Translations under genes and position numbers: made by a program
The notes under the pieces: generated by a model
Databases searched by the model: none
Told to the model about the DNA's origin: nothing
What the model saw: the letters and a program-made list of their open reading frames with translations, nothing else
Assembly (NCBI GenBank): GCA_944386495.1
Contig: CALXBE010000018.1
Location: 1-49,673, forward strand
Source of the DNA: an uncultured Gemmiger sp.
GTDB lineage: Bacteria > Bacillota > Clostridia > Oscillospirales > Ruminococcaceae
Direction of reading: 5' to 3'
DNA length: 49,673 bases
Shown here: positions 1 to 49,673 of the stretch, piece after piece
Numbering within the stretch: position 1 is the stretch's first letter
Layout: each line of letters starts with the position of its first letter

Positions 1-2
1 AA

Positions 3-365
3 TCACTCCAGTGCGTCCCCGTACAGAAGGTCCGGCAGGACCGCTTCCTCGGCTGCATTCTTGATTGCATTCATGCGTCCTGCCCAGTCCAGCGGATCGG
101 CCCGTTTGAGGGCTTCATCCACGCCCTGCTGGCGGGCCATCTGGTTGATGGTGTCCTCTACCATCTTCTGGGCGGAGGCATCCACATCGGCCAGATGGTT
201 GTTCAGCGTACCTTCCAGAAGCATAAGGTCAAACAGGTCGGGGCGGTACTCCCGAAGGAACTGCCGCCGCAGTTCGCCGTATTTGCCGATGGGCCGGGTG
301 TCGGTTTCGGGGAGAATCAGGTCAGGGATCAGATAGCCGTTGATCTCGGTATAGTTCAGTTTCAT
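3..365 (-). CDS. tnpV: TnpV-family transposon protein
   Basis: A 120-residue protein that I recognise as the TnpV family carried by Tn4451-type and related integrative elements of Clostridia. The N-terminus (MKLNYTEINGYLIPDLIL) and the central GKYGELRRQFLREYRP stretch are typical of the family. Its biochemical role is not established; it usually travels with conjugative or mobilisable element genes. The gene is complete: TGA lies two bases from the window edge and the start is preceded by a GGAGG-like site. It lies 12 bases downstream of the ParB-family gene in the same direction, so the two are probably co-transcribed. Together they mark the first 1.4 kb as accessory DNA whose remainder lies outside the window. 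Confidence 0.8.
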   Translation of the reverse strand: MKLNYTEINGYLIPDLILPETDTRPIGKYGELRRQFLREYRPDLFDLMLLEGTLNNHLADVDASAQKMVEDTINQMARQQGVDEALKRADPLDWAGRMNAIKNAAEEAVLPDLLYGDALE

Positions 366-377
366 GGTGCGCCTCCT

Positions 378-1262
378 TCAGCGTTCCGGTGTGTCCTTGT
401 TGTAGCCGCGTTTGTGCTGCCAGGTGTGGAGCAGATGGAGAATGACCTGCTGCATCTGCTGCGGGGTGTAGTGCTTGGGAAAATACCGCTGCACATCCTC
501 CTGATTAAGAAAGAACTTCTGCCGTTGGTTGGGCTTTTCCTCGGTGAGCAGATGATGCAGGTATTCACGGGTCAGCGTCCCGGACTGGCTCATCTGTTTG
601 AGGGTACGGGACTGGGTGAGGGACGGTGTGGCCTGACAGGCGTCCATCTCCTCCTTGAGCATACGCTGGTGCTCCTCGGTCAGGTAGGAGATTTCTACTG
701 CCGGATTGAAGGCGATCTGGTATTCGTCTACCATCTGGAGGATGGAGGGAATCAGGTGGGTTAGGCGGATGTACCGCTGGACGGTGCGGCCACTTTCATT
801 TACGGCTTGGCCAATTATATCTGCCGACTCAATATTCCCGACAACTTGTCGGGAATTCTTGCTTGGCCGACCGGCCTGCCTTCTGATGGCTTCCATCTTC
901 ATCTTATAGGCAAACGCCTTCTCGCTGGGCAGGATATGCTCCCGCTGGATGTTGCTGTCCACCATCAGGATCACCGCCTCATCATCGGTCATGTTCCGGA
1001 CCAGTACCGGCAGTTCGGTGATGCCCAGGGCTTCGCAGGCGGCCTTGCGACGGTGTCCGCTGACGATCTCGTAGCGGCCATCCCCACGAGGGCGGACCAG
1101 CAGCGGTGAGAGGACACCGTACTCCCGGATACTCTCCTTCAGGTGTTCCATTTCCTCGCCGCTGGCCACCCGGAAGGGATGCCCCTGAAAGGGTTCCAGC
1201 AGACTGGCTGAAAGAGTAATTACTCTTTCAGCCGGTGGGTTTTGGACTTGGTTTTCTGCCAT
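378..1262 (-). CDS. ParB/Spo0J-family protein of a mobile element
   Basis: A 294-residue ParB/RepB/Spo0J-family protein. It has a ParB N-terminal (CTP-binding/nuclease-like) domain at about residues 15-110 with the GHRR motif at 69-72 and the NIQREHILPSEKA segment at 104-117. A central helix-turn-helix region (about 130-185) and a C-terminal tail follow. Such proteins bind DNA on plasmids and integrative elements, for partition or as regulators. The start is ATG at 1262, with AAAGGAAG about ten bases upstream; the open frame runs further but without conserved sequence. Paired with tnpV it indicates an integrative element rather than the chromosomal parB, which normally sits beside parA. Two perfect palindromes lie inside the coding sequence (1206-1233 and 834-856) and are listed separately. 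Confidence 0.85.
   Translation of the reverse strand: MAENQVQNPPAERVITLSASLLEPFQGHPFRVASGEEMEHLKESIREYGVLSPLLVRPRGDGRYEIVSGHRRKAACEALGITELPVLVRNMTDDEAVILMVDSNIQREHILPSEKAFAYKMKMEAIRRQAGRPSKNSRQVVGNIESADIIGQAVNESGRTVQRYIRLTHLIPSILQMVDEYQIAFNPAVEISYLTEEHQRMLKEEMDACQATPSLTQSRTLKQMSQSGTLTREYLHHLLTEEKPNQRQKFFLNQEDVQRYFPKHYTPQQMQQVILHLLHTWQHKRGYNKDTPER
834..856. repeat. 23-bp palindrome inside parB
   Basis: ATTCCCGACAA, one central base, then the exact reverse complement TTGTCGGGAAT. It lies in the region encoding the linker near the helix-turn-helix of the ParB-family protein. It could be a second binding site or a codon-level coincidence. Confidence 0.6.
1206..1233. repeat. 28-bp perfect palindrome inside parB
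   Basis: GGCTGAAAGAGTAA is followed directly by its exact reverse complement, a 28-bp perfect palindrome with no spacer. It covers about codons 10-19 of the ParB-family gene. A palindrome this long and exact suggests a DNA-binding site (for ParB itself or a regulator) or a cruciform-forming site. It does not match the chromosomal parS consensus TGTTTCACGTGAAACA. Confidence 0.8.
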
Positions 1263-1323
1263 GACAATACGCTTCCTTTCTTGGTAAAAATAAGGCTTGC
1301 AAGAGGCGTTTTGTGCCCAAAAA

Positions 1324-1352
1324 TGTATACAAAAAACCGGGTACATTTTCAG
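1324..1352 (-). promoter_or_regulatory. Possible promoter for the parB-tnpV pair
   Basis: On the minus strand CTGAAA (1347-1352) and TATACA (1324-1329) are 17 bases apart, about 60 bases ahead of the ParB start. It is a weak match to the sigma-A consensus. Confidence 0.3.
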
Positions 1353-1403
1353 AAATTCCAGATTTTCCGGGCCCAAAATCGCCTTTTGAACAAAAAGTAG
1401 GCA

Positions 1404-1443
1404 TAAAAAATCCCCCCGCAACTGAAATCAGTAGCAGGGGGAT
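1404..1443 (-). terminator. Intrinsic terminator downstream of ppdK
   Basis: On the minus strand ATCCCCC and ACTGA pair with TCAGT and GGGGGAT, with a small internal loop, followed by TTTTTT. It would end transcripts coming from ppdK and the short frame after it, and separates them from the mobile-element genes. Confidence 0.65.
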
Positions 1444-1450
1444 CGGCGTA

Positions 1451-1558
1451 TTACAGGTAGACTTCCAAGTCGATATCACGCCATCGGCTTGGTTTTATCA
1501 CGCTGTTCTGTGCTTTTTTGAACGCTTGCGCGTCCTCTAAGCTGAGCGTGAGTTCCAT
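1451..1558 (-). CDS. Possible 35-residue ORF after ppdK
   Basis: A short frame of 35 codons (MELTLSLEDAQAF at its start, DIDLEVYL at its end) between the ppdK stop and the terminator. Its composition is protein-like and charged, but there is no convincing ribosome site and I recognise no family. It may be the end of an eroded gene or noncoding. Confidence 0.2.
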   Translation of the reverse strand: MELTLSLEDAQAFKKAQNSVIKPSRWRDIDLEVYL

Positions 1559-1571
1559 GAGCCCGACAGAA

Positions 1572-4238
1572 TTACTTCCGGGGGTTCTTGATGGCAGCCT
1601 GAGCGGCGGCCAGCCGGGCGATGGGAACACGGAAGGGAGAGCAGGACACATAGTCCAGGCCAACATTGTGGCAGAACTCTACGCTGGAGGGGTCGCCGCC
1701 ATGCTCGCCGCAGATGCCCAGACCCAGGTTGGGGTTGGTGGCGCGGCCGTCAGCAGCAGCCATCTTGACCAGCTTGCCAACACCCTTGGTATCCAGGTGC
1801 TGGAAGGGATCGCTCTCGTAAATCTTGGTGTCGTAGTAAGCAGTCAGGAACTTGGCTGCGTCGTCACGGCTGAAGCCGAAGGTCATCTGGGTCAGGTCGT
1901 TGGTGCCGAAGCTGAAGAAGTCGGCTTCCTGAGCGATCTCACCGGCGGTCAGAGCAGCACGGGGGATCTCGATCATGGTACCTACTTCGTACTTCATGTC
2001 AACACCGGCCTCGGCGATGAGCTTGTCAGCGGTGGCAACAACCACGGCCTTGACATACTTCAGCTCCTTGACCTCGCCTACCAGGGGGATCATGATGTGG
2101 GGAGTGATCATCTTGCCGGTCTCAGCGGAAACCTTCAGAGCAGCCTTGATGACAGCGTTGGTCTGCATTTCGGCAATTTCGGGGTAGGTGACAGCCAGAC
2201 GGCAGCCACGGTGACCCATCATGGGGTTGAACTCGTGGAGGGACTCAACGATGTTGTTCAGCTCCTCGGCGGTCATGCCCATGTCGGCAGCCAGCTCAGC
2301 AATGTCCTCAGCCTTGGTGGGCAGGAACTCATGCAGAGGGGGATCCAGGTAACGGATGGTCATGGGACGGTCACCCATGATCCGGTACATAGCGGTGAAG
2401 TCAGCCTCCTGGAAGGGCTCGACCTTGGCCAGGGCTTCCTTGCGGGCCTCAACGGTCCGGGCGCAGATCATCTCACGGACGGCCTTGATACGGTCGGCAG
2501 CGAAGAACATATGCTCGGTACGGCACAGGCCGATGCCTTCAGCACCCATATCCACGGCGTTCTGAGCGTCGTTGGGGTTATCAGCGTTGGTCAGAACCTT
2601 CATCTGACGGTTCTCGTCAGCCCAGCCCATGAAGCGCTGGAGGTTGGGGTTCTCGGTAGCGGCCACGGTAGCAACCTGGCCCTTGTAGATGTTGCCGGTG
2701 GAGCCGTCGATGGAGATCCAGTCGCCGCTCTTGAACTCAACACCATTGATGGAGAAGGTCTTGTTCTCCTCGCTGATCACAACATCGTTGTCGTTGCCGC
2801 AGCCGGAAACGCAGCATACGCCCATGCCGCGGGCTACAACGGCAGCGTGGCTGGTCATACCGCCGCGAACGGTCAGGATGCCCTGGGAAACCTGCATGCC
2901 CACGATGTCTTCGGGGCTGGTCTCCAGACGGACCAGTACGCACTTGGGCATGGTGCCGTTCTTGACAACTTCCTCGGCTTCCTCAGCGGTGAATACGATC
3001 TGGCCGCAGGCAGATCCGGGAGAAGCAGCCAGGCCCTTGCCTACTACTTCGGCAGCCTTCAGGGCAGCAGCGTCAAACTGGGGATGGAGCAGGGTGTCCA
3101 GCTGCTTGGGCTCTACACGGAGAACGGCGGTCTTCTCGTCGATCATGCCCTCGTCCACCAGGTCGATGGCGATCTTCAGAGCGGCCTGAGCGGTACGCTT
3201 GCCGTTACGGGTCTGGAGCATATACAGCTTCCGGTCCTCGATGGTGAACTCCATGTCCTGCATATCCTTGAAGTAGTTCTCCAGACGGGTGGCGATGGCC
3301 ACGAACTCGTCGTATACTTCAGGCATATCCTCCTGGAGCTTGCTGATGGGAGAGGGAGTCCGGATACCGGCAACAACATCTTCGCCCTGAGCGTTGATCA
3401 GGTACTCGCCCATGAGAGCCTTCTCGCCGGTGGCGGGGTTACGGGTAAAGGCCACGCCGGTACCGGAGTTGGGGCCGGAGTTGCCGAATGCCATCTGCTG
3501 CACATTGACAGCGGTGCCCCACTCGTAGGGGATCTCGTTCATCTTGCGGTAAACATTTGCACGGGGGTTGTCCCAGCTGCGGAACACAGCCTTGACAGCG
3601 CCAATGAGCTGTTCCTTGGGGTCCTGGGGGAACTCGCTGCCCTGCTTCTCCAGGTAGATGGCCTTGAACTGGTCCACCAGCTCCTTCAGGTCGTCAGCGG
3701 TCAGTTCCACATCCAGCTTAACGCCCTTGGCAGCCTTCATCTCATCGATCTTCTCCTCGAAGAAGCTCTTGCCCAGCTCCATAACAACATCGGAGTACAT
3801 CTGGATGAAACGACGGTAGCAGTCGTAGGCGAACCGGGGGTTGTTGGTCTTCTTGGCCAGGCCCTCAACAGCCTGATCGTTCAGACCCAGGTTCAGGATG
3901 GTGTCCATCATGCCGGGCATGGACATACGGGCGCCGGAACGAACGGAAACCAGCAGGGGGTTGTTCACATCACCGAAGGTCTTGCCGGTGATCTTCTCCA
4001 GACCCTTAACATGCTCGAAAATGTCGGCAGCGATCTCATCGTTGATCTGCCGGCCATCGGCATAGTACTGGGTGCAGGCCTCGGTGCTGATGGTGAAGCC
4101 CTGGGGAACAGGCATGCCGGCGGCAGTCATCTCTGCCAGGCCAGCGCCCTTGCCGCCCAGGATGTTCTTCATGGTGGTCATGTCACCATTGAATGCCTTG
4201 ACGCCTTCGTCAAAGTAGTACAAGTACTTTTTGCTCAT
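1572..4238 (-). CDS. ppdK: Pyruvate, phosphate dikinase
   Basis: PPDK, 888 residues, interconverts pyruvate, ATP and phosphate with PEP, AMP and pyrophosphate in the cytosol. In anaerobic Clostridia it links glycolysis to PEP formation. The ATP-binding N-terminal part (GGKGAGLAEM at about 28-37) is followed by the swivelling phosphohistidine domain with GGMTSHAAVVARGMG, phospho-carrier His464. The C-terminal PEP/pyruvate barrel ends with GICGEHGGDPSS, catalytic Cys843. Length is normal for the family. ATG at 4238 is chosen because GGAGGT lies just upstream and the family begins there; the open frame extends 16 codons further. It is monocistronic or nearly so, with a promoter at 4313-4341 and a terminator at 1404-1443. 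It diverges from the glmU-like/pth/mfd genes. Confidence 0.97.
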   Translation of the reverse strand: MSKKYLYYFDEGVKAFNGDMTTMKNILGGKGAGLAEMTAAGMPVPQGFTISTEACTQYYADGRQINDEIAADIFEHVKGLEKITGKTFGDVNNPLLVSVRSGARMSMPGMMDTILNLGLNDQAVEGLAKKTNNPRFAYDCYRRFIQMYSDVVMELGKSFFEEKIDEMKAAKGVKLDVELTADDLKELVDQFKAIYLEKQGSEFPQDPKEQLIGAVKAVFRSWDNPRANVYRKMNEIPYEWGTAVNVQQMAFGNSGPNSGTGVAFTRNPATGEKALMGEYLINAQGEDVVAGIRTPSPISKLQEDMPEVYDEFVAIATRLENYFKDMQDMEFTIEDRKLYMLQTRNGKRTAQAALKIAIDLVDEGMIDEKTAVLRVEPKQLDTLLHPQFDAAALKAAEVVGKGLAASPGSACGQIVFTAEEAEEVVKNGTMPKCVLVRLETSPEDIVGMQVSQGILTVRGGMTSHAAVVARGMGVCCVSGCGNDNDVVISEENKTFSINGVEFKSGDWISIDGSTGNIYKGQVATVAATENPNLQRFMGWADENRQMKVLTNADNPNDAQNAVDMGAEGIGLCRTEHMFFAADRIKAVREMICARTVEARKEALAKVEPFQEADFTAMYRIMGDRPMTIRYLDPPLHEFLPTKAEDIAELAADMGMTAEELNNIVESLHEFNPMMGHRGCRLAVTYPEIAEMQTNAVIKAALKVSAETGKMITPHIMIPLVGEVKELKYVKAVVVATADKLIAEAGVDMKYEVGTMIEIPRAALTAGEIAQEADFFSFGTNDLTQMTFGFSRDDAAKFLTAYYDTKIYESDPFQHLDTKGVGKLVKMAAADGRATNPNLGLGICGEHGGDPSSVEFCHNVGLDYVSCSPFRVPIARLAAAQAAIKNPRK

Positions 4239-4312
4239 TACGCTTTTACCTCCAAGTAAAATTACATTCTGGGCAGCCCTGCCCATTACTTATTACTTTA
4301 GAATGCTGTAAT

Positions 4313-4341
4313 ATTATACCAAACCCCTTTGGAAATTGCCA
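4313..4341 (-). promoter_or_regulatory. ppdK promoter
   Basis: On the minus strand TGGCAA (4336-4341), 17 bases, then TATAAT (4313-4318) preceded by TG one base earlier, an extended -10. It lies about 75 bases ahead of the ppdK start codon. Confidence 0.6.
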
Positions 4342-4383
4342 GTGTTTTACGGAAAAATTTACAGGAAAACTCCCACTTTTCTC

Positions 4384-4417
4384 TTGAAATTTTATAAAAA
4401 TATTATAAAATTATACT
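4384..4417 (+). promoter_or_regulatory. Possible promoter for the glmU-like/pth/mfd genes
   Basis: A very AT-rich block with TTGAAA (4384-4389) and TATACT (4412-4417). The spacing between these two is too long, so a different -35 such as TTTATA at 4391-4396 would be needed. It diverges from the ppdK promoter. Confidence 0.3.
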
Positions 4418-4519
4418 GGGGGCAGATGGCAGACTGAGCATTTGACCCCTCTTCCGGAGAAGATTCCGGAGGGAAAAATCCGACACTCACTTCTGAAAAC
4501 AGCAGGGAGGTTTTTGAAT

Positions 4520-5242
4520 ATGACCGCTTTGGAAAAACTGGAAGCCCGGGAAAAGCAGTTCCGGGAAACTTTTGAGAAACATCTGAACAATGGGGTGGAG
4601 TTCTGCTCCCGGGATGTATACATTGACCCGGAGGTGGTCATTGCCCCCGGCGTTGTCATCCTGCCCGGCTGCACCCTCAAGGGAAACACCGTCATTGAGG
4701 AAGGCTGTGTGGTAGGCCCCCACAGTCTGCTCCAGAACACCCATCTGGGAAAGAACACCACCTTCAACCAGAGCCAGGCCTATGACAGCGACCTGGGGGA
4801 GAACAACAAAATCGGCCCCTTCACCCATGTGCGGGCCGGGACCGTTACCGGGGAAGGGGTACACCTGGGCGCTTATGTGGAGACCAAGAATGTGAACTTT
4901 GCCCAGGGGAACACCGTCAGCCACCTGACCTACATCGGGGATGCCGATGTGGGCAAGTACTGCAACTTCGGCTGCGGCACCGTCACCTGCAACTATGACG
5001 GAGAAGGCAAGTACCGGACCGTCATCGGGGATTACGCCTTCATTGGCTGCAACACCAACCTGGTGGCCCCCGTCAAGGTGGGAGACCATGCCTACACCGC
5101 CGCCGGAAGCACCATCGGAAAGGATGTGCCCGACGGAGCTTTGGGAATTGAGCGGGCCAAGCAGACCGCCATTGCCGGCTGGGGAGAAAAGAAGCTGGCC
5201 GCTTACATTGAAAAGAAGAAAAAGCTGGAGGAGTCCAGATAA
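4520..5242 (+). CDS. Stand-alone GlmU C-terminal-like acetyltransferase
   Basis: A 240-residue left-handed beta-helix protein matching the acetyltransferase half of GlmU. Hexapeptide repeats begin around residue 28. GPFTHVRAG, SHLTYIGDADVG (the histidine corresponding to the GlmU catalytic His) and GTVTCNYDGEGKYRT are all present, so glucosamine-1-phosphate N-acetylation with acetyl-CoA is likely. The uridylyltransferase half is absent; instead there is a short charged N-terminal helix. The start at 4520 is supported by AGGGAGG nine bases upstream. The stop codon abuts the pth start with no gap, so the two are one transcript. The missing uridylyltransferase step must be supplied elsewhere, or the enzyme acts on a different sugar phosphate. 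Confidence 0.85.
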   Translation: MTALEKLEAREKQFRETFEKHLNNGVEFCSRDVYIDPEVVIAPGVVILPGCTLKGNTVIEEGCVVGPHSLLQNTHLGKNTTFNQSQAYDSDLGENNKIGPFTHVRAGTVTGEGVHLGAYVETKNVNFAQGNTVSHLTYIGDADVGKYCNFGCGTVTCNYDGEGKYRTVIGDYAFIGCNTNLVAPVKVGDHAYTAAGSTIGKDVPDGALGIERAKQTAIAGWGEKKLAAYIEKKKKLEESR

Positions 5243-5842
5243 ATGTTTTTCCGGAAAAACACCGACTCCGGGGAAGCCTGGCTGATTGCCGGGCTGGGAA
5301 ACCCGGAACCCAAGTATGACGGCACCCGCCACAATGTAGGGTTTGCCGCCCTGGACCTGTTGGGGGAAAAGTGGAACGCTGCCCCCAACAAGGGAAAATG
5401 GCAGGGCCTTTACAGCCAGACGGTGGTGGACGGGAAAAAGGTGATTCTGGTAAAGCCCCTCACCTACATGAACCTGTCCGGGGACTGCATTGCCCCCGCC
5501 GCCGCCTTTTTCAAAATCCCGCCCCAGCGGGTCATCGTCCTCTGCGACGACATTGACCAGAAGCCGGGACGGCTCCGCATCCGGCCCAGCGGCAGTGCCG
5601 GGGGCCACAACGGCCTGAAAAGCATTATTGCCCGGCTGGGGAGCCAGGAATTCGTCCGCATCCGAATCGGGGTAGGCCAGAAGCCTCACCCCGACTATGA
5701 CCTGGCCGACTGGGTGCTGGGGAAACCCGCCGGGGAGGACAAGACCGCCATCGAGGGCCGTCTGCCCGACATCGAGCAGGCCTGCCGTCTCATTATGGCC
5801 GGGGACCTGCCCGCCGCCCAGAACAGATTCAACACCAAGTAA
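5243..5842 (+). CDS. pth: Peptidyl-tRNA hydrolase
   Basis: Pth, 199 residues, cleaves the ester bond of peptidyl-tRNA released by stalled ribosomes and recycles tRNA. LIAGLGNPEPKYDGTRHNVGF-type family start with the catalytic histidine (His30) in TRHNVG, the CDDIDQKPGRLRIR segment and GGHNGLKSI are all present. About ten extra residues precede the usual family start. ATG follows immediately after the upstream stop, with GGAGGAG inside the end of the glmU-like gene as ribosome site. The order pth-mfd-PrsA-like lipoprotein is a familiar Firmicute arrangement. Confidence 0.97.
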   Translation: MFFRKNTDSGEAWLIAGLGNPEPKYDGTRHNVGFAALDLLGEKWNAAPNKGKWQGLYSQTVVDGKKVILVKPLTYMNLSGDCIAPAAAFFKIPPQRVIVLCDDIDQKPGRLRIRPSGSAGGHNGLKSIIARLGSQEFVRIRIGVGQKPHPDYDLADWVLGKPAGEDKTAIEGRLPDIEQACRLIMAGDLPAAQNRFNTK

Positions 5843-5844
5843 CT

Positions 5845-5872
5845 GAAGGAGGGAATTCCGGTTCCCTCCTTC
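5845..5872 (+). other. Intercistronic hairpin between pth and mfd
   Basis: GAAGGAGGGAA, a six-base loop, and its exact complement TTCCCTCCTTC. No T-run follows, so it is more likely a processing or partial-attenuation stem than a full terminator. It starts two bases after the pth stop. Confidence 0.5.
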
Positions 5873-5895
5873 CCCTCTATATAAGGAACGAAGGT

Positions 5896-8800
5896 ATGAC
5901 TGGAACCATCTTTCAAACCACATCCGAATATAACCGAATCAAAGAGTCCCTGGCCACCCCCGGTCCGGCGGCTCTCTTTGGTCTGCCCCCCGCAGGACGG
6001 GCCGCCCTGCTGGCCACACTGGCCCAGGACACTGGCCGTCCCCTCTGTGTGGTCACCGCCGGGGAGGGAGAAGCCTCCCGGTTTGCCGCCGACCTGTCCG
6101 CCCTGGGAGTGGAGACCGCCCTTTTCCCGGGACGGGATTATCTCCTCCGACCCATTGAGGGCGCCAACCGGGAAAGCGAGTACCGCCGTCTGGCCGTACT
6201 GGGAGACCTAGTGGGAGGCCGGGCCAGGGCGGTCTGTCTCTCAGCGGAGGCCCTGCTCCAGTACACCGTCCCCAAGGAGGAGTTCTGCAAAAACACCCTG
6301 ACCCTGGAACCGGGCCAGACCATTGAGCAGAAAGCCCTGACCCAGGCCCTGGCCGATGCGGGATACCACCGCCGGAGCCAGGTGGAAGGCCCGGGACAGT
6401 TCAGTGTCCGGGGCGGCCTGGTGGACATCTATGCTCCCGAAATGAAGCAGCCTGTCCGGGTGGAGTTCTGGGGGGACGAAATCGACAGCATCAACACCTT
6501 TGACCTGCTCACCCAGCGCCGGGAGGACTGGCAGGAGAAGGTATATCTCAGCTGCGCCCGGGAGGTGCTGTTCGGGGATGCCGCCGAGACAGCCGCCGCC
6601 CTCCGGAGCGCCATTGCCGCCGCCCGGGGCCAGAAGCGGAAAGCCCTGGAAAAAGCCATGGAGCAGGATCTGGCCCAGCTGGACAGCGGACTGGTGCCGG
6701 AAGCTCTGGACAAATACCTGGGTATCCGGTACAAGACCCCCGCCACCCTGCTGGATTATCTGGAAAATCCCATTCTGGTGCTGGAGGAACCCTCCGCCAT
6801 CCGGGATGCCATGAAGGCGGCGGAGTTCCGCCGGGGCCAGGAGCTGGAAGGGCTTTTTGAGGAGGGGGTCCTCTGCCCCGGACTGGATCTGCTCTATCCC
6901 CCGGACAGTCTTCTGACGATGGCCGCCCACAAGCTGGCCTCCCTCTGCACCGAGAACTTTACCCGGTCCATGCCCGACTTCAAATTGAAAGAGCTGTTCA
7001 ACCTTCCCGGTCACGCCCTTCCCCCCTGGAACGGGGAGGTGACCGGTCTGGTGGAGGACCTGAAACCCCTGCTGGACCAGGGATATGGAATCACCATTCT
7101 GGCCGGGACCCAGAAGGCCGCCGCCGCTCTGGCGGGGGACCTGCGGGGACGGCTGCTGAAACCCATTCTCAGCGAGACCGACTCCCCTGCTCCCGGTCTG
7201 GTCCAGGTCCTTCCCGGACACATGGGCGGAGGCTGTCAGTTCCCCTTTGCCCATTACGCCCTCTTTACCGGGCGGAGCCAGGGAGAAAGCGGAAAAAAGA
7301 AAAAGGTCCGGAAAAACAAGAACGCTCTCAACAGTCTCACCGACATTGTGCCGGGAGATTATGTGGTCCACCAGAACCACGGCATCGGCGTTTATGCCGG
7401 AATCACCCGGATGGAGGTCCAGGGAGTCAAGAAGGACTACCTGAAAATCTGTTACGACAAGGGGGACAATCTCTATGTCCCCGTCACCCAGCTGGACCTG
7501 CTCAGCCGGTACACCGCCCCCGGTGACAACGAAAATGTCAAGCTGAGCCGTCTGGGAGGAGACAGCTGGGCCAAGACCCGGAAGAAGGTCCGGGCCGCCA
7601 CCGTGGAACTGGCCCAGGAGCTGATCCAGCTGTACGCCCGCCGCCGTCAGGCCAAAGGGTATGCTTTCCCGGAGGACGATACCTGGCAGCGGGACTTTGA
7701 GACCCGGTTCCCCTACGACGAGACCGAGGACCAGCTGCGGGCCGTAGCCGAAATCAAGGGGAACATGGAGAAAGAATGGCCCATGGACCGGCTTCTCTGC
7801 GGAGATGTGGGAGTGGGCAAAACCGAGGTAGCCCTCCGGGCGGCCTTCAAGTGCATTATGGGAGGCAAGCAGTGCGTTCTGCTGGCCCCCACCACCCTGC
7901 TGGCCTGGCAGCATTACAACACCATCCTGAGCCGGATGGAGAGTTTTCCCATCAAGGTAGGGCTTCTCAACCGGTTCCGCACCCAAAAGCAGCAGCAGGA
8001 GACCCTGCGGGGGCTCCGCACCGGAGTGGTGGACATGGTGGTGGGCACCCACCGCATCCTCAGCCAGGATGTTCAGTTCAAGGACCTGGGCCTGGTCATC
8101 ATTGACGAGGAACAGCGGTTCGGGGTGAAGCAGAAGGAGAAGCTGAAGGAAAGCTTTATCGGGGTGGACATTCTCACCCTCTCCGCCACCCCCATTCCCC
8201 GGACCCTGAACATGGCCATGAGCGGCCTGCGGGACATGAGCACCATTGAGGAGCCTCCCTTTGAGCGGCTTCCCATTGAGACCTATGTGCTGGAATACGA
8301 TTCGGTGCTGGTGACCCAGGCTATCCGGAAGGAACTGGCCCGGGGCGGTCAGGTGTACTATCTCCACAACCGGGTGGACACCATTGAGAACTGCGCCGCC
8401 CGGCTGGCCAAGATGGTCCCGGAAGCCCGCATTGCCATTGCCCACGGCAAAATGACCGAGGAACAGATCGGCGCCGCCTGGAAGCAGCTTCTGGACGGAG
8501 AAATAGACCTGCTGGTCTGCACCACCATCATTGAGACAGGGGTGGATGTGCGGAACTGCAACACCCTTATTATTGAGGACGCCGACCGGATGGGCCTGTC
8601 CCAGCTTTACCAGATACGGGGCCGGGTGGGCCGGAGCAACCGGAAAGCCTACGCTTATTTTACATTTAAAAGGGATAAGGCTCTCACCGACATAGCCGCC
8701 AAGCGGCTGTCCGCCATCCGGGAGTTTACCAGCTTTGGCAGCGGATTCCGTATCGCCATGCGGGACCTTCAGATCCGGGGAGCAGGAAGCCTGCTGGGCA

Positions 8801-9348
8801 CCGGCCAGAGCGGCCAGATGATGTCGGTGGGCTACGATATGTATGTAAAGATGCTGGGCCAGGCCATTGCCGCGGCCAAGGGGGAAACCCCGCCCCCCGA
8901 CAAGAGCCAGTGTCTGGTGGACATTACGGTGGATGCCTACATCCCGGAAAATTACATCCAGGACCCCGCCCACCGCATCGAGATGTACAAGAAAATCGCC
9001 GCCATCCAGGACCGTGGGGATGCCACCGATGTGATGGATGAACTCATTGACCGGTGGGGAGAGCCCCCGGCCAGCGTGTCCGGGCTGGTGGATGTAAGTC
9101 TCATCCGGGTCACCGCCGCCCGGGTAGGGGTGGACGAGATTGCCCAGAAGGGGCCCAACCTCCTTCTCTACTCCCAGTTCCTCACCCCCGCCCGCATCAA
9201 GGACCTGGCCACCCAGCTGCCCGGACGAATCACCCTGGGCGCGGTGGGCCGGACTTATCTGTCCATCCGGGTCCAGCCCGGGGAAAAGCCCACCGACCTG
9301 CTCCGGATGACCCTGGACCTTCTCCCTGCCCTGCCCCAGAACCCTTGA
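5896..9348 (+). CDS. mfd: Transcription-repair coupling factor
   Basis: Mfd, 1150 residues, a DNA translocase that pushes stalled RNA polymerase off lesions and recruits UvrA. The N-terminal UvrB-like region runs to about residue 350. The CarD-like RNA-polymerase interaction domain lies near 490-560 (GDYVVHQNHGIGVYAGI). Walker A (GDVGVGKT, about 636-643), the DEEQRFG box (about 737) and TLSATPIPRTL of the translocase follow, then IRGRVGRSNRKAYAY. The C-terminal TRCF domain is complete. Length matches the family. The start at 5896 has GAAGG just upstream. It is co-directional with pth and the following lipoprotein gene. Confidence 0.98.
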   Translation: MTGTIFQTTSEYNRIKESLATPGPAALFGLPPAGRAALLATLAQDTGRPLCVVTAGEGEASRFAADLSALGVETALFPGRDYLLRPIEGANRESEYRRLAVLGDLVGGRARAVCLSAEALLQYTVPKEEFCKNTLTLEPGQTIEQKALTQALADAGYHRRSQVEGPGQFSVRGGLVDIYAPEMKQPVRVEFWGDEIDSINTFDLLTQRREDWQEKVYLSCAREVLFGDAAETAAALRSAIAAARGQKRKALEKAMEQDLAQLDSGLVPEALDKYLGIRYKTPATLLDYLENPILVLEEPSAIRDAMKAAEFRRGQELEGLFEEGVLCPGLDLLYPPDSLLTMAAHKLASLCTENFTRSMPDFKLKELFNLPGHALPPWNGEVTGLVEDLKPLLDQGYGITILAGTQKAAAALAGDLRGRLLKPILSETDSPAPGLVQVLPGHMGGGCQFPFAHYALFTGRSQGESGKKKKVRKNKNALNSLTDIVPGDYVVHQNHGIGVYAGITRMEVQGVKKDYLKICYDKGDNLYVPVTQLDLLSRYTAPGDNENVKLSRLGGDSWAKTRKKVRAATVELAQELIQLYARRRQAKGYAFPEDDTWQRDFETRFPYDETEDQLRAVAEIKGNMEKEWPMDRLLCGDVGVGKTEVALRAAFKCIMGGKQCVLLAPTTLLAWQHYNTILSRMESFPIKVGLLNRFRTQKQQQETLRGLRTGVVDMVVGTHRILSQDVQFKDLGLVIIDEEQRFGVKQKEKLKESFIGVDILTLSATPIPRTLNMAMSGLRDMSTIEEPPFERLPIETYVLEYDSVLVTQAIRKELARGGQVYYLHNRVDTIENCAARLAKMVPEARIAIAHGKMTEEQIGAAWKQLLDGEIDLLVCTTIIETGVDVRNCNTLIIEDADRMGLSQLYQIRGRVGRSNRKAYAYFTFKRDKALTDIAAKRLSAIREFTSFGSGFRIAMRDLQIRGAGSLLGTGQSGQMMSVGYDMYVKMLGQAIAAAKGETPPPDKSQCLVDITVDAYIPENYIQDPAHRIEMYKKIAAIQDRGDATDVMDELIDRWGEPPASVSGLVDVSLIRVTAARVGVDEIAQKGPNLLLYSQFLTPARIKDLATQLPGRITLGAVGRTYLSIRVQPGEKPTDLLRMTLDLLPALPQNP

Positions 9349-9406
9349 TTTTTTCCCGCCGGGCAGGTATGATACCTTTATATTTTCCTTGAAAGGAGCT
9401 TTTTTC

Positions 9407-10498
9407 ATGAAGCGTTTGATGGCCCTTCTTCTGGCCCTGGTCTTTATCCTGACCCTGGCCGGATGTGCCAATACCCCGGTCCCCGAAACCGTGGGAAGCC
9501 TGGGAAGTGTGGAAATTCCCGGCAGCCTTTACCGGCTGGTCCAGTACAACAACTATTCCGGGGCAGCCAGCCTGACCCCCTACGACCAGTCCCAGCTGGT
9601 CCAGGTGCTGAAAGCCACCGTCACCGACCCGGTCTCGGGGGAGGAAGTTCCGGTGCTCCAGTACATTGAGGACCACAGCCTGGAACAGCTTTACTACTAC
9701 GCCGGGGTACTCTCCTGGTTCGATGAACTGGGCCTTTCCCTGGACCAGGAGACCCTGAATACCATCAACACTACCGTTGACCAAATCTGGAACTACAACG
9801 GCTCCCACTATGAGAAAAACGGCATTGACCGGGACACCCTGGCCCTTTACATGGAGCAGGGGTACAAGGCCCAGGCCCTTCTGGAAGGGGTGTACGGCCC
9901 TGAGGGAATCACCCCTGTGACCCAGGAGGAATACCTGGATTACATGGAGAACCAGTGCTACGCCGGGGAAGTGCTTTACCTTCCTATCTCCTCCATGGAC
10001 GGCAGTGTCACCGCCGACCAGGAGACCATGGAAGAAATTGCTCAGTGGGCCGAGACTGCCGCCGGGGCCATCAACGGACCGGAGGCCTTTACCGTGGACC
10101 AGGCCGCCCTGGAATACATTCCGGTGGTGATGGAACTGCTGGGCCAGGAGCTGCCCTCCGAGGAGGACATTCTCTCCGGGTACACCGGGCAGGGGCTTTT
10201 CCTCCCCGAGGACCTGGCTTACTATGAGGAAGAAGACGGCACCAACCCGGTGCTGGATGTGATCAAAAATCTGGAAGTGGGCCAGGCCGGGGTCATCTTT
10301 ACCGGCACTGCCTACCAGGTTTTCCTCCGCCAGGACCCGGTGGAGAGCTGTCCCCTGGAACAGTGGCAGGACCGGCTGCTGGAAGGGATGAAGGTGACTG
10401 CCATCCAGGACCAGTTTGTGGAAAGGGGCAAGAGCCTGGAAAATCATCTGGACCAGGAAGCCCTGGACCAGATCAGCCCCGGAACCATCCAGTTCTGA
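9407..10498 (+). CDS. PrsA/SurA-like extracellular lipoprotein
   Basis: A 363-residue lipoprotein. A signal peptide with lipobox LTLAGC places the lipid-bearing Cys at residue 20. The remainder has the layout of PrsA/SurA-type foldases: a helical N-terminal chaperone part (about 60-190, with VTQEEYLDYMENQC) and a C-terminal section resembling a degenerate parvulin domain (VGQAGVIFTGTAYQVFLRQDP near 290-310). Clear parvulin active-site residues are not evident, so isomerase activity is uncertain and a chaperone role is equally possible. It sits 58 bases after mfd, where Clostridia often carry a peptidyl-prolyl isomerase lipoprotein. The start at 9407 has AAAGGAG eight bases ahead; a strong terminator follows. 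Confidence 0.7.
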   Translation: MKRLMALLLALVFILTLAGCANTPVPETVGSLGSVEIPGSLYRLVQYNNYSGAASLTPYDQSQLVQVLKATVTDPVSGEEVPVLQYIEDHSLEQLYYYAGVLSWFDELGLSLDQETLNTINTTVDQIWNYNGSHYEKNGIDRDTLALYMEQGYKAQALLEGVYGPEGITPVTQEEYLDYMENQCYAGEVLYLPISSMDGSVTADQETMEEIAQWAETAAGAINGPEAFTVDQAALEYIPVVMELLGQELPSEEDILSGYTGQGLFLPEDLAYYEEEDGTNPVLDVIKNLEVGQAGVIFTGTAYQVFLRQDPVESCPLEQWQDRLLEGMKVTAIQDQFVERGKSLENHLDQEALDQISPGTIQF

Positions 10499-10517
10499 TG
10501 TGCTTTTAGACAATATT

Positions 10518-10560
10518 AAAAAGGCCCCTCTCCCTGGCCTGGGAGAGGGGGCCTTTTGTT
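10518..10560. terminator. Bidirectional terminator between lipoprotein gene and cysE
   Basis: Stem AAAAGGCCCCTCTCCC with GGGAGAGGGGGCCTTTT (one bulged G) and a six-base loop. T-runs lie on both strands. It serves the convergent lipoprotein gene and cysE, whose stop codon overlaps its right edge. Confidence 0.85.
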
Positions 10561-11233
10561 ATTTCTTCTCTTTTTCTTCTTCCTCCGGGGGAAGGGTGGG
10601 AGGCACTGTCCCTTGAGCGGCGGCTTCCATCCGGCTCATCCTGGCTTCCAGAGCTGCCAGCCGGGCATCCACCAGGTCGGGAATGTCCTGCTGGTCCAGG
10701 TCGTCGGCAGGGATGATATGCCGGTCATTGATCCGGACGATTTCCGCCGGGTTGCCCACAGCGGTGCAGTTGGCGGGCAGGTTGTGAAGGACGATGCTTC
10801 CGGCGCCGATCCGGGCGTTATCCCCGATCCGGACCGGGCCCAGCACCTTGGCCCCTGCGCCGATGAGAACATTGTTTCCCAAAGTGGGGTGCCGCTTGCC
10901 CACATCCTTGCCGGTACCTCCCAGGGTCACCTGATGGTAGATGGTGCAGTTATCCCCGATTTCGGTGGTCTCACCAAAGACGATTCCCATGCCGTGGTCA
11001 ATGAACAGGCATTTCCCGATTTTGGCCCCGGGATGGATCTCGATTCCGGTCAGGTGGCGGGCCAGCTGGCTGATGAACCGGGCCAGGAAAAAGCATTTAT
11101 GCTGATACAGCCAGTGGGCAGGCCGGTGAAGCACCAGGGCATGCCACCCCGGATAGAGAAGCATGACCTCCAGCACACTCCGGGCCGCAGGGTCCTTCTT
11201 CTGGATATTTTTAGCGTCCGCATACAGTCCCAA
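10559..11233 (-). CDS. cysE: Serine O-acetyltransferase
   Basis: CysE/EpsC type, 224 residues, transfers acetyl from acetyl-CoA to L-serine for cysteine synthesis. The N-terminal helical segment ([18 protein letters not shown]) is followed by the hexapeptide beta-helix with [19 protein letters not shown] and [10 protein letters not shown]. The C-terminal tail is rich in Glu/Lys. The chosen start is TTG at 11233, where AGAGGT is well spaced and family similarity begins. The frame is open 43 codons further upstream, but that part overlaps the promoter and lacks similarity. It is transcribed alone from the divergent region shared with pyrC. Confidence 0.9.
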
Positions 11234-11290
11234 AACAGATACCTCTCTTGCACTCTTTCCCACTCGACATTTTCCACAAAAACTGGCTTT

Positions 11291-11319
11291 AGTATACACC
11301 AAAAGTTTCCGTTTGTAAA
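11291..11319 (-). promoter_or_regulatory. cysE promoter
   Basis: On the minus strand TTTACA (11314-11319), 17 bases, TATACT (11291-11296). Both boxes match consensus at five of six positions. It is about 58 bases ahead of the TTG start and supports that start choice. Confidence 0.7.
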
Positions 11320-11332
11320 ATCCCTTTTTACA

Positions 11333-11362
11333 TTGACAGGAGGGTGTTATATATGATACCAT
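11333..11362 (+). promoter_or_regulatory. pyrC operon promoter
   Basis: A perfect TTGACA (11333-11338), 18 bases, and TACCAT (11357-11362) with a TG one base upstream. It would start transcription near 11369 and give a leader of about 150 bases. Confidence 0.6.
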
Positions 11363-11377
11363 ATCGAAAAGAATGTG

Positions 11378-11503
11378 CCAGAGAGGAGGCCCCCTTTATG
11401 CGTTGTTCCCATACTTCCGTACAGCTGATGGCAGGGGCGCCTTTTTGGGAGGCCCTTTTGTTTGTTTTTTGACTTTTCCTTTTTCGGAAAAGTCCTTTTT
11501 TTT
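11378..11503 (+). promoter_or_regulatory. pyr attenuator leader with tandem terminators
   Basis: The pyrC leader contains CCAGAGAGG (11378-11386), which matches the loop of PyrR-binding RNAs. AGGAGG at 11384-11389 serves the leader frame at 11398. A first imperfect terminator (GGGC at 11435-11438 with GCCC at 11452-11455) is followed by TTTTGTTTGTTTTTT. A perfect terminator comes next (GACTTTTCC at 11471-11479 with GGAAAAGTC at 11486-11494), followed by eight T. CCCC at 11391-11394 could alternatively pair with GGGG at 11434-11437, giving an antiterminator. Transcription attenuation of the pyrimidine operon is strongly suggested; whether PyrR or translation of the leader is the sensor is open. 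Confidence 0.7.
11398..11472 (+). CDS. Candidate pyr leader peptide (24 residues)
   Basis: A 24-codon frame starts at ATG 11398, with AGGAGG eight bases upstream, a better ribosome site than many genes here. It reads MRCSHTSVQL at the start and ALLFVF at the end. Its stop codon (11470-11472) overlaps the first bases of the strong terminator stem, and its last codons are translated from a U-rich stretch. This is the arrangement of the enterobacterial pyrBI leader, in which a ribosome close behind RNA polymerase blocks terminator folding when UTP is low. Translation has not been shown; the peptide itself probably has no function. Confidence 0.45.
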   Translation: MRCSHTSVQLMAGAPFWEALLFVF

Positions 11504-11520
11504 GCCTGGAGGTACCAACC

Positions 11521-12705
11521 ATGATTCTGAAAAATACCATGTCTGCCCAGGGTGTCCGGCAGGACATCTGGATGAAGGACGGCAAGATCTTCGCCCTGGG
11601 GCAGGACCTGTCCGCCCCCGGGGAGGAAGTGCGGGACTGCACCGGCCTGGTGGCGCTCCCCGCCTTCATTGACACCCACTGTCACTGGCGGACCCCCGGC
11701 TTTGAGTACAAGGAGGACATTGCCACCGGCAGCGCCGCTGCGGCCGCCGGCGGATACACCTTTGTCAACCTGATGCCCAACACAAAACCTGTCTGCAGTT
11801 CTGCCGCCATTGCCCATGAGGTAATGGAGAAAGCCCGCCAGCTGGGCATCTGCGACTGCAACCAGACCGTGAGCATTACCAAGGACTTTGACGGAAAGAC
11901 CCTGGACCATCTGAAAACCCTGCCCGAGGATATCCGGTTCATCACCGAGGACGGGAAAGGGGTGGCCTCCAACGATGTGATGGCCAAGGCCTTTGCCCTG
12001 GCCGCCCAGAAGGGTCTGTGCATTATGAGCCACGCCGAGGAGATGGAGATCAGCCCCTGGGATTACCGGTTGGCGGAAAACCTGGAGACGGTGCGGAACC
12101 TCCACCTCTGCGAGTACTACGGCACCCGGCTCCACTTCTGCCATGTTTCCACCAAGGAGGCCATTCAGGCCATTGCCGCTTCCAAGTACAAGGGCGCCCC
12201 TGTGACCTGCGAGGTCACCCCCCATCACCTCTGGTTCACCCAGGACACCTGCCAGTACAAGGTCAACCCGCCCATCCGGGAGGAGGCTGATGTGAACGCC
12301 CTGGTCCAGGCCATTATGGGAGGAATGGTGGATGCCATTGCCACCGACCACGCCCCCCACACCCCCGAGGAGAAAGAGAAGGGCGCTGCCGGGATGGTAG
12401 GGCTGGAAACCGCTTTCAGCGTCTGCTTCACCAAGCTCTGTGTCCAGAACCGGCTGCCTCTGGCCGCCCTCAGCGAACTGATGAGCGCATCCCCTGCCGC
12501 CCTTCTGGGCCTGACCACCAAGGGACAGATTGCTCCCGGCTACGATGCGGACATCGTCCTGGTGGACACCGAGGCGGACTGGGTGGTGGATTCTGCCAAG
12601 CTCCACAGCAAAAGCAAAAACTGCCCCTTTGAGGGACAGACTCTCTCCGGACGGGTGGTCGCCACCTACAAGGCCGGAGTCAAAACCTACGAACTGGAAC
12701 AATAA
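11521..12705 (+). CDS. pyrC: Dihydroorotase
   Basis: Dihydroorotase, 394 residues, cyclises N-carbamoyl-aspartate to dihydroorotate, the third step of pyrimidine synthesis. Amidohydrolase metal ligands are visible: HCH at 53-55 in DTHCHWRTPG, then CIMSHAEE, LHFCHVST and ATDHAPH. The first motif differs slightly from the common DxHxHxR but keeps both histidines. The ATG has GGAGGT six bases upstream. It is the first structural gene of pyrC-pyrF-pyrK-pyrD and lies just behind the attenuator, so its expression should follow pyrimidine supply. Confidence 0.93.
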   Translation: MILKNTMSAQGVRQDIWMKDGKIFALGQDLSAPGEEVRDCTGLVALPAFIDTHCHWRTPGFEYKEDIATGSAAAAAGGYTFVNLMPNTKPVCSSAAIAHEVMEKARQLGICDCNQTVSITKDFDGKTLDHLKTLPEDIRFITEDGKGVASNDVMAKAFALAAQKGLCIMSHAEEMEISPWDYRLAENLETVRNLHLCEYYGTRLHFCHVSTKEAIQAIAASKYKGAPVTCEVTPHHLWFTQDTCQYKVNPPIREEADVNALVQAIMGGMVDAIATDHAPHTPEEKEKGAAGMVGLETAFSVCFTKLCVQNRLPLAALSELMSASPAALLGLTTKGQIAPGYDADIVLVDTEADWVVDSAKLHSKSKNCPFEGQTLSGRVVATYKAGVKTYELEQ

Positions 12706-12720
12706 AGGGAGGAACCTGCT

Positions 12721-13590
12721 ATGATGACCAATATGGATAAACTGTACCACGCCGTTGCCGAGAGAGGCCCCGTCTGCGTAGGCCTGGACACCGATGTAAG
12801 CTACATCCCCGCCGAGATGTACGACTCTGCCAAGACCCCCGGGGAGAACCTGGTGGCCTACAACCGGCAGATCATTGAGGCCACCAAGGCTGTGGCCGGC
12901 TGCTTCAAGGTACAGATCGCCTACTATGAGGCCCTGGGTCTGGACGGCCTGAAGGCCTACGCCGACACCCTGGCTCTGGTCCGGGCCACCGGCGTGCCTG
13001 TGATTGCCGACATCAAGCGGGGGGACATTGCCAAGACCGCCGAGATGTATGCCAAGGCTCACTTTACCGGGGAGCTGGAAGCTGACATTGTGACCCTGGC
13101 CCCCTACATGGGTCTGGATTCCATCAGCCCCTACCTGCCCTATGTGGAGGAGAAGGGCAAGGGCCTGTTTGTGCTGGTCCGCACCTCCAACCCCGGCGCC
13201 AAGGACTTTGAGTATGAGAAGCTGGCCGACGGCCGTCATGTATACGACATGGTGGGGGACAAGCTGAACGCCCTGGGCAAGAAGTACCTGGGCGAAAGCG
13301 GCTACTCCAGCGTAGGTCTGGTCATTGGGGGCACCCACATTGAGGAGGCCTCTGAGATTCGTGCCAAGTACCAGGACAGCTTCTTCCTGATTCCCGGTTA
13401 CGGCGCCCAGGGCGGCACCGCCAAGGACATTGCCCAGTATCTGACCCGCGGAAACGGCGGCGTCGTCAACAGCAGCCGTGGAATCCTGCTGGCTTACAAG
13501 AAGCAGTCCGGCACCACCCCCGCCGAGGCCGCCTACAACGAGTGCGTCACCATGAAGGAGGCCATCGCTCATGAGTGCAGTCTGCTGTGA
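12721..13590 (+). CDS. pyrF: Orotidine-5'-phosphate decarboxylase
   Basis: OMP decarboxylase, 289 residues, of the longer type found in Clostridia; it converts OMP to UMP. The charged active-site array appears as ADIKRGDIAKTAEMY, and the barrel closes with FLIPGYGAQGG and NSSRGIL. GGAGG precedes tandem ATG codons at 12721 and 12724; either could be the start. The last 20 bases overlap the beginning of pyrK, implying translational coupling. Confidence 0.95.
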   Translation: MMTNMDKLYHAVAERGPVCVGLDTDVSYIPAEMYDSAKTPGENLVAYNRQIIEATKAVAGCFKVQIAYYEALGLDGLKAYADTLALVRATGVPVIADIKRGDIAKTAEMYAKAHFTGELEADIVTLAPYMGLDSISPYLPYVEEKGKGLFVLVRTSNPGAKDFEYEKLADGRHVYDMVGDKLNALGKKYLGESGYSSVGLVIGGTHIEEASEIRAKYQDSFFLIPGYGAQGGTAKDIAQYLTRGNGGVVNSSRGILLAYKKQSGTTPAEAAYNECVTMKEAIAHECSLL

Positions 13591-14326
13591 GTGCCGGGTC
13601 CTGAGCCAGGAAGTTCTGGCCCAGGATATCCGCCTTCTGGCGGTGGAATGGACCGACACCGCCCATCTGCCCCATGCCGGGCAGTTTTACATGCTCCGGT
13701 CCTGGGGGGCTGACGAGGCTCCCTTCCTGAGCCGTCCCATCAGCGTTCACGCCTACGAGAACGGACGGCTGGAGTTCCTGTATCAGGTCAAGGGCCAGGG
13801 CACCGAAAAGCTGGCCCGCCTGACCGCCGGGGACACCCTGAAATTGACCGGCCCTGCAGGCAACGGCTTTGATGTGGCCGCCTGTGCGGGAAAGAAAATC
13901 GCCGTAGTGGGCGGCGGCATCGGGACCGCTCCCCTTTACCAGCTCTGCCGGGAACTGGCAAAGGCCGGAAACAAGGCAGATTTCTTTGCCGGGTACCGGG
14001 ACCTGCCCTATGCCCTGGAGCCCTTTGAGGCTGTCTGCGGCAAGGTGGCTTTCTCCACCGACAGCGGCAAGGCCGGGCATCACGGGTTTGTCACCGACCT
14101 GTTTGAAGCCGGGGACTATGATTTGATTCTGACCTGCGGCCCTGAAATCATGATGAAGAATGTGGCCAAAAAGGCTGCCGCCGCCGGGGTGGAATGCCTG
14201 GTAAGCCTGGAAAAGAAGATGGCCTGCGGCATCGGCGCCTGTCTGGGCTGCACCTGCCACACCAAGGAGGGGCCCAAGTCTGTCTGCAAGAACGGGCCTG
14301 TCTTTAACGCAAAGGAGGTGTTCTGA
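13571..14326 (+). CDS. pyrK: Dihydroorotate dehydrogenase B, electron transfer subunit
   Basis: PyrK, 251 residues, is the FAD and [2Fe-2S] subunit that passes electrons from dihydroorotate oxidation by PyrD to NAD+. The FAD-binding motif FLSRPISVH, the nucleotide-binding GGGIGTAPLY and the cluster motif CGIGACLGCTC with a further Cys after about eleven residues are all present. It overlaps pyrF by 20 bases and its TGA overlaps the pyrD ATG by one base, a tight operon arrangement. Confidence 0.96.
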   Translation: MSAVCCECRVLSQEVLAQDIRLLAVEWTDTAHLPHAGQFYMLRSWGADEAPFLSRPISVHAYENGRLEFLYQVKGQGTEKLARLTAGDTLKLTGPAGNGFDVAACAGKKIAVVGGGIGTAPLYQLCRELAKAGNKADFFAGYRDLPYALEPFEAVCGKVAFSTDSGKAGHHGFVTDLFEAGDYDLILTCGPEIMMKNVAKKAAAAGVECLVSLEKKMACGIGACLGCTCHTKEGPKSVCKNGPVFNAKEVF

Positions 14327-15234
14327 TGGCGGATATGCGGGTAAACCTGCTGGGCCACACTCTCAACGGCCCGGTGATTGCCGCCAGCGGCACCTTCGGC
14401 TTCGGCCCTGAATACGCCGACATCTGCGACCTGCGGGTGCTGGGCGGCGTATCCGGCAAGGGTCTGACCCTGAACGGTCAGGCCGGCAACCTGGGAGAGC
14501 GGCTCTACGAGACCCCCTCCGGAATCATGAACTCCATCGGCCTCCAAAACCCCGGTGTCCGCCACTTCATTGAGGTGGAGCTGCCCCAGATGAAGAAGAT
14601 GGGGACCCTGGCCATTGCCAACCTGGGGGGCGCCGCCATCGAGGATTACATGGAAGGGGCCGACCTGCTCAGCGAAAGCGATGTAGATATGATCGAGCTG
14701 AACATCAGCTGCCCCAATGTAAAGCACGGAGGCGCCGCCTTGGGAATCAAGGCCGAGACTGCCGGGGAGGCCACCGCCCAGGTGCGCTCCCACTGCAAAA
14801 AGCCCCTTATCGTCAAGCTGAGCCCCCAGGCCGAAAACCTGGAAGCAGTCTGCAAGGCGGTGGAAGCCGCCGGAGCAGATGCCATCAGCCTGACCAACAC
14901 CTTCTCCGCCTGCGCCATTGATTTGGAGAAGCGGAAACCCGTCTTCAACAACATTTTCGCCGGCCTGTCCGGTCCCGCCATCCGGCCCATCGCTCTGCGG
15001 ATGGTCTGGCAGGCTGTGGGGGCTGTCTCCATCCCGGTCATCGGAATGGGCGGCATCGCCACCGGCCGGGATGCCCTGGAATTCATTATGGCAGGCGCTG
15101 CCTGCGTTCAGGTGGGCGCTGCCAGCTTTGCAGACCCCGCCGCCTGCGTCCGTATCACCCGGGAAATGGAAGCCTGGATGGACAAAAACGGGGTAAAGAA
15201 CCTGGACGAGATCCGGGGCTGTGCCCGGGGATGA
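14326..15234 (+). CDS. pyrD: Dihydroorotate dehydrogenase B, catalytic subunit
   Basis: PyrD class 1B, 302 residues, FMN enzyme oxidising dihydroorotate to orotate in complex with PyrK. GPVIAASGTFGFG near the start and ELNISCPNVKHGG with the catalytic Cys typical of class 1 enzymes support this. GMGGIATGRDALEFIMAGA is the phosphate/FMN site. The ATG shares a base with the pyrK stop. It is the last gene of the first pyr transcript; a hairpin and a separate promoter follow before pyrE. Confidence 0.96.
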   Translation: MADMRVNLLGHTLNGPVIAASGTFGFGPEYADICDLRVLGGVSGKGLTLNGQAGNLGERLYETPSGIMNSIGLQNPGVRHFIEVELPQMKKMGTLAIANLGGAAIEDYMEGADLLSESDVDMIELNISCPNVKHGGAALGIKAETAGEATAQVRSHCKKPLIVKLSPQAENLEAVCKAVEAAGADAISLTNTFSACAIDLEKRKPVFNNIFAGLSGPAIRPIALRMVWQAVGAVSIPVIGMGGIATGRDALEFIMAGAACVQVGAASFADPAACVRITREMEAWMDKNGVKNLDEIRGCARG

Positions 15235-15261
15235 ATATTTATTCATTCCATTTGCAAGAAA

Positions 15262-15282
15262 CTGCCGGATTTAATCCGGCAG
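15262..15282 (+). terminator. Hairpin after pyrD
   Basis: Ten-base arms CTGCCGGATT and AATCCGGCAG around one base. No T-run follows, so it is at best a weak or factor-dependent terminator, or an mRNA 3' stabiliser. Confidence 0.45.
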
Positions 15283-15352
15283 CAAGTCCTGTTTAACGGC
15301 CAATATTTATGCAGTTTATTTATTTTAATCTGCATATTATTCAAATCGATTC

Positions 15353-15381
15353 TTGAAATCATCTGTGAAATAGAGTATACT
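15353..15381 (+). promoter_or_regulatory. pyrE-carA-carB promoter
   Basis: TTGAAA (15353-15358), exactly 17 bases, TATACT (15376-15381), 33 bases ahead of the pyrE start. An inverted repeat TATGCAG/CTGCATA (15308-15314 and 15330-15336) lies just upstream of the -35 box and could be an operator. The leader is too short for an attenuator. Confidence 0.7.
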
Positions 15382-15414
15382 GTATTTTTGAAGAGACATG
15401 AGGGAGGAAGTACC

Positions 15415-16014
15415 ATGCGTGATGCTCGTGAAATTTTGAAGGAATGTGAAGCTTTTCTGGAGGGACATTTCCTGCTGTCCAGCGGACGGCATTCCAGCGC
15501 CTACTGCCAGATGGCTTTTCTGCAGCAGTACCCCGATAAGTGCGCTCAGGTCATGGAGCAGGTGGCCCAGAAGCTGAAGGACCAGAACATTGAGGTGGAT
15601 GTTATTGTGGGACCTGCCATGGGCGGCATTGTTTACGCCTACGAGCTGGGCCGTCAGCTGGGCAAGCGGGCCATCTTCACCGAACGGGTGGACAATGTGA
15701 TGAGCCTGAAGCGGTTCGCCATCCATCCCGGCGAGCGGTGCATCATTGCCGAGGATGTGGTGACCACCGGTATTTCCAGCCTGGAGACCAAGCGGGTCAT
15801 TGAGGAAGCCGGCGGTATCTGCCTGGGTATCACCTGCGTGGTGGACCGGACCAAGGCCGACGCTCCCAGCCCCATTCCCATCCTGGCCAGCGCCCTCAAG
15901 CTGGACCTGCCCAACTATCTCCCTGAGGAGTGCCCCATCTGCGCCGAGGGCAAGCTGCCCCTGGTCCACCTGGGAAGCCGGAAGATGAACCAGCAGGCCA
16001 AGCAGACCCTGTAA
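15415..16014 (+). CDS. pyrE: Orotate phosphoribosyltransferase
   Basis: PyrE, 199 residues, joins orotate to PRPP giving OMP. The PRPP-binding signature CIIAEDVVTTGIS and VDVIVGPAMGGI are clear. The frame is open nine codons further, but ATG at 15415 follows GGGAGGAA at good spacing and fits the family start. The C-terminal part contains a CPICAEG motif of unknown meaning. It is the first gene of the second pyrimidine transcript, followed by carA after 45 bases. Confidence 0.95.
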   Translation: MRDAREILKECEAFLEGHFLLSSGRHSSAYCQMAFLQQYPDKCAQVMEQVAQKLKDQNIEVDVIVGPAMGGIVYAYELGRQLGKRAIFTERVDNVMSLKRFAIHPGERCIIAEDVVTTGISSLETKRVIEEAGGICLGITCVVDRTKADAPSPIPILASALKLDLPNYLPEECPICAEGKLPLVHLGSRKMNQQAKQTL

Positions 16015-16059
16015 TGGCCCCCTCCCCTTTTCAACACTAATGCCAGCGAGGTTTACAAG

Positions 16060-17160
16060 ATGAACGCTTATCTGCTTTTAGCCAATGGTCAGGTGCTGAC
16101 CGGGAAAAGCATTGGACAGACCGGAACCACCATGGGAGAGGTGGTCTTTGCCACCGGCATGGTGGGATTCCAGGAGACCCTCACCGACCCCAGCTACTAC
16201 GGTCAGATCATTACCCAGACCTATCCCCTCATCGGGAACTACGGAATGAACGACCAGGACTATGAAAGCGGCAAGATCTGGGCCAAGGGATACATTGTCC
16301 GGCAGGCCTGCCAGACCCCCAGCAACTTCCGGTGCCAGATGACTCTGGACGCTTTCCTGAAACAGCATAACATTATCGGCCTGGAGGGGATCGACACCCG
16401 GGCTCTGACCAAAATCCTCCGCACCGCCGGTGTTATGAACGGGGCCATCACCACCGAGTTTGACCCTCGCGCCGATGAAGCCCGGACTGCCGCCCTGTTG
16501 GAGGAGATTCGCTCCTACGCCATTCTGGACGCCGTCAAGGCGGTGACCTGCGCCCAGCCCTCGGTCCACAATCCCCAGGGCCGGTACCATGTGGCCCTTC
16601 TGGACCTGGGCTGCAAGAACAACATTGTCCGGTGCCTGGCCAAGCGGGACTGCAAGGTCACCGTTCTGCCCGGCAACGCTTCCCCTGCCCAGGTGCTGGA
16701 GCTGAACCCGGACGGGATCATGCTCTCCAACGGCCCCGGAGACCCTGCGGAGAATGTGGAAATCATCGCCAACATCCGCACCCTGATGGCCAGCGGCATC
16801 CCCACCTTCGGCATCTGCCTGGGCCACCAGCTGACTGCTCTGGCCGCCGGTGCCAAGACCGAGAAGCTGAAATTCGGTCACCGGGGCGCCAACCAGCCTG
16901 TCACCGACCACACTGATGGCCGCACCTACATTACCAGCCAGAACCACGGCTACGCCGTAGTGTCCGACTCGGTTCCCCCTGAGATGGGGAAGGTGAGCCA
17001 TATGAACGCCAACGACGGCACCTGCGAAGGGGTGGAGTATGCCGCCTGGAACTGCTTCACTGTTCAGTTCCATCCTGAGGCCAACGGCGGCCCCAAGGAC
17101 ACCGAATATCTCTTTGACCGCTTTGTGGAGCGGATCAAAGCCGGAAAGGAGGGGGAATAA
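16060..17160 (+). CDS. carA: Carbamoyl-phosphate synthase small subunit
   Basis: CarA, 366 residues, is the glutaminase that feeds ammonia to CarB. The N-terminal CPSase domain is followed by a class I glutamine amidotransferase with the nucleophile elbow FGICLGHQL and the HPE triad part in VQFHPEANGGPKD. Length is normal. The ATG has a modest AGCGAGG site. The stop overlaps the carB start by one base, so the two subunits are made together. Confidence 0.97.
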   Translation: MNAYLLLANGQVLTGKSIGQTGTTMGEVVFATGMVGFQETLTDPSYYGQIITQTYPLIGNYGMNDQDYESGKIWAKGYIVRQACQTPSNFRCQMTLDAFLKQHNIIGLEGIDTRALTKILRTAGVMNGAITTEFDPRADEARTAALLEEIRSYAILDAVKAVTCAQPSVHNPQGRYHVALLDLGCKNNIVRCLAKRDCKVTVLPGNASPAQVLELNPDGIMLSNGPGDPAENVEIIANIRTLMASGIPTFGICLGHQLTALAAGAKTEKLKFGHRGANQPVTDHTDGRTYITSQNHGYAVVSDSVPPEMGKVSHMNANDGTCEGVEYAAWNCFTVQFHPEANGGPKDTEYLFDRFVERIKAGKEGE

Positions 17161-20100
17161 TGCCTAAAGACCCCAGTATTAAAAAGGTATTGGTGATCGG
17201 TTCCGGTCCCATTATCATCGGCCAGGCCGCCGAGTTCGACTACTCCGGCACCCAGGCCTGCCGTGCCCTGAAAAGCGAAGGGATCGAGGTAGTGCTGGTC
17301 AACAGCAACCCCGCCACCATCATGACTGACCCGGACATTGCGGATCATGTATACATTGAGCCCCTCAACGCCGAGACCGTCACCCGCATCATTGAGAAGG
17401 AGCGGCCCGACTCCATCCTGCCCAACCTGGGCGGTCAGACCGGTCTGAACCTGTCCATGGAGCTGGCCCGTGGGGGCGTTCTGGACAAGTACGGAGTACG
17501 GCTGCTGGCCTGCCGTCCCGACACCATCGACCGTGCCGAGGACCGTCAGCTCTTCAAGGACACCATGGAGAAGCTGCACCAGCCCATCATCCCCTCCAAG
17601 GTGGTGGAAAACCTGGGGGACGCCCTCCAGTTCGCCGGTAAAATCGGCTATCCCGTCATTGTCCGCCCTGCCTTTACCATGGGCGGCACCGGCGGCGGCA
17701 TCTGCGAGGATGCGGAAAAGCTCCACGAAATCGCCACCAACGGCCTGCGCCTTTCCCCCATTCATCAGATTCTGGTGGAAAAGTGCATCTCCGGCTGGAA
17801 GGAAATCGAGTACGAGGTAATGCGGGATTCCAAGGGGAATGTGATCACCGTATGTAACATGGAAAACCTGGACCCGGTGGGCATTCACACCGGCGACTCC
17901 ATTGTGGTGGCTCCCAGCCAGACCCTCAGCGACCGGGAGTATCAGATGCTCCGCACCGCCGCTCTGGACATTATCACCGAGCTGGGCATTGAAGGCGGCT
18001 GCAACTGCCAGTTTGCCCTGAAACCGGACAGCTTTGAGTATGCGGTCATCGAGGTCAACCCCCGTGTGTCCCGCTCCTCTGCTCTGGCCAGTAAGGCCAC
18101 CGGCTACCCCATTGCCAAGGTGGCCACCAAAATTGCCATCGGCTACACCCTGGATGAAATCATCAACGAGGTCACCGGGGAGACCTGCGCCTGCTTTGAG
18201 CCCGCTCTGGACTATGTGGTGGTCAAGTACCCCAAGTGGCCCTTTGACAAGTTCGTTTACGCCCACAAGGACCTGGGCACCCAGATGATGGCCACCGGTG
18301 AGGTCATGGCCATCGGCAACAACTTTGAGCATACCCTTATGAAGGCCGTTTCCAGCATTGAGCTGGGCCTGGAGACCATGACCCTGCCCGCCTTTGAAAG
18401 CTGGGAGACCCAGGACATCATTGACCATCTCCATGTGCAGGATTCCGAACGGGCTTTCTGTGTCTACGAGGCTCTCAAGCGGGGCGTACCCCATGAGGTC
18501 ATCTACGACATTACCAAAATCGACCACTGGTTCCTGGACAAGATGCAGAACCTGGCCAACCTGGAAAACGCCCTCAAGTCCCAGCCCCTCACCGAGGAAC
18601 TGTACAACCAGGCCAAGGAAATGGGCTTCCTGGACAAGACCATCTCCCGGCTGTCCGGGGTGAAGGAACTGCCCTGGCACCGGACCGCTTCCTTCAAGAT
18701 GGTTGACACCTGCGCCGCTGAGTTCAACGCCAAGACCCCCTACTTCTACTCCACCTACGACCAGGTGAACGAGGGCGAGGAGTTCATTGCCGAGCACAGC
18801 GACCCCAAGAAGAAGAAAATCCTGGTATTCGGCTCCGGTCCCATCCGCATCGGCCAGGGCATTGAGTTCGACTACTGCTCTGTCCACGCCGTATGGACCC
18901 TGAAACAGAACGGCTGCGAGGCCATCCTGGTCAACAACAACCCCGAGACCGTATCCACCGACTTTGACACCGGCGACCGGCTCTATTTTGACCCCCTGAA
19001 CCCGGAGAGCGTGGACAACATCATTGCCACCGAAAAGCCGGACGGCTGTGTGGTCCAGTTCGGCGGTCAGACCGCCATCAAGCTGGCCACCCACATGGAC
19101 AAAATCGGCCTGCCCATTCTGGGCACCCCCGCCGATGCCATTGACGAGGCCGAGGACCGGGAACGGTTTGACGAGCTGCTGGAGCGGTGCGGCATCCCCC
19201 GCCCCGAAGGCCGGACCGTCTTCAACACCCAGGAGGCCCTCAAGGCCGCTGACGAGCTGGGCTTCCCTGTCCTGCTCCGTCCCAGCTATGTTCTGGGCGG
19301 TCAGAACATGATCGTAGCCTACAACACCGCCGATGTGGTGGAGTACATGGGCGTTATTATGGCTCATGTGGACATGGACCACCCCGTCCTTATGGACAAA
19401 TACATTCTGGGCACCGAGTGCGAAGTGGATGCCATCTGCGACGGTGAGGACTTCCTCATCCCCGGCATCATGGAGCATGTGGAACGGACCGGTATCCATT
19501 CCGGCGACTCCATCAGCGTCTATCCTCCCCAGCATCTCAGCCCCAGCGTAATCCGGACCCTGGTGGACTACACCGGCCGGTTTGCCCGGGAGCTGAAGGT
19601 GGTAGGTCTGGTCAATGTTCAGTACGCTGTCCAGAACGGGAAGGTCTATGTTATCGAGGTCAACCCCCGGTCCAGCCGTACCGTTCCCTACATCAGCAAG
19701 GTCACCGGCATTCCCATGGTAGAGCTGGCTGTCCGCTGCACCCTGGGCCAGAAGCTGAAGGACATGGGCTACGGCACCGGGCTTTTCCCCGACGCCCCCT
19801 ATGTGGCGGTCAAGGTCCCCGTATTCAGCTTTGAGAAGCTCCACGGGGTGGACACCATGCTGGGACCCGAGATGAAGTCCACCGGCGAGGTGCTGGGCAT
19901 TGCCCCCACCTACAAGGAAGCCCTTCTGAAAGGTCTGGTGGCCGCCGGTTACCAGTTCAAGAAGCCCGGTCCCGGCAGCTGTGTCATCCTGACCGTGAAG
20001 GACAGCGACAAGCCTGAGATTCTGGATCTGGCCTGGAAGCTGAAGGACTACGGCTACAAGCTGTACGGCACCGAAGGCACCTGCCGGTTCCTGAACAAGC

Positions 20101-20405
20101 ACATGGTGGCCTGCAACATGGTCCGCCAGATGAGCGGAGACCGTCCCAATGTGGTGGACCTGCTGGAAAGCGGACTGGTGGATTACATTATCAGCACCAG
20201 CGCCAAGGGCCGTGACCCCAGCCGGGACAGCGTAAAGTTCCGCCGGAAGGCCTGCGAGCTGAGCATTCCCACCCTGACCGCTCTGGACACCGCCAATGTA
20301 CTGGTGGACGCCCTGCGGGGTGACCATGACATCAGCACCATTCCCCTGGTGGATATTGCCGACCTGGCCAAGGAGAACGCCCGCCGCCGTCTGGCCAAGG
20401 GCTAA
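17160..20405 (+). CDS. carB: Carbamoyl-phosphate synthase large subunit
   Basis: CarB, 1081 residues, makes carbamoyl phosphate from bicarbonate, ammonia and two ATP. The two homologous ATP-grasp halves start at KKVLVIGSGPIIIGQAAEFD and KKILVFGSGPIRIGQGIEFD. IEVNPRVSRSSALASKATG and IEVNPRSSRTVPY mark the two active sites. The C-terminal MGS-like allosteric domain begins near residue 930. The product supplies both pyrimidine and arginine synthesis. Aspartate carbamoyltransferase (pyrB), the enzyme between this and pyrC, is not in the window. Confidence 0.98.
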   Translation: MPKDPSIKKVLVIGSGPIIIGQAAEFDYSGTQACRALKSEGIEVVLVNSNPATIMTDPDIADHVYIEPLNAETVTRIIEKERPDSILPNLGGQTGLNLSMELARGGVLDKYGVRLLACRPDTIDRAEDRQLFKDTMEKLHQPIIPSKVVENLGDALQFAGKIGYPVIVRPAFTMGGTGGGICEDAEKLHEIATNGLRLSPIHQILVEKCISGWKEIEYEVMRDSKGNVITVCNMENLDPVGIHTGDSIVVAPSQTLSDREYQMLRTAALDIITELGIEGGCNCQFALKPDSFEYAVIEVNPRVSRSSALASKATGYPIAKVATKIAIGYTLDEIINEVTGETCACFEPALDYVVVKYPKWPFDKFVYAHKDLGTQMMATGEVMAIGNNFEHTLMKAVSSIELGLETMTLPAFESWETQDIIDHLHVQDSERAFCVYEALKRGVPHEVIYDITKIDHWFLDKMQNLANLENALKSQPLTEELYNQAKEMGFLDKTISRLSGVKELPWHRTASFKMVDTCAAEFNAKTPYFYSTYDQVNEGEEFIAEHSDPKKKKILVFGSGPIRIGQGIEFDYCSVHAVWTLKQNGCEAILVNNNPETVSTDFDTGDRLYFDPLNPESVDNIIATEKPDGCVVQFGGQTAIKLATHMDKIGLPILGTPADAIDEAEDRERFDELLERCGIPRPEGRTVFNTQEALKAADELGFPVLLRPSYVLGGQNMIVAYNTADVVEYMGVIMAHVDMDHPVLMDKYILGTECEVDAICDGEDFLIPGIMEHVERTGIHSGDSISVYPPQHLSPSVIRTLVDYTGRFARELKVVGLVNVQYAVQNGKVYVIEVNPRSSRTVPYISKVTGIPMVELAVRCTLGQKLKDMGYGTGLFPDAPYVAVKVPVFSFEKLHGVDTMLGPEMKSTGEVLGIAPTYKEALLKGLVAAGYQFKKPGPGSCVILTVKDSDKPEILDLAWKLKDYGYKLYGTEGTCRFLNKHMVACNMVRQMSGDRPNVVDLLESGLVDYIISTSAKGRDPSRDSVKFRRKACELSIPTLTALDTANVLVDALRGDHDISTIPLVDIADLAKENARRRLAKG

Positions 20406-20427
20406 ACCCATTTCCCAATAACCTGAC

Positions 20428-20467
20428 ACTGACCGCTTGCAGCCCCTGCTTGTAAGCGGTCAGTTTT
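20428..20467 (+). terminator. Terminator after carB
   Basis: ACTGACCGCTT pairs with AAGCGGTCAGT around a 15-base loop, followed by TTTT. It lies just ahead of the ribosome site of the next gene. Confidence 0.65.
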
Positions 20468-20485
20468 GATTGGAGGTGCTTTTTT

Positions 20486-22411
20486 ATGCCTGATATGGAG
20501 GAATACCGGAAAGCCCAAAAAATGGGCCTGCGGGAATACCGGTCCAGTGTGGCCGCCGGAATCTATCCCTATCCCCAGGTCCTGGACGATATTCTCCAGA
20601 ACACCGGCTCCACCCGACAGGAGTCTTTGGGGGTAGTAGACATCCCCCTGGAACTGATCAAAGGGACCCGGTCTGAGGGGCGGAAAACCGCTTTTTCCCG
20701 GTCCTTCCTTCCCCTGCTGAGAGTGGACACGGAATTTGCGGTCAAGTGGGCCAACCTTTTCCAGGCCCAGATGGAGGAGGGCATCCGGGACCCCATCCAG
20801 GCCTATGAATTCATGGGCCGGTTCTATGTGGAGGAGGGTAACAAGCGGGTCTCGGTGATGGCCTATCTGGGAGCCGTCTCCATCTCGGGGCAGGTCACCC
20901 GGCTGGTCCCACCCAAAACCGATTCCACCCAGAGCATCCTCTACTACGAATACATGGACTTTTACCGGGACACCGAGATAAACTATCTCATTATGACCCG
21001 CCCGGGAAGCTACCGGCAGATCTGCCACCAGCTGGACATCCAGCCCGGCACTCCCTGGACCCCTGACCAGCGGGCGGATTTCTACTCTGCCTACTACCGG
21101 TTCCGGAAGGTCTACCGTCAGTCCCCTCTGGAGGGGGTAACGGTGGGCGAGGCCCTGGTCACCTATCTGTCCCTCTACCCTTACCGGGAGCTGTCTCAGC
21201 TGTCCGACCAGGCTCTGGGCCGGCGGCTGGCCCGGCTCCGCCCCGAATTGCAGGCAGCCGGGCAGGACCCGGCCCGGACGGTGGCCATGGAGCTGGAGCC
21301 TCACCAGGAACCTGCCCTCTCCGCCCCCGCACGGCTTCTGGAAAAGCTGTACGCCCCCAAGCTGAAGGTGGCTTTCCTCTATGAGAAGGAGCCGGGCACC
21401 AGTCCCTGGACCGCTGCCCACGAGTTTGGCCGGTGTCAGGCCGGGGAGACCATGGGAGACCGGGTGGAGACCTACGCCTATCCCAATGTGGAAGTAGGGG
21501 TCAACGACCGGGAAATGGTGGAGCAGGCCATTGCCAAGGGCTGTTCCATCATCTTTACCACCACCCCCAAGCTGATGCAGACCAGCCTGAAGGCGGCGGT
21601 GGAACACCCGGAAATCAAGTTTCTCAATTGCAGTCTCAACATGCCCTATCCCTCGGTGAAAACCTATTATATGCGGGTGTATGAGGCCAAGTTCCTGCTG
21701 GGAGCCATCGCAGGGGCCATGACCCCTGACGGAAAAATCGGATACCTGGCCCAATATCCCATTTACGGAGCGCTGGCCGAGATCAACGCCTTTGCCCTGG
21801 GCGCAGCCATGGTCAACCAGCAGGCCCGGATCTATCTCCGGTGGAGCTGTGTCGACCAGGAGCAGGACCCGGAGGAATGGTTCCTCTCCCAGGGAATACG
21901 GCTTATCTGCCACCGGGATATGAGCCCTCCCAGTGGTCCGGACAAACAGTTCGGCCTTTACCGGGTCCGGGAGGACGGCACCCGGGAGGACCTGGCCGCT
22001 CCCTTCTGGCACTGGGGCCGATATTATGAGCGGCTGCTGGAACTGCTGCTGGGCAGAGTCTGGCCCTCCCGCAGCCAGGAAGTCCAGGCGGTGAACTATT
22101 GGTGGGGAATGGCCAGCGGAGTGGTGGACCTGCTTACCAGCCGAAGCCTGCCCGCCCCGGTGGCCCGTCTGTCCCGGCTCCTCAAAGAGGGCATCAAGTC
22201 CGGAGAGCTGGACCCCTTTGACCTGCCTCTCACCGACCAGGCAGGGACACTCCGGCATGAAGGGGGCTCCATGGCCCCCGAGGCCATCCTTCACATGGAC
22301 TGGCTGCTGGACCGGGTGGAAGGGACCCTCCCCCGCCGGGACCAGCTGATCCCCGCTGCCCTGCCTTTGGTAGAGCTGCAGGGAGTCCTGCCCCCGGAAT
22401 CCCAGGAATAA
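20486..22411 (+). CDS. Cytoplasmic ParB-like/BMP-domain fusion protein
   Basis: A 641-residue protein with no signal peptide. Residues about 45-150 resemble a ParB/Srx-like N-terminal fold (VDIPLELIKGTRSEGR, then VEEGNKRVSVMAYLGAV). Residues about 285-530 resemble the BMP/PnrA periplasmic-binding fold (KLKVAFLYEKEPGTSPWT, then GKIGYLAQYPIYGALAEINAFALGA). BMP proteins are normally exported nucleoside-binding lipoproteins; lack of export and the fused N-terminal domain suggest an intracellular sensor. The family occurs widely in Clostridia and is usually labelled as a substrate-binding protein, which is probably misleading. GGAGGT precedes the ATG. The phosphoesterase gene follows after 16 bases. 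Confidence 0.7.
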   Translation: MPDMEEYRKAQKMGLREYRSSVAAGIYPYPQVLDDILQNTGSTRQESLGVVDIPLELIKGTRSEGRKTAFSRSFLPLLRVDTEFAVKWANLFQAQMEEGIRDPIQAYEFMGRFYVEEGNKRVSVMAYLGAVSISGQVTRLVPPKTDSTQSILYYEYMDFYRDTEINYLIMTRPGSYRQICHQLDIQPGTPWTPDQRADFYSAYYRFRKVYRQSPLEGVTVGEALVTYLSLYPYRELSQLSDQALGRRLARLRPELQAAGQDPARTVAMELEPHQEPALSAPARLLEKLYAPKLKVAFLYEKEPGTSPWTAAHEFGRCQAGETMGDRVETYAYPNVEVGVNDREMVEQAIAKGCSIIFTTTPKLMQTSLKAAVEHPEIKFLNCSLNMPYPSVKTYYMRVYEAKFLLGAIAGAMTPDGKIGYLAQYPIYGALAEINAFALGAAMVNQQARIYLRWSCVDQEQDPEEWFLSQGIRLICHRDMSPPSGPDKQFGLYRVREDGTREDLAAPFWHWGRYYERLLELLLGRVWPSRSQEVQAVNYWWGMASGVVDLLTSRSLPAPVARLSRLLKEGIKSGELDPFDLPLTDQAGTLRHEGGSMAPEAILHMDWLLDRVEGTLPRRDQLIPAALPLVELQGVLPPESQE

Positions 22412-22427
22412 ATTGGAGGTGTCAGAA

Positions 22428-23030
22428 GTGAAAATACTGGCTATCTCGGACACCGAGGAAAAATATCTTTGGGATTATTACAAGCCCGGACGATTCGACG
22501 GGCTGGACCTGATTCTGGCTGCCGGGGACCTGAATCGGAAATATCTGGAATTTATTGCCACCATGTCCAGGGCTCCGGTGCTTTATGTGCCGGGGAACCA
22601 CGACGGCAGCTATCTGACCCAGCCTCCCCAGGGCTGCCAGTGCATTGACGACAAGCTGGTGGTCTTCCAGGGGGTGCGTATCCTGGGGCTGGGCGGAAGC
22701 ATGCGGTACAGCGGGGGCGCCTACCAGTACTCGGAGCGGGAGATGGGTCTGCGGATCGCCCGCCGCCGGATGGATCTGTGGCTGCACAAAGGGATGGATA
22801 TTCTCCTGACCCACTCCCCCGCTTTTGGCCGGAACGACGCCACCGACCGGGCTCACACCGGCTTTGACTGCTTCAATGACCTGGTCCAGGTCTACCAGCC
22901 CAAGTTTCATATTTACGGCCATGTCCACACCAGCTACACGGGAGGCAAGGCCCCGCTGGAACGGGTGGGCGCCACCCGGCTGATAAACGCCTGCGGACGG
23001 GTGGTTCTGGACTATCCGCCCCGGCCCTGA
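22428..23030 (+). CDS. Metallophosphoesterase
   Basis: A 200-residue calcineurin-like phosphoesterase. The start ILAISDTEEKYL differs from the usual DxH (D-T-E here), while AAGDLN, GNHDGSY, LLTHSP and YGHVHTS supply the later metal-binding motifs. The substrate is unknown. The start is GTG at 22428 with GGAGGT seven bases upstream; an upstream in-frame TTG lies inside that ribosome site. It is co-transcribed with the ParB-like/BMP protein, which may therefore control or respond to the same small molecule. A terminator follows. Confidence 0.85.
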   Translation: MKILAISDTEEKYLWDYYKPGRFDGLDLILAAGDLNRKYLEFIATMSRAPVLYVPGNHDGSYLTQPPQGCQCIDDKLVVFQGVRILGLGGSMRYSGGAYQYSEREMGLRIARRRMDLWLHKGMDILLTHSPAFGRNDATDRAHTGFDCFNDLVQVYQPKFHIYGHVHTSYTGGKAPLERVGATRLINACGRVVLDYPPRP

Positions 23031-23046
23031 GCTTTTGAGCAGAGTA

Positions 23047-23080
23047 AAAGACACCGGAGATTTCCTTCTCCGGTGTCTTT
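23047..23080 (+). terminator. Terminator after metallophosphoesterase
   Basis: A perfect 14-base stem, AAAGACACCGGAGA with TCTCCGGTGTCTTT, and a six-base loop. The stem ends in T, with further T-rich sequence after it. Confidence 0.85.
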
Positions 23081-23123
23081 CGGTTTGTTTCTCCATCTTA
23101 TTTTTTAAGGTTTTCCAAGGGTG

Positions 23124-23152
23124 TTGAAAAAAAGAATCATTCGTGATATGAT
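23124..23152 (+). promoter_or_regulatory. Promoter of the fur-family gene
   Basis: TTGAAA (23124-23129), 17 bases, TATGAT (23147-23152) with an extended TG. An ATCAT...ATGAT inverted repeat spans the -10 region and could be an autoregulatory operator, but it is not a clear PerR or Fur box. Confidence 0.65.
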
Positions 23153-23184
23153 ACATAAAACCCTATTAGAAAGGAGTCCTGCTT

Positions 23185-23556
23185 ATGACCAAAAAGCGGC
23201 AGCTGATTCTGGATATTATCAACCAGAGCACCGATCATCTCTCCGCCGAGCAGATTTTCCAGCAGGCCCGGCAGGTCTATCCTCAGATTGCCCTTTCCAC
23301 CATCTACAACAATCTGGCCGCCCTGGTGGAGATGGGTGCCATCCGGCAGCTTCGGGTCCAATCCGACTTTGACCGGTATGACCGGGCCACCCGCCATGAC
23401 CATCTGGTCTGTCAGGAGTGCGGTCAGGTCTCCGACCTGTTCTGGGAGGACCTTACCCGCCGTCTGGAACGGCAGGTAGGCGGAAAGGTGCTGGGCTATG
23501 ACTTGAACATCCAGTACCTCTGTCCCCAGTGCAAGGCCAGGCTGGAGGCCAAATGA
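23185..23556 (+). CDS. Fur/PerR-family metalloregulator
   Basis: A 123-residue Fur-superfamily repressor. The winged helix-turn-helix (about 1-60, with LSTIYNNLAALVEMGAI) is followed by the dimerisation domain with RHDHLVCQECG (His71, His73, Cys76, Cys79) and YLCPQC (Cys113, Cys116). The two CxxC pairs form the structural zinc site, as in PerR. The HDH motif suits regulatory metal binding, so peroxide (PerR) or metal response is likely; Fur, Zur and PerR cannot be separated from the sequence alone. AAAGGAG precedes the ATG. A nuclease gene follows three bases after the stop. Confidence 0.9.
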   Translation: MTKKRQLILDIINQSTDHLSAEQIFQQARQVYPQIALSTIYNNLAALVEMGAIRQLRVQSDFDRYDRATRHDHLVCQECGQVSDLFWEDLTRRLERQVGGKVLGYDLNIQYLCPQCKARLEAK

Positions 23557-23559
23557 CCC

Positions 23560-24069
23560 ATGCGGTTCAATCGACCTGACTACGGCGCTCCCCCAAAAAA
23601 GAAGCGGCTGAAATGGCTGCTCCTGGCAGGGGGAGTGCTTTTGATTCTTTTTTTAAGCTGGCGCACCTTCCGGCATCCGCCCCTGGAAGGGCTGGACGGC
23701 CCCTGGCCGGTGGAGCGGGTGGTGGACGGAGACACCCTGGTGGTGGAGCTGGATGGAGAATCCACCCGTGTCCGGCTGATTGGGGTGGACACCCCGGAGA
23801 GCGTCCACCCGGACCAGTCCAAAAACACCCCCGAGGGGGAAGCTGCGGCAGAGTATGCCGCCGGGCTTCTGGACGGGGAAAAGGTTTACCTGGAATATGA
23901 CCTGAACCGGATGGACCAGTATGGCCGGACCCTGGCCTATGTCTATCTGGAGGACGGGACCATGGTCCAGGAGCTGCTTTTGGAAGAAGGGTACGCCCAA
24001 CCCGACCCGGTAAAGCCCAACACCAAATATGCCCAGCGGTTTGAACTGATGGCCCAGATGGCCTCCTGA
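23560..24069 (+). CDS. Membrane-anchored SNase-like nuclease
   Basis: A 169-residue thermonuclease-family protein. A positively charged start and a single membrane segment (about 18-34) anchor it with the catalytic part outside. The staphylococcal-nuclease domain (about 48-165) shows VVDGDTLVVEL, VRLIGVDTPES (catalytic Arg and Glu) and DQYGRTLAYVYL (second catalytic Arg). It probably degrades extracellular DNA or RNA for nutrients. Spacing of three bases from the Fur-family gene implies one transcript. GGAGG lies in the end of that gene. Confidence 0.9.
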   Translation: MRFNRPDYGAPPKKKRLKWLLLAGGVLLILFLSWRTFRHPPLEGLDGPWPVERVVDGDTLVVELDGESTRVRLIGVDTPESVHPDQSKNTPEGEAAAEYAAGLLDGEKVYLEYDLNRMDQYGRTLAYVYLEDGTMVQELLLEEGYAQPDPVKPNTKYAQRFELMAQMAS

Positions 24070-24090
24070 TAGTATTTTTCATGCAACATA

Positions 24091-24132
24091 AAAACCGTTT
24101 CTTTTCAGTCAATGCTGGAGAGAAACGGTTTT
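24091..24132. terminator. Bidirectional terminator
   Basis: AAAACCGTTTCT pairs with AGAAACGGTTTT over an 18-base loop, with T-rich sequence on both strands. It sits between the converging nuclease and XRE genes. Confidence 0.8.
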
Positions 24133-24136
24133 CCTT

Positions 24137-24469
24137 TTAATAATTTTTGCTAAGCGATATTTTTGCTGTTTTTATAATATCTTCCAACACCCGCAGCTGT
24201 TGAGTGGTACAGGTATTCAGTATCTGAGTGATCGCCTCTATGGATGCATTTCTCTCCGACGGTCTTTGCTCATACAGCAACTCATCTGTCCTTACTTCCA
24301 GTGCAGCAGCCAAATCCACTAAGACCTGCAGGCTCATTTTTGTATTTCCTGTTTCTATGTGACTCATATGGGTGATAGATATTCCAATTTTTTCCGACAA
24401 GTCCTCCTGAGATAATCCTCGTGCCTTCCTTATTTTTCTGATTCGCTGTCCAATTGCATAGTAGTCCAC
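24137..24469 (-). CDS. XRE-family transcriptional regulator
   Basis: A 110-residue protein with an N-terminal HTH of the Cro/C1 type (about 6-60: IGQRIRKIRKARGLSQEDLS and ISITHMSHIETGNTKMS). The C-terminal part is short and helical, perhaps for dimerisation. The start is GTG at 24469 with GAGGGGG seven bases upstream. The gene is distinctly AT-richer than its neighbours. It faces away from the TM2 and DUF2752 genes and probably represses them, and itself, through the 12-base inverted repeat at 24532-24563. Confidence 0.88.
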   Translation of the reverse strand: MDYYAIGQRIRKIRKARGLSQEDLSEKIGISITHMSHIETGNTKMSLQVLVDLAAALEVRTDELLYEQRPSERNASIEAITQILNTCTTQQLRVLEDIIKTAKISLSKNY

Positions 24470-24531
24470 ATTTTTGCCCCCTCAGTTAAAATATACTTGA
24501 ATTATGTAGACTTCTATGCTATATTTGAATA

Positions 24532-24563
24532 AACTATATAGGCTATAATATGCCTATATAGTT
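24532..24563 (+). promoter_or_regulatory. Operator with embedded -10 between XRE and TM2 genes
   Basis: AACTATATAGGC and its exact complement GCCTATATAGTT flank eight bases that contain TATAAT (24544-24549). A repressor bound here would cover the -10 box of the TM2 gene. The divergent XRE gene is the natural candidate binder. No strong -35 is visible, and TATACTTGAAT/TATATTTGAAT direct copies lie upstream. Confidence 0.75.
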
Positions 24564-24595
24564 AAAATTTCTGTCGACAACAAGGAGGATTTCAA

Positions 24596-24934
24596 ATGTT
24601 AGACCAACAGAAAATTGACCTTTACATGATGACCAACCAGAAATATTTCCCCGAAGAAAAAATCGTTTATCTGAAAGACAAACTTCGCACTATGGATGAC
24701 GAAAAGTTTTCCCTTATTTCCACCATCGAGCTGAAAGATCCTACCACCCTGCTTCTTGTTTCTATCTTCCTGGGTGTTTTGGGAATTGACCGTTTTATGC
24801 TGGGGGATATCGGCATGGGGATTCTCAAACTCTTGACCGCCGGCTGCTGCGGAATCCTTGCTATCATCGACTGGTTTACCATTTCCAAGAAAACCAAAGA
24901 AGTCAATTTCAACAAGCTGATGTCTCTTCTGTAA
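24596..24934 (+). CDS. TM2-domain membrane protein
   Basis: A 112-residue protein with a soluble N-terminal half (about 1-45) and a TM2 domain. The first membrane segment (TTLLLVSIFLGVLGIDRFMLG) carries the family's G-x-DRF turn, and the second is ILKLLTAGCCGILAIIDWF. TM2 proteins have no settled function. AAGGAGG precedes the ATG. It forms a unit with the DUF2752 gene 20 bases on, under the XRE regulator. Confidence 0.88.
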   Translation: MLDQQKIDLYMMTNQKYFPEEKIVYLKDKLRTMDDEKFSLISTIELKDPTTLLLVSIFLGVLGIDRFMLGDIGMGILKLLTAGCCGILAIIDWFTISKKTKEVNFNKLMSLL

Positions 24935-24954
24935 TACAGGTCAGGGGATTTGCA

Positions 24955-25281
24955 GTGCAGCTTTTAAAACGGCATTTCCTTCTGTGCGCCGCTTCTCTGG
25001 GAGGCTGGGCTTTGTATTACCAACTTCATATCCCCTGCCCCATTTTATTTTTCACAGGCCACCGTTGCCCTGCCTGCGGTTCCACCCGGGCTATTCTTTC
25101 CCTGCTGCAGGGAAATATTTTCGGATATTTGAACTTTCAGCCTATGTCGCTTCCCCTGGCGGTAGTCGTGATACTTTGCTTTCACCTCAAGCACATGGGA
25201 ACTTTTCCGAGACATATTTGCACTGCTGTGTCGGCTATTGTTCTGTTCCTTAACACCCTTCTTTTTCTTATAACATGGTAA
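24955..25281 (+). CDS. DUF2752 membrane protein
   Basis: A 108-residue DUF2752 protein with the family signature CPACGSTRA (about residues 38-46) after the first membrane segment, and two further hydrophobic segments. The function is unknown; the CxxC suggests redox chemistry or metal binding. The start is GTG at 24955 with AGGGGA upstream. DUF2752 genes are often found beside TM2 genes, as here. Confidence 0.88.
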   Translation: MQLLKRHFLLCAASLGGWALYYQLHIPCPILFFTGHRCPACGSTRAILSLLQGNIFGYLNFQPMSLPLAVVVILCFHLKHMGTFPRHICTAVSAIVLFLNTLLFLITW

Positions 25282-25337
25282 TGGCTTGCCGTCGGCAGTC
25301 CTTCCCACATGATTTCTGGCCCGCAATGTATTACCAA

Positions 25338-25377
25338 AAATCAGAGCCCTCCGATTTTGGTCGGAGGGCTCTGATTT
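25338..25377. terminator. Strong bidirectional terminator
   Basis: A perfect 17-base stem (25338-25354 with 25361-25377; inner part CAGAGCCCTCCGA) and a six-base loop. T-rich flanks lie on both sides. It ends the DUF2752 gene and the leftward ruvX-DUF1836 pair. Confidence 0.92.
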
Positions 25378-25380
25378 GTT

Positions 25381-25887
25381 TTATCGCTGGCGGGACATAT
25401 ACTCCATATATTTCTGGAGATAGAGCTTGCCGGCCCAGGTCTGGGCGGCCCGGTCCAGGACCGGGTCTCCGGAAAGGCTTTCCTCCCCTGCCCCAAAGAC
25501 CTGCCGGAGGGCAGCCTCCAGGGCATCACAGCTCCGGTTATAATCCCGGGGATGAAGCACTCCCCCCGGCACCACCAGCCGGATAAGCTCCACGCACTCG
25601 GGAAGGCTGAACACCTTTTTCAGGGCGTAAATCAAAATCAGGAGGGCCAGGTGCTGGCGCTGATACCGCTTGTTCACCGGGGCGGGAATGATTTTCTGCT
25701 TCACATAGTTATTCACCATGCTCCGGGTCAGGGGCAGTTCGCTGGGGTCGGTGGCGGGACTGTAGGCCGCATTGATGTAGTTGACCAGCTGGTCCATATA
25801 CAGGTCCAGGCCGGGCAGTTCCTCCCACCGGGGCAGGTGCATGGCCAGCAGACCTTCCACCAGAGGGCTTTTCTCAAATTCTCTCAT
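25381..25887 (-). CDS. DUF1836 protein
   Basis: A 168-residue DUF1836 protein. The central LTRSMVNNYVKQKIIPAP...YQRQHLALLILIYALKKVFSL region has a MerR-like winged-helix character typical of the family, so DNA binding is plausible. The start at 25887 is set by GGGGAGG just upstream. Its ATG overlaps the ruvX stop by four bases, indicating coupling. No function is established. Confidence 0.85.
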   Translation of the reverse strand: MREFEKSPLVEGLLAMHLPRWEELPGLDLYMDQLVNYINAAYSPATDPSELPLTRSMVNNYVKQKIIPAPVNKRYQRQHLALLILIYALKKVFSLPECVELIRLVVPGGVLHPRDYNRSCDALEAALRQVFGAGEESLSGDPVLDRAAQTWAGKLYLQKYMEYMSRQR

Positions 25888-26321
25888 GGGGTATCCTCCC
25901 CGGGGTGGAGCCGTCGCCAATCCAGGTAGCTTTCCAGGATGACCGCAGCACTGACACTGTCCAGCTTTTCCTTCCGTTTCAGGCCGAAGGTATCATTCTC
26001 GGACAGGATAGCCGCAGCGGTGACGGTGGTCCGCCGCTCGTCCCAGAACACCACCGGCAGGTCACACCGGTCATTGATCCGGCTGCCCAGCCGCCGGCTT
26101 TTGGCCGCCCGGGAGCCCTCGGTGCCGTCCATATTCCGGGGCAGCCCGATGACGATCAGGCCGCAGCCCTTGGCCTGGGCCATGTCCACGATCTGCTGGG
26201 CTACCTTGTTCATGCTTTTTTCCACGATCTGGGGGGTAATGGGGGTGGCCAGCAGTTCGGTGGGGTCACACTCTGCCAGACCGGTACGGGTATCGCCGTA
26301 ATCTACCGCCAAAATCTTCAT
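25884..26321 (-). CDS. ruvX: RuvX/YqgF Holliday junction resolvase-like protein
   Basis: A 145-residue YqgF/RuvX protein with the RNase H-like fold. The first acidic residue lies in ILAVDYGDTRTG, VIGLPRNMDGTEG follows, and VFWDERRTTVTAA and KEKLDSVSAAVILESYL carry the later acidic residues. The family is implicated in 16S rRNA 5'-end maturation and in recombination. It is coupled to the DUF1836 gene. The TSUP gene upstream ends 22 bases before its start and may share the transcript. Confidence 0.93.
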   Translation of the reverse strand: MKILAVDYGDTRTGLAECDPTELLATPITPQIVEKSMNKVAQQIVDMAQAKGCGLIVIGLPRNMDGTEGSRAAKSRRLGSRINDRCDLPVVFWDERRTTVTAAAILSENDTFGLKRKEKLDSVSAAVILESYLDWRRLHPGEDTP

Positions 26322-26343
26322 GGGTCTTCTCCCTTCTCTTTGA

Positions 26344-27105
26344 TCATGCCATCAGTTCCCACAGCACTTTTACAAAAAAGACAGCCAGCACTGCCACCAT
26401 TACCGGCTTCACATTCCGGGCGCCGCCCTTGATGAACAGGCTGCATCCCAGGTAGTTGCCCAGGATGGCAAAGGCCCCCGACACCAGTCCCAGGGTGATG
26501 ACCGTCTTGCCCGACATAAGGTAGACCGACACCGTGGTAATGTTGGTGGTCAGGTTGATGGCTTTGGCCACTCCGTTGGCCTGGGTGATTTTCATGTGGG
26601 CCGCTCCCGTCAGCAGGAGGATGAGAAAAGTCCCGGTGCCGGGGCCGTAAAACCCGTCGTACATTCCAATGGGCAGGGCCACTGCCATGGCGATGAAGAT
26701 GGTTTTGCCCAGGGGGTACTCCTCCCGCTCCCGGATAAGGGAACGGCTCCGGCTTACATACAAAGCCGTAAGGGGAAGGATGACCAGCATAAGCATTTTG
26801 AAATACCGGTCCTCCACCATCAGGGCCAGCCGGGCTCCTATACTGCTTCCCACAAAAGCGCAGACCACACAGCAGACCGCCGGCTTCCAGGGGATATAGC
26901 CTTTCCGGGCATACTGCACCGTAGCCAGGGTGGTCCCCATGCTGCTGCTCAGCTTGTTGGTGGCCATGGCATAGTGGGTGGGCAGCCCTGCAATGAGATA
27001 GGCAGGCAGACTGATCAGCCCGCCGCCCCCGGCCATGCTGTCCACCAATCCGGACAGAAAGACCAAAGGGCATACAATAAGATATTGTGCCAGGGTAATT
27101 TCCAA
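26344..27105 (-). CDS. TSUP/TauE-SafE family permease
   Basis: A 253-residue membrane protein of the TSUP family (sulfite exporter TauE/SafE). LSGLVDSMAGGGGLISLPAYL near the N-terminus and YDGFYGPGTGTFLILLL in the middle are the two pseudo-repeat signatures, with about eight hydrophobic segments. Substrates are usually small sulfur or carbon anions; this one is not identifiable. The open frame extends far upstream, but the start is TTG at 27105 with AAGGAAG eight bases ahead, directly before family similarity. The promoter and leader hairpins lie in the same upstream region. Confidence 0.88.
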   Translation of the reverse strand: MEITLAQYLIVCPLVFLSGLVDSMAGGGGLISLPAYLIAGLPTHYAMATNKLSSSMGTTLATVQYARKGYIPWKPAVCCVVCAFVGSSIGARLALMVEDRYFKMLMLVILPLTALYVSRSRSLIREREEYPLGKTIFIAMAVALPIGMYDGFYGPGTGTFLILLLTGAAHMKITQANGVAKAINLTTNITTVSVYLMSGKTVITLGLVSGAFAILGNYLGCSLFIKGGARNVKPVMVAVLAVFFVKVLWELMA

Positions 27106-27122
27106 ACTATAAACTTCCTTTT

Positions 27123-27196
27123 TTCCTTCCCTGCCGGGAAGGCACTTTCCCCCGGCCGAGGCCGGGAATCCCTCTCTTATTCGGTTTTTTCCGAAC
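27123..27196 (-). other. Structured 5' leader of the TSUP gene
   Basis: On the minus strand three hairpins follow the promoter: TTCGG-A6-CCGAA, CCCGGC-CTCG-GCCGGG and CCTTCCC-GGCA-GGGAAGG. The last is perfect and close to the ribosome site. It may regulate the transporter; no known riboswitch consensus was recognised. Confidence 0.4.
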
Positions 27197-27202
27197 AGTA
27201 TC

Positions 27203-27231
27203 ATTATAATGTTCCAGAATCCAAACCGCAA
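27203..27231 (-). promoter_or_regulatory. TSUP gene promoter
   Basis: On the minus strand TTGCGG (27226-27231), 17 bases, TATAAT (27203-27208), about 100 bases before the start codon. Confidence 0.55.
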
Positions 27232-27448
27232 GAGGCCCCGGCTCCCGGGAAAAGAAAAATCCCCGGCTTTAACCGAAGTTCCGTAAGAAAACAACGCCGG
27301 AAAAGGGGTACTTTTGGGTGATTCCATCGTCAAATTTCCTTGACAACCACCAAGGGTGCCGACGGGAATTTTCCTTGAACTCCCCTCAAAATTACCCCTT
27401 CCCCGGTGCAGGACAGTTCTTTCCGGAATTGTAAAAAAGAATAATATA
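27232..27448. other. Intergenic stretch without recognised gene
   Basis: No convincing coding frame. AAATTTCCTTGA and AATTTTCCTTGA appear as near copies about 45 bases apart on the plus strand. Otherwise I see nothing. Confidence 0.4.
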
Positions 27449-27483
27449 AAACCAGACCAAGCGGTAAAGCTTGGTCTGGTTTT
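27449..27483 (-). terminator. Terminator of the nucleotidyltransferase operon
   Basis: AAACCAGACCAAGC pairs with GCTTGGTCTGGTTT over six bases, with T-rich flanks on both sides. It is placed downstream of the leftward O-antigen-ligase-like and nucleotidyltransferase genes. Confidence 0.85.
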
Positions 27484-27568
27484 TGATTTATCAGTTCCGG
27501 ATAAGAACCGCTGTTTTCTTATGTCACCCCGGCTTTCCGGGGATTTTTGGGCTATACCTGACACAGGG

Positions 27569-28060
27569 TCAGACCCCATGCTCTTCCAGCAGCTTCACCT
27601 TTGCCTGCCGGTCCATGAGGGTATAATACTTTTTCCACAAAGACAGCTCCTGAAGGGGGATAACCTCTTCTCCCAGGGGAAGGTATTCGCTGATCTGTTC
27701 GGGCTGCAGGGAGCAGTCCCAGACCTGGTCATCCTTCAAAATCACAAACCCGGCCATCACATCCACTTCCACTCCCCCCAGGACAAACTCCAGGAAGTGG
27801 CGGGTGCGGTAACTGCCCTGAGGCCGGGGCGGGCAGAGGGTGCCCATGGTCAGCAGGAGCCGCCGGGCCTTCTCAATGTCCGGCTCCCAGACCATCAGGT
27901 CGATGTCATGGACGGTCCGGGTAATCCCCTTAAAATAGAGCAGCAGGGAGCCGCCCACCGCCCAGCGGATTTTTTCCTTTTTGAAGGCATGGGCGATCTG
28001 TTCCAGCACCGCCAGCTTTTCTTCCATCCCCTGTGGGAGTTGTTCTCTCTTTTCCATCAT
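27569..28060 (-). CDS. Nucleotidyltransferase-fold protein
   Basis: A 163-residue protein with the minimal nucleotidyltransferase motif: WAVGGSLLLYF (GGS) followed by TVHDIDLMV (two acidic metal ligands), and a later EVDVM giving the third acidic residue. It resembles small AbiEii/AadB-type transferases, but the substrate is unknown. AAGGAGA precedes tandem ATG codons; the first (28060) overlaps the stop of the upstream membrane gene by four bases. It could modify a sugar or act as a toxin-like transferase; the neighbouring membrane protein suggests no clear choice. Confidence 0.75.
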   Translation of the reverse strand: MMEKREQLPQGMEEKLAVLEQIAHAFKKEKIRWAVGGSLLLYFKGITRTVHDIDLMVWEPDIEKARRLLLTMGTLCPPRPQGSYRTRHFLEFVLGGVEVDVMAGFVILKDDQVWDCSLQPEQISEYLPLGEEVIPLQELSLWKKYYTLMDRQAKVKLLEEHGV

Positions 28061-29427
28061 ACCGGTTTCTCCTTTTCCTGCGCTTCCAAAATTCCCGGCC
28101 CCTCTCCAAAGAGAGGTTCCGCCATCAACCCGCAGAGCATCCAGAAATAGGGTGCCACATCGATGACACTGATATTGAAGCACCCTTGAATCAGGTATCC
28201 TGTCAGGCAGAGCAGCAGCGCCGCCTCCAAGGGTGGGACACTCTTTTCCTTTCCCAGTCTCTTTCCCAGATCCCGGAACAGGAATCCATAAAAGGCCAGG
28301 TAGCATCCGAACGCCCCGATTCCCATGGTGACCAGGACCTGGAGCAGTTCATTATGGCATTTGTCCGCGTACTGTCCCAGCAGCAGCCCGAAATTCTCAT
28401 AATAGGGGACCTGCAGATTGTCGATTCCCACCCCGGTGAGAGGATGCCGAAGAAAAAGCTGGAAACAGTTGTTCCAGAGATAGAGCCGTCCCGAGCCGAT
28501 GGCTGGGTCAGTCAGCCCCTCCGCCGCCAGGGTAGGAAGCTGTCCCGCCAGTTCTGCCAGGTCACTGCTGAGGAAATTGTTTCCCGTTCCGTTGGTGAGC
28601 AGGAGCAGTCCACCGAACAGGACCGCCCCTCCCGCCAGGATAGCCAGGAACCATTTCCACCGTTTCCGGTTCAGGTATCCCAGCCCCACCAGCACCATTC
28701 CCCAGAATCCCACCACGGCGGAGAGGGTCTTGGTGAGAAGAAGGGTGGCCAGGAACACCCCCAAGAGAACCAGGAATATTGCCTTATCCCGAACCTTTCC
28801 CGAATAGATCAGCAGGCCCAGGGCCAGCGCCGATGCCATCACGGTGAGGGTCCCCATAAAGTTGGGGTTTCCCGCCAGGCCGCTGATGGCATAAAAATAA
28901 TAATCAAAGCCGCCCTGGATAAAGTGGTACTGCTGGTTCAGACCATACAGGCAGTGGACCGTCTGAACCCCCAAAAACACATATACCACTCCCCGGCGGA
29001 GCCTGGGGTCTTCCACCAGCCGGGCCAGATAGAAAAACAGGTAGTAGGAGTGGAGCATGAAAAGCCCTTCGCACCGGGCCGAGCTTCCATGGACCGACTG
29101 ATAGGGATTCCCGGAAAAGGTTACCGAAAGCGCCGCGAACACCAGCAGAAGCCCAAAAAGGATCTCATACCGGGTGAACCGTATTTCTTTTCGCCGGAAA
29201 AACAAGGTGGCTGCCAGCACAGCGGCGCCTGCCAAAGCAAACCCGTAGATGGTCTGGGCAATATACCCTGTGTGCAGGTCGTTTTTCAGGCAGAGATAGT
29301 GGATTCCCGGAATGGCCGCCATGCATCCGCTGAGCACCAGAAAGGCCGCCCATTGGGATGCTTTCCGGATGATTTTTCCCGTTTCCTTAGACCCAGATTT
29401 CCTTCCTTTTTTGTTCTTCTCCACCAT
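28057..29427 (-). CDS. O-antigen ligase-like membrane protein
   Basis: A 456-residue polytopic protein with about eleven hydrophobic segments and the O-antigen ligase/polymerase (Wzy/WaaL-like) signature in its large loop: GSGRLYLWNNCFQLFLRHPL followed by TGVGIDNL and CHNELLQVLVTMG. Such proteins transfer or polymerise lipid-linked sugars at the outer face of the membrane. In a Firmicute this could serve a cell-wall polysaccharide, but no other glycan genes are near. The start at 29427 has only a weak ribosome site, and a TATAAT overlaps it, so the true start may differ. It is coupled to the nucleotidyltransferase gene. Confidence 0.82.
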   Translation of the reverse strand: MVEKNKKGRKSGSKETGKIIRKASQWAAFLVLSGCMAAIPGIHYLCLKNDLHTGYIAQTIYGFALAGAAVLAATLFFRRKEIRFTRYEILFGLLLVFAALSVTFSGNPYQSVHGSSARCEGLFMLHSYYLFFYLARLVEDPRLRRGVVYVFLGVQTVHCLYGLNQQYHFIQGGFDYYFYAISGLAGNPNFMGTLTVMASALALGLLIYSGKVRDKAIFLVLLGVFLATLLLTKTLSAVVGFWGMVLVGLGYLNRKRWKWFLAILAGGAVLFGGLLLLTNGTGNNFLSSDLAELAGQLPTLAAEGLTDPAIGSGRLYLWNNCFQLFLRHPLTGVGIDNLQVPYYENFGLLLGQYADKCHNELLQVLVTMGIGAFGCYLAFYGFLFRDLGKRLGKEKSVPPLEAALLLCLTGYLIQGCFNISVIDVAPYFWMLCGLMAEPLFGEGPGILEAQEKEKPV

Positions 29428-29491
29428 TATACTTTATCTCGGATAAAACCGGTACCTTTTTTCCGGTAATGTAAAATATAACGCATTTTTG

Positions 29492-29520
29492 TTGAAATTC
29501 CACTTTTTAAAGACTATCAC
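29492..29520 (+). promoter_or_regulatory. Promoter of the Pro/Thr-rich surface protein gene
   Basis: TTGAAA (29492-29497), 17 bases, TATCAC (29515-29520), 65 bases before the start codon. Confidence 0.5.
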
Positions 29521-29584
29521 GAAAGGTACCTGGCAGTTTTATGCCATCAAAATCAACCACTCATAGAAAGAAGGAAAACACCGA

Positions 29585-30742
29585 ATGTCCAACAATCTGA
29601 AGAGAAAGTTGTTGGGAGCAGTTCTGGCTGTTGCAGTTCTGGCCGGAACCATTCCCTTCTACACTTTCGCACAGAGCGGCACCGCTGCTGACACTCCCTC
29701 CCTGTTGACCACCGACACGGACACCGATCCCACTCCCACCCCCTCTTCTACTCCTGCCCCCACCTCTACTCCGGGCAAGAACACTCCCTCCGACACCAAG
29801 CCCTCCAAGCCTGATGACGATGACGATACCCCCGCTCCCGTGGCTACCCCTGCTCCTACCCCTGTAGCCACCCCCACTCCCGCTCCCGCCAGACGGCCTG
29901 CAGCCACTCCTGCTCCCTCTGCCACCCCCGCTCCCGTTGTGAACGGTCAGGTAGTGGTGAACACCGAGATCGGCGCTGTTGTTTCCGACAACAAGGCCTC
30001 TGTGGTGGTTTCCTCCGCAGCCCTGGCTCAGAGTGTTGAGAAGGCCATTGCTGATGTTGCCACCAACAATGCCGCTCCCGTGGTAGAGATTTCCATGATC
30101 GACACCGAGGGCGCTCAGGCCATCGATGTAACTCTCCCTGTGGATTCTCTGTCCACCCTGTCCGAGAATGCCGATGCCAAGCTGGTTCTGACCTCCGATG
30201 TGGCTCAGGTCTCCTTTGACGCCGCTGCTCTGGCTGCCATTGCCGGACAGGCTGACGACGAGGTAGTTCTCTCTGTGGCTCCCGTTGAGGCTGACGGCCT
30301 GAACGATGCCCAGAAGACCGCTGTAGGCGACCGTCCCGTCTTTGACCTCAGCCTCCAGAGCGGCGATGCCCTGGTTTCTGATTTCCAGAGCGGCAAAGTC
30401 ACCGTGACCCTCCCCTACACTCTGGCTGATGCCGAGGAGGCTGAAGGCGTTGTAGTTCTGTATGTGGATGATGAGGGAACCACCACTCCCTGCACCACCA
30501 GCTATGATGCTCAGGCCAAGCAGGTCACCTTTGAGACCACCCACTTCTCCAAGTATGTGATTGGCTACGAGGCTCCTGTTGTGGAGGATGTTTCCACTCA
30601 GCCCGCCCAGGATGTTTCCGCCCCCGCTGAGGCTGAGACCCAGACTGCTTCCTTCCCTGTGATTCCCGTGGTTGCTGTCTGCGTTGTAGTCCTGGCTCTG
30701 GTCATCTTCTTTGTAGTCAAGCGCTCTGCCGGCAGAAACTGA
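29585..30742 (+). CDS. Pro/Thr-rich surface protein with C-terminal membrane anchor
   Basis: A 385-residue exported protein. A signal peptide (about 1-30, ending near YTFAQS) is followed by a low-complexity Pro/Thr/Ala/Asp linker (about 45-115, including DDDDD). A globular domain (about 120-330) ends in TTHFSKYVIGYE, a motif seen at the end of stalk domains in many Firmicute surface proteins. The C-terminus is a single membrane helix with a KRSAGRN tail and no LPxTG-type sorting motif before it. It is therefore probably membrane-anchored with the linker crossing the wall. Its function is unknown. Its third codon positions favour T and C more than its neighbours, perhaps reflecting high expression. 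It has its own promoter and terminator. Confidence 0.8.
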   Translation: MSNNLKRKLLGAVLAVAVLAGTIPFYTFAQSGTAADTPSLLTTDTDTDPTPTPSSTPAPTSTPGKNTPSDTKPSKPDDDDDTPAPVATPAPTPVATPTPAPARRPAATPAPSATPAPVVNGQVVVNTEIGAVVSDNKASVVVSSAALAQSVEKAIADVATNNAAPVVEISMIDTEGAQAIDVTLPVDSLSTLSENADAKLVLTSDVAQVSFDAAALAAIAGQADDEVVLSVAPVEADGLNDAQKTAVGDRPVFDLSLQSGDALVSDFQSGKVTVTLPYTLADAEEAEGVVVLYVDDEGTTTPCTTSYDAQAKQVTFETTHFSKYVIGYEAPVVEDVSTQPAQDVSAPAEAETQTASFPVIPVVAVCVVVLALVIFFVVKRSAGRN

Positions 30743-30764
30743 TACCGGCCCTGATTGAAGAGTG

Positions 30765-30800
30765 AACGCCCCGGAAGAAATATCTTCCGGGGCGTTTTTT
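30765..30800 (+). terminator. Terminator after the surface protein gene
   Basis: AACGCCCCGGAAGA with its exact complement TCTTCCGGGGCGTT over a four-base loop, then six T. A textbook intrinsic terminator. Confidence 0.95.
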
Positions 30801-30874
30801 ATCCCCTCTTTCCCGGAAAATTTCCGGGCCGGACCGTTCAAATATTACAATTTTTCCCTGCCCTTCCCATCCAC

Positions 30875-30903
30875 TTGAAATCCTGCTATGATAGTGGTAT
30901 GAT
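30875..30903 (+). promoter_or_regulatory. yitT-family gene promoter
   Basis: TTGAAA (30875-30880), 17 bases, TATGAT (30898-30903) with an extended TG, 44 bases before the start codon. Confidence 0.7.
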
Positions 30904-30947
30904 ACATGAGTTTTCGAAAAACGGAAGGTTAAAAAGGAAGGTTTTTC

Positions 30948-31790
30948 ATGCGCTCATTACGGCAGTACGGCATCATCACCATCAGCATTATCATTATGGC
31001 GGTGGGGATTTATTTCTTCAAATTCCCCAATAACTTCTGCTTCGGGGGAGTAACCGGCGCCGCCACCCTGGTGGCCAAGGTGACCACCCTCTCCACCGGC
31101 GGCTTTACCATGATCGCCAACCTGGTTCTTTTGGCGGTGGCCTGGATAGCGGTGGACAAGACCTTTGCCCTCCGCACTGCCTATGCCAGCATCCTGCTCT
31201 CCCTTCTTCTCATGTTTTTCCAGTGGATCTATCCCATGGACAAGCCCCTCTCTGACGAGCCTATCTTGGAGCTGCTCTTTGCCATTGGCCTGCCCGCCAT
31301 CGGCACGGCCCTTCTCTTCCAGACCGATGCTTCCAGCGGCGGCACTGATATTCTGGCCATGGTCCTCAAGAAGTACGCTCATCTTCGGGATACGGGGCTG
31401 GCTCTTTTCCTCACCGACCTGGTCATGATCATTGCGGCCTGCTTTGTCTTTGACATCAAGACCGCCCTCTATTCCTTTGTGGGCCTGACAGTGAAGTCCT
31501 TCATGATCGACGACATCATCCAGAGCATGACCCTCTGCAAGTCCATCACCATTGTCTGCACCGATGTGGAGCCCATCCGGAACTTTATAGTCCAGGAGCT
31601 TCACAAGGGCGCCACCATTCTGGAAGCCCGGGGCGGATATACTGACAAGCAGAAGTATGTTGTTCTGACCACCCTCACCCGCCGCCAGGCAGAGCAGCTG
31701 CGGAGCTACATCCATGAAAAGCAGCTGGATGCCTTCCTCTCGGTAGCCAGCACCAACGAGGTATTCGGAAAAGGCTTTACCAAGGCGTAA
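30948..31790 (+). CDS. YitT-family membrane protein (DUF161/DUF2179)
   Basis: A 280-residue YitT-family protein. Five or six membrane segments (about 8-165) include FPNNFCFGGVTGAATL and FQTDASSGGTDILAMVLKK. A cytosolic DUF2179 domain (about 200-280: VQELHKGATILEARGGYT) follows. The family is widespread in Firmicutes and of unproven function, thought to be transport-related. AAAAAGGAAGG precedes the ATG. It is a single-gene unit with its own promoter and terminator. Confidence 0.92.
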   Translation: MRSLRQYGIITISIIIMAVGIYFFKFPNNFCFGGVTGAATLVAKVTTLSTGGFTMIANLVLLAVAWIAVDKTFALRTAYASILLSLLLMFFQWIYPMDKPLSDEPILELLFAIGLPAIGTALLFQTDASSGGTDILAMVLKKYAHLRDTGLALFLTDLVMIIAACFVFDIKTALYSFVGLTVKSFMIDDIIQSMTLCKSITIVCTDVEPIRNFIVQELHKGATILEARGGYTDKQKYVVLTTLTRRQAEQLRSYIHEKQLDAFLSVASTNEVFGKGFTKA

Positions 31791-31803
31791 TTCTTTATAA
31801 AAT

Positions 31804-31841
31804 AAGGCCGCTAGCAACCCAACCTAGCGGCCTTTTCTTTA
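31804..31841 (+). terminator. Terminator after the yitT-family gene
   Basis: AAGGCCGCTAG pairs with CTAGCGGCCTT over nine bases, followed by TTCTTTAT. Confidence 0.85.
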
Positions 31842-31974
31842 TGCTTTTTTACAAACAGCGCAAAAGAAATAATTGCTTATCCGGCAGTCCGAGGACGACA
31901 CCGGAAAGTCCCGCATCCCCTACCTTGCCCGGCAGCGGTGTTTCTCAACGCCTTCAACGGTGATTTCTCTCCTG

Positions 31975-32248
31975 TCATTCCAGAAGTTCCCCATACTCCG
32001 GGTGTTCTTCAAACCAGCGGCGGGCATAAGAGCAGGTGGGGTAAATCTTGCAATTTTCCTCTTTCAGGGCTTCCGCAGCCGCCTGGACCAGCTGTCCTGC
32101 AACGCCCTGCCCCCGGAGAGAGGGGTCCACAAAGGTATGATTGATTTCGGCCAGGTCCCCCCCCTCTCCGGACAAAGGTAATCTCCGCCACCAGCCGGCC
32201 CTCTTGGTTCCGGGCAAAAATCCGCTCCTTTTCTCTTATAAAGTTCAT
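31975..32248 (-). pseudogene. Frameshifted GNAT N-acetyltransferase (YjdJ-like)
   Basis: The first part reads MNFIREKERIFARNQEGRLV and AEITFVRRGG from ATG 32248 (AGAGGTG upstream). After the G-run, the conserved rest continues in another frame: AEINHTFVDPSLRGQGVAG, YPTCSYARRWFEEHPEYGEL. Together they match a small single-domain GNAT of about 90 residues, with the acetyl-CoA loop LRGQGVAG intact. The switch falls on eight consecutive G (minus strand, 32157-32164); seven would give one continuous frame. All else is preserved, so the break is recent, reversible (phase variation) or a sequencing error. No insertion or second lesion is visible. Confidence 0.8.
32157..32164 (-). repeat. G8 homopolymer causing the frameshift
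   Basis: Eight C on the plus strand, eight G in the GNAT reading direction. Loss of one G, or gain of two, restores the frame. Tracts of this length are prone to slippage in replication and in sequencing. Confidence 0.9.
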
Positions 32249-32301
32249 CTGTTTCACCTCTGCCTTTCTTATGCGGTTTTTCCGCTGCTTATTATAATCA
32301 A

Positions 32302-32327
32302 AAAGGGACGCCTTCCGGCGCCCCTTT
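32302..32327 (-). terminator. Terminator of the pilus operon
   Basis: On the minus strand AAAGGGGCGCC pairs with GGCGTCCCTTT (one mismatch) over GGAA, followed by TTGATTATAAT. It lies eight bases after the last sortase gene. Confidence 0.75.
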
Positions 32328-32334
32328 CTTGTTC

Positions 32335-32925
32335 TTAATCTGCTCCGTAAATCCGGAGGCACCGCACCACCAGGCGCTCATTGCCAGTATAGTCGCAGGT
32401 GAACAGGGTCAGCCCGGGCTGGTTCCAGGGCAGACGCTGGGCCTCATTGCCGGGAATCTGCTCTACCCCCGCCACCTGGTACTCATACCGGACCCCGCCT
32501 GTATCCGTAAAATACAGGGAATCCCCCGCCTTGATACGGCTGAGCGGGCCGAAGTGGCACCGGTAATTGTGGCCCCCGATGATCATGTCGTCATCCAGGT
32601 AGGAACCGCTGTAGCGGCAGACCGACAGCCGGAGTGCCTGTTCGGTCAGTTCTTCTCCCACCGGCAAAGACAGTTCCAGAGAGGGAATCTCCAACAGCCC
32701 GATATACTCCTCCCCCTGTATTTCCACCTTCTGCATCTCGGTAGCCGTGTCCTGGGGCAGAGGGGTCTCAGGCAGTATCTCCTCCACAAAGGCGGTTCGG
32801 ACCTGCTGGGTATGGTCAGCCGCCTGCTCCTCGGTGTGCAGATTGGTTCCCAGGATCACTGCCGCTCCCGCCAGAAACAGAAGGCCTGCCCCCATGAGGA
32901 TTGCCCCAAGCCGTTCAGCGGTCAT
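32335..32925 (-). CDS. Second sortase of the pilus locus
   Basis: A 196-residue sortase with an N-terminal signal-anchor (about 6-26). The catalytic histidine is in GGHNYRCHFGPL, the cysteine in TLFTCDYTG (Cys177) and the arginine in RLVVRC (about Arg188). It lacks the lid and C-terminal membrane helix of the class C enzyme next door, so it is more like a housekeeping or anchoring class (B/D/E-like; the class is not certain). Its likely task is attaching finished pili, or the minor pilin, to the wall. The start at 32925 has GGGGGA upstream and overlaps the minor pilin gene by 11 bases. Confidence 0.88.
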   Translation of the reverse strand: MTAERLGAILMGAGLLFLAGAAVILGTNLHTEEQAADHTQQVRTAFVEEILPETPLPQDTATEMQKVEIQGEEYIGLLEIPSLELSLPVGEELTEQALRLSVCRYSGSYLDDDMIIGGHNYRCHFGPLSRIKAGDSLYFTDTGGVRYEYQVAGVEQIPGNEAQRLPWNQPGLTLFTCDYTGNERLVVRCLRIYGAD

Positions 32926-33874
32926 TGCGTTTCCCCCACCGCAGATGCCAGCCCAGGACAAAGAGGATCAGTCCCGCCAGCGCCATTACGGGAACCGGCC
33001 ACCAAAGGACACCGGTCTGGGGAATCAGTCCTCCCGGAGGGGTGGCTGTGGGCGGAGTGGGAGGCTCCGGCGTCTCAGAAGGTTTGCCCGTGTTGGTTAT
33101 GGTAATTACGGTCCCCTTGGTCGTGTAGGTCACGGTATATCCGTGGGGCACTTCTACTTCAACCACAGTCCAGGTTTTGGTGGCATCCAGATTCTTAAAG
33201 GTATGCCGCCAGTTATTGGAACTGTTCAGTTCTACTACCTCTTTTTCTACTCCATCGCAAAGCAGAGCAACTTTAATGCTCTTGGGCTGGGTCGTAGAGC
33301 CATTGTTCCACACCTTCTGAACCGTAAGTTCCGTTTGGGGAACAACTTTTTCCAGTTTCAGCCGGGCCGTTGCCGTATAGTTCCAGGTATCAGTAGTATC
33401 GTCGAATTCCGGCAGTTCCATCAGCACGGGAGTCGCCTTATAGCTATACCCTACCTCATCGGTAAAGGGGACCATCTGTACAAGGTAAAGACCGGCGGTC
33501 AAATTGTGGAATACTGCATTGCCGTCTTTATCCACCACCGCCTGGGCGGTAGGCTCGATTTTGTCCTTGGTTGCATAGGTAGCCAGGGTGGATGCCGCCG
33601 CTTTCCAGCCGTCGTTATCCAGGTCTTTCAGCTCCACCGGGTAATCCTCGAATGCCCCGGACAGGGTGAAGGTGATCCAGGGGGATGTCTCTGTAATATC
33701 CGCCACCCGGTGGAGGGTCACCTGTGCGTTTTCCAGGGGGGCCTTCTCCCATAACGCTTGAATGGTCAGAGAGATGGACTTGTTCGGGTCATAGGCAGGC
33801 GCAGCCATGGCCGGCAGCGCACAAGACACCAACAGCACAAAGACCATCAGGAAAGTACAAAGTCTTTTTTTCAT
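32915..33874 (-). CDS. Minor (basal) pilin with IPQTG sorting motif
   Basis: A 319-residue exported protein. The signal peptide ends at PAMAAPAY (about 25). A SpaA/Cna-type pilin domain lies at about 80-175 with FHNLTAGLYLVQMVP, a Cna-B domain at about 180-265 (ELTVQKVWNNG, TVVEVEVPHGYTV), then a Pro-rich linker. LIPQTG (about 283-288) precedes a membrane helix and a KRNDR tail. Its small size and position between two sortases fit a basal or anchoring pilin. AAAGGAATG precedes the ATG. The gene overlaps the second sortase. Confidence 0.88.
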   Translation of the reverse strand: MKKRLCTFLMVFVLLVSCALPAMAAPAYDPNKSISLTIQALWEKAPLENAQVTLHRVADITETSPWITFTLSGAFEDYPVELKDLDNDGWKAAASTLATYATKDKIEPTAQAVVDKDGNAVFHNLTAGLYLVQMVPFTDEVGYSYKATPVLMELPEFDDTTDTWNYTATARLKLEKVVPQTELTVQKVWNNGSTTQPKSIKVALLCDGVEKEVVELNSSNNWRHTFKNLDATKTWTVVEVEVPHGYTVTYTTKGTVITITNTGKPSETPEPPTPPTATPPGGLIPQTGVLWWPVPVMALAGLILFVLGWHLRWGKRNDR

Positions 33875-33890
33875 TGTCTTAACATTCCTT

Positions 33891-34784
33891 TCAAGCTTTT
33901 TTCCTATATTTGAACAGCAGTACTATCAGCAGGATCACCAGCAGGGGCGCCGCCACAAGGGGCAGCACCTGAGTGGGATGGAGCAGGGTGGCATCGCCGG
34001 AAATCACAAGCTCTGTGACTTCCTGGGGGGTATAATCCACCCTCACCCCACGGACCAGAAGCCGGTGGGTGTTGACTCCGTAAGGCGTACAGGTGACCAG
34101 GGTACAGTAATCTTTTCCTTCCTCTATGGTCAGGGCGGAAAGGTCCTCCGGTTCCACGATCCGGATATTATCCACCTGGTAGACCAGGGTCTGGTTCAGT
34201 ACATGGATATAAAATACATCCCCTTCCACCAGCTGGTCCAAATCCGTAAACAGCCGTGCGGAAGGCAGGCCCCGGTGTCCTGAAAGGACACAGTGGGAGC
34301 TCTCCCCTCCTACCGGAAGGGAGGTGCTTTCCAGGTGGCCTATTCCCACCTGAAGAACCGCTTCATCCACGCCATGGTATATGGGAAGCCGCACCTGGAT
34401 GCCGGGAATCTCAATATATCCCATCATTCCATTGCCGAACGGGTTCACCATATTGTTATAAATACCGGTCTCGTATTGGCTGAGATACCATCCCTGGTCC
34501 GATTCCGCCAGTTTCCGGTTGTACTCCAACGCCTGCGCCAGAAGTTCCTCCAGGTTGGAATCATCCATTTCCGACAGATTCTTTTCGTGGTCCGCAATGA
34601 CCCGTGTTTGGGTAATACTGTTTACCGCATCACTTATGGTGGGATACAGCAATAAGCAAAGTCCTATCAGAAACACCGCTACCAGCAGCAGAGTGGACAG
34701 GTTCTGTCCTTTGCTGCTCCCTTTGCGGGGCGGGCGGGAAGCTATTCCCGCCTCCGGGGAAGAATTTTGGGGTTTATCACTCAT
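33891..34784 (-). CDS. Class C (pilus) sortase
   Basis: A 297-residue class C sortase that cleaves pilin sorting signals and joins subunits through backbone lysines. Membrane helices lie at the N-terminus (about 31-50) and C-terminus (about 272-292). LSGHRGLPSARLFTDLD contains the catalytic His, TLVTCTPYG the Cys (Cys232) and HRLLVRG the Arg (about 245). A lid-like NPFG segment (about 112-115) stands where class C enzymes carry DPW/DPF. AAGGAG lies six bases before the ATG. A 15-base-pair hairpin separates it from the backbone pilin gene upstream. Confidence 0.95.
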   Translation of the reverse strand: MSDKPQNSSPEAGIASRPPRKGSSKGQNLSTLLLVAVFLIGLCLLLYPTISDAVNSITQTRVIADHEKNLSEMDDSNLEELLAQALEYNRKLAESDQGWYLSQYETGIYNNMVNPFGNGMMGYIEIPGIQVRLPIYHGVDEAVLQVGIGHLESTSLPVGGESSHCVLSGHRGLPSARLFTDLDQLVEGDVFYIHVLNQTLVYQVDNIRIVEPEDLSALTIEEGKDYCTLVTCTPYGVNTHRLLVRGVRVDYTPQEVTELVISGDATLLHPTQVLPLVAAPLLVILLIVLLFKYRKKA

Positions 34785-34797
34785 AGGGCTCTCCTTA

Positions 34798-34834
34798 TTG
34801 CCGTATCCCCGGTCTTTTGCCGGGGATACGGCAA
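34798..34834 (-). other. Intercistronic hairpin between backbone pilin and sortase genes
   Basis: A perfect 15-base stem, TTGCCGTATCCCCGG with CCGGGGATACGGCAA, and a seven-base loop. No T-run follows; AAGGAG of the sortase gene comes directly after it. It could stabilise the pilin mRNA end and lower sortase expression relative to pilin. Confidence 0.75.
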
Positions 34835-34845
34835 ATCACTTTATC

Positions 34846-36723
34846 TTAGTTCTGATTTTCTTCCTGGTCTTTCCGTGCTGCACGGGCCCGGACAACCAGA
34901 AGTGTTGCTGCCACTACCATCAGCACCAGTCCCCCTGCCACAAACAGGGTGGTACCCATGCCGCCGGTAGAGGGAAGCACTGCACCGGAACGGTTCTCTA
35001 CCTGGAAGTGGATGGTGCCGTCACCATCAACACTGGCAGCACCAGGCGTTCCATTGCCCACCTTGTAGGTAGCACTCCAGGTTCCGGTTTCCTGACCGGT
35101 TGTGATTTCTCCTTCCGGAGGAGTGAAACTCAGGGTCACGGTGATGTTGTCGATCTTGTTGTAACCGGTGGGAACAGTGGTCTCCTCAATGGTATATGTA
35201 CCCTCTCCCAGGCCGCCGAAGGTGAGGTAGCCGTCCTGGCCTACATCGCCGGCGATAGTTGTATTGGAGGTATTCGTTCCCGTCCAAGCAACGGTCTGTT
35301 TCAGAGAATACTTATCCGTCGTACTCTCATATTCTTCATCATTTCCGTTGGGAGCTTCAGTGGTATAGGTTCCGTCCTTCAGTTTGTAGTAGGTACCATT
35401 TTCATTGTCTTCCACAAATTTATTGGTAGTCACCTTGACCTGGTTGGCGCCTTGTCCGGTGAGGGTAAATCCGGCGCCGGTAAGGACATCGCCGTCGGAA
35501 TCCACCTTCCGAACCTGCACCGCCCCGGTGTAAACAATGACATAGTCCTCCGGGGTCTGACCCATGGGGTCGTTACCGGTAGGCTCATTTCCTCCCTCGT
35601 AATCATAGTTAGGGTCATTGGAGTACTCCAGATGGACACTGTTGGGGTTTCCGGAACTGCCGATGACTGCATTCTGGTTCAGGGTTGCCCGGTAAGTAAA
35701 GCAAACCTTTCCACCGGCAAATTCTTTAAGCCGGATTGCATTATTGATGACAATTTTAAGCGTGGTGGTTCCATCCCCATTAACCGTAGGAGTTACCGTG
35801 TAAAATGGGTTATGTTGTAAATCACTTTTAGCCACAGTAGCTGCCAACTCTCCATTTTCACGATAAATGGAAAGGAAATATTCATACCCCAAATCGAATG
35901 TAAGTCCCTTGGACAATGTATCTACGATGATGTAGAAATATTTATCATAACCGTCCATACTGGGAACCGTACCGGTCAGGTCAAAGTATACGCTATCCCC
36001 CACAGAAGCCACCGTTGTGTCCTTTCCCTGGTCTGCTTCATTGTTGTCCGAGGCAACCTTGGGCGGCACGATCTTCTTCTCAATGGAAGGCGCATCGGCC
36101 TTGGCTTCTACCGTCGTATTGCCTACCAGTTCCAGGATGAACTTGGTGTATGCATTGTCCTTGTCTGCATCGGGATCCATATTGCCTTCGCAGAGGAGGT
36201 AATACCCTGCGCTCAAACCGGTAAAGGTAGTGGTGTAAGTTTTCTTGCCATCCGTCCCTGGGTTTTCATTCTCCTTAGTAGTAGGAGTCTTGACATTGCC
36301 CTCATTCAGATGAGCGCCCACCACTTCGGCAAACTCGTCCAGCTGAACCGCATTGTCTCCCCAGCCGGTCAGAACATCTGCCACATCCTGGGCGCTGGTC
36401 ACTCTTGCAAAAGGCGTGATTTTTTCCGGCTTGCCATTGCCTTCGACATACTCCGGGTTGGTAAACTTGGCTGTTTTCAGTGCGTTCAACAATGCACTTC
36501 CGTTAACACCGTTGCCCCACTCAATATCAACCAAGGTATCTGTGTTGGTTCCCGGCGCCTTGGCTATTGTCCCGCTGAACACCTGGTAGGCCTTATAGTT
36601 GTGACCCTTGGTCTCTGATGTGATGGTAAGGGTATAAGTATCCACCGCCCAGGCGGGCACAGCCAGGCTTACCATTATGACAGCCGCTATCAACGCCGCT
36701 ATCCATCTTTTACAACTTGACAT
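34846..36723 (-). CDS. Backbone pilin with LPSTG sorting motif
   Basis: A 625-residue major pilin of the isopeptide-forming fimbrial family. The signal peptide ends near VPAWAVD (about 26). Pilin domains follow, with ADAPSIEKKIVPPKV (about 208-222), which holds lysines placed where backbone pilins accept the next subunit. The Cna-B-like part with E-box TYTIEETTVPTGYNKI lies at about 500-515. LPSTG (583-587), a membrane helix and a charged tail complete the sorting signal. The start at 36723 follows AAAGGAG by eight bases; the frame's upstream TTG lies within that site. It lies between the tip adhesin and class C sortase genes. Confidence 0.93.
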   Translation of the reverse strand: MSSCKRWIAALIAAVIMVSLAVPAWAVDTYTLTITSETKGHNYKAYQVFSGTIAKAPGTNTDTLVDIEWGNGVNGSALLNALKTAKFTNPEYVEGNGKPEKITPFARVTSAQDVADVLTGWGDNAVQLDEFAEVVGAHLNEGNVKTPTTKENENPGTDGKKTYTTTFTGLSAGYYLLCEGNMDPDADKDNAYTKFILELVGNTTVEAKADAPSIEKKIVPPKVASDNNEADQGKDTTVASVGDSVYFDLTGTVPSMDGYDKYFYIIVDTLSKGLTFDLGYEYFLSIYRENGELAATVAKSDLQHNPFYTVTPTVNGDGTTTLKIVINNAIRLKEFAGGKVCFTYRATLNQNAVIGSSGNPNSVHLEYSNDPNYDYEGGNEPTGNDPMGQTPEDYVIVYTGAVQVRKVDSDGDVLTGAGFTLTGQGANQVKVTTNKFVEDNENGTYYKLKDGTYTTEAPNGNDEEYESTTDKYSLKQTVAWTGTNTSNTTIAGDVGQDGYLTFGGLGEGTYTIEETTVPTGYNKIDNITVTLSFTPPEGEITTGQETGTWSATYKVGNGTPGAASVDGDGTIHFQVENRSGAVLPSTGGMGTTLFVAGGLVLMVVAATLLVVRARAARKDQEENQN

Positions 36724-36766
36724 CTTTTTTTCTCCTTTCAATATTTGTCTCTTATTTTTACAGGAA

Positions 36767-39700
36767 TCAAGTTTTCCTTTTTTTACACCTTCTTCCTTGC
36801 ATCAGGAGCAGGACCGCTGCACCTGCTGTCAGGCCCAGCCCTGCCGCAGTAAAGGGAATGGTTCCCCCTCCGCCGGTCTTGGGGATGGCATAGGTCCGCC
36901 GGTTCTGTGCCCGAATCTCAATTCGACGCTGGTATACATTCTCCTGCTCGTTGTCAAAAATAACTTCCTGAGGATCAAAGCCCTCCATCCGGTATCCTTC
37001 AGCCGGCCGGAGTTCCATAAGGTAGTACCGTCCTCTCAGCAAGCCGTCCCACTGTATCTGGCCCAGGGCATTGCTGGCAGCCACATCGTAAAGGTAATAG
37101 GTCTGGCTGCCCACCTGCTGTGTCATGGCAGGCTTTTCGTCCTGTTTCAGGCCCTGGATGATGGTATCATCCTGATACTCCTCCTGAGTCATCTGATCCC
37201 GCTGCTCTATACTGTAGAGTGCAAAGACCGCACCCTGGAGCTTGAGAGAAGGATCTTCATTATCCACCTTGGTTACCAGGAGTTCCCGCTCTACCATCTT
37301 GTTGGTACACTGCAGAAGCAGGGATGTGGCACTGTTATGCACAAAGGTGTAACTGTTGGTGGTGGAATCGTTGAGACGGTAGAAGTCATAATCCTTGTAG
37401 TCTCCCAACTCAACAATGGTATAGGATTGGCCCTTTATCCAGGTCCAGGGAGTTGTATGCGCAACCCAGCTCCCATTCTCGTACCCATATTGGTAGAGGT
37501 CGTTGAGTTTCCTGGTTGCAGAGCTGCTCTCCCCTGCTTTTACAGTGGTCTCCAGATAGGTGAACTGCCGTCCGGCGGCCTGAAGTGCCTGCGCAAAGGC
37601 AGCTTCATCTGCAGGGGACTGTCCCTCCAGCGCTTCTCCTGTGTAGATAAGGAATCTGAAGGTCTGATTCTGTTCTACGGCTGTCTCCGTGCCATCTGCA
37701 TCCACGACCACCTTTTGGAGCCGCGGTGTTTCGGGGATCATGATACCCACCTCCAGAGGTGCGGACTCCAGTTCAACCGAAGCTGTCTGCGGTTTGTAAT
37801 GGTATCCAAAGGAGTTCCATGCGATTTCACCTGCTGCGGGGGTCTCTCCCTCCGCGATCTCGCATTCAAAAGTAACAAACAGATTGGCCCGCTGAGGAAC
37901 GATGGCTTCCTGTCCCGCCTTATGGCCAATACACAGCCGAATGGACCGGGAATCATCCTGCACCGCAGCGCTGGTCCATGCGTTGGTTCCCTTCCAATCC
38001 TCCTGGGTGAACTCTGTCTTACTGTCAAATTCCACCGTGTAATCCGTTCCCTGGTTCAGAATCACCTTGTTACCGGTTTCTGTCTCATACCAAACCGTCA
38101 CCTTGGGGTCTTTCTTGAAATTGACCTGGAAGTCACTGTATCGCTCCATATCCGGGTTGAAGGTGAGATGGTCTCCCACCTGGGGCAGATTATCAATGAG
38201 ATTGATCCACTGGATAGCCTGTTGATCCGGAGAAGAGTTGCCTATCTGCAGGGTATACCGGATACTCCTCTGATCGGTATTCTCTCCTTCTCCCAGAACT
38301 ATGTACCGTACTGCCTGGGAGGAATCGGTCTTGTTCTCTTCGTCGCCAATTTCGGCAACCCCTTTCAGGGAGGAGGTGAAGATACCGTCCGACACTGTAA
38401 CGGCTGCACGGGCCTGAATTCCTCTGAGACTTCCGTCCGCATTGTAAACACAGGTACCATCCACCACAGAAGAGGGATCAAACTCCTGCTGCGGATTGAT
38501 AACCGCATCGTTGATAAAGGTGCTGTAGCGAATCTGGTTGGAGGTATTTTCGCTCCAGAGGGTAATTTCAGCACGGCCAAAGCCCGGAATTGTTCCCAAG
38601 GGATTGATCCTTCTCATCACATCTTCGTAAATCATCGGGAAAGTAAGGGTCATGGTCATATTTTCCCCATCGTAACCAAAGCCTACCAAAAGCTGAGCCT
38701 CTTTTACATTATTGGTTCCAACCACTACAGGATCTTCCCCTACCGATATGGTAACAGGGACTGCTCCTTCCACAAAGAGCGGCTGCACCGTCACACTGGA
38801 TACTTTGGAAGCCGGGTCATTTTGGTCCTCTCTTGTATATCCGGTGATTTCAAACAGAGGCGTATCAACCTTTACATTTTCCGCTGCCTCGGTATTGCCG
38901 CTGGAATTGTAAATGGTAAGATCTACCTGCCCGGTAAAGGTGTAGGGAGCAGGAAGGGTATCTACCAAGGTGTATCCACGGATGGAGGCCACATCGCTGT
39001 TGGTTCCGGTGATCTTCCACTGGATATCATCCGAAGAATAGGCTACTCCGCCACACTCTTTCTCAGAACCGTTCTGATCCCGTACCTTTGTAGCCTGCTT
39101 GGTAATGCCCGGCAAAATATCGCCCTGTTGAATGGTCACTTCCGAAGCTACCCACTGCTGGCTGTCACTGTATTTTGTGCTGGTAAATCCATTCTGTGCT
39201 GCCTGGTCTGCGGTCCATACCTTGCAGTCGCCATCGTTGGCCGGCCCCCACCGTCTGGTCGTGGTAACATTCTGGCTGCTGGCCACTACACCGGCACCGC
39301 TCTGGTCATAGAAGGGCATGGCCACAGTGTTATGAACTTCCTCATCCAGCAGGCTTGGATCGTATTGATTATTCAACCGGCAGGTATATACCAGGCAGAT
39401 TCCTGCGCCCGGATCAAGATAGCACATATCCAGGTTTTCATCATAATTAATGGTCCGGTTATCATGCACTTCGGGATGTTCAAAGGTAAACCGATACCAC
39501 CAGCCGTCGCCGGTTTCATCCTCATAGCTTTCCGCATTTACCTCCACTCTTTGCAACTCGTAGGAATCCAGAGGCTTCCCTGCCAGTATGATTTTCTGAC
39601 CAGTCGTATCCGATTGTTCCTTGGTCAGAAGGGCGGGTTTGGGCTTGCCGAAAGAAGAGGGGATGGTTATACGGGTCCAATCCGGCCCGGAAATAATTCC

Positions 39701-42700
39701 CTTGAATTCCACATTATCTCCCTGCACATGATCGTATACTTCAGTGAGATACAAGGGCAGATTTCCATCGTTATAGACCATAAGGTAGTAGGTCACATAC
39801 CGCTGATTATCTTCCAGAGCAGGATAGGTCATACAGGTATCAAACCGGTTGGCTACCATGTACTGTTGCTGTCTTTGGTTCCACTGTATGGTCTCAATGC
39901 TGTAGACACCTTTCTGGATCACAGCGTTTACCGGTTCGGCCAGATAATGATAAACAATATCATCCTTGTCTCCAACAACAAAGGAATTGCTCAGTCTGGC
40001 GCCGCCGTTTTTCAGACAGTATTCCTCATACAGGCCTCTTCCGTCCTCTGTCTTCACCGTGTTGTCCGGGAACACCAGATCCACATACATGACCAGCTGG
40101 GTCCCGCCGGGAGCCTTGATGTCATCCAGCCAGACGATCCGGTACTTGCCCGTTGGTTCATCGTATCTGATTTCCCAGTCAAATACGGCGCTTTCCGGCA
40201 ATTCTACTCCACTGTCTTCCGGGTAACACTTGTATTCATAGCGCAGGTTCACATTGGTTTTATCCCACTGGAACAGGCCGCAGGTATCCGGCAGTACGTC
40301 GTAGACCATACCGCCCGGGGCGATCCCGTCCGTTCCCTTTACACTGTTCAACAGGCGAAGACGATAATGTACCGTTTCCCCTTCCCGGACTACGGTCTCA
40401 TCATCTTCCTCGATGCTGCCGTCTTCCAGAAGGATTTTTTTGTCCATGGTCATTCCCACCAGAGGGAACCATCCGGTAGGATACCACAAGCGGTCATTAT
40501 CCCGGTCATTGAGATAAACCACATTGTTCATCCAAAGTACTTCAAAAGCTTCCGGTTCCTCCACCGCAAACTCCACACTGGTAAGCGCCTTGTAGCTGAT
40601 GGTAAATTCCTGGAGATCCTCTTTGCTCTTAAAAAGGGAGGAATCCAGATACCACTGGGTAATGGTTGCATACCCCCCAGAAACCACCATGTTGTCTCCA
40701 TCGGGCAGGGCAAACTCTTGGCCTGCGAATTCTGCTTCGCCATCAGACAAGATATACTTTTCCGGATTGGGCACATCGTTGTCCAGATACACGGTTACGT
40801 TATCCGCATAGGTATAGCAGTGATCCTGACCGTTACTGTCCTGCCAGGGGGTGCTGCTGACAAACACCCCGTCGTATTTGAAGCTTTCCTCTCCCTCCCG
40901 GAGGTCCATGACGAAATATTCAACGCCATCTACCTCATAGGTGTTCATGGGACGACTCTGGTCGTTCGCCCAGGGTCTGTCCTGATTCAGTTCCACCGGG
41001 ACCAGCATAGCCTGCACGCCGCTCATCACATCCACAATGGGAAGGCCGTCAACACCCCAGTTTTTCATTCCGGTACCATCCGCATTGGATCCTACCCAAA
41101 CCTTATAATCAAAGACAGATTCATCGGGGATTTCACTTACTTCTCCAATGGGAACACCGTCCAGGAATTGTTCCTTATAAATATAGTAGTCATTATAAAG
41201 GTCAATGTCTCTCTCACTGATGAGGGGATTGGACGAGCCCTCGACAAAAAGCCTTGCAGTGTTTTCGTCATCTTCAGTTCGACCATATCCTACATAAGCC
41301 TCAGGCGGATAATCTCCCTGCTGGCGATTGAAAAAGCCAAGCGTATCCGACTTCAAAGACTGGAACGAATCCCGCAGCTCAGTGGGGATAAGCATGCGGA
41401 TCATCTCACCGCTGCGAACAGGAAGGGCTCCGCCGGGATAGCTGGTAAAGTCCCAGTTCACCTTATAAACGGTCTCGTTCACCACTGCAAAGCCTATCTC
41501 ATCCAGGTAATTTTGCAGATTTCCCTGGGCAACCAGCTTTGGTTCTCCCCCGTCCAGGCTTACAGCCAGCTGCTCTCCCTGACTTTGGATCACAACGGTA
41601 TGGTTGTCCGTATATACAGGCTGTTGCGTCTTATCCTCCGGCAATTCATCTGCGGCCAAAGCTGTAAGGGTGACTTGGGTAGTACCGTCCACCGCAGTTA
41701 CGGTACCCAAATTCATTTTAGCATACAGCCGTACCTTGTCGATGGTGAGAGTCAGGTACTGGTTGTATTCCTTGTTGTTGCAGGGACTTTCCTGCCATTC
41801 GGTGGCAAAGAAAAGCTGTTCTATTTCTTCCCCGTCAAAGAAGAGACGGGTCTGAGAGCCGGTCATTTCATCGTCCAGCTTTGTGATTGCCCCGGGGCGC
41901 ATGCCGTCGTTGGTCACATCAATATAGAGATAGTAATCATTGCCGCGATACGGCACGAGCGTACTAACCGGATGCTTGGTCACCTTTACCCGTGCATCAC
42001 CAGGTTTAATGGTAATAATGGCATCATTGCTGGTCAAAGTGGCCGGTTCCGAGTAAGCATAGGAAATTTGCGTTTCCACATTGATCCGCATTTCCTGATC
42101 AATTTCCGCATTGTATTCCGTAGTGGTATCAAAGTTTTCTTTGGGGATCAGGAATTTGACCGGGGTTCCAGAAATAGCGGTGGAAGGCAGATCGTTTTCA
42201 CCCTCTGCCGCACGCTGGGAAAGATAGAAAATCAGGTTTTCACCCTCTACTTCCAAACGGTTGGGGACCACATAATTACTGTTGAAGGCAATGATCTCGG
42301 TTTCTCCCGCATAGAAAGAATTTCCCCGCACCGTTACATTTCCGGCCTTGCAATCATCCAGAATCGATTTGAGCCAGGTCATTTCCTCCGGCATGGTTAC
42401 AGAGACCTTATACTGTGCCGTCAAAGCGTTGTCCCGGGCAAGAGCAGAATAGTCATTATAAACCGAACGGGGCAGCTTGCTCAGATGGACCGTGCCGGTC
42501 ACATCATAAACCAGGTTGGCGGGCTGGCCTACCCCTGCACGCTGCAGTTCATTTTCTGTCCGGTCCAGTTTGGTAGTCAGGCTGTAAGGAGTGCGCTCCA
42601 CCTCCCAGAACATTTCAAAATAGTCCCCATACCGGAAGGCCTTTTCCTGGTCATCCTTCCGATACATTTCCACCCAGGCGATCACATGACCGCCGTCCGT

Positions 42701-45700
42701 TTCGGGTGCCTGATACTGGAACTGGAAAATGGGAGCGTAGGTGATGCCTGGAGTATCCGGAACAAACTCTACACAGTAGCGCCGTTCCTCTGCATCATCC
42801 AAGGTCATTTTATAGCGAATGGTGCCGTTGCCCGAACTGTCATTGTAGGTATACTCGGTATCCAGCTCCATGCCCAGTCTGGCCAGATTCAGATCGCCTT
42901 CCGGCGCAATAAAGTACAGGCGGTAAATGTAATTGTTTACCTGTGCCCCGCTGATGCTGAAATTCAGGGTCACAACCGAGCCGGTGCCGCAAATGAGCAC
43001 ATTGTTCTCTACTTGATTAGGGTCAGGCCGTGATCCCATGTCGAGCCGAACGGTCGCCTCATCTCTGTTGCCAAAGAGTTCTTTTGCTGTAATCGTAATA
43101 TTGTCATCGGGAGACAGGCGGCTCACATTATCCGGAATTTCAACATCGGTAGTATTTCCTGCCAGCCCGGTATTCAGGAAAGGTACGATTCCCAGGGAGG
43201 AGAACAGTTTTTCTGCTTCTTCCACCTGGCTATGGCCATTGACACTGACAAGGGTCTGGCAGTCTGCCAGGGCGTAATTGGAGAGGCTCACCTTGCCGGG
43301 CTGGACAAATTCAAGGGAAGTCAAAGCCTTGGCAGAGCCAGCAGCCCAGGAATTTACCTGGGTGACCGAATAGGTTTTGTCTCCGCTGGCAATGGTTTCA
43401 GGAACAGTGTACTCTGTCAGAGTAGCCGGCAGATAAGCCAGCGCTGCCTCAAGAGTCTCCTCGTTGAGAAGATAGACCACACCTTCTGCCGTCACATGAG
43501 CGGGACCGGAAAGAAGGTTGAGGGGCTGAACTGCCACCTGATTTTCTGCGCCCTCGCCCAGGACAAACTCCACCTGGTAAGGACCACCCTCAAACTGCAC
43601 GGTTCCATCTGCGGCATCGATCCCGGCCAGCAGGTTTGCCGCAAGATTCAAAGTTCCGTTTTCAGATTTGCGCACATGGATTTCCAGTTCCTCTGCACCA
43701 TGGTTCAGAATATTGGCTCCGACCTGGGTCAGCTGATCCAGAGAGAGTGTGAGCTTTTTCAGAGAGAACATCTGGTACAAAGCTCTTTCATCCAGCCGCT
43801 GCAGATTTTGAGGAAGCTCCAGCTCCGTGACTTGCTTGCAGTTGTAGAATGCATCCATTCCAATGGCTGTGAGAGAAGAAGGCAGCAGGATCTTCTGCAC
43901 ATTGATATCATCATAAAACGCTTCTTTGGGGATCTCTGTCAACCGATCAGAAACGGACAAGTCTATTTTGGTCAGCATCGGGCACTGATAAAACGCGCCT
44001 TCTCCCAGCTGTGCCACATTCAAGGTTCCAATTTCTGAAAGATTATCACACTGATAGAATGCTCTGGCGCCGATTCTCTCCAGATTGCAGCCGGTCATAT
44101 CAAAAGCATCCAGAGTCTTGCAGCCATAGAATGCCTCATCCCCAATACTGGTCAGATTGGATTTATCCGGCATAACGATTTGGAGCTTCTCCTGATTCTT
44201 AAAAGCGCCTGCTCCAATGCTTTCTACCGTCCCTGCAATGACCACACTTTCCAGGGTGGCCATCCGGACATTGCTTACGGCAAAAGCATTGTCTCCAATG
44301 CTCCGCACACCTTCGGGCAATTCGATTTGGGTAACTTTCGTTCCTTCGAACGCACTGCTGCCGATGTTTTGGATGCTTCCGGGGAACAGAACCTCCGACA
44401 AGTTGGAGTTGTTGTAAAATGCTTTTTCTCCAATGCTCACAAGGCCCGGAGCCGTGCTCAGATCCACAGACTTGAGTGCAGTCCTCTGGAAGGCGCCCTT
44501 CCCAATTTCTTTCAGGGATGCGGGGGCCGTAAAGGTCTCTATTGCAGTTCCCTGGAGGGCGTTCTCATGGATTTTCTCTACAGAGTCCGGCAACTCAAGC
44601 GTTTTGATGCTGGTGCACTCTGAAAATACGCCTTCTGGATAGTTTCCTCCCAGTTCCTTCAGGTTGATACTGGCAGAAAAGTCCACATTCTCCAGTTCGG
44701 AGCAGCCATAAAATGCTTTGCCGGACACAGAGGTCAATGTCGCAGGAAACTTCACCTCCGTCATGGACATCATGGAAAAGGTCAAGGGCGGGATGGTTTC
44801 AAGTTTGGTATTGCTCAGATCCAGTCCGCTTTCGGTCAGGGGCATATAAGAGCCATTGAATGCAGCTAAACCGATAGATTCCAAAGTGCTGGGAAGGGAC
44901 AGAGAAACAACCTTTGAGTAGTCGCCAAGGAAGGGAGAGAAGGCATTCATAGAGATGGTGGTAACCCCTTCCCCAAGAACGATCCGATATATCTCGTCTG
45001 TCCAGGACTTCCAGGGGGCACTTCCCAACCCAATCACGCTGGGCATAGGACCGGTTCCGGAAATGATCAGGTCATACAAAGGCTGATCTTCAGTGGACTC
45101 AGCATCCTCCACCAATTTCCAGGTCAGGGTGCACTCAGGATCGATCTCAGTAAAATCTCCTTCTTGAAACACATCTCCTGCCGCAAAAGTGGTGACCATT
45201 GAACCGTCTACAACATCTTCCCCGTTGGGAGCAGGAGTAGGCTCTACAGTGGGTGTTGCAGTGGGCTCAGCCGTAGGCTCCACAGTGGGTGTGGCAGTGG
45301 GCTCAGCTGTAGGCGCAGCAGTAGGCGTGGCACTGGGCTCTGCGGTAGGCTCCGCAGTGGGTACTGCAGTAGGCTCTGCGGTGGGCGCAGCAGTGGGAGC
45401 CGCTGTGGGGGTGGCGGCAGGCTCACTGCTGGGCGCAGGGGTGGCCTCCGTGCCGGTATCGCTGGTTTCATTCATCAGCGAGACCAGGGTATAGCATCCG
45501 TCACTATGGGTATGTTCCTCCACAGCGCAGACCAGTGCTCCTGTTTCATCATAGCAGGAGGTGTCATGGGTATGCTCCTGCTTTCCACAGCTCAGGATAA
45601 GAGCCTGATTTTCCAGGGCCTGTACAGGCTGAACAAAGGTCATCAGCATGCTGAATACAATGCAGACCGAGAGCATTGCCGCTATGCCGCGCTGTTTCCT

Positions 45701-45739
45701 GCTGTGATTTTTTTCACGGTAATAGTTTGTGTATTCCAT
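36767..45739 (-). CDS. Giant pilus-tip adhesin, LRR and SpaA domains, IPKTG anchor
   Basis: A 2990-residue exported protein. Signal peptide (about 1-41). Two HTH-type motifs, EHTHDTSCY and EHTHSDGCY, with paired cysteines (about 51-83). A PTAE/PTAT-type linker (111-171). A BspA-like LRR_5 array (about 200-740, repeated units such as SIGDEAFYGCKTLDAFD). A long Ig-like/stalk region then runs to about 2820. A SpaA/Cna-B domain with YYLMELRPAEGYRMEGFD comes before IPKTG (near 2952), a membrane helix and an RRCKKRKT tail. LRR_5 arrays mediate host or cell binding in other bacteria; with its sorting motif and place ahead of the backbone pilin it is the likely tip subunit. The ribosome site is modest (GGAG very close to ATG, AAAGGA further up). 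No frameshift was seen over 9 kb. Confidence 0.9.
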   Translation of the reverse strand: MEYTNYYREKNHSRKQRGIAAMLSVCIVFSMLMTFVQPVQALENQALILSCGKQEHTHDTSCYDETGALVCAVEEHTHSDGCYTLVSLMNETSDTGTEATPAPSSEPAATPTAAPTAAPTAEPTAVPTAEPTAEPSATPTAAPTAEPTATPTVEPTAEPTATPTVEPTPAPNGEDVVDGSMVTTFAAGDVFQEGDFTEIDPECTLTWKLVEDAESTEDQPLYDLIISGTGPMPSVIGLGSAPWKSWTDEIYRIVLGEGVTTISMNAFSPFLGDYSKVVSLSLPSTLESIGLAAFNGSYMPLTESGLDLSNTKLETIPPLTFSMMSMTEVKFPATLTSVSGKAFYGCSELENVDFSASINLKELGGNYPEGVFSECTSIKTLELPDSVEKIHENALQGTAIETFTAPASLKEIGKGAFQRTALKSVDLSTAPGLVSIGEKAFYNNSNLSEVLFPGSIQNIGSSAFEGTKVTQIELPEGVRSIGDNAFAVSNVRMATLESVVIAGTVESIGAGAFKNQEKLQIVMPDKSNLTSIGDEAFYGCKTLDAFDMTGCNLERIGARAFYQCDNLSEIGTLNVAQLGEGAFYQCPMLTKIDLSVSDRLTEIPKEAFYDDINVQKILLPSSLTAIGMDAFYNCKQVTELELPQNLQRLDERALYQMFSLKKLTLSLDQLTQVGANILNHGAEELEIHVRKSENGTLNLAANLLAGIDAADGTVQFEGGPYQVEFVLGEGAENQVAVQPLNLLSGPAHVTAEGVVYLLNEETLEAALAYLPATLTEYTVPETIASGDKTYSVTQVNSWAAGSAKALTSLEFVQPGKVSLSNYALADCQTLVSVNGHSQVEEAEKLFSSLGIVPFLNTGLAGNTTDVEIPDNVSRLSPDDNITITAKELFGNRDEATVRLDMGSRPDPNQVENNVLICGTGSVVTLNFSISGAQVNNYIYRLYFIAPEGDLNLARLGMELDTEYTYNDSSGNGTIRYKMTLDDAEERRYCVEFVPDTPGITYAPIFQFQYQAPETDGGHVIAWVEMYRKDDQEKAFRYGDYFEMFWEVERTPYSLTTKLDRTENELQRAGVGQPANLVYDVTGTVHLSKLPRSVYNDYSALARDNALTAQYKVSVTMPEEMTWLKSILDDCKAGNVTVRGNSFYAGETEIIAFNSNYVVPNRLEVEGENLIFYLSQRAAEGENDLPSTAISGTPVKFLIPKENFDTTTEYNAEIDQEMRINVETQISYAYSEPATLTSNDAIITIKPGDARVKVTKHPVSTLVPYRGNDYYLYIDVTNDGMRPGAITKLDDEMTGSQTRLFFDGEEIEQLFFATEWQESPCNNKEYNQYLTLTIDKVRLYAKMNLGTVTAVDGTTQVTLTALAADELPEDKTQQPVYTDNHTVVIQSQGEQLAVSLDGGEPKLVAQGNLQNYLDEIGFAVVNETVYKVNWDFTSYPGGALPVRSGEMIRMLIPTELRDSFQSLKSDTLGFFNRQQGDYPPEAYVGYGRTEDDENTARLFVEGSSNPLISERDIDLYNDYYIYKEQFLDGVPIGEVSEIPDESVFDYKVWVGSNADGTGMKNWGVDGLPIVDVMSGVQAMLVPVELNQDRPWANDQSRPMNTYEVDGVEYFVMDLREGEESFKYDGVFVSSTPWQDSNGQDHCYTYADNVTVYLDNDVPNPEKYILSDGEAEFAGQEFALPDGDNMVVSGGYATITQWYLDSSLFKSKEDLQEFTISYKALTSVEFAVEEPEAFEVLWMNNVVYLNDRDNDRLWYPTGWFPLVGMTMDKKILLEDGSIEEDDETVVREGETVHYRLRLLNSVKGTDGIAPGGMVYDVLPDTCGLFQWDKTNVNLRYEYKCYPEDSGVELPESAVFDWEIRYDEPTGKYRIVWLDDIKAPGGTQLVMYVDLVFPDNTVKTEDGRGLYEEYCLKNGGARLSNSFVVGDKDDIVYHYLAEPVNAVIQKGVYSIETIQWNQRQQQYMVANRFDTCMTYPALEDNQRYVTYYLMVYNDGNLPLYLTEVYDHVQGDNVEFKGIISGPDWTRITIPSSFGKPKPALLTKEQSDTTGQKIILAGKPLDSYELQRVEVNAESYEDETGDGWWYRFTFEHPEVHDNRTINYDENLDMCYLDPGAGICLVYTCRLNNQYDPSLLDEEVHNTVAMPFYDQSGAGVVASSQNVTTTRRWGPANDGDCKVWTADQAAQNGFTSTKYSDSQQWVASEVTIQQGDILPGITKQATKVRDQNGSEKECGGVAYSSDDIQWKITGTNSDVASIRGYTLVDTLPAPYTFTGQVDLTIYNSSGNTEAAENVKVDTPLFEITGYTREDQNDPASKVSSVTVQPLFVEGAVPVTISVGEDPVVVGTNNVKEAQLLVGFGYDGENMTMTLTFPMIYEDVMRRINPLGTIPGFGRAEITLWSENTSNQIRYSTFINDAVINPQQEFDPSSVVDGTCVYNADGSLRGIQARAAVTVSDGIFTSSLKGVAEIGDEENKTDSSQAVRYIVLGEGENTDQRSIRYTLQIGNSSPDQQAIQWINLIDNLPQVGDHLTFNPDMERYSDFQVNFKKDPKVTVWYETETGNKVILNQGTDYTVEFDSKTEFTQEDWKGTNAWTSAAVQDDSRSIRLCIGHKAGQEAIVPQRANLFVTFECEIAEGETPAAGEIAWNSFGYHYKPQTASVELESAPLEVGIMIPETPRLQKVVVDADGTETAVEQNQTFRFLIYTGEALEGQSPADEAAFAQALQAAGRQFTYLETTVKAGESSSATRKLNDLYQYGYENGSWVAHTTPWTWIKGQSYTIVELGDYKDYDFYRLNDSTTNSYTFVHNSATSLLLQCTNKMVERELLVTKVDNEDPSLKLQGAVFALYSIEQRDQMTQEEYQDDTIIQGLKQDEKPAMTQQVGSQTYYLYDVAASNALGQIQWDGLLRGRYYLMELRPAEGYRMEGFDPQEVIFDNEQENVYQRRIEIRAQNRRTYAIPKTGGGGTIPFTAAGLGLTAGAAVLLLMQGRRCKKRKT
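45227..45409 (-). repeat. 12-bp coding minisatellite (PTxE/PTxT units)
   Basis: About fifteen degenerate four-residue units (PTAA, PTAE, PTAT, PTVE) encode the tip adhesin linker. A 36-base higher-order unit (PTAEPTATPTVE) occurs twice in near-identical form. The linker length could vary between strains. Confidence 0.85.
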
Positions 45740-45781
45740 CTCCGGTAAAAATCCTTTCCTCTTCTGTGCATTCTATAAACT

Positions 45782-46366
45782 TCAAATTGTACCTAAATCC
45801 GTCAGGGGCCAGACTCTGAAAATAACCTTTCCCACGATCTGGTCCGAAGTGATGGTGCCAATCATGCTCAGCCGGCTGTCTGCCGCCGAACTCCGGTGAT
45901 CCCCCATCACAAACAAGCGGCTTTCCGGCACCTGGTAAGGATAACTCAGGTCTGAGTCTCCGTATTCCTTTTCCTCCAGGTAGGGTTCCTCAAGCAGTTC
46001 TTCGTCAACATAGACGCTGCCGTCCTCCTTGATGTCTACCCATTCTCCGGATGTCGCGATCACCCGTTTCAGCAAAATCTGATTATTGTAATAGAAGGCG
46101 ACCACATCTCCTGTTTTGAACTTTTTGCTCCGAACGGCCACCACATATTGGCCTTCCTCCAGGGTAGGATTCATGCTGCCGCCGTCTATCCGCAGAACCG
46201 ATACAAAGTAGGTTGCAAATAACACCGTTGCTGCGGCCGCCACCACCAATATCCAGATGGTGCTCCACAAAGCACTCCAGCAGCTTTTGATATGTTTTCG
46301 CCTTTTAAGTTCCTGGTCAAGCTCTTCCACCGTGGGGCGGGGAGCTGATATTCTTTCGGTTGACAT
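45782..46366 (-). CDS. Type I signal peptidase of the pilus operon
   Basis: A 194-residue LepB/SipS-type signal peptidase. An N-terminal membrane helix (about 33-56) precedes the catalytic Ser64 in DGGSMNPTLEEGQ and Lys100 in QILLKRVIATSGEWV, and the conserved VMGDHRSSAADSR. It should remove signal peptides of pilus proteins outside the membrane. Dedicated peptidases in pilin loci are known in Gram-positive bacteria. Two start codons are possible; 46366 has AAAGGA ten bases upstream, while ATG at 46375 is also in frame. It lies 42 bases before the adhesin gene. Confidence 0.92.
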   Translation of the reverse strand: MSTERISAPRPTVEELDQELKRRKHIKSCWSALWSTIWILVVAAAATVLFATYFVSVLRIDGGSMNPTLEEGQYVVAVRSKKFKTGDVVAFYYNNQILLKRVIATSGEWVDIKEDGSVYVDEELLEEPYLEEKEYGDSDLSYPYQVPESRLFVMGDHRSSAADSRLSMIGTITSDQIVGKVIFRVWPLTDLGTI

Positions 46367-46387
46367 ACGCTCCATTTCCTTTCCCCG

Positions 46388-46858
46388 CTAGGCTTGTTTC
46401 TTTGTATGCAGAATCTTGAGCCCCTGAGCCTCCAGCTTTTCCTTCAGCTCCGGATTGTCCAGGCAGCACCGCTCCACCATCCGGGCAAAGGCCTGCCGCT
46501 GCCGTTCCACACGCTGGGCGGCTTCTTCCTCCATCTGACGGCAGCGGGCCCGGGTCTGGGCAAGCTCCTCCTGCATCTGTGCATCCAGGTCTCCCCTCTC
46601 CGAGGACCCTGCCTTTACACTTTCCAGATACTGCTCGGCTGCCGCCTGTGCGGCCTCAAAAACGCCGTTCAGCTTGAGGGCCGCCTCTGCAATGGACCCG
46701 CATTCCTGGAGCCCGATCCTTTTATCCTCCAGCTGTTGCTCCAGCCGGGCATTCTCTTCTTTCAGTTCATTGATCTCTGCTTCCTGGTCCCGCAGCATTG
46801 TCAGAAGTTCTGTCTTACTCATGCTGCGCAGATCATTCTCTTTCTTTTTCCCCAGCAT
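46388..46858 (-). CDS. Coiled-coil protein, first gene of the pilus operon
   Basis: A 156-residue soluble protein. KTELLTMLRDQEAEINELKE and the following residues to about 50 form a predicted coiled coil. A second helical, Ala/Glu/Gln-rich stretch runs to about 140, ending NPELKEKLEAQGLKILHTK. There is no signal peptide or membrane segment, so it is cytosolic. I recognise no named family; the layout is DivIVA-like only in being two coiled-coil blocks with a short linker. It sits 21 bases ahead of the signal peptidase gene in the same direction, so it belongs to the pilus operon. A role in placing or timing the pilus machinery is a guess. Confidence 0.75.
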   Translation of the reverse strand: MLGKKKENDLRSMSKTELLTMLRDQEAEINELKEENARLEQQLEDKRIGLQECGSIAEAALKLNGVFEAAQAAAEQYLESVKAGSSERGDLDAQMQEELAQTRARCRQMEEEAAQRVERQRQAFARMVERCCLDNPELKEKLEAQGLKILHTKKQA

Positions 46859-46903
46859 TTCCGGTCCACTTCCTTCCTGCTGTTTAGTATAAATATAATT
46901 TTA

Positions 46904-46940
46904 GGCAGCACCCAGTCCGCCTTTGCGGAATGGTGCTGCC
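46904..46940 (-). other. Hairpin in the pilus operon leader
   Basis: GGCAGCACC and GGTGCTGCC enclose an inner CCGC-CTTT-GCGG stem. The two stems stack with small unpaired stretches between. It lies between the candidate promoter at 47033-47061 and the first gene. No T-run follows directly on the minus strand. Confidence 0.7.
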
Positions 46941-47032
46941 CTATCTTTTGGTTTTTACTGATTATTCACATTCTGTGGCAACTGGCATTTATTTTTTTCT
47001 TACTCTATCCAGAAAACGCACCATCTTGTTTA

Positions 47033-47061
47033 AGTTTAACACTCTTTTCAAATAAAGTCCA
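47033..47061 (-). promoter_or_regulatory. Candidate pilus operon promoter
   Basis: On the minus strand TGGACT (47056-47061), 17 bases, TAAACT (47033-47038) with extended TG. It gives a leader of about 170 bases containing the 46904-46940 hairpin. TATACT nearer the gene lacks a -35 partner. Confidence 0.4.
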
Positions 47062-47200
47062 TATTTCGAACAAAAGTGAAGTAATAGTCATACCTATTTT
47101 GCTAAAAATCACAACTTCGTTTTTCAATTTTTTTCATACTTTCGTTCTTTCTCTCTTTGCTGTTTTTCCTCAATGCGGTCCTATTGTAGATATGCCTTTG

Positions 47201-47317
47201 TCAGGCCTTATTGGAAAGTCTTACAGTCCTGGTTTCTGCTTGGTATTTCAACCGGATACAGTGGATTGCATCGACTTTCAGCTCATGCTCGGTGACTGCG
47301 GGCACACCTTTTTTCAT
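47201..47317 (-). CDS. Possible 38-residue ORF or gene remnant
   Basis: ATG at 47317 to TGA at 47201. The peptide is rich in Lys/Glu/Val and contains VDAIHCIRLKYQAET, which looks like real protein sequence. There is no ribosome site at normal spacing and no recognised family. It may be the end of a decayed gene. Confidence 0.2.
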   Translation of the reverse strand: MKKGVPAVTEHELKVDAIHCIRLKYQAETRTVRLSNKA

Positions 47318-47439
47318 CACCGAGGAAAACCTGGCAGCTTGGCGGTTTGACAGAACACAGTTGATTCTCCGGTGCCGCTAAAGCGCTCTTTTTGTCTGAG
47401 CAACCAGCACTCCTTTTTTCCTGTTAATTTGAAAAAGAC

Positions 47440-47468
47440 TTTACTAATGTGAAAAAACATGGTACTAT
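47440..47468 (+). promoter_or_regulatory. DUF4261 gene promoter
   Basis: TTTACT (47440-47445), 17 bases, TACTAT (47463-47468). It would give a leader of about 120 bases that contains a large hairpin. Confidence 0.45.
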
Positions 47469-47479
47469 GACGACAATAT

Positions 47480-47529
47480 CTCCTGATTCTTGCGGAAAGG
47501 TCCGGGCTGTCACTGCAAAGAATCAGGAG
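47480..47529 (+). other. Leader hairpin ahead of the DUF4261 gene
   Basis: CTCCTGATTCTT (47480-47491) pairs with AAGAATCAGGAG (47518-47529), a perfect 12-base stem. Further GC pairing occurs inside and a loop of about 20 bases remains. No T-run follows. Confidence 0.65.
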
Positions 47530-47597
47530 TTTGAAGACTTCGGGCAGAATGAACTTTTCCGGATTGGGAGAGTTATAGAAAGGAGATTCATAGAAAT

Positions 47598-48524
47598 ATG
47601 GCCAACCTTCTAACTTCTGTTTTGAACTTTTTTCAAAGCAGCTCCTCATCGCAGGAGGTGAAAAGCGGGAGCAAAGACATGAACCCGGAATTGAACAAGG
47701 AGACCCCATCAGCGGTTGGCGCGTTCCGGGAGAAGATTGCAAAGCAGGCCGAGGCGATATGGGCTGATGGCCCCCACCCCACCGACATCTTCACCGGCTT
47801 TGTTCTATTGTCCAAGGGTACATGGGATCAGGAGCAGTTCACCCGGGATATGAAGGAAAAGTGGGACATCATCGTGGATGAATGTGATGCCAGCGAAGAA
47901 AAGGGCAATAATATACTGGTATTCCGAGTAGATGATATGCTGGCTGCCGTCAGCCTGATCGACTCTCCTATTCCCGGTGGCGAAGCCGAAGCAAACGCCA
48001 AAAACAACTATATGTGGTCGGATGCAGTCAAAGCCGCCAAGGAACACCGCAGCCACCTGATAGTGGCGGTCCTTGGCAAAGAAGAAGATTTACTGGAAAA
48101 GGGCAAGCTGTTCACCAAAGTACTTGCCGTCTGCTGCTGTCAAAAGTATGCCACCGGCATCTATACCAGCGGCGTGGTATTTGAGCCTCGGTTCTATGAG
48201 GCTTTTGCCAACATGATGAAGAAAGGTGAACTCCCCATCTTCAATTGGGTCTGGTTCGGCTTCTGGCAGAACAAAAAGGGTATGAATGGTTACACTTCCG
48301 GTCTGGAGGCGTTCGGCAAAGAGGAAATGGAGGTCCTGGGCACCAATGCTGACCCAAGCGATTTGCGGGGCTTTTTGGCCAGTCTTGTGTCCTATGTACT
48401 GGAAAATGATGTGGAACTTCATAATGGAGAGACCATTGGCTTTTCCGCAAATGATAGGCACACCATCACCCGCAGCCCCGGTGTCGGCTTACCAAAGAAT
48501 CAGATGACTCTGAAAATTTCCTGA
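47598..48524 (+). CDS. DUF4261-domain protein
   Basis: A 308-residue soluble protein. After a Ser-rich N-terminus (about 1-35) it carries a DUF4261 domain. The N-terminal half has FTGFVLLSKGTWDQEQFTRD and LAAVSLIDSPIPGGEAEANA; the C-terminal half has FNWVWFGFWQNKKGMNGYTS and GLEAFGKEEMEVL. Proteins of this family occur near immunity or toxin genes in some bacteria, but their function is unproven. AGGAG lies a rather long 12 bases before the ATG. Its leader has a strong hairpin. It stands alone, with no toxin partner visible. Confidence 0.85.
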   Translation: MANLLTSVLNFFQSSSSSQEVKSGSKDMNPELNKETPSAVGAFREKIAKQAEAIWADGPHPTDIFTGFVLLSKGTWDQEQFTRDMKEKWDIIVDECDASEEKGNNILVFRVDDMLAAVSLIDSPIPGGEAEANAKNNYMWSDAVKAAKEHRSHLIVAVLGKEEDLLEKGKLFTKVLAVCCCQKYATGIYTSGVVFEPRFYEAFANMMKKGELPIFNWVWFGFWQNKKGMNGYTSGLEAFGKEEMEVLGTNADPSDLRGFLASLVSYVLENDVELHNGETIGFSANDRHTITRSPGVGLPKNQMTLKIS

Positions 48525-48591
48525 ATTTCCGCGGACGGATGCCCGAGAGACAGCGCTGAAAATAATCCTTCCTATAAGGCACCCTGAAAAC

Positions 48592-48623
48592 AAAAAATCC
48601 GGTGTTCCCAGATTTGCACCGGA
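48592..48623 (-). terminator. Minus-strand intrinsic terminator without an assigned gene
   Basis: On the minus strand TCCGGTG pairs with CACCGGA over twelve bases and is followed by TTTTTTG. No gene is assigned upstream on that strand before the repeats and tRNA-Lys. Confidence 0.6.
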
Positions 48624-48781
48624 GAAAAATAGAGTTTGTTGAGGAACTCATCCATTCCGAAAAGCCCTGGCCGCCTTCCCGTTGTGGTGGATACCTTCTG
48701 CCGGATATTACGCCCTTCCATGAAGGTGCGGAAAGCCAGCGGGAGGTTGCCCAGTGGAAAAAAGAGAAGAAACAGGAATAA
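48602..48781 (+). pseudogene. C-terminal gene fragment
   Basis: A frame of 59 codons ending in PFHEGAESQREVAQWKKEKK-type sequence, with EFVEELIHSEKPWPPSR before it. It looks like the natural C-terminus of a protein. There is no credible start or ribosome site, a stop lies shortly upstream in frame, and a plus-strand terminator follows 12 bases on. It is most likely the remnant of a deleted gene. Family not recognised. Confidence 0.35.
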
Positions 48782-48793
48782 GAGTATATCAGA

Positions 48794-48833
48794 GGCGAGG
48801 TGTCATCCAACAATGGTGACATCCCGCCTTTTT
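48794..48833 (+). terminator. Terminator after the gene fragment
   Basis: GGCGAGGTGTCA pairs with TGACATCCCGCC (one G-T pair, one mismatch) over eleven bases, followed by five T. Confidence 0.8.
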
Positions 48834-48953
48834 GCGTTCATATAGCTCCTTTCCTCCCTCGGGCAGAGCGATTGGCTTCTCCGGGCTCGAATATAACAAA
48901 TAATCTGACCCTATCTTCTAAGGGAAAATAAGTTGGTTGATGACTTTATAGAG

Positions 48954-49080
48954 TTCCCGTAAAAAGTTGCGCAGCAAGATTTTATGGGGAAAAGGAGTTG
49001 GGACAGAATGAGTAAGAAGCGATTTTAAACTATTTAAAACAAAAAAATCGCTGCGAACGATATGCCGTCCGCAGCGACGC
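48954..49080. repeat. Structured repeat module A
   Basis: Outer stem TTCCCGTAAAA/TTTTATGGGGA (48954-48964, 48980-48990) around TTGC-GCA-GCAA. An AT-rich second stem AGCGATTTT/AAAATCGCT (49018-49052) and a CGCTGCG/CGCAGCG hairpin (49049-49076) follow. Same architecture as modules C and D, different sequence in the stems. Confidence 0.65.
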
Positions 49081-49174
49081 CGCGACGGATGAGGCCGCCC
49101 CGGAGGGGGAAGTGTATCGGAACATACCCAATGAAAAATAATAGCAAAAAAGAAAGCCACCGCTGGGGCTCCTA

Positions 49175-49205
49175 TGAAAGGTTGCAACACAAATAGATTG
49201 TCCCC
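49175..49205. repeat. Degenerate repeat module B
   Basis: GGGGCTCCTATGAAAGGTTG and the following bases resemble the first stem and TTGC core of the other modules, but its right arm has decayed (GATTGTCCCC). No downstream hairpins are preserved. Confidence 0.5.
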
Positions 49206-49239
49206 GGTAGCATGCGCCCAGTCCCGGCACCCGCGGCCT

Positions 49240-49266
49240 AAGAAACAGTCCACTGGACTGTTTCTT
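49240..49266. repeat. 27-bp intergenic palindrome
   Basis: AAGAAACAGTCCA, one central base, then its exact complement TGGACTGTTTCTT. It lies between modules B and C. I associate this CAGTCCA/TGGACTG core with dispersed intergenic repeats in Oscillospirales genomes; that is recollection, not a search result. Confidence 0.8.
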
Positions 49267-49286
49267 TCCCGCTGACTCAATGGGGC

Positions 49287-49401
49287 CCCCGGAGAAGATT
49301 GCGAAGCAAGATTCTCTGGGGAAGTGGAGGAATAACGGAGCGCTCTGAGAAATATCTTGACCACAGGTCAGATATTTTGAAGGCAGCGAAGTACATTCCG
49401 A
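49287..49401. repeat. Structured repeat module C
   Basis: Stem CCCCGGAGAA/TTCTCTGGGG around TTGC-GAA-GCAA (49287-49321), then GGAATAACGGAGCG. Second stem AAATATCTTGACC/GGTCAGATATTT (49350-49377) with one bulge, then GGCAGCGAAGTACATTCCGA. The module order matches module D. Confidence 0.75.
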
Positions 49402-49478
49402 CACTATCGGCCTGTTCTCGTCCGGAAGGCAAGCCAAAAAGAACACCCGCAAGTCGGGACACGACGTTCTCTGGGGGC

Positions 49479-49595
49479 CCCCGTGAAAGGTTGCAAAGCA
49501 AAATTTCACGGGGAAAGCGAGGAATAACGCAGCGGTATAAGGAAAGCCCCAGGCCGAAGCCTGGGGCTTTTTGAATGGAGCGAAGTCCATTCCGA
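49479..49595. repeat. Structured repeat module D
   Basis: Stem CCCCGTGAAA/TTTCACGGGG around TTGC-AAA-GCAA (49479-49513), then GGAATAACGCAGCG. A perfect second stem lies at 49543-49570, then hairpin GAATGGA-GCGAAG-TCCATTC from 49573. It is the best-preserved copy and the closest to tRNA-Lys. Confidence 0.8.
49543..49570 (-). terminator. UUCG hairpin downstream of tRNA-Lys
   Basis: On the minus strand AAAGCCCCAGGC-TTCG-GCCTGGGGCTTT, a perfect 12-base stem with the very stable cUUCGg loop. Only a short T-run (TTT) follows, so it may be a terminator or a 3'-processing signal for the tRNA. It is also the second stem of repeat module D. Confidence 0.6.
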
Positions 49596-49597
49596 GC

Positions 49598-49673
49598 TGG
49601 TGCACTTCCAGGGACTCGAACCCTGGGCCCACTGATTAAGAGTCAGTTGCTCTACCAACTGAGCTAGAAGTGC
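49598..49673 (-). tRNA. tRNA-Lys (anticodon CTT)
   Basis: A complete 76-base tRNA, including encoded CCA, ending exactly at the window edge. Acceptor GCACTTC pairs with GAAGTGC. The D arm holds AGCTCAGTTGGTAGAGC. The anticodon stem ACTGA/TCAGT with loop CTCTTAA gives CTT, reading AAG. The T arm is CCAGG-GTTCGAG-TCCCTGG-like. It is transcribed leftward, toward the repeat modules. Confidence 0.95.

Follow-up and report, generated by a model that had tools for sequence, protein, structure and literature searches.

Structured and probably mobile two-hairpin DNA elements at tRNA genes and other gene ends in Gemmiger and related bacteria

What is the row of hairpin-forming modules that runs into a tRNA-Lys gene at the end of a contig from an uncultured Gemmiger sp.? 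The stretch of DNA that we analysed (the window, 49,673 nucleotides) closes with about 720 bases of units on the + strand. They are followed by a minus-strand tRNA-Lys (CTT) gene (49598..49673), which anchors the array and forms the contig end. A reading made from the sequence alone had described three modules (A, C, and D) and a decayed module B beside this tRNA. We found the same row again, and all four modules share one orientation.

Module C (49282..49401, + strand) consists of GGGGC, stem 1 (49287-49321), a GAG linker, and a rod (49329-49399). Module D (49474..49596, + strand) has the same parts, with stem 1 at 49479-49513 and the rod at 49521-49593. One base separates D from the CCA end of tRNA-Lys, so the row stops there. 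Module A begins with stem 1 (CCCGTAAAAAGTTGC-GCA-GCAAGATTTTATGGGG, 48956..48989, + strand). Its linker and second half (48990..49079, + strand) are of another unit type and include a terminator-like hairpin read toward the minus strand; a terminator consensus scan places a minus-strand terminator at 49078-49047. A unit type that resembles this second half adjoins tRNAs in L165 and L276 and is also found in L016. So, the TTGC-NNN-GCAA stem 1 that had been proposed as the start of every module is indeed common to A, C, and D, but the rest of the proposed order does not extend to A, which shares only stem 1 and the linker with C and D. Module B (about 49165..49205, + strand) is the remnant of a unit start, with the 5' arm of stem 1 only. 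It is placed at the cut point of a former terminator (GCCACCGC..) whose uncut version is present in contig G000:C4. G000:C4 also holds a copy that is 97% identical to D over 131 bases, and this contig likewise ends at tRNA-Lys. Between B and C (49240-49266) there is a perfect 13-bp hairpin (AAGAAACAGTCCA-C-TGGACTGTTTCTT), and similar hairpins precede units in the congener G002. Farther off in the window, an open frame of 2990 aa on the minus strand (36767-45739) contains leucine-rich repeats of the BspA type and a SpaA-like domain; a signal-peptidase-like frame (45782-46375) adjoins it.

The sequence-only reading had counted three hairpins per module. In the minimum-energy fold of the + strand, C and D each form two: stem 1 and then one long rod. 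The ATTCC of what had been taken as a separate GCGAAGT-ATTCC hairpin pairs with a GGAAT about 65 nt upstream. Thus, GGAATAACG-AGCG, the second stem, and GCGAAGT-ATTCC make up a single rod, in which the second stem is the tip and GCGAAGT-ATTCC is the right arm. The rod pairs in the order GGAAT/ATTCC, AC/GT, a GNA/GNA loop, GC/GC, a 2x2 loop, UAU/AUG, a tandem GA loop, and a variable tip. In D, the tip (GGAAAGCCCCAGGC-CGAA-GCCTGGGGCTTTTT, 49541..49572) is a bidirectional stem like that of an intrinsic terminator, flanked on either side by runs of A and T, and most copies have A and T runs at the tip. (For C, the terminator consensus scan listed weak forms; the tip of D was not listed.) When compared with dinucleotide shuffles, the fold of C has z = −5.8 and that of D z = −6.8, and none of 200 shuffles folded as well. 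For module A, folded from 48958, z was −2.6, and 3 of 200 shuffles did as well. A three-way-junction model of the rod, with the right arm as its own hairpin, was used to build our search model R1 and was then dropped as weaker. This right-arm hairpin has 1 of 7 pairs doubly changed in alignment A1 and 5 of 7 in alignment A4 (score 0.173 vs. 0.097 for shuffles), and it is the predicted local fold of D's minus strand. An insert of about 60-65 nt (GCRCCCGCAGGYGCGTTTCGAGGCCAACCGCC..GGCGGC..GGGCCGAGAT) occupies a nearly constant position within the linker of units in L024, L028, L036, L050, and L052, which represent two genera; similar sequence was found behind a unit in L289.

Is this fold under selection? 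The sequence-only reading had argued so from stem arms that change together, and we found strong covariation in three alignments: stem 1, the rod, and 68 copies from the family f14 (probably Oscillospiraceae). For the rod, 22 of 24 modelled pairs are doubly changed across the 71 copies of alignment A4, a count that, like the others given here, is inflated by the relatedness of the copies. Also, 93.9% of cells are paired, and the covariation score is 0.369, as compared to 0.155 for shuffles and at most 0.089 for slid pairings. (A4 was drawn from the first 90 of 94 matches of at least 35 bits; 8 were skipped for odd length or identity, and 11 more copies, mostly inner array units, were left out, a choice that favours intact structure.) Without the tip, 10 of 12 pairs are doubly changed, and the score for the outer rod is 0.317 vs. 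0.157. In the tRNA-Glu arrays, for example, GC/GC has become AT/AT on both sides, and remote copies have entirely different outer stems; the GNA/GNA loop and the tandem GA loop are each retained in 55 of the 71. In stem 1 (alignment A3, with 51 of the 55 extracted stems), 6 of 15 pairs are doubly changed, 98.4% of cells are paired, and the score is 0.246 vs. 0.155, while the number of pair types is not above that of shuffles (75 of 500). RNAalifold found the same two hairpins in ten remote copies, with 17 of 35 pairs doubly changed. An alignment of the 68 distinct copies from f14, fitted to the model, has double changes at 31 of 35 pairs. (Alignments A2 and A7 are fitted to their models.)

Wobble pairs give a hint of which strand folds. 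In stem 1, G-U cells outnumber A-C cells 50:2, or 22:2 without the dominant pair, and in the tip the ratio is 19:8. The outer rod says little about the strand because its ratio of 77:20 falls to 22:20 without one pair.

The units are present in many genera of the order, as a search of the genome and its relatives for further copies showed. In the window's family, R1 (E ≤ 0.001) had matches in 34 of 247 genomes and 24 of 126 genera; C scored 79.8 bits and D 82.5 bits. A narrower pattern was found in 33 stretches, and its named carriers include Gemmiger, Fournierella, Faecalibacterium, and Hydrogenoanaerobacterium. Order-wide, model R2 had matches in 23 of 394 genomes and 20 of 169 genera, with weak rows that are doubtful. 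(L293, L294, L296, L298, L299, and others like them, with R2 E values of about 1e-4 to 1e-6, look like plain terminators by eye and are not counted as members.) A third model, R3, was seeded with ten remote copies that all share the linker and the logic of the rod, nine from f14 and one (L297) from genus g16 of the window's family. Among 17 chosen sources, R3 recovers D (43.6 bits, E = 2.6e-8) and C (42.7 bits, E = 4.3e-8) of the window. In f14, R3 (E of 1e-5) matched 102 of the 150 genomes searched, from 80 of 106 genera. At least 28 of the f14 genomes have at least 10 matches and the top number among the matches listed is 25, and these are lower bounds per genome because the best 24 first-look candidates were scored in each.

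Does this family correspond to anything known? With Rfam release 15 at the gathering threshold, the window, 5 relatives, and 20 f14 loci gave only tRNA, tmRNA, 5S rRNA, and T-box, and a weak scan of 48500-49673 gave nothing credible except the tRNA. The exact pattern had no match among viral contigs, and phages had no match either; three plasmid records have the pattern, of which two are from Subdoligranulum. We found no published account of the units in titles and the openings of abstracts (from sources outside preprints and most subscription journals). They appear to be a widespread and so far undescribed family of small DNA elements with a strictly conserved two-hairpin fold, and they are probably mobile.

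To see where the units lie in the window's family, we took 94 R1 matches of at least 35 bits from the window, L016, and 80 fetched regions. The sequence-only reading had raised the possibility that copies end at tRNA genes, and 41 of the 94 indeed stop no more than 3 nt from the 3' end of a complete tRNA, on the opposite strand, at 18 anticodon types. Another 3 end at a tRNA that is cut by the contig end and 6 at a 3' fragment of a tRNA; 19 are followed by another unit, 2 stop at a contig end, and the other 23 lie elsewhere. (By eye, several of these 23 are in arrays or near tRNAs.) The claim of adjacency rests on the fixed spacing: the modelled unit end is one base from the CCA end of the tRNA in 40 of 41 cases and two bases in the other. 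A 10-nt copy of the tRNA end was present on the left side in 0 of the 41 tRNA-abutting units, and the G000:C4 array contains an internal 14-nt copy of the tRNA-Lys end. We found no mobilising enzyme beside units in these flanks; when open frames were clustered, those that recurred were units read as frames and seemingly syntenic genes only. Integrase (PF00589) is encoded in 17 of 17 genomes, and by eye few integrase genes are within about 1 kb of a unit (for example, in G043:C23 and G218:C55).

The arrays have a direction. Units of different types (working names A, B, C, E, and F) succeed one another in one direction, and the inner units of many arrays stop at GTCCA or GTCCAT, while the tRNA-side unit goes on with TTCCGACG. 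Exceptions, which keep ATTC or more, are module C of the window, the inner D-like copy of G000:C4, and the tRNA-Glu arrays. Two comparisons show addition on the tRNA side. At tRNA-Gln, G010 has a single unit; in G144, that unit is cut after GTCCA and a type-B unit follows at the tRNA. Similarly, D of the window occupies the place of TTACGGGTGTTCTTTT, the proximal half of an older terminator that G002 retains. Also, the tip stem is stronger at the tRNA: its mean energy is −23.0 kcal/mol in 50 units at tRNAs or pieces of tRNAs vs. −16.2 kcal/mol in 19 units that are followed by another unit (P = 1.8e-4), and the paired fraction is 0.985 vs. 0.904 (P = 2.7e-4), in copies that are not independent and whose relatedness inflates this test of decay. 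The weaker inner tips would fit a terminator that was used by the tRNA and then abandoned once a newer unit arrived.

In f14, the units show another kind of attachment. We inspected 60 regions with 68 units, picked by rank and spread among the matches listed. At their right ends, 6 units meet the 3' end of a tRNA, 2 the 5' end of tmRNA, and 2 (a repeated locus) the 5' end of tRNA-Lys. Another 11 have an upstream copy of their right flank (in 2 of the 11, this is a repeat of the array itself), and 47 have neither an RNA gene nor a duplication. A right-flank repeat scoring at least 20 was found on the left in 10 of 66 units, compared to 0.4% of exchanged pairs. For nine of the 68 units, from 8 of the 60 regions, the gene end on the left is that of a long open frame, and this 3' end is copied directly to the right of the unit. 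The copies are 23-80 bp long and have the stop codon within them or adjoining. With three earlier loci included, 10 of 11 duplication loci have frames of 266-483 codons; the frame at L303 has 81. (At least two of the contexts with duplications, L365 and L402, are the same as those at the earlier loci L327 and L331.) In 11 of the 12 duplicated rows, the right copy begins at the second base past the end given by the model; in the remaining row, it begins at the third. Nothing but one or two units and short extra stretches lies between the copies at the 11 loci. Duplicated 3' ends are presumably those of phosphoglycerate kinase, triosephosphate isomerase, and flagellin, as read from the C-terminal peptides.

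The sequence-only reading had suggested looking for empty sites in relatives; one came to light, at a protein-gene insertion. L352 has a 39-bp copy, and in its relative G744 the gene leads straight to the next gene, with neither the unit nor the second copy. (The other seven relatives shown differ in the intergenic stretch.) Three further observations concern individual sites. In L367 and L385, from two genera, the same kind of gene end (C-terminal ..GVACLLD., phosphoglycerate kinase by eye) bears two successive units. In L315, L318, and L368, units immediately precede the 5' end of tmRNA, so the tmRNA promoter must be upstream of or within the unit. Finally, in L359 (G662:C27), a unit seems by eye to lie inside an open reading frame, soon past a signal-peptide-like start; palindromic elements lie within open reading frames in some other bacteria.

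Because copies abound, covary, end at tRNAs, and have an empty counterpart at one site, the idea of a non-autonomous mobile unit, which was one option of the sequence-only reading beside a structured RNA and a processing signal, gains support in the form "structured and probably mobile." The outcome that would have spoken against that reading, a lack of both further copies and covariation, did not occur. The two hairpins, the attachment to several kinds of gene ends, and the gene 3' end duplication in f14 go beyond that reading. Starting from what was observed (the fold and its covariation, the exact placement, the arrays, the tips that are weaker at a distance from the tRNA, the duplications, and the empty site), we propose that the units are non-autonomous mobile elements that supply fresh terminators to tRNAs, and we consider this explanation the probable one. 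The element would be about 120-130 bp, without a protein gene, and its defined part would be two hairpins on one strand: stem 1, which has about 16 bp and, in most copies, a purine mismatch, and the rod, with GNA/GNA and tandem-GA internal loops, a variable tip, and an end near GACG. The strand that folds may also be the working strand, with an enzyme supplied in trans. New copies would still insert at gene ends, with the GACG side facing the anchor. At tRNA genes, a new copy would come to lie directly at the 3' end, usually with the loss of some bases that were formerly there, and repeated rounds of insertion would build the one-way arrays. If the tip acts as the terminator of the tRNA transcript, then the tRNA-side copy would be kept intact and remoter copies would decay. 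In f14, the element can sit between two copies of a protein-gene 3' end, and the gene stays intact. Some observations do not follow from this proposal. The older right end is not always lost (see the three exceptions above), no left-hand 10-nt copy of the tRNA end accompanies the tRNA-abutting units, and most of the f14 units have no RNA gene or duplication beside them. Also, the units might have spread by recombination or with islands.

The role of islands deserves weighing, as the modules could instead be scars of integrative elements. Islands that integrate into the 3' ends of tRNA, tmRNA, or protein genes bring their own gene end and terminator, and their decay could leave rows of modules and copies of gene ends. 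G043 has an example at tRNA-Gly: the island carries a 25-nt copy of the tRNA end on the side away from the tRNA, the unit has been displaced to that side, and the contig with the tRNA also encodes an integrase. Islands thus account for some of the displaced copies and tRNA fragments. The 6 tRNA 3' fragments beside units, the 14-nt copy within the G000:C4 array, and the position of the examined duplications at gene 3' ends point the same way. However, the G043 island has its own, different terminator, and the smallest insertion is only about 120 bp plus a 39-bp copy. Also, site-specific integrases need a particular target, while the units have the same one- or two-base joint at 18 anticodon types. 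Islands do not readily account for one unit type at so many anticodon types, and we think it unlikely that they are the main explanation. Alternatively, the units could be a fixed, cis-acting trailer of tRNA operons (a conserved bidirectional terminator or a regulatory RNA) that is inherited vertically and does not move. This would explain why so many copies are at tRNA ends, with a terminator-like tip that is weaker away from the tRNA, and why the same tRNA loci are occupied in several genera. It is at odds with the many copies that have no tRNA, with the ordinary terminator at tRNA-Gly in G266, and with arrays at one tRNA that vary among congeners. The orientation varies as well: units are on the opposite strand at tRNA 3' ends and on the same strand at the ends of tmRNA and protein genes. 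The f14 contexts have already weakened this alternative, and it seems improbable to us.

Two particular mechanisms of movement can be considered as well. The units could be folded single-strand recombination sites, as in integron attC, with a tyrosine recombinase acting on the + strand and arrays growing at the tRNA. The strand bias of stem 1, the imperfect rod with its conserved unpaired centre and variable tip, and the one-way growth at a fixed anchor are what such sites would give. We nevertheless regard this as very improbable because no R and L boxes are read in the arms, because there are no cassette genes, because the anchor side bears the tail of the new unit after an addition rather than that of the old one, and because long copies of gene ends would not be expected. 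The other route involves RNA: the units could be counterparts of SINEs, with a structured RNA whose DNA copy, made by a reverse transcriptase from elsewhere (in trans), would be placed at the ends of abundant RNAs. The targets would be tRNA, tmRNA, and highly expressed mRNAs; the regular end (GACG) would be derived from the RNA, target duplications would be long and variable, and the target gene would survive. The strand bias, the regular right end, and the gene-end copies of variable length are compatible with an RNA-mediated route, which we consider improbable. If the units did move in this way, they would be an element type that, to our knowledge, is not known from bacteria.

If our preferred explanation, of mobile elements that insert at gene ends, is correct, then the units would be a mobile source of tRNA terminators. 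They offer a system for studying polarised growth at tRNA ends and the duplication of gene 3' ends. They may also be a cause of some contig breaks at tRNA genes, as both arrays of this Gemmiger genome end their contigs.

How do the units compare to known systems? Bacterial MITEs and other small mobile sequences are non-autonomous, non-coding, and dispersed, sometimes with terminators, and the units resemble them in the first three respects. Unlike in MITEs, and in particular those of DDE transposons, the ends of a unit are not inverted repeats of each other (GGGGCC.. vs. ..GACG), and the flanking copies, where present, vary from 23-80 bp, while MITEs have short ones of fixed length. The tRNA 3' fragments and the duplicated gene ends at junctions recall the attachment sites of genomic islands at tRNAs, but here the insertions are the size of a unit, with no room for an integrase, and one unit type occurs at many unrelated targets. 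Integron attC sites have inverted core boxes (RYYYAAC / GTTRRRY), which we did not see in the unit arms GGAATAAC and GTCCATTCC. Eukaryotic SINEs are structured and non-coding, with one precise end, a less regular other end, long and variable target copies, and a link to tRNA; in contrast, the units have no poly(A) tail and are bacterial. REP elements mobilised by RAYT flank a RAYT transposase gene, and beside units of the window's family no gene recurs apart from seemingly syntenic ones. REP elements of the GTAG and CGTC super-families are short, non-coding palindromic repeats, many of them near gene 3' ends, and the CGTC repeats have stems of 8-9 bp and loops of 4-5 nt (PMC3733652). Compared to this description, the units are longer, at about 120 bp, and have two hairpins, namely a rod of 24 modelled pairs with internal loops, including GNA loops, and a second hairpin alongside. 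They also differ in their exact placement at RNA ends and in the gene-end copies of f14. Like the CGTC repeats as described there, most units do have CGTC beside the palindrome on the tRNA strand (CCA-CGTC-GGAATGG).
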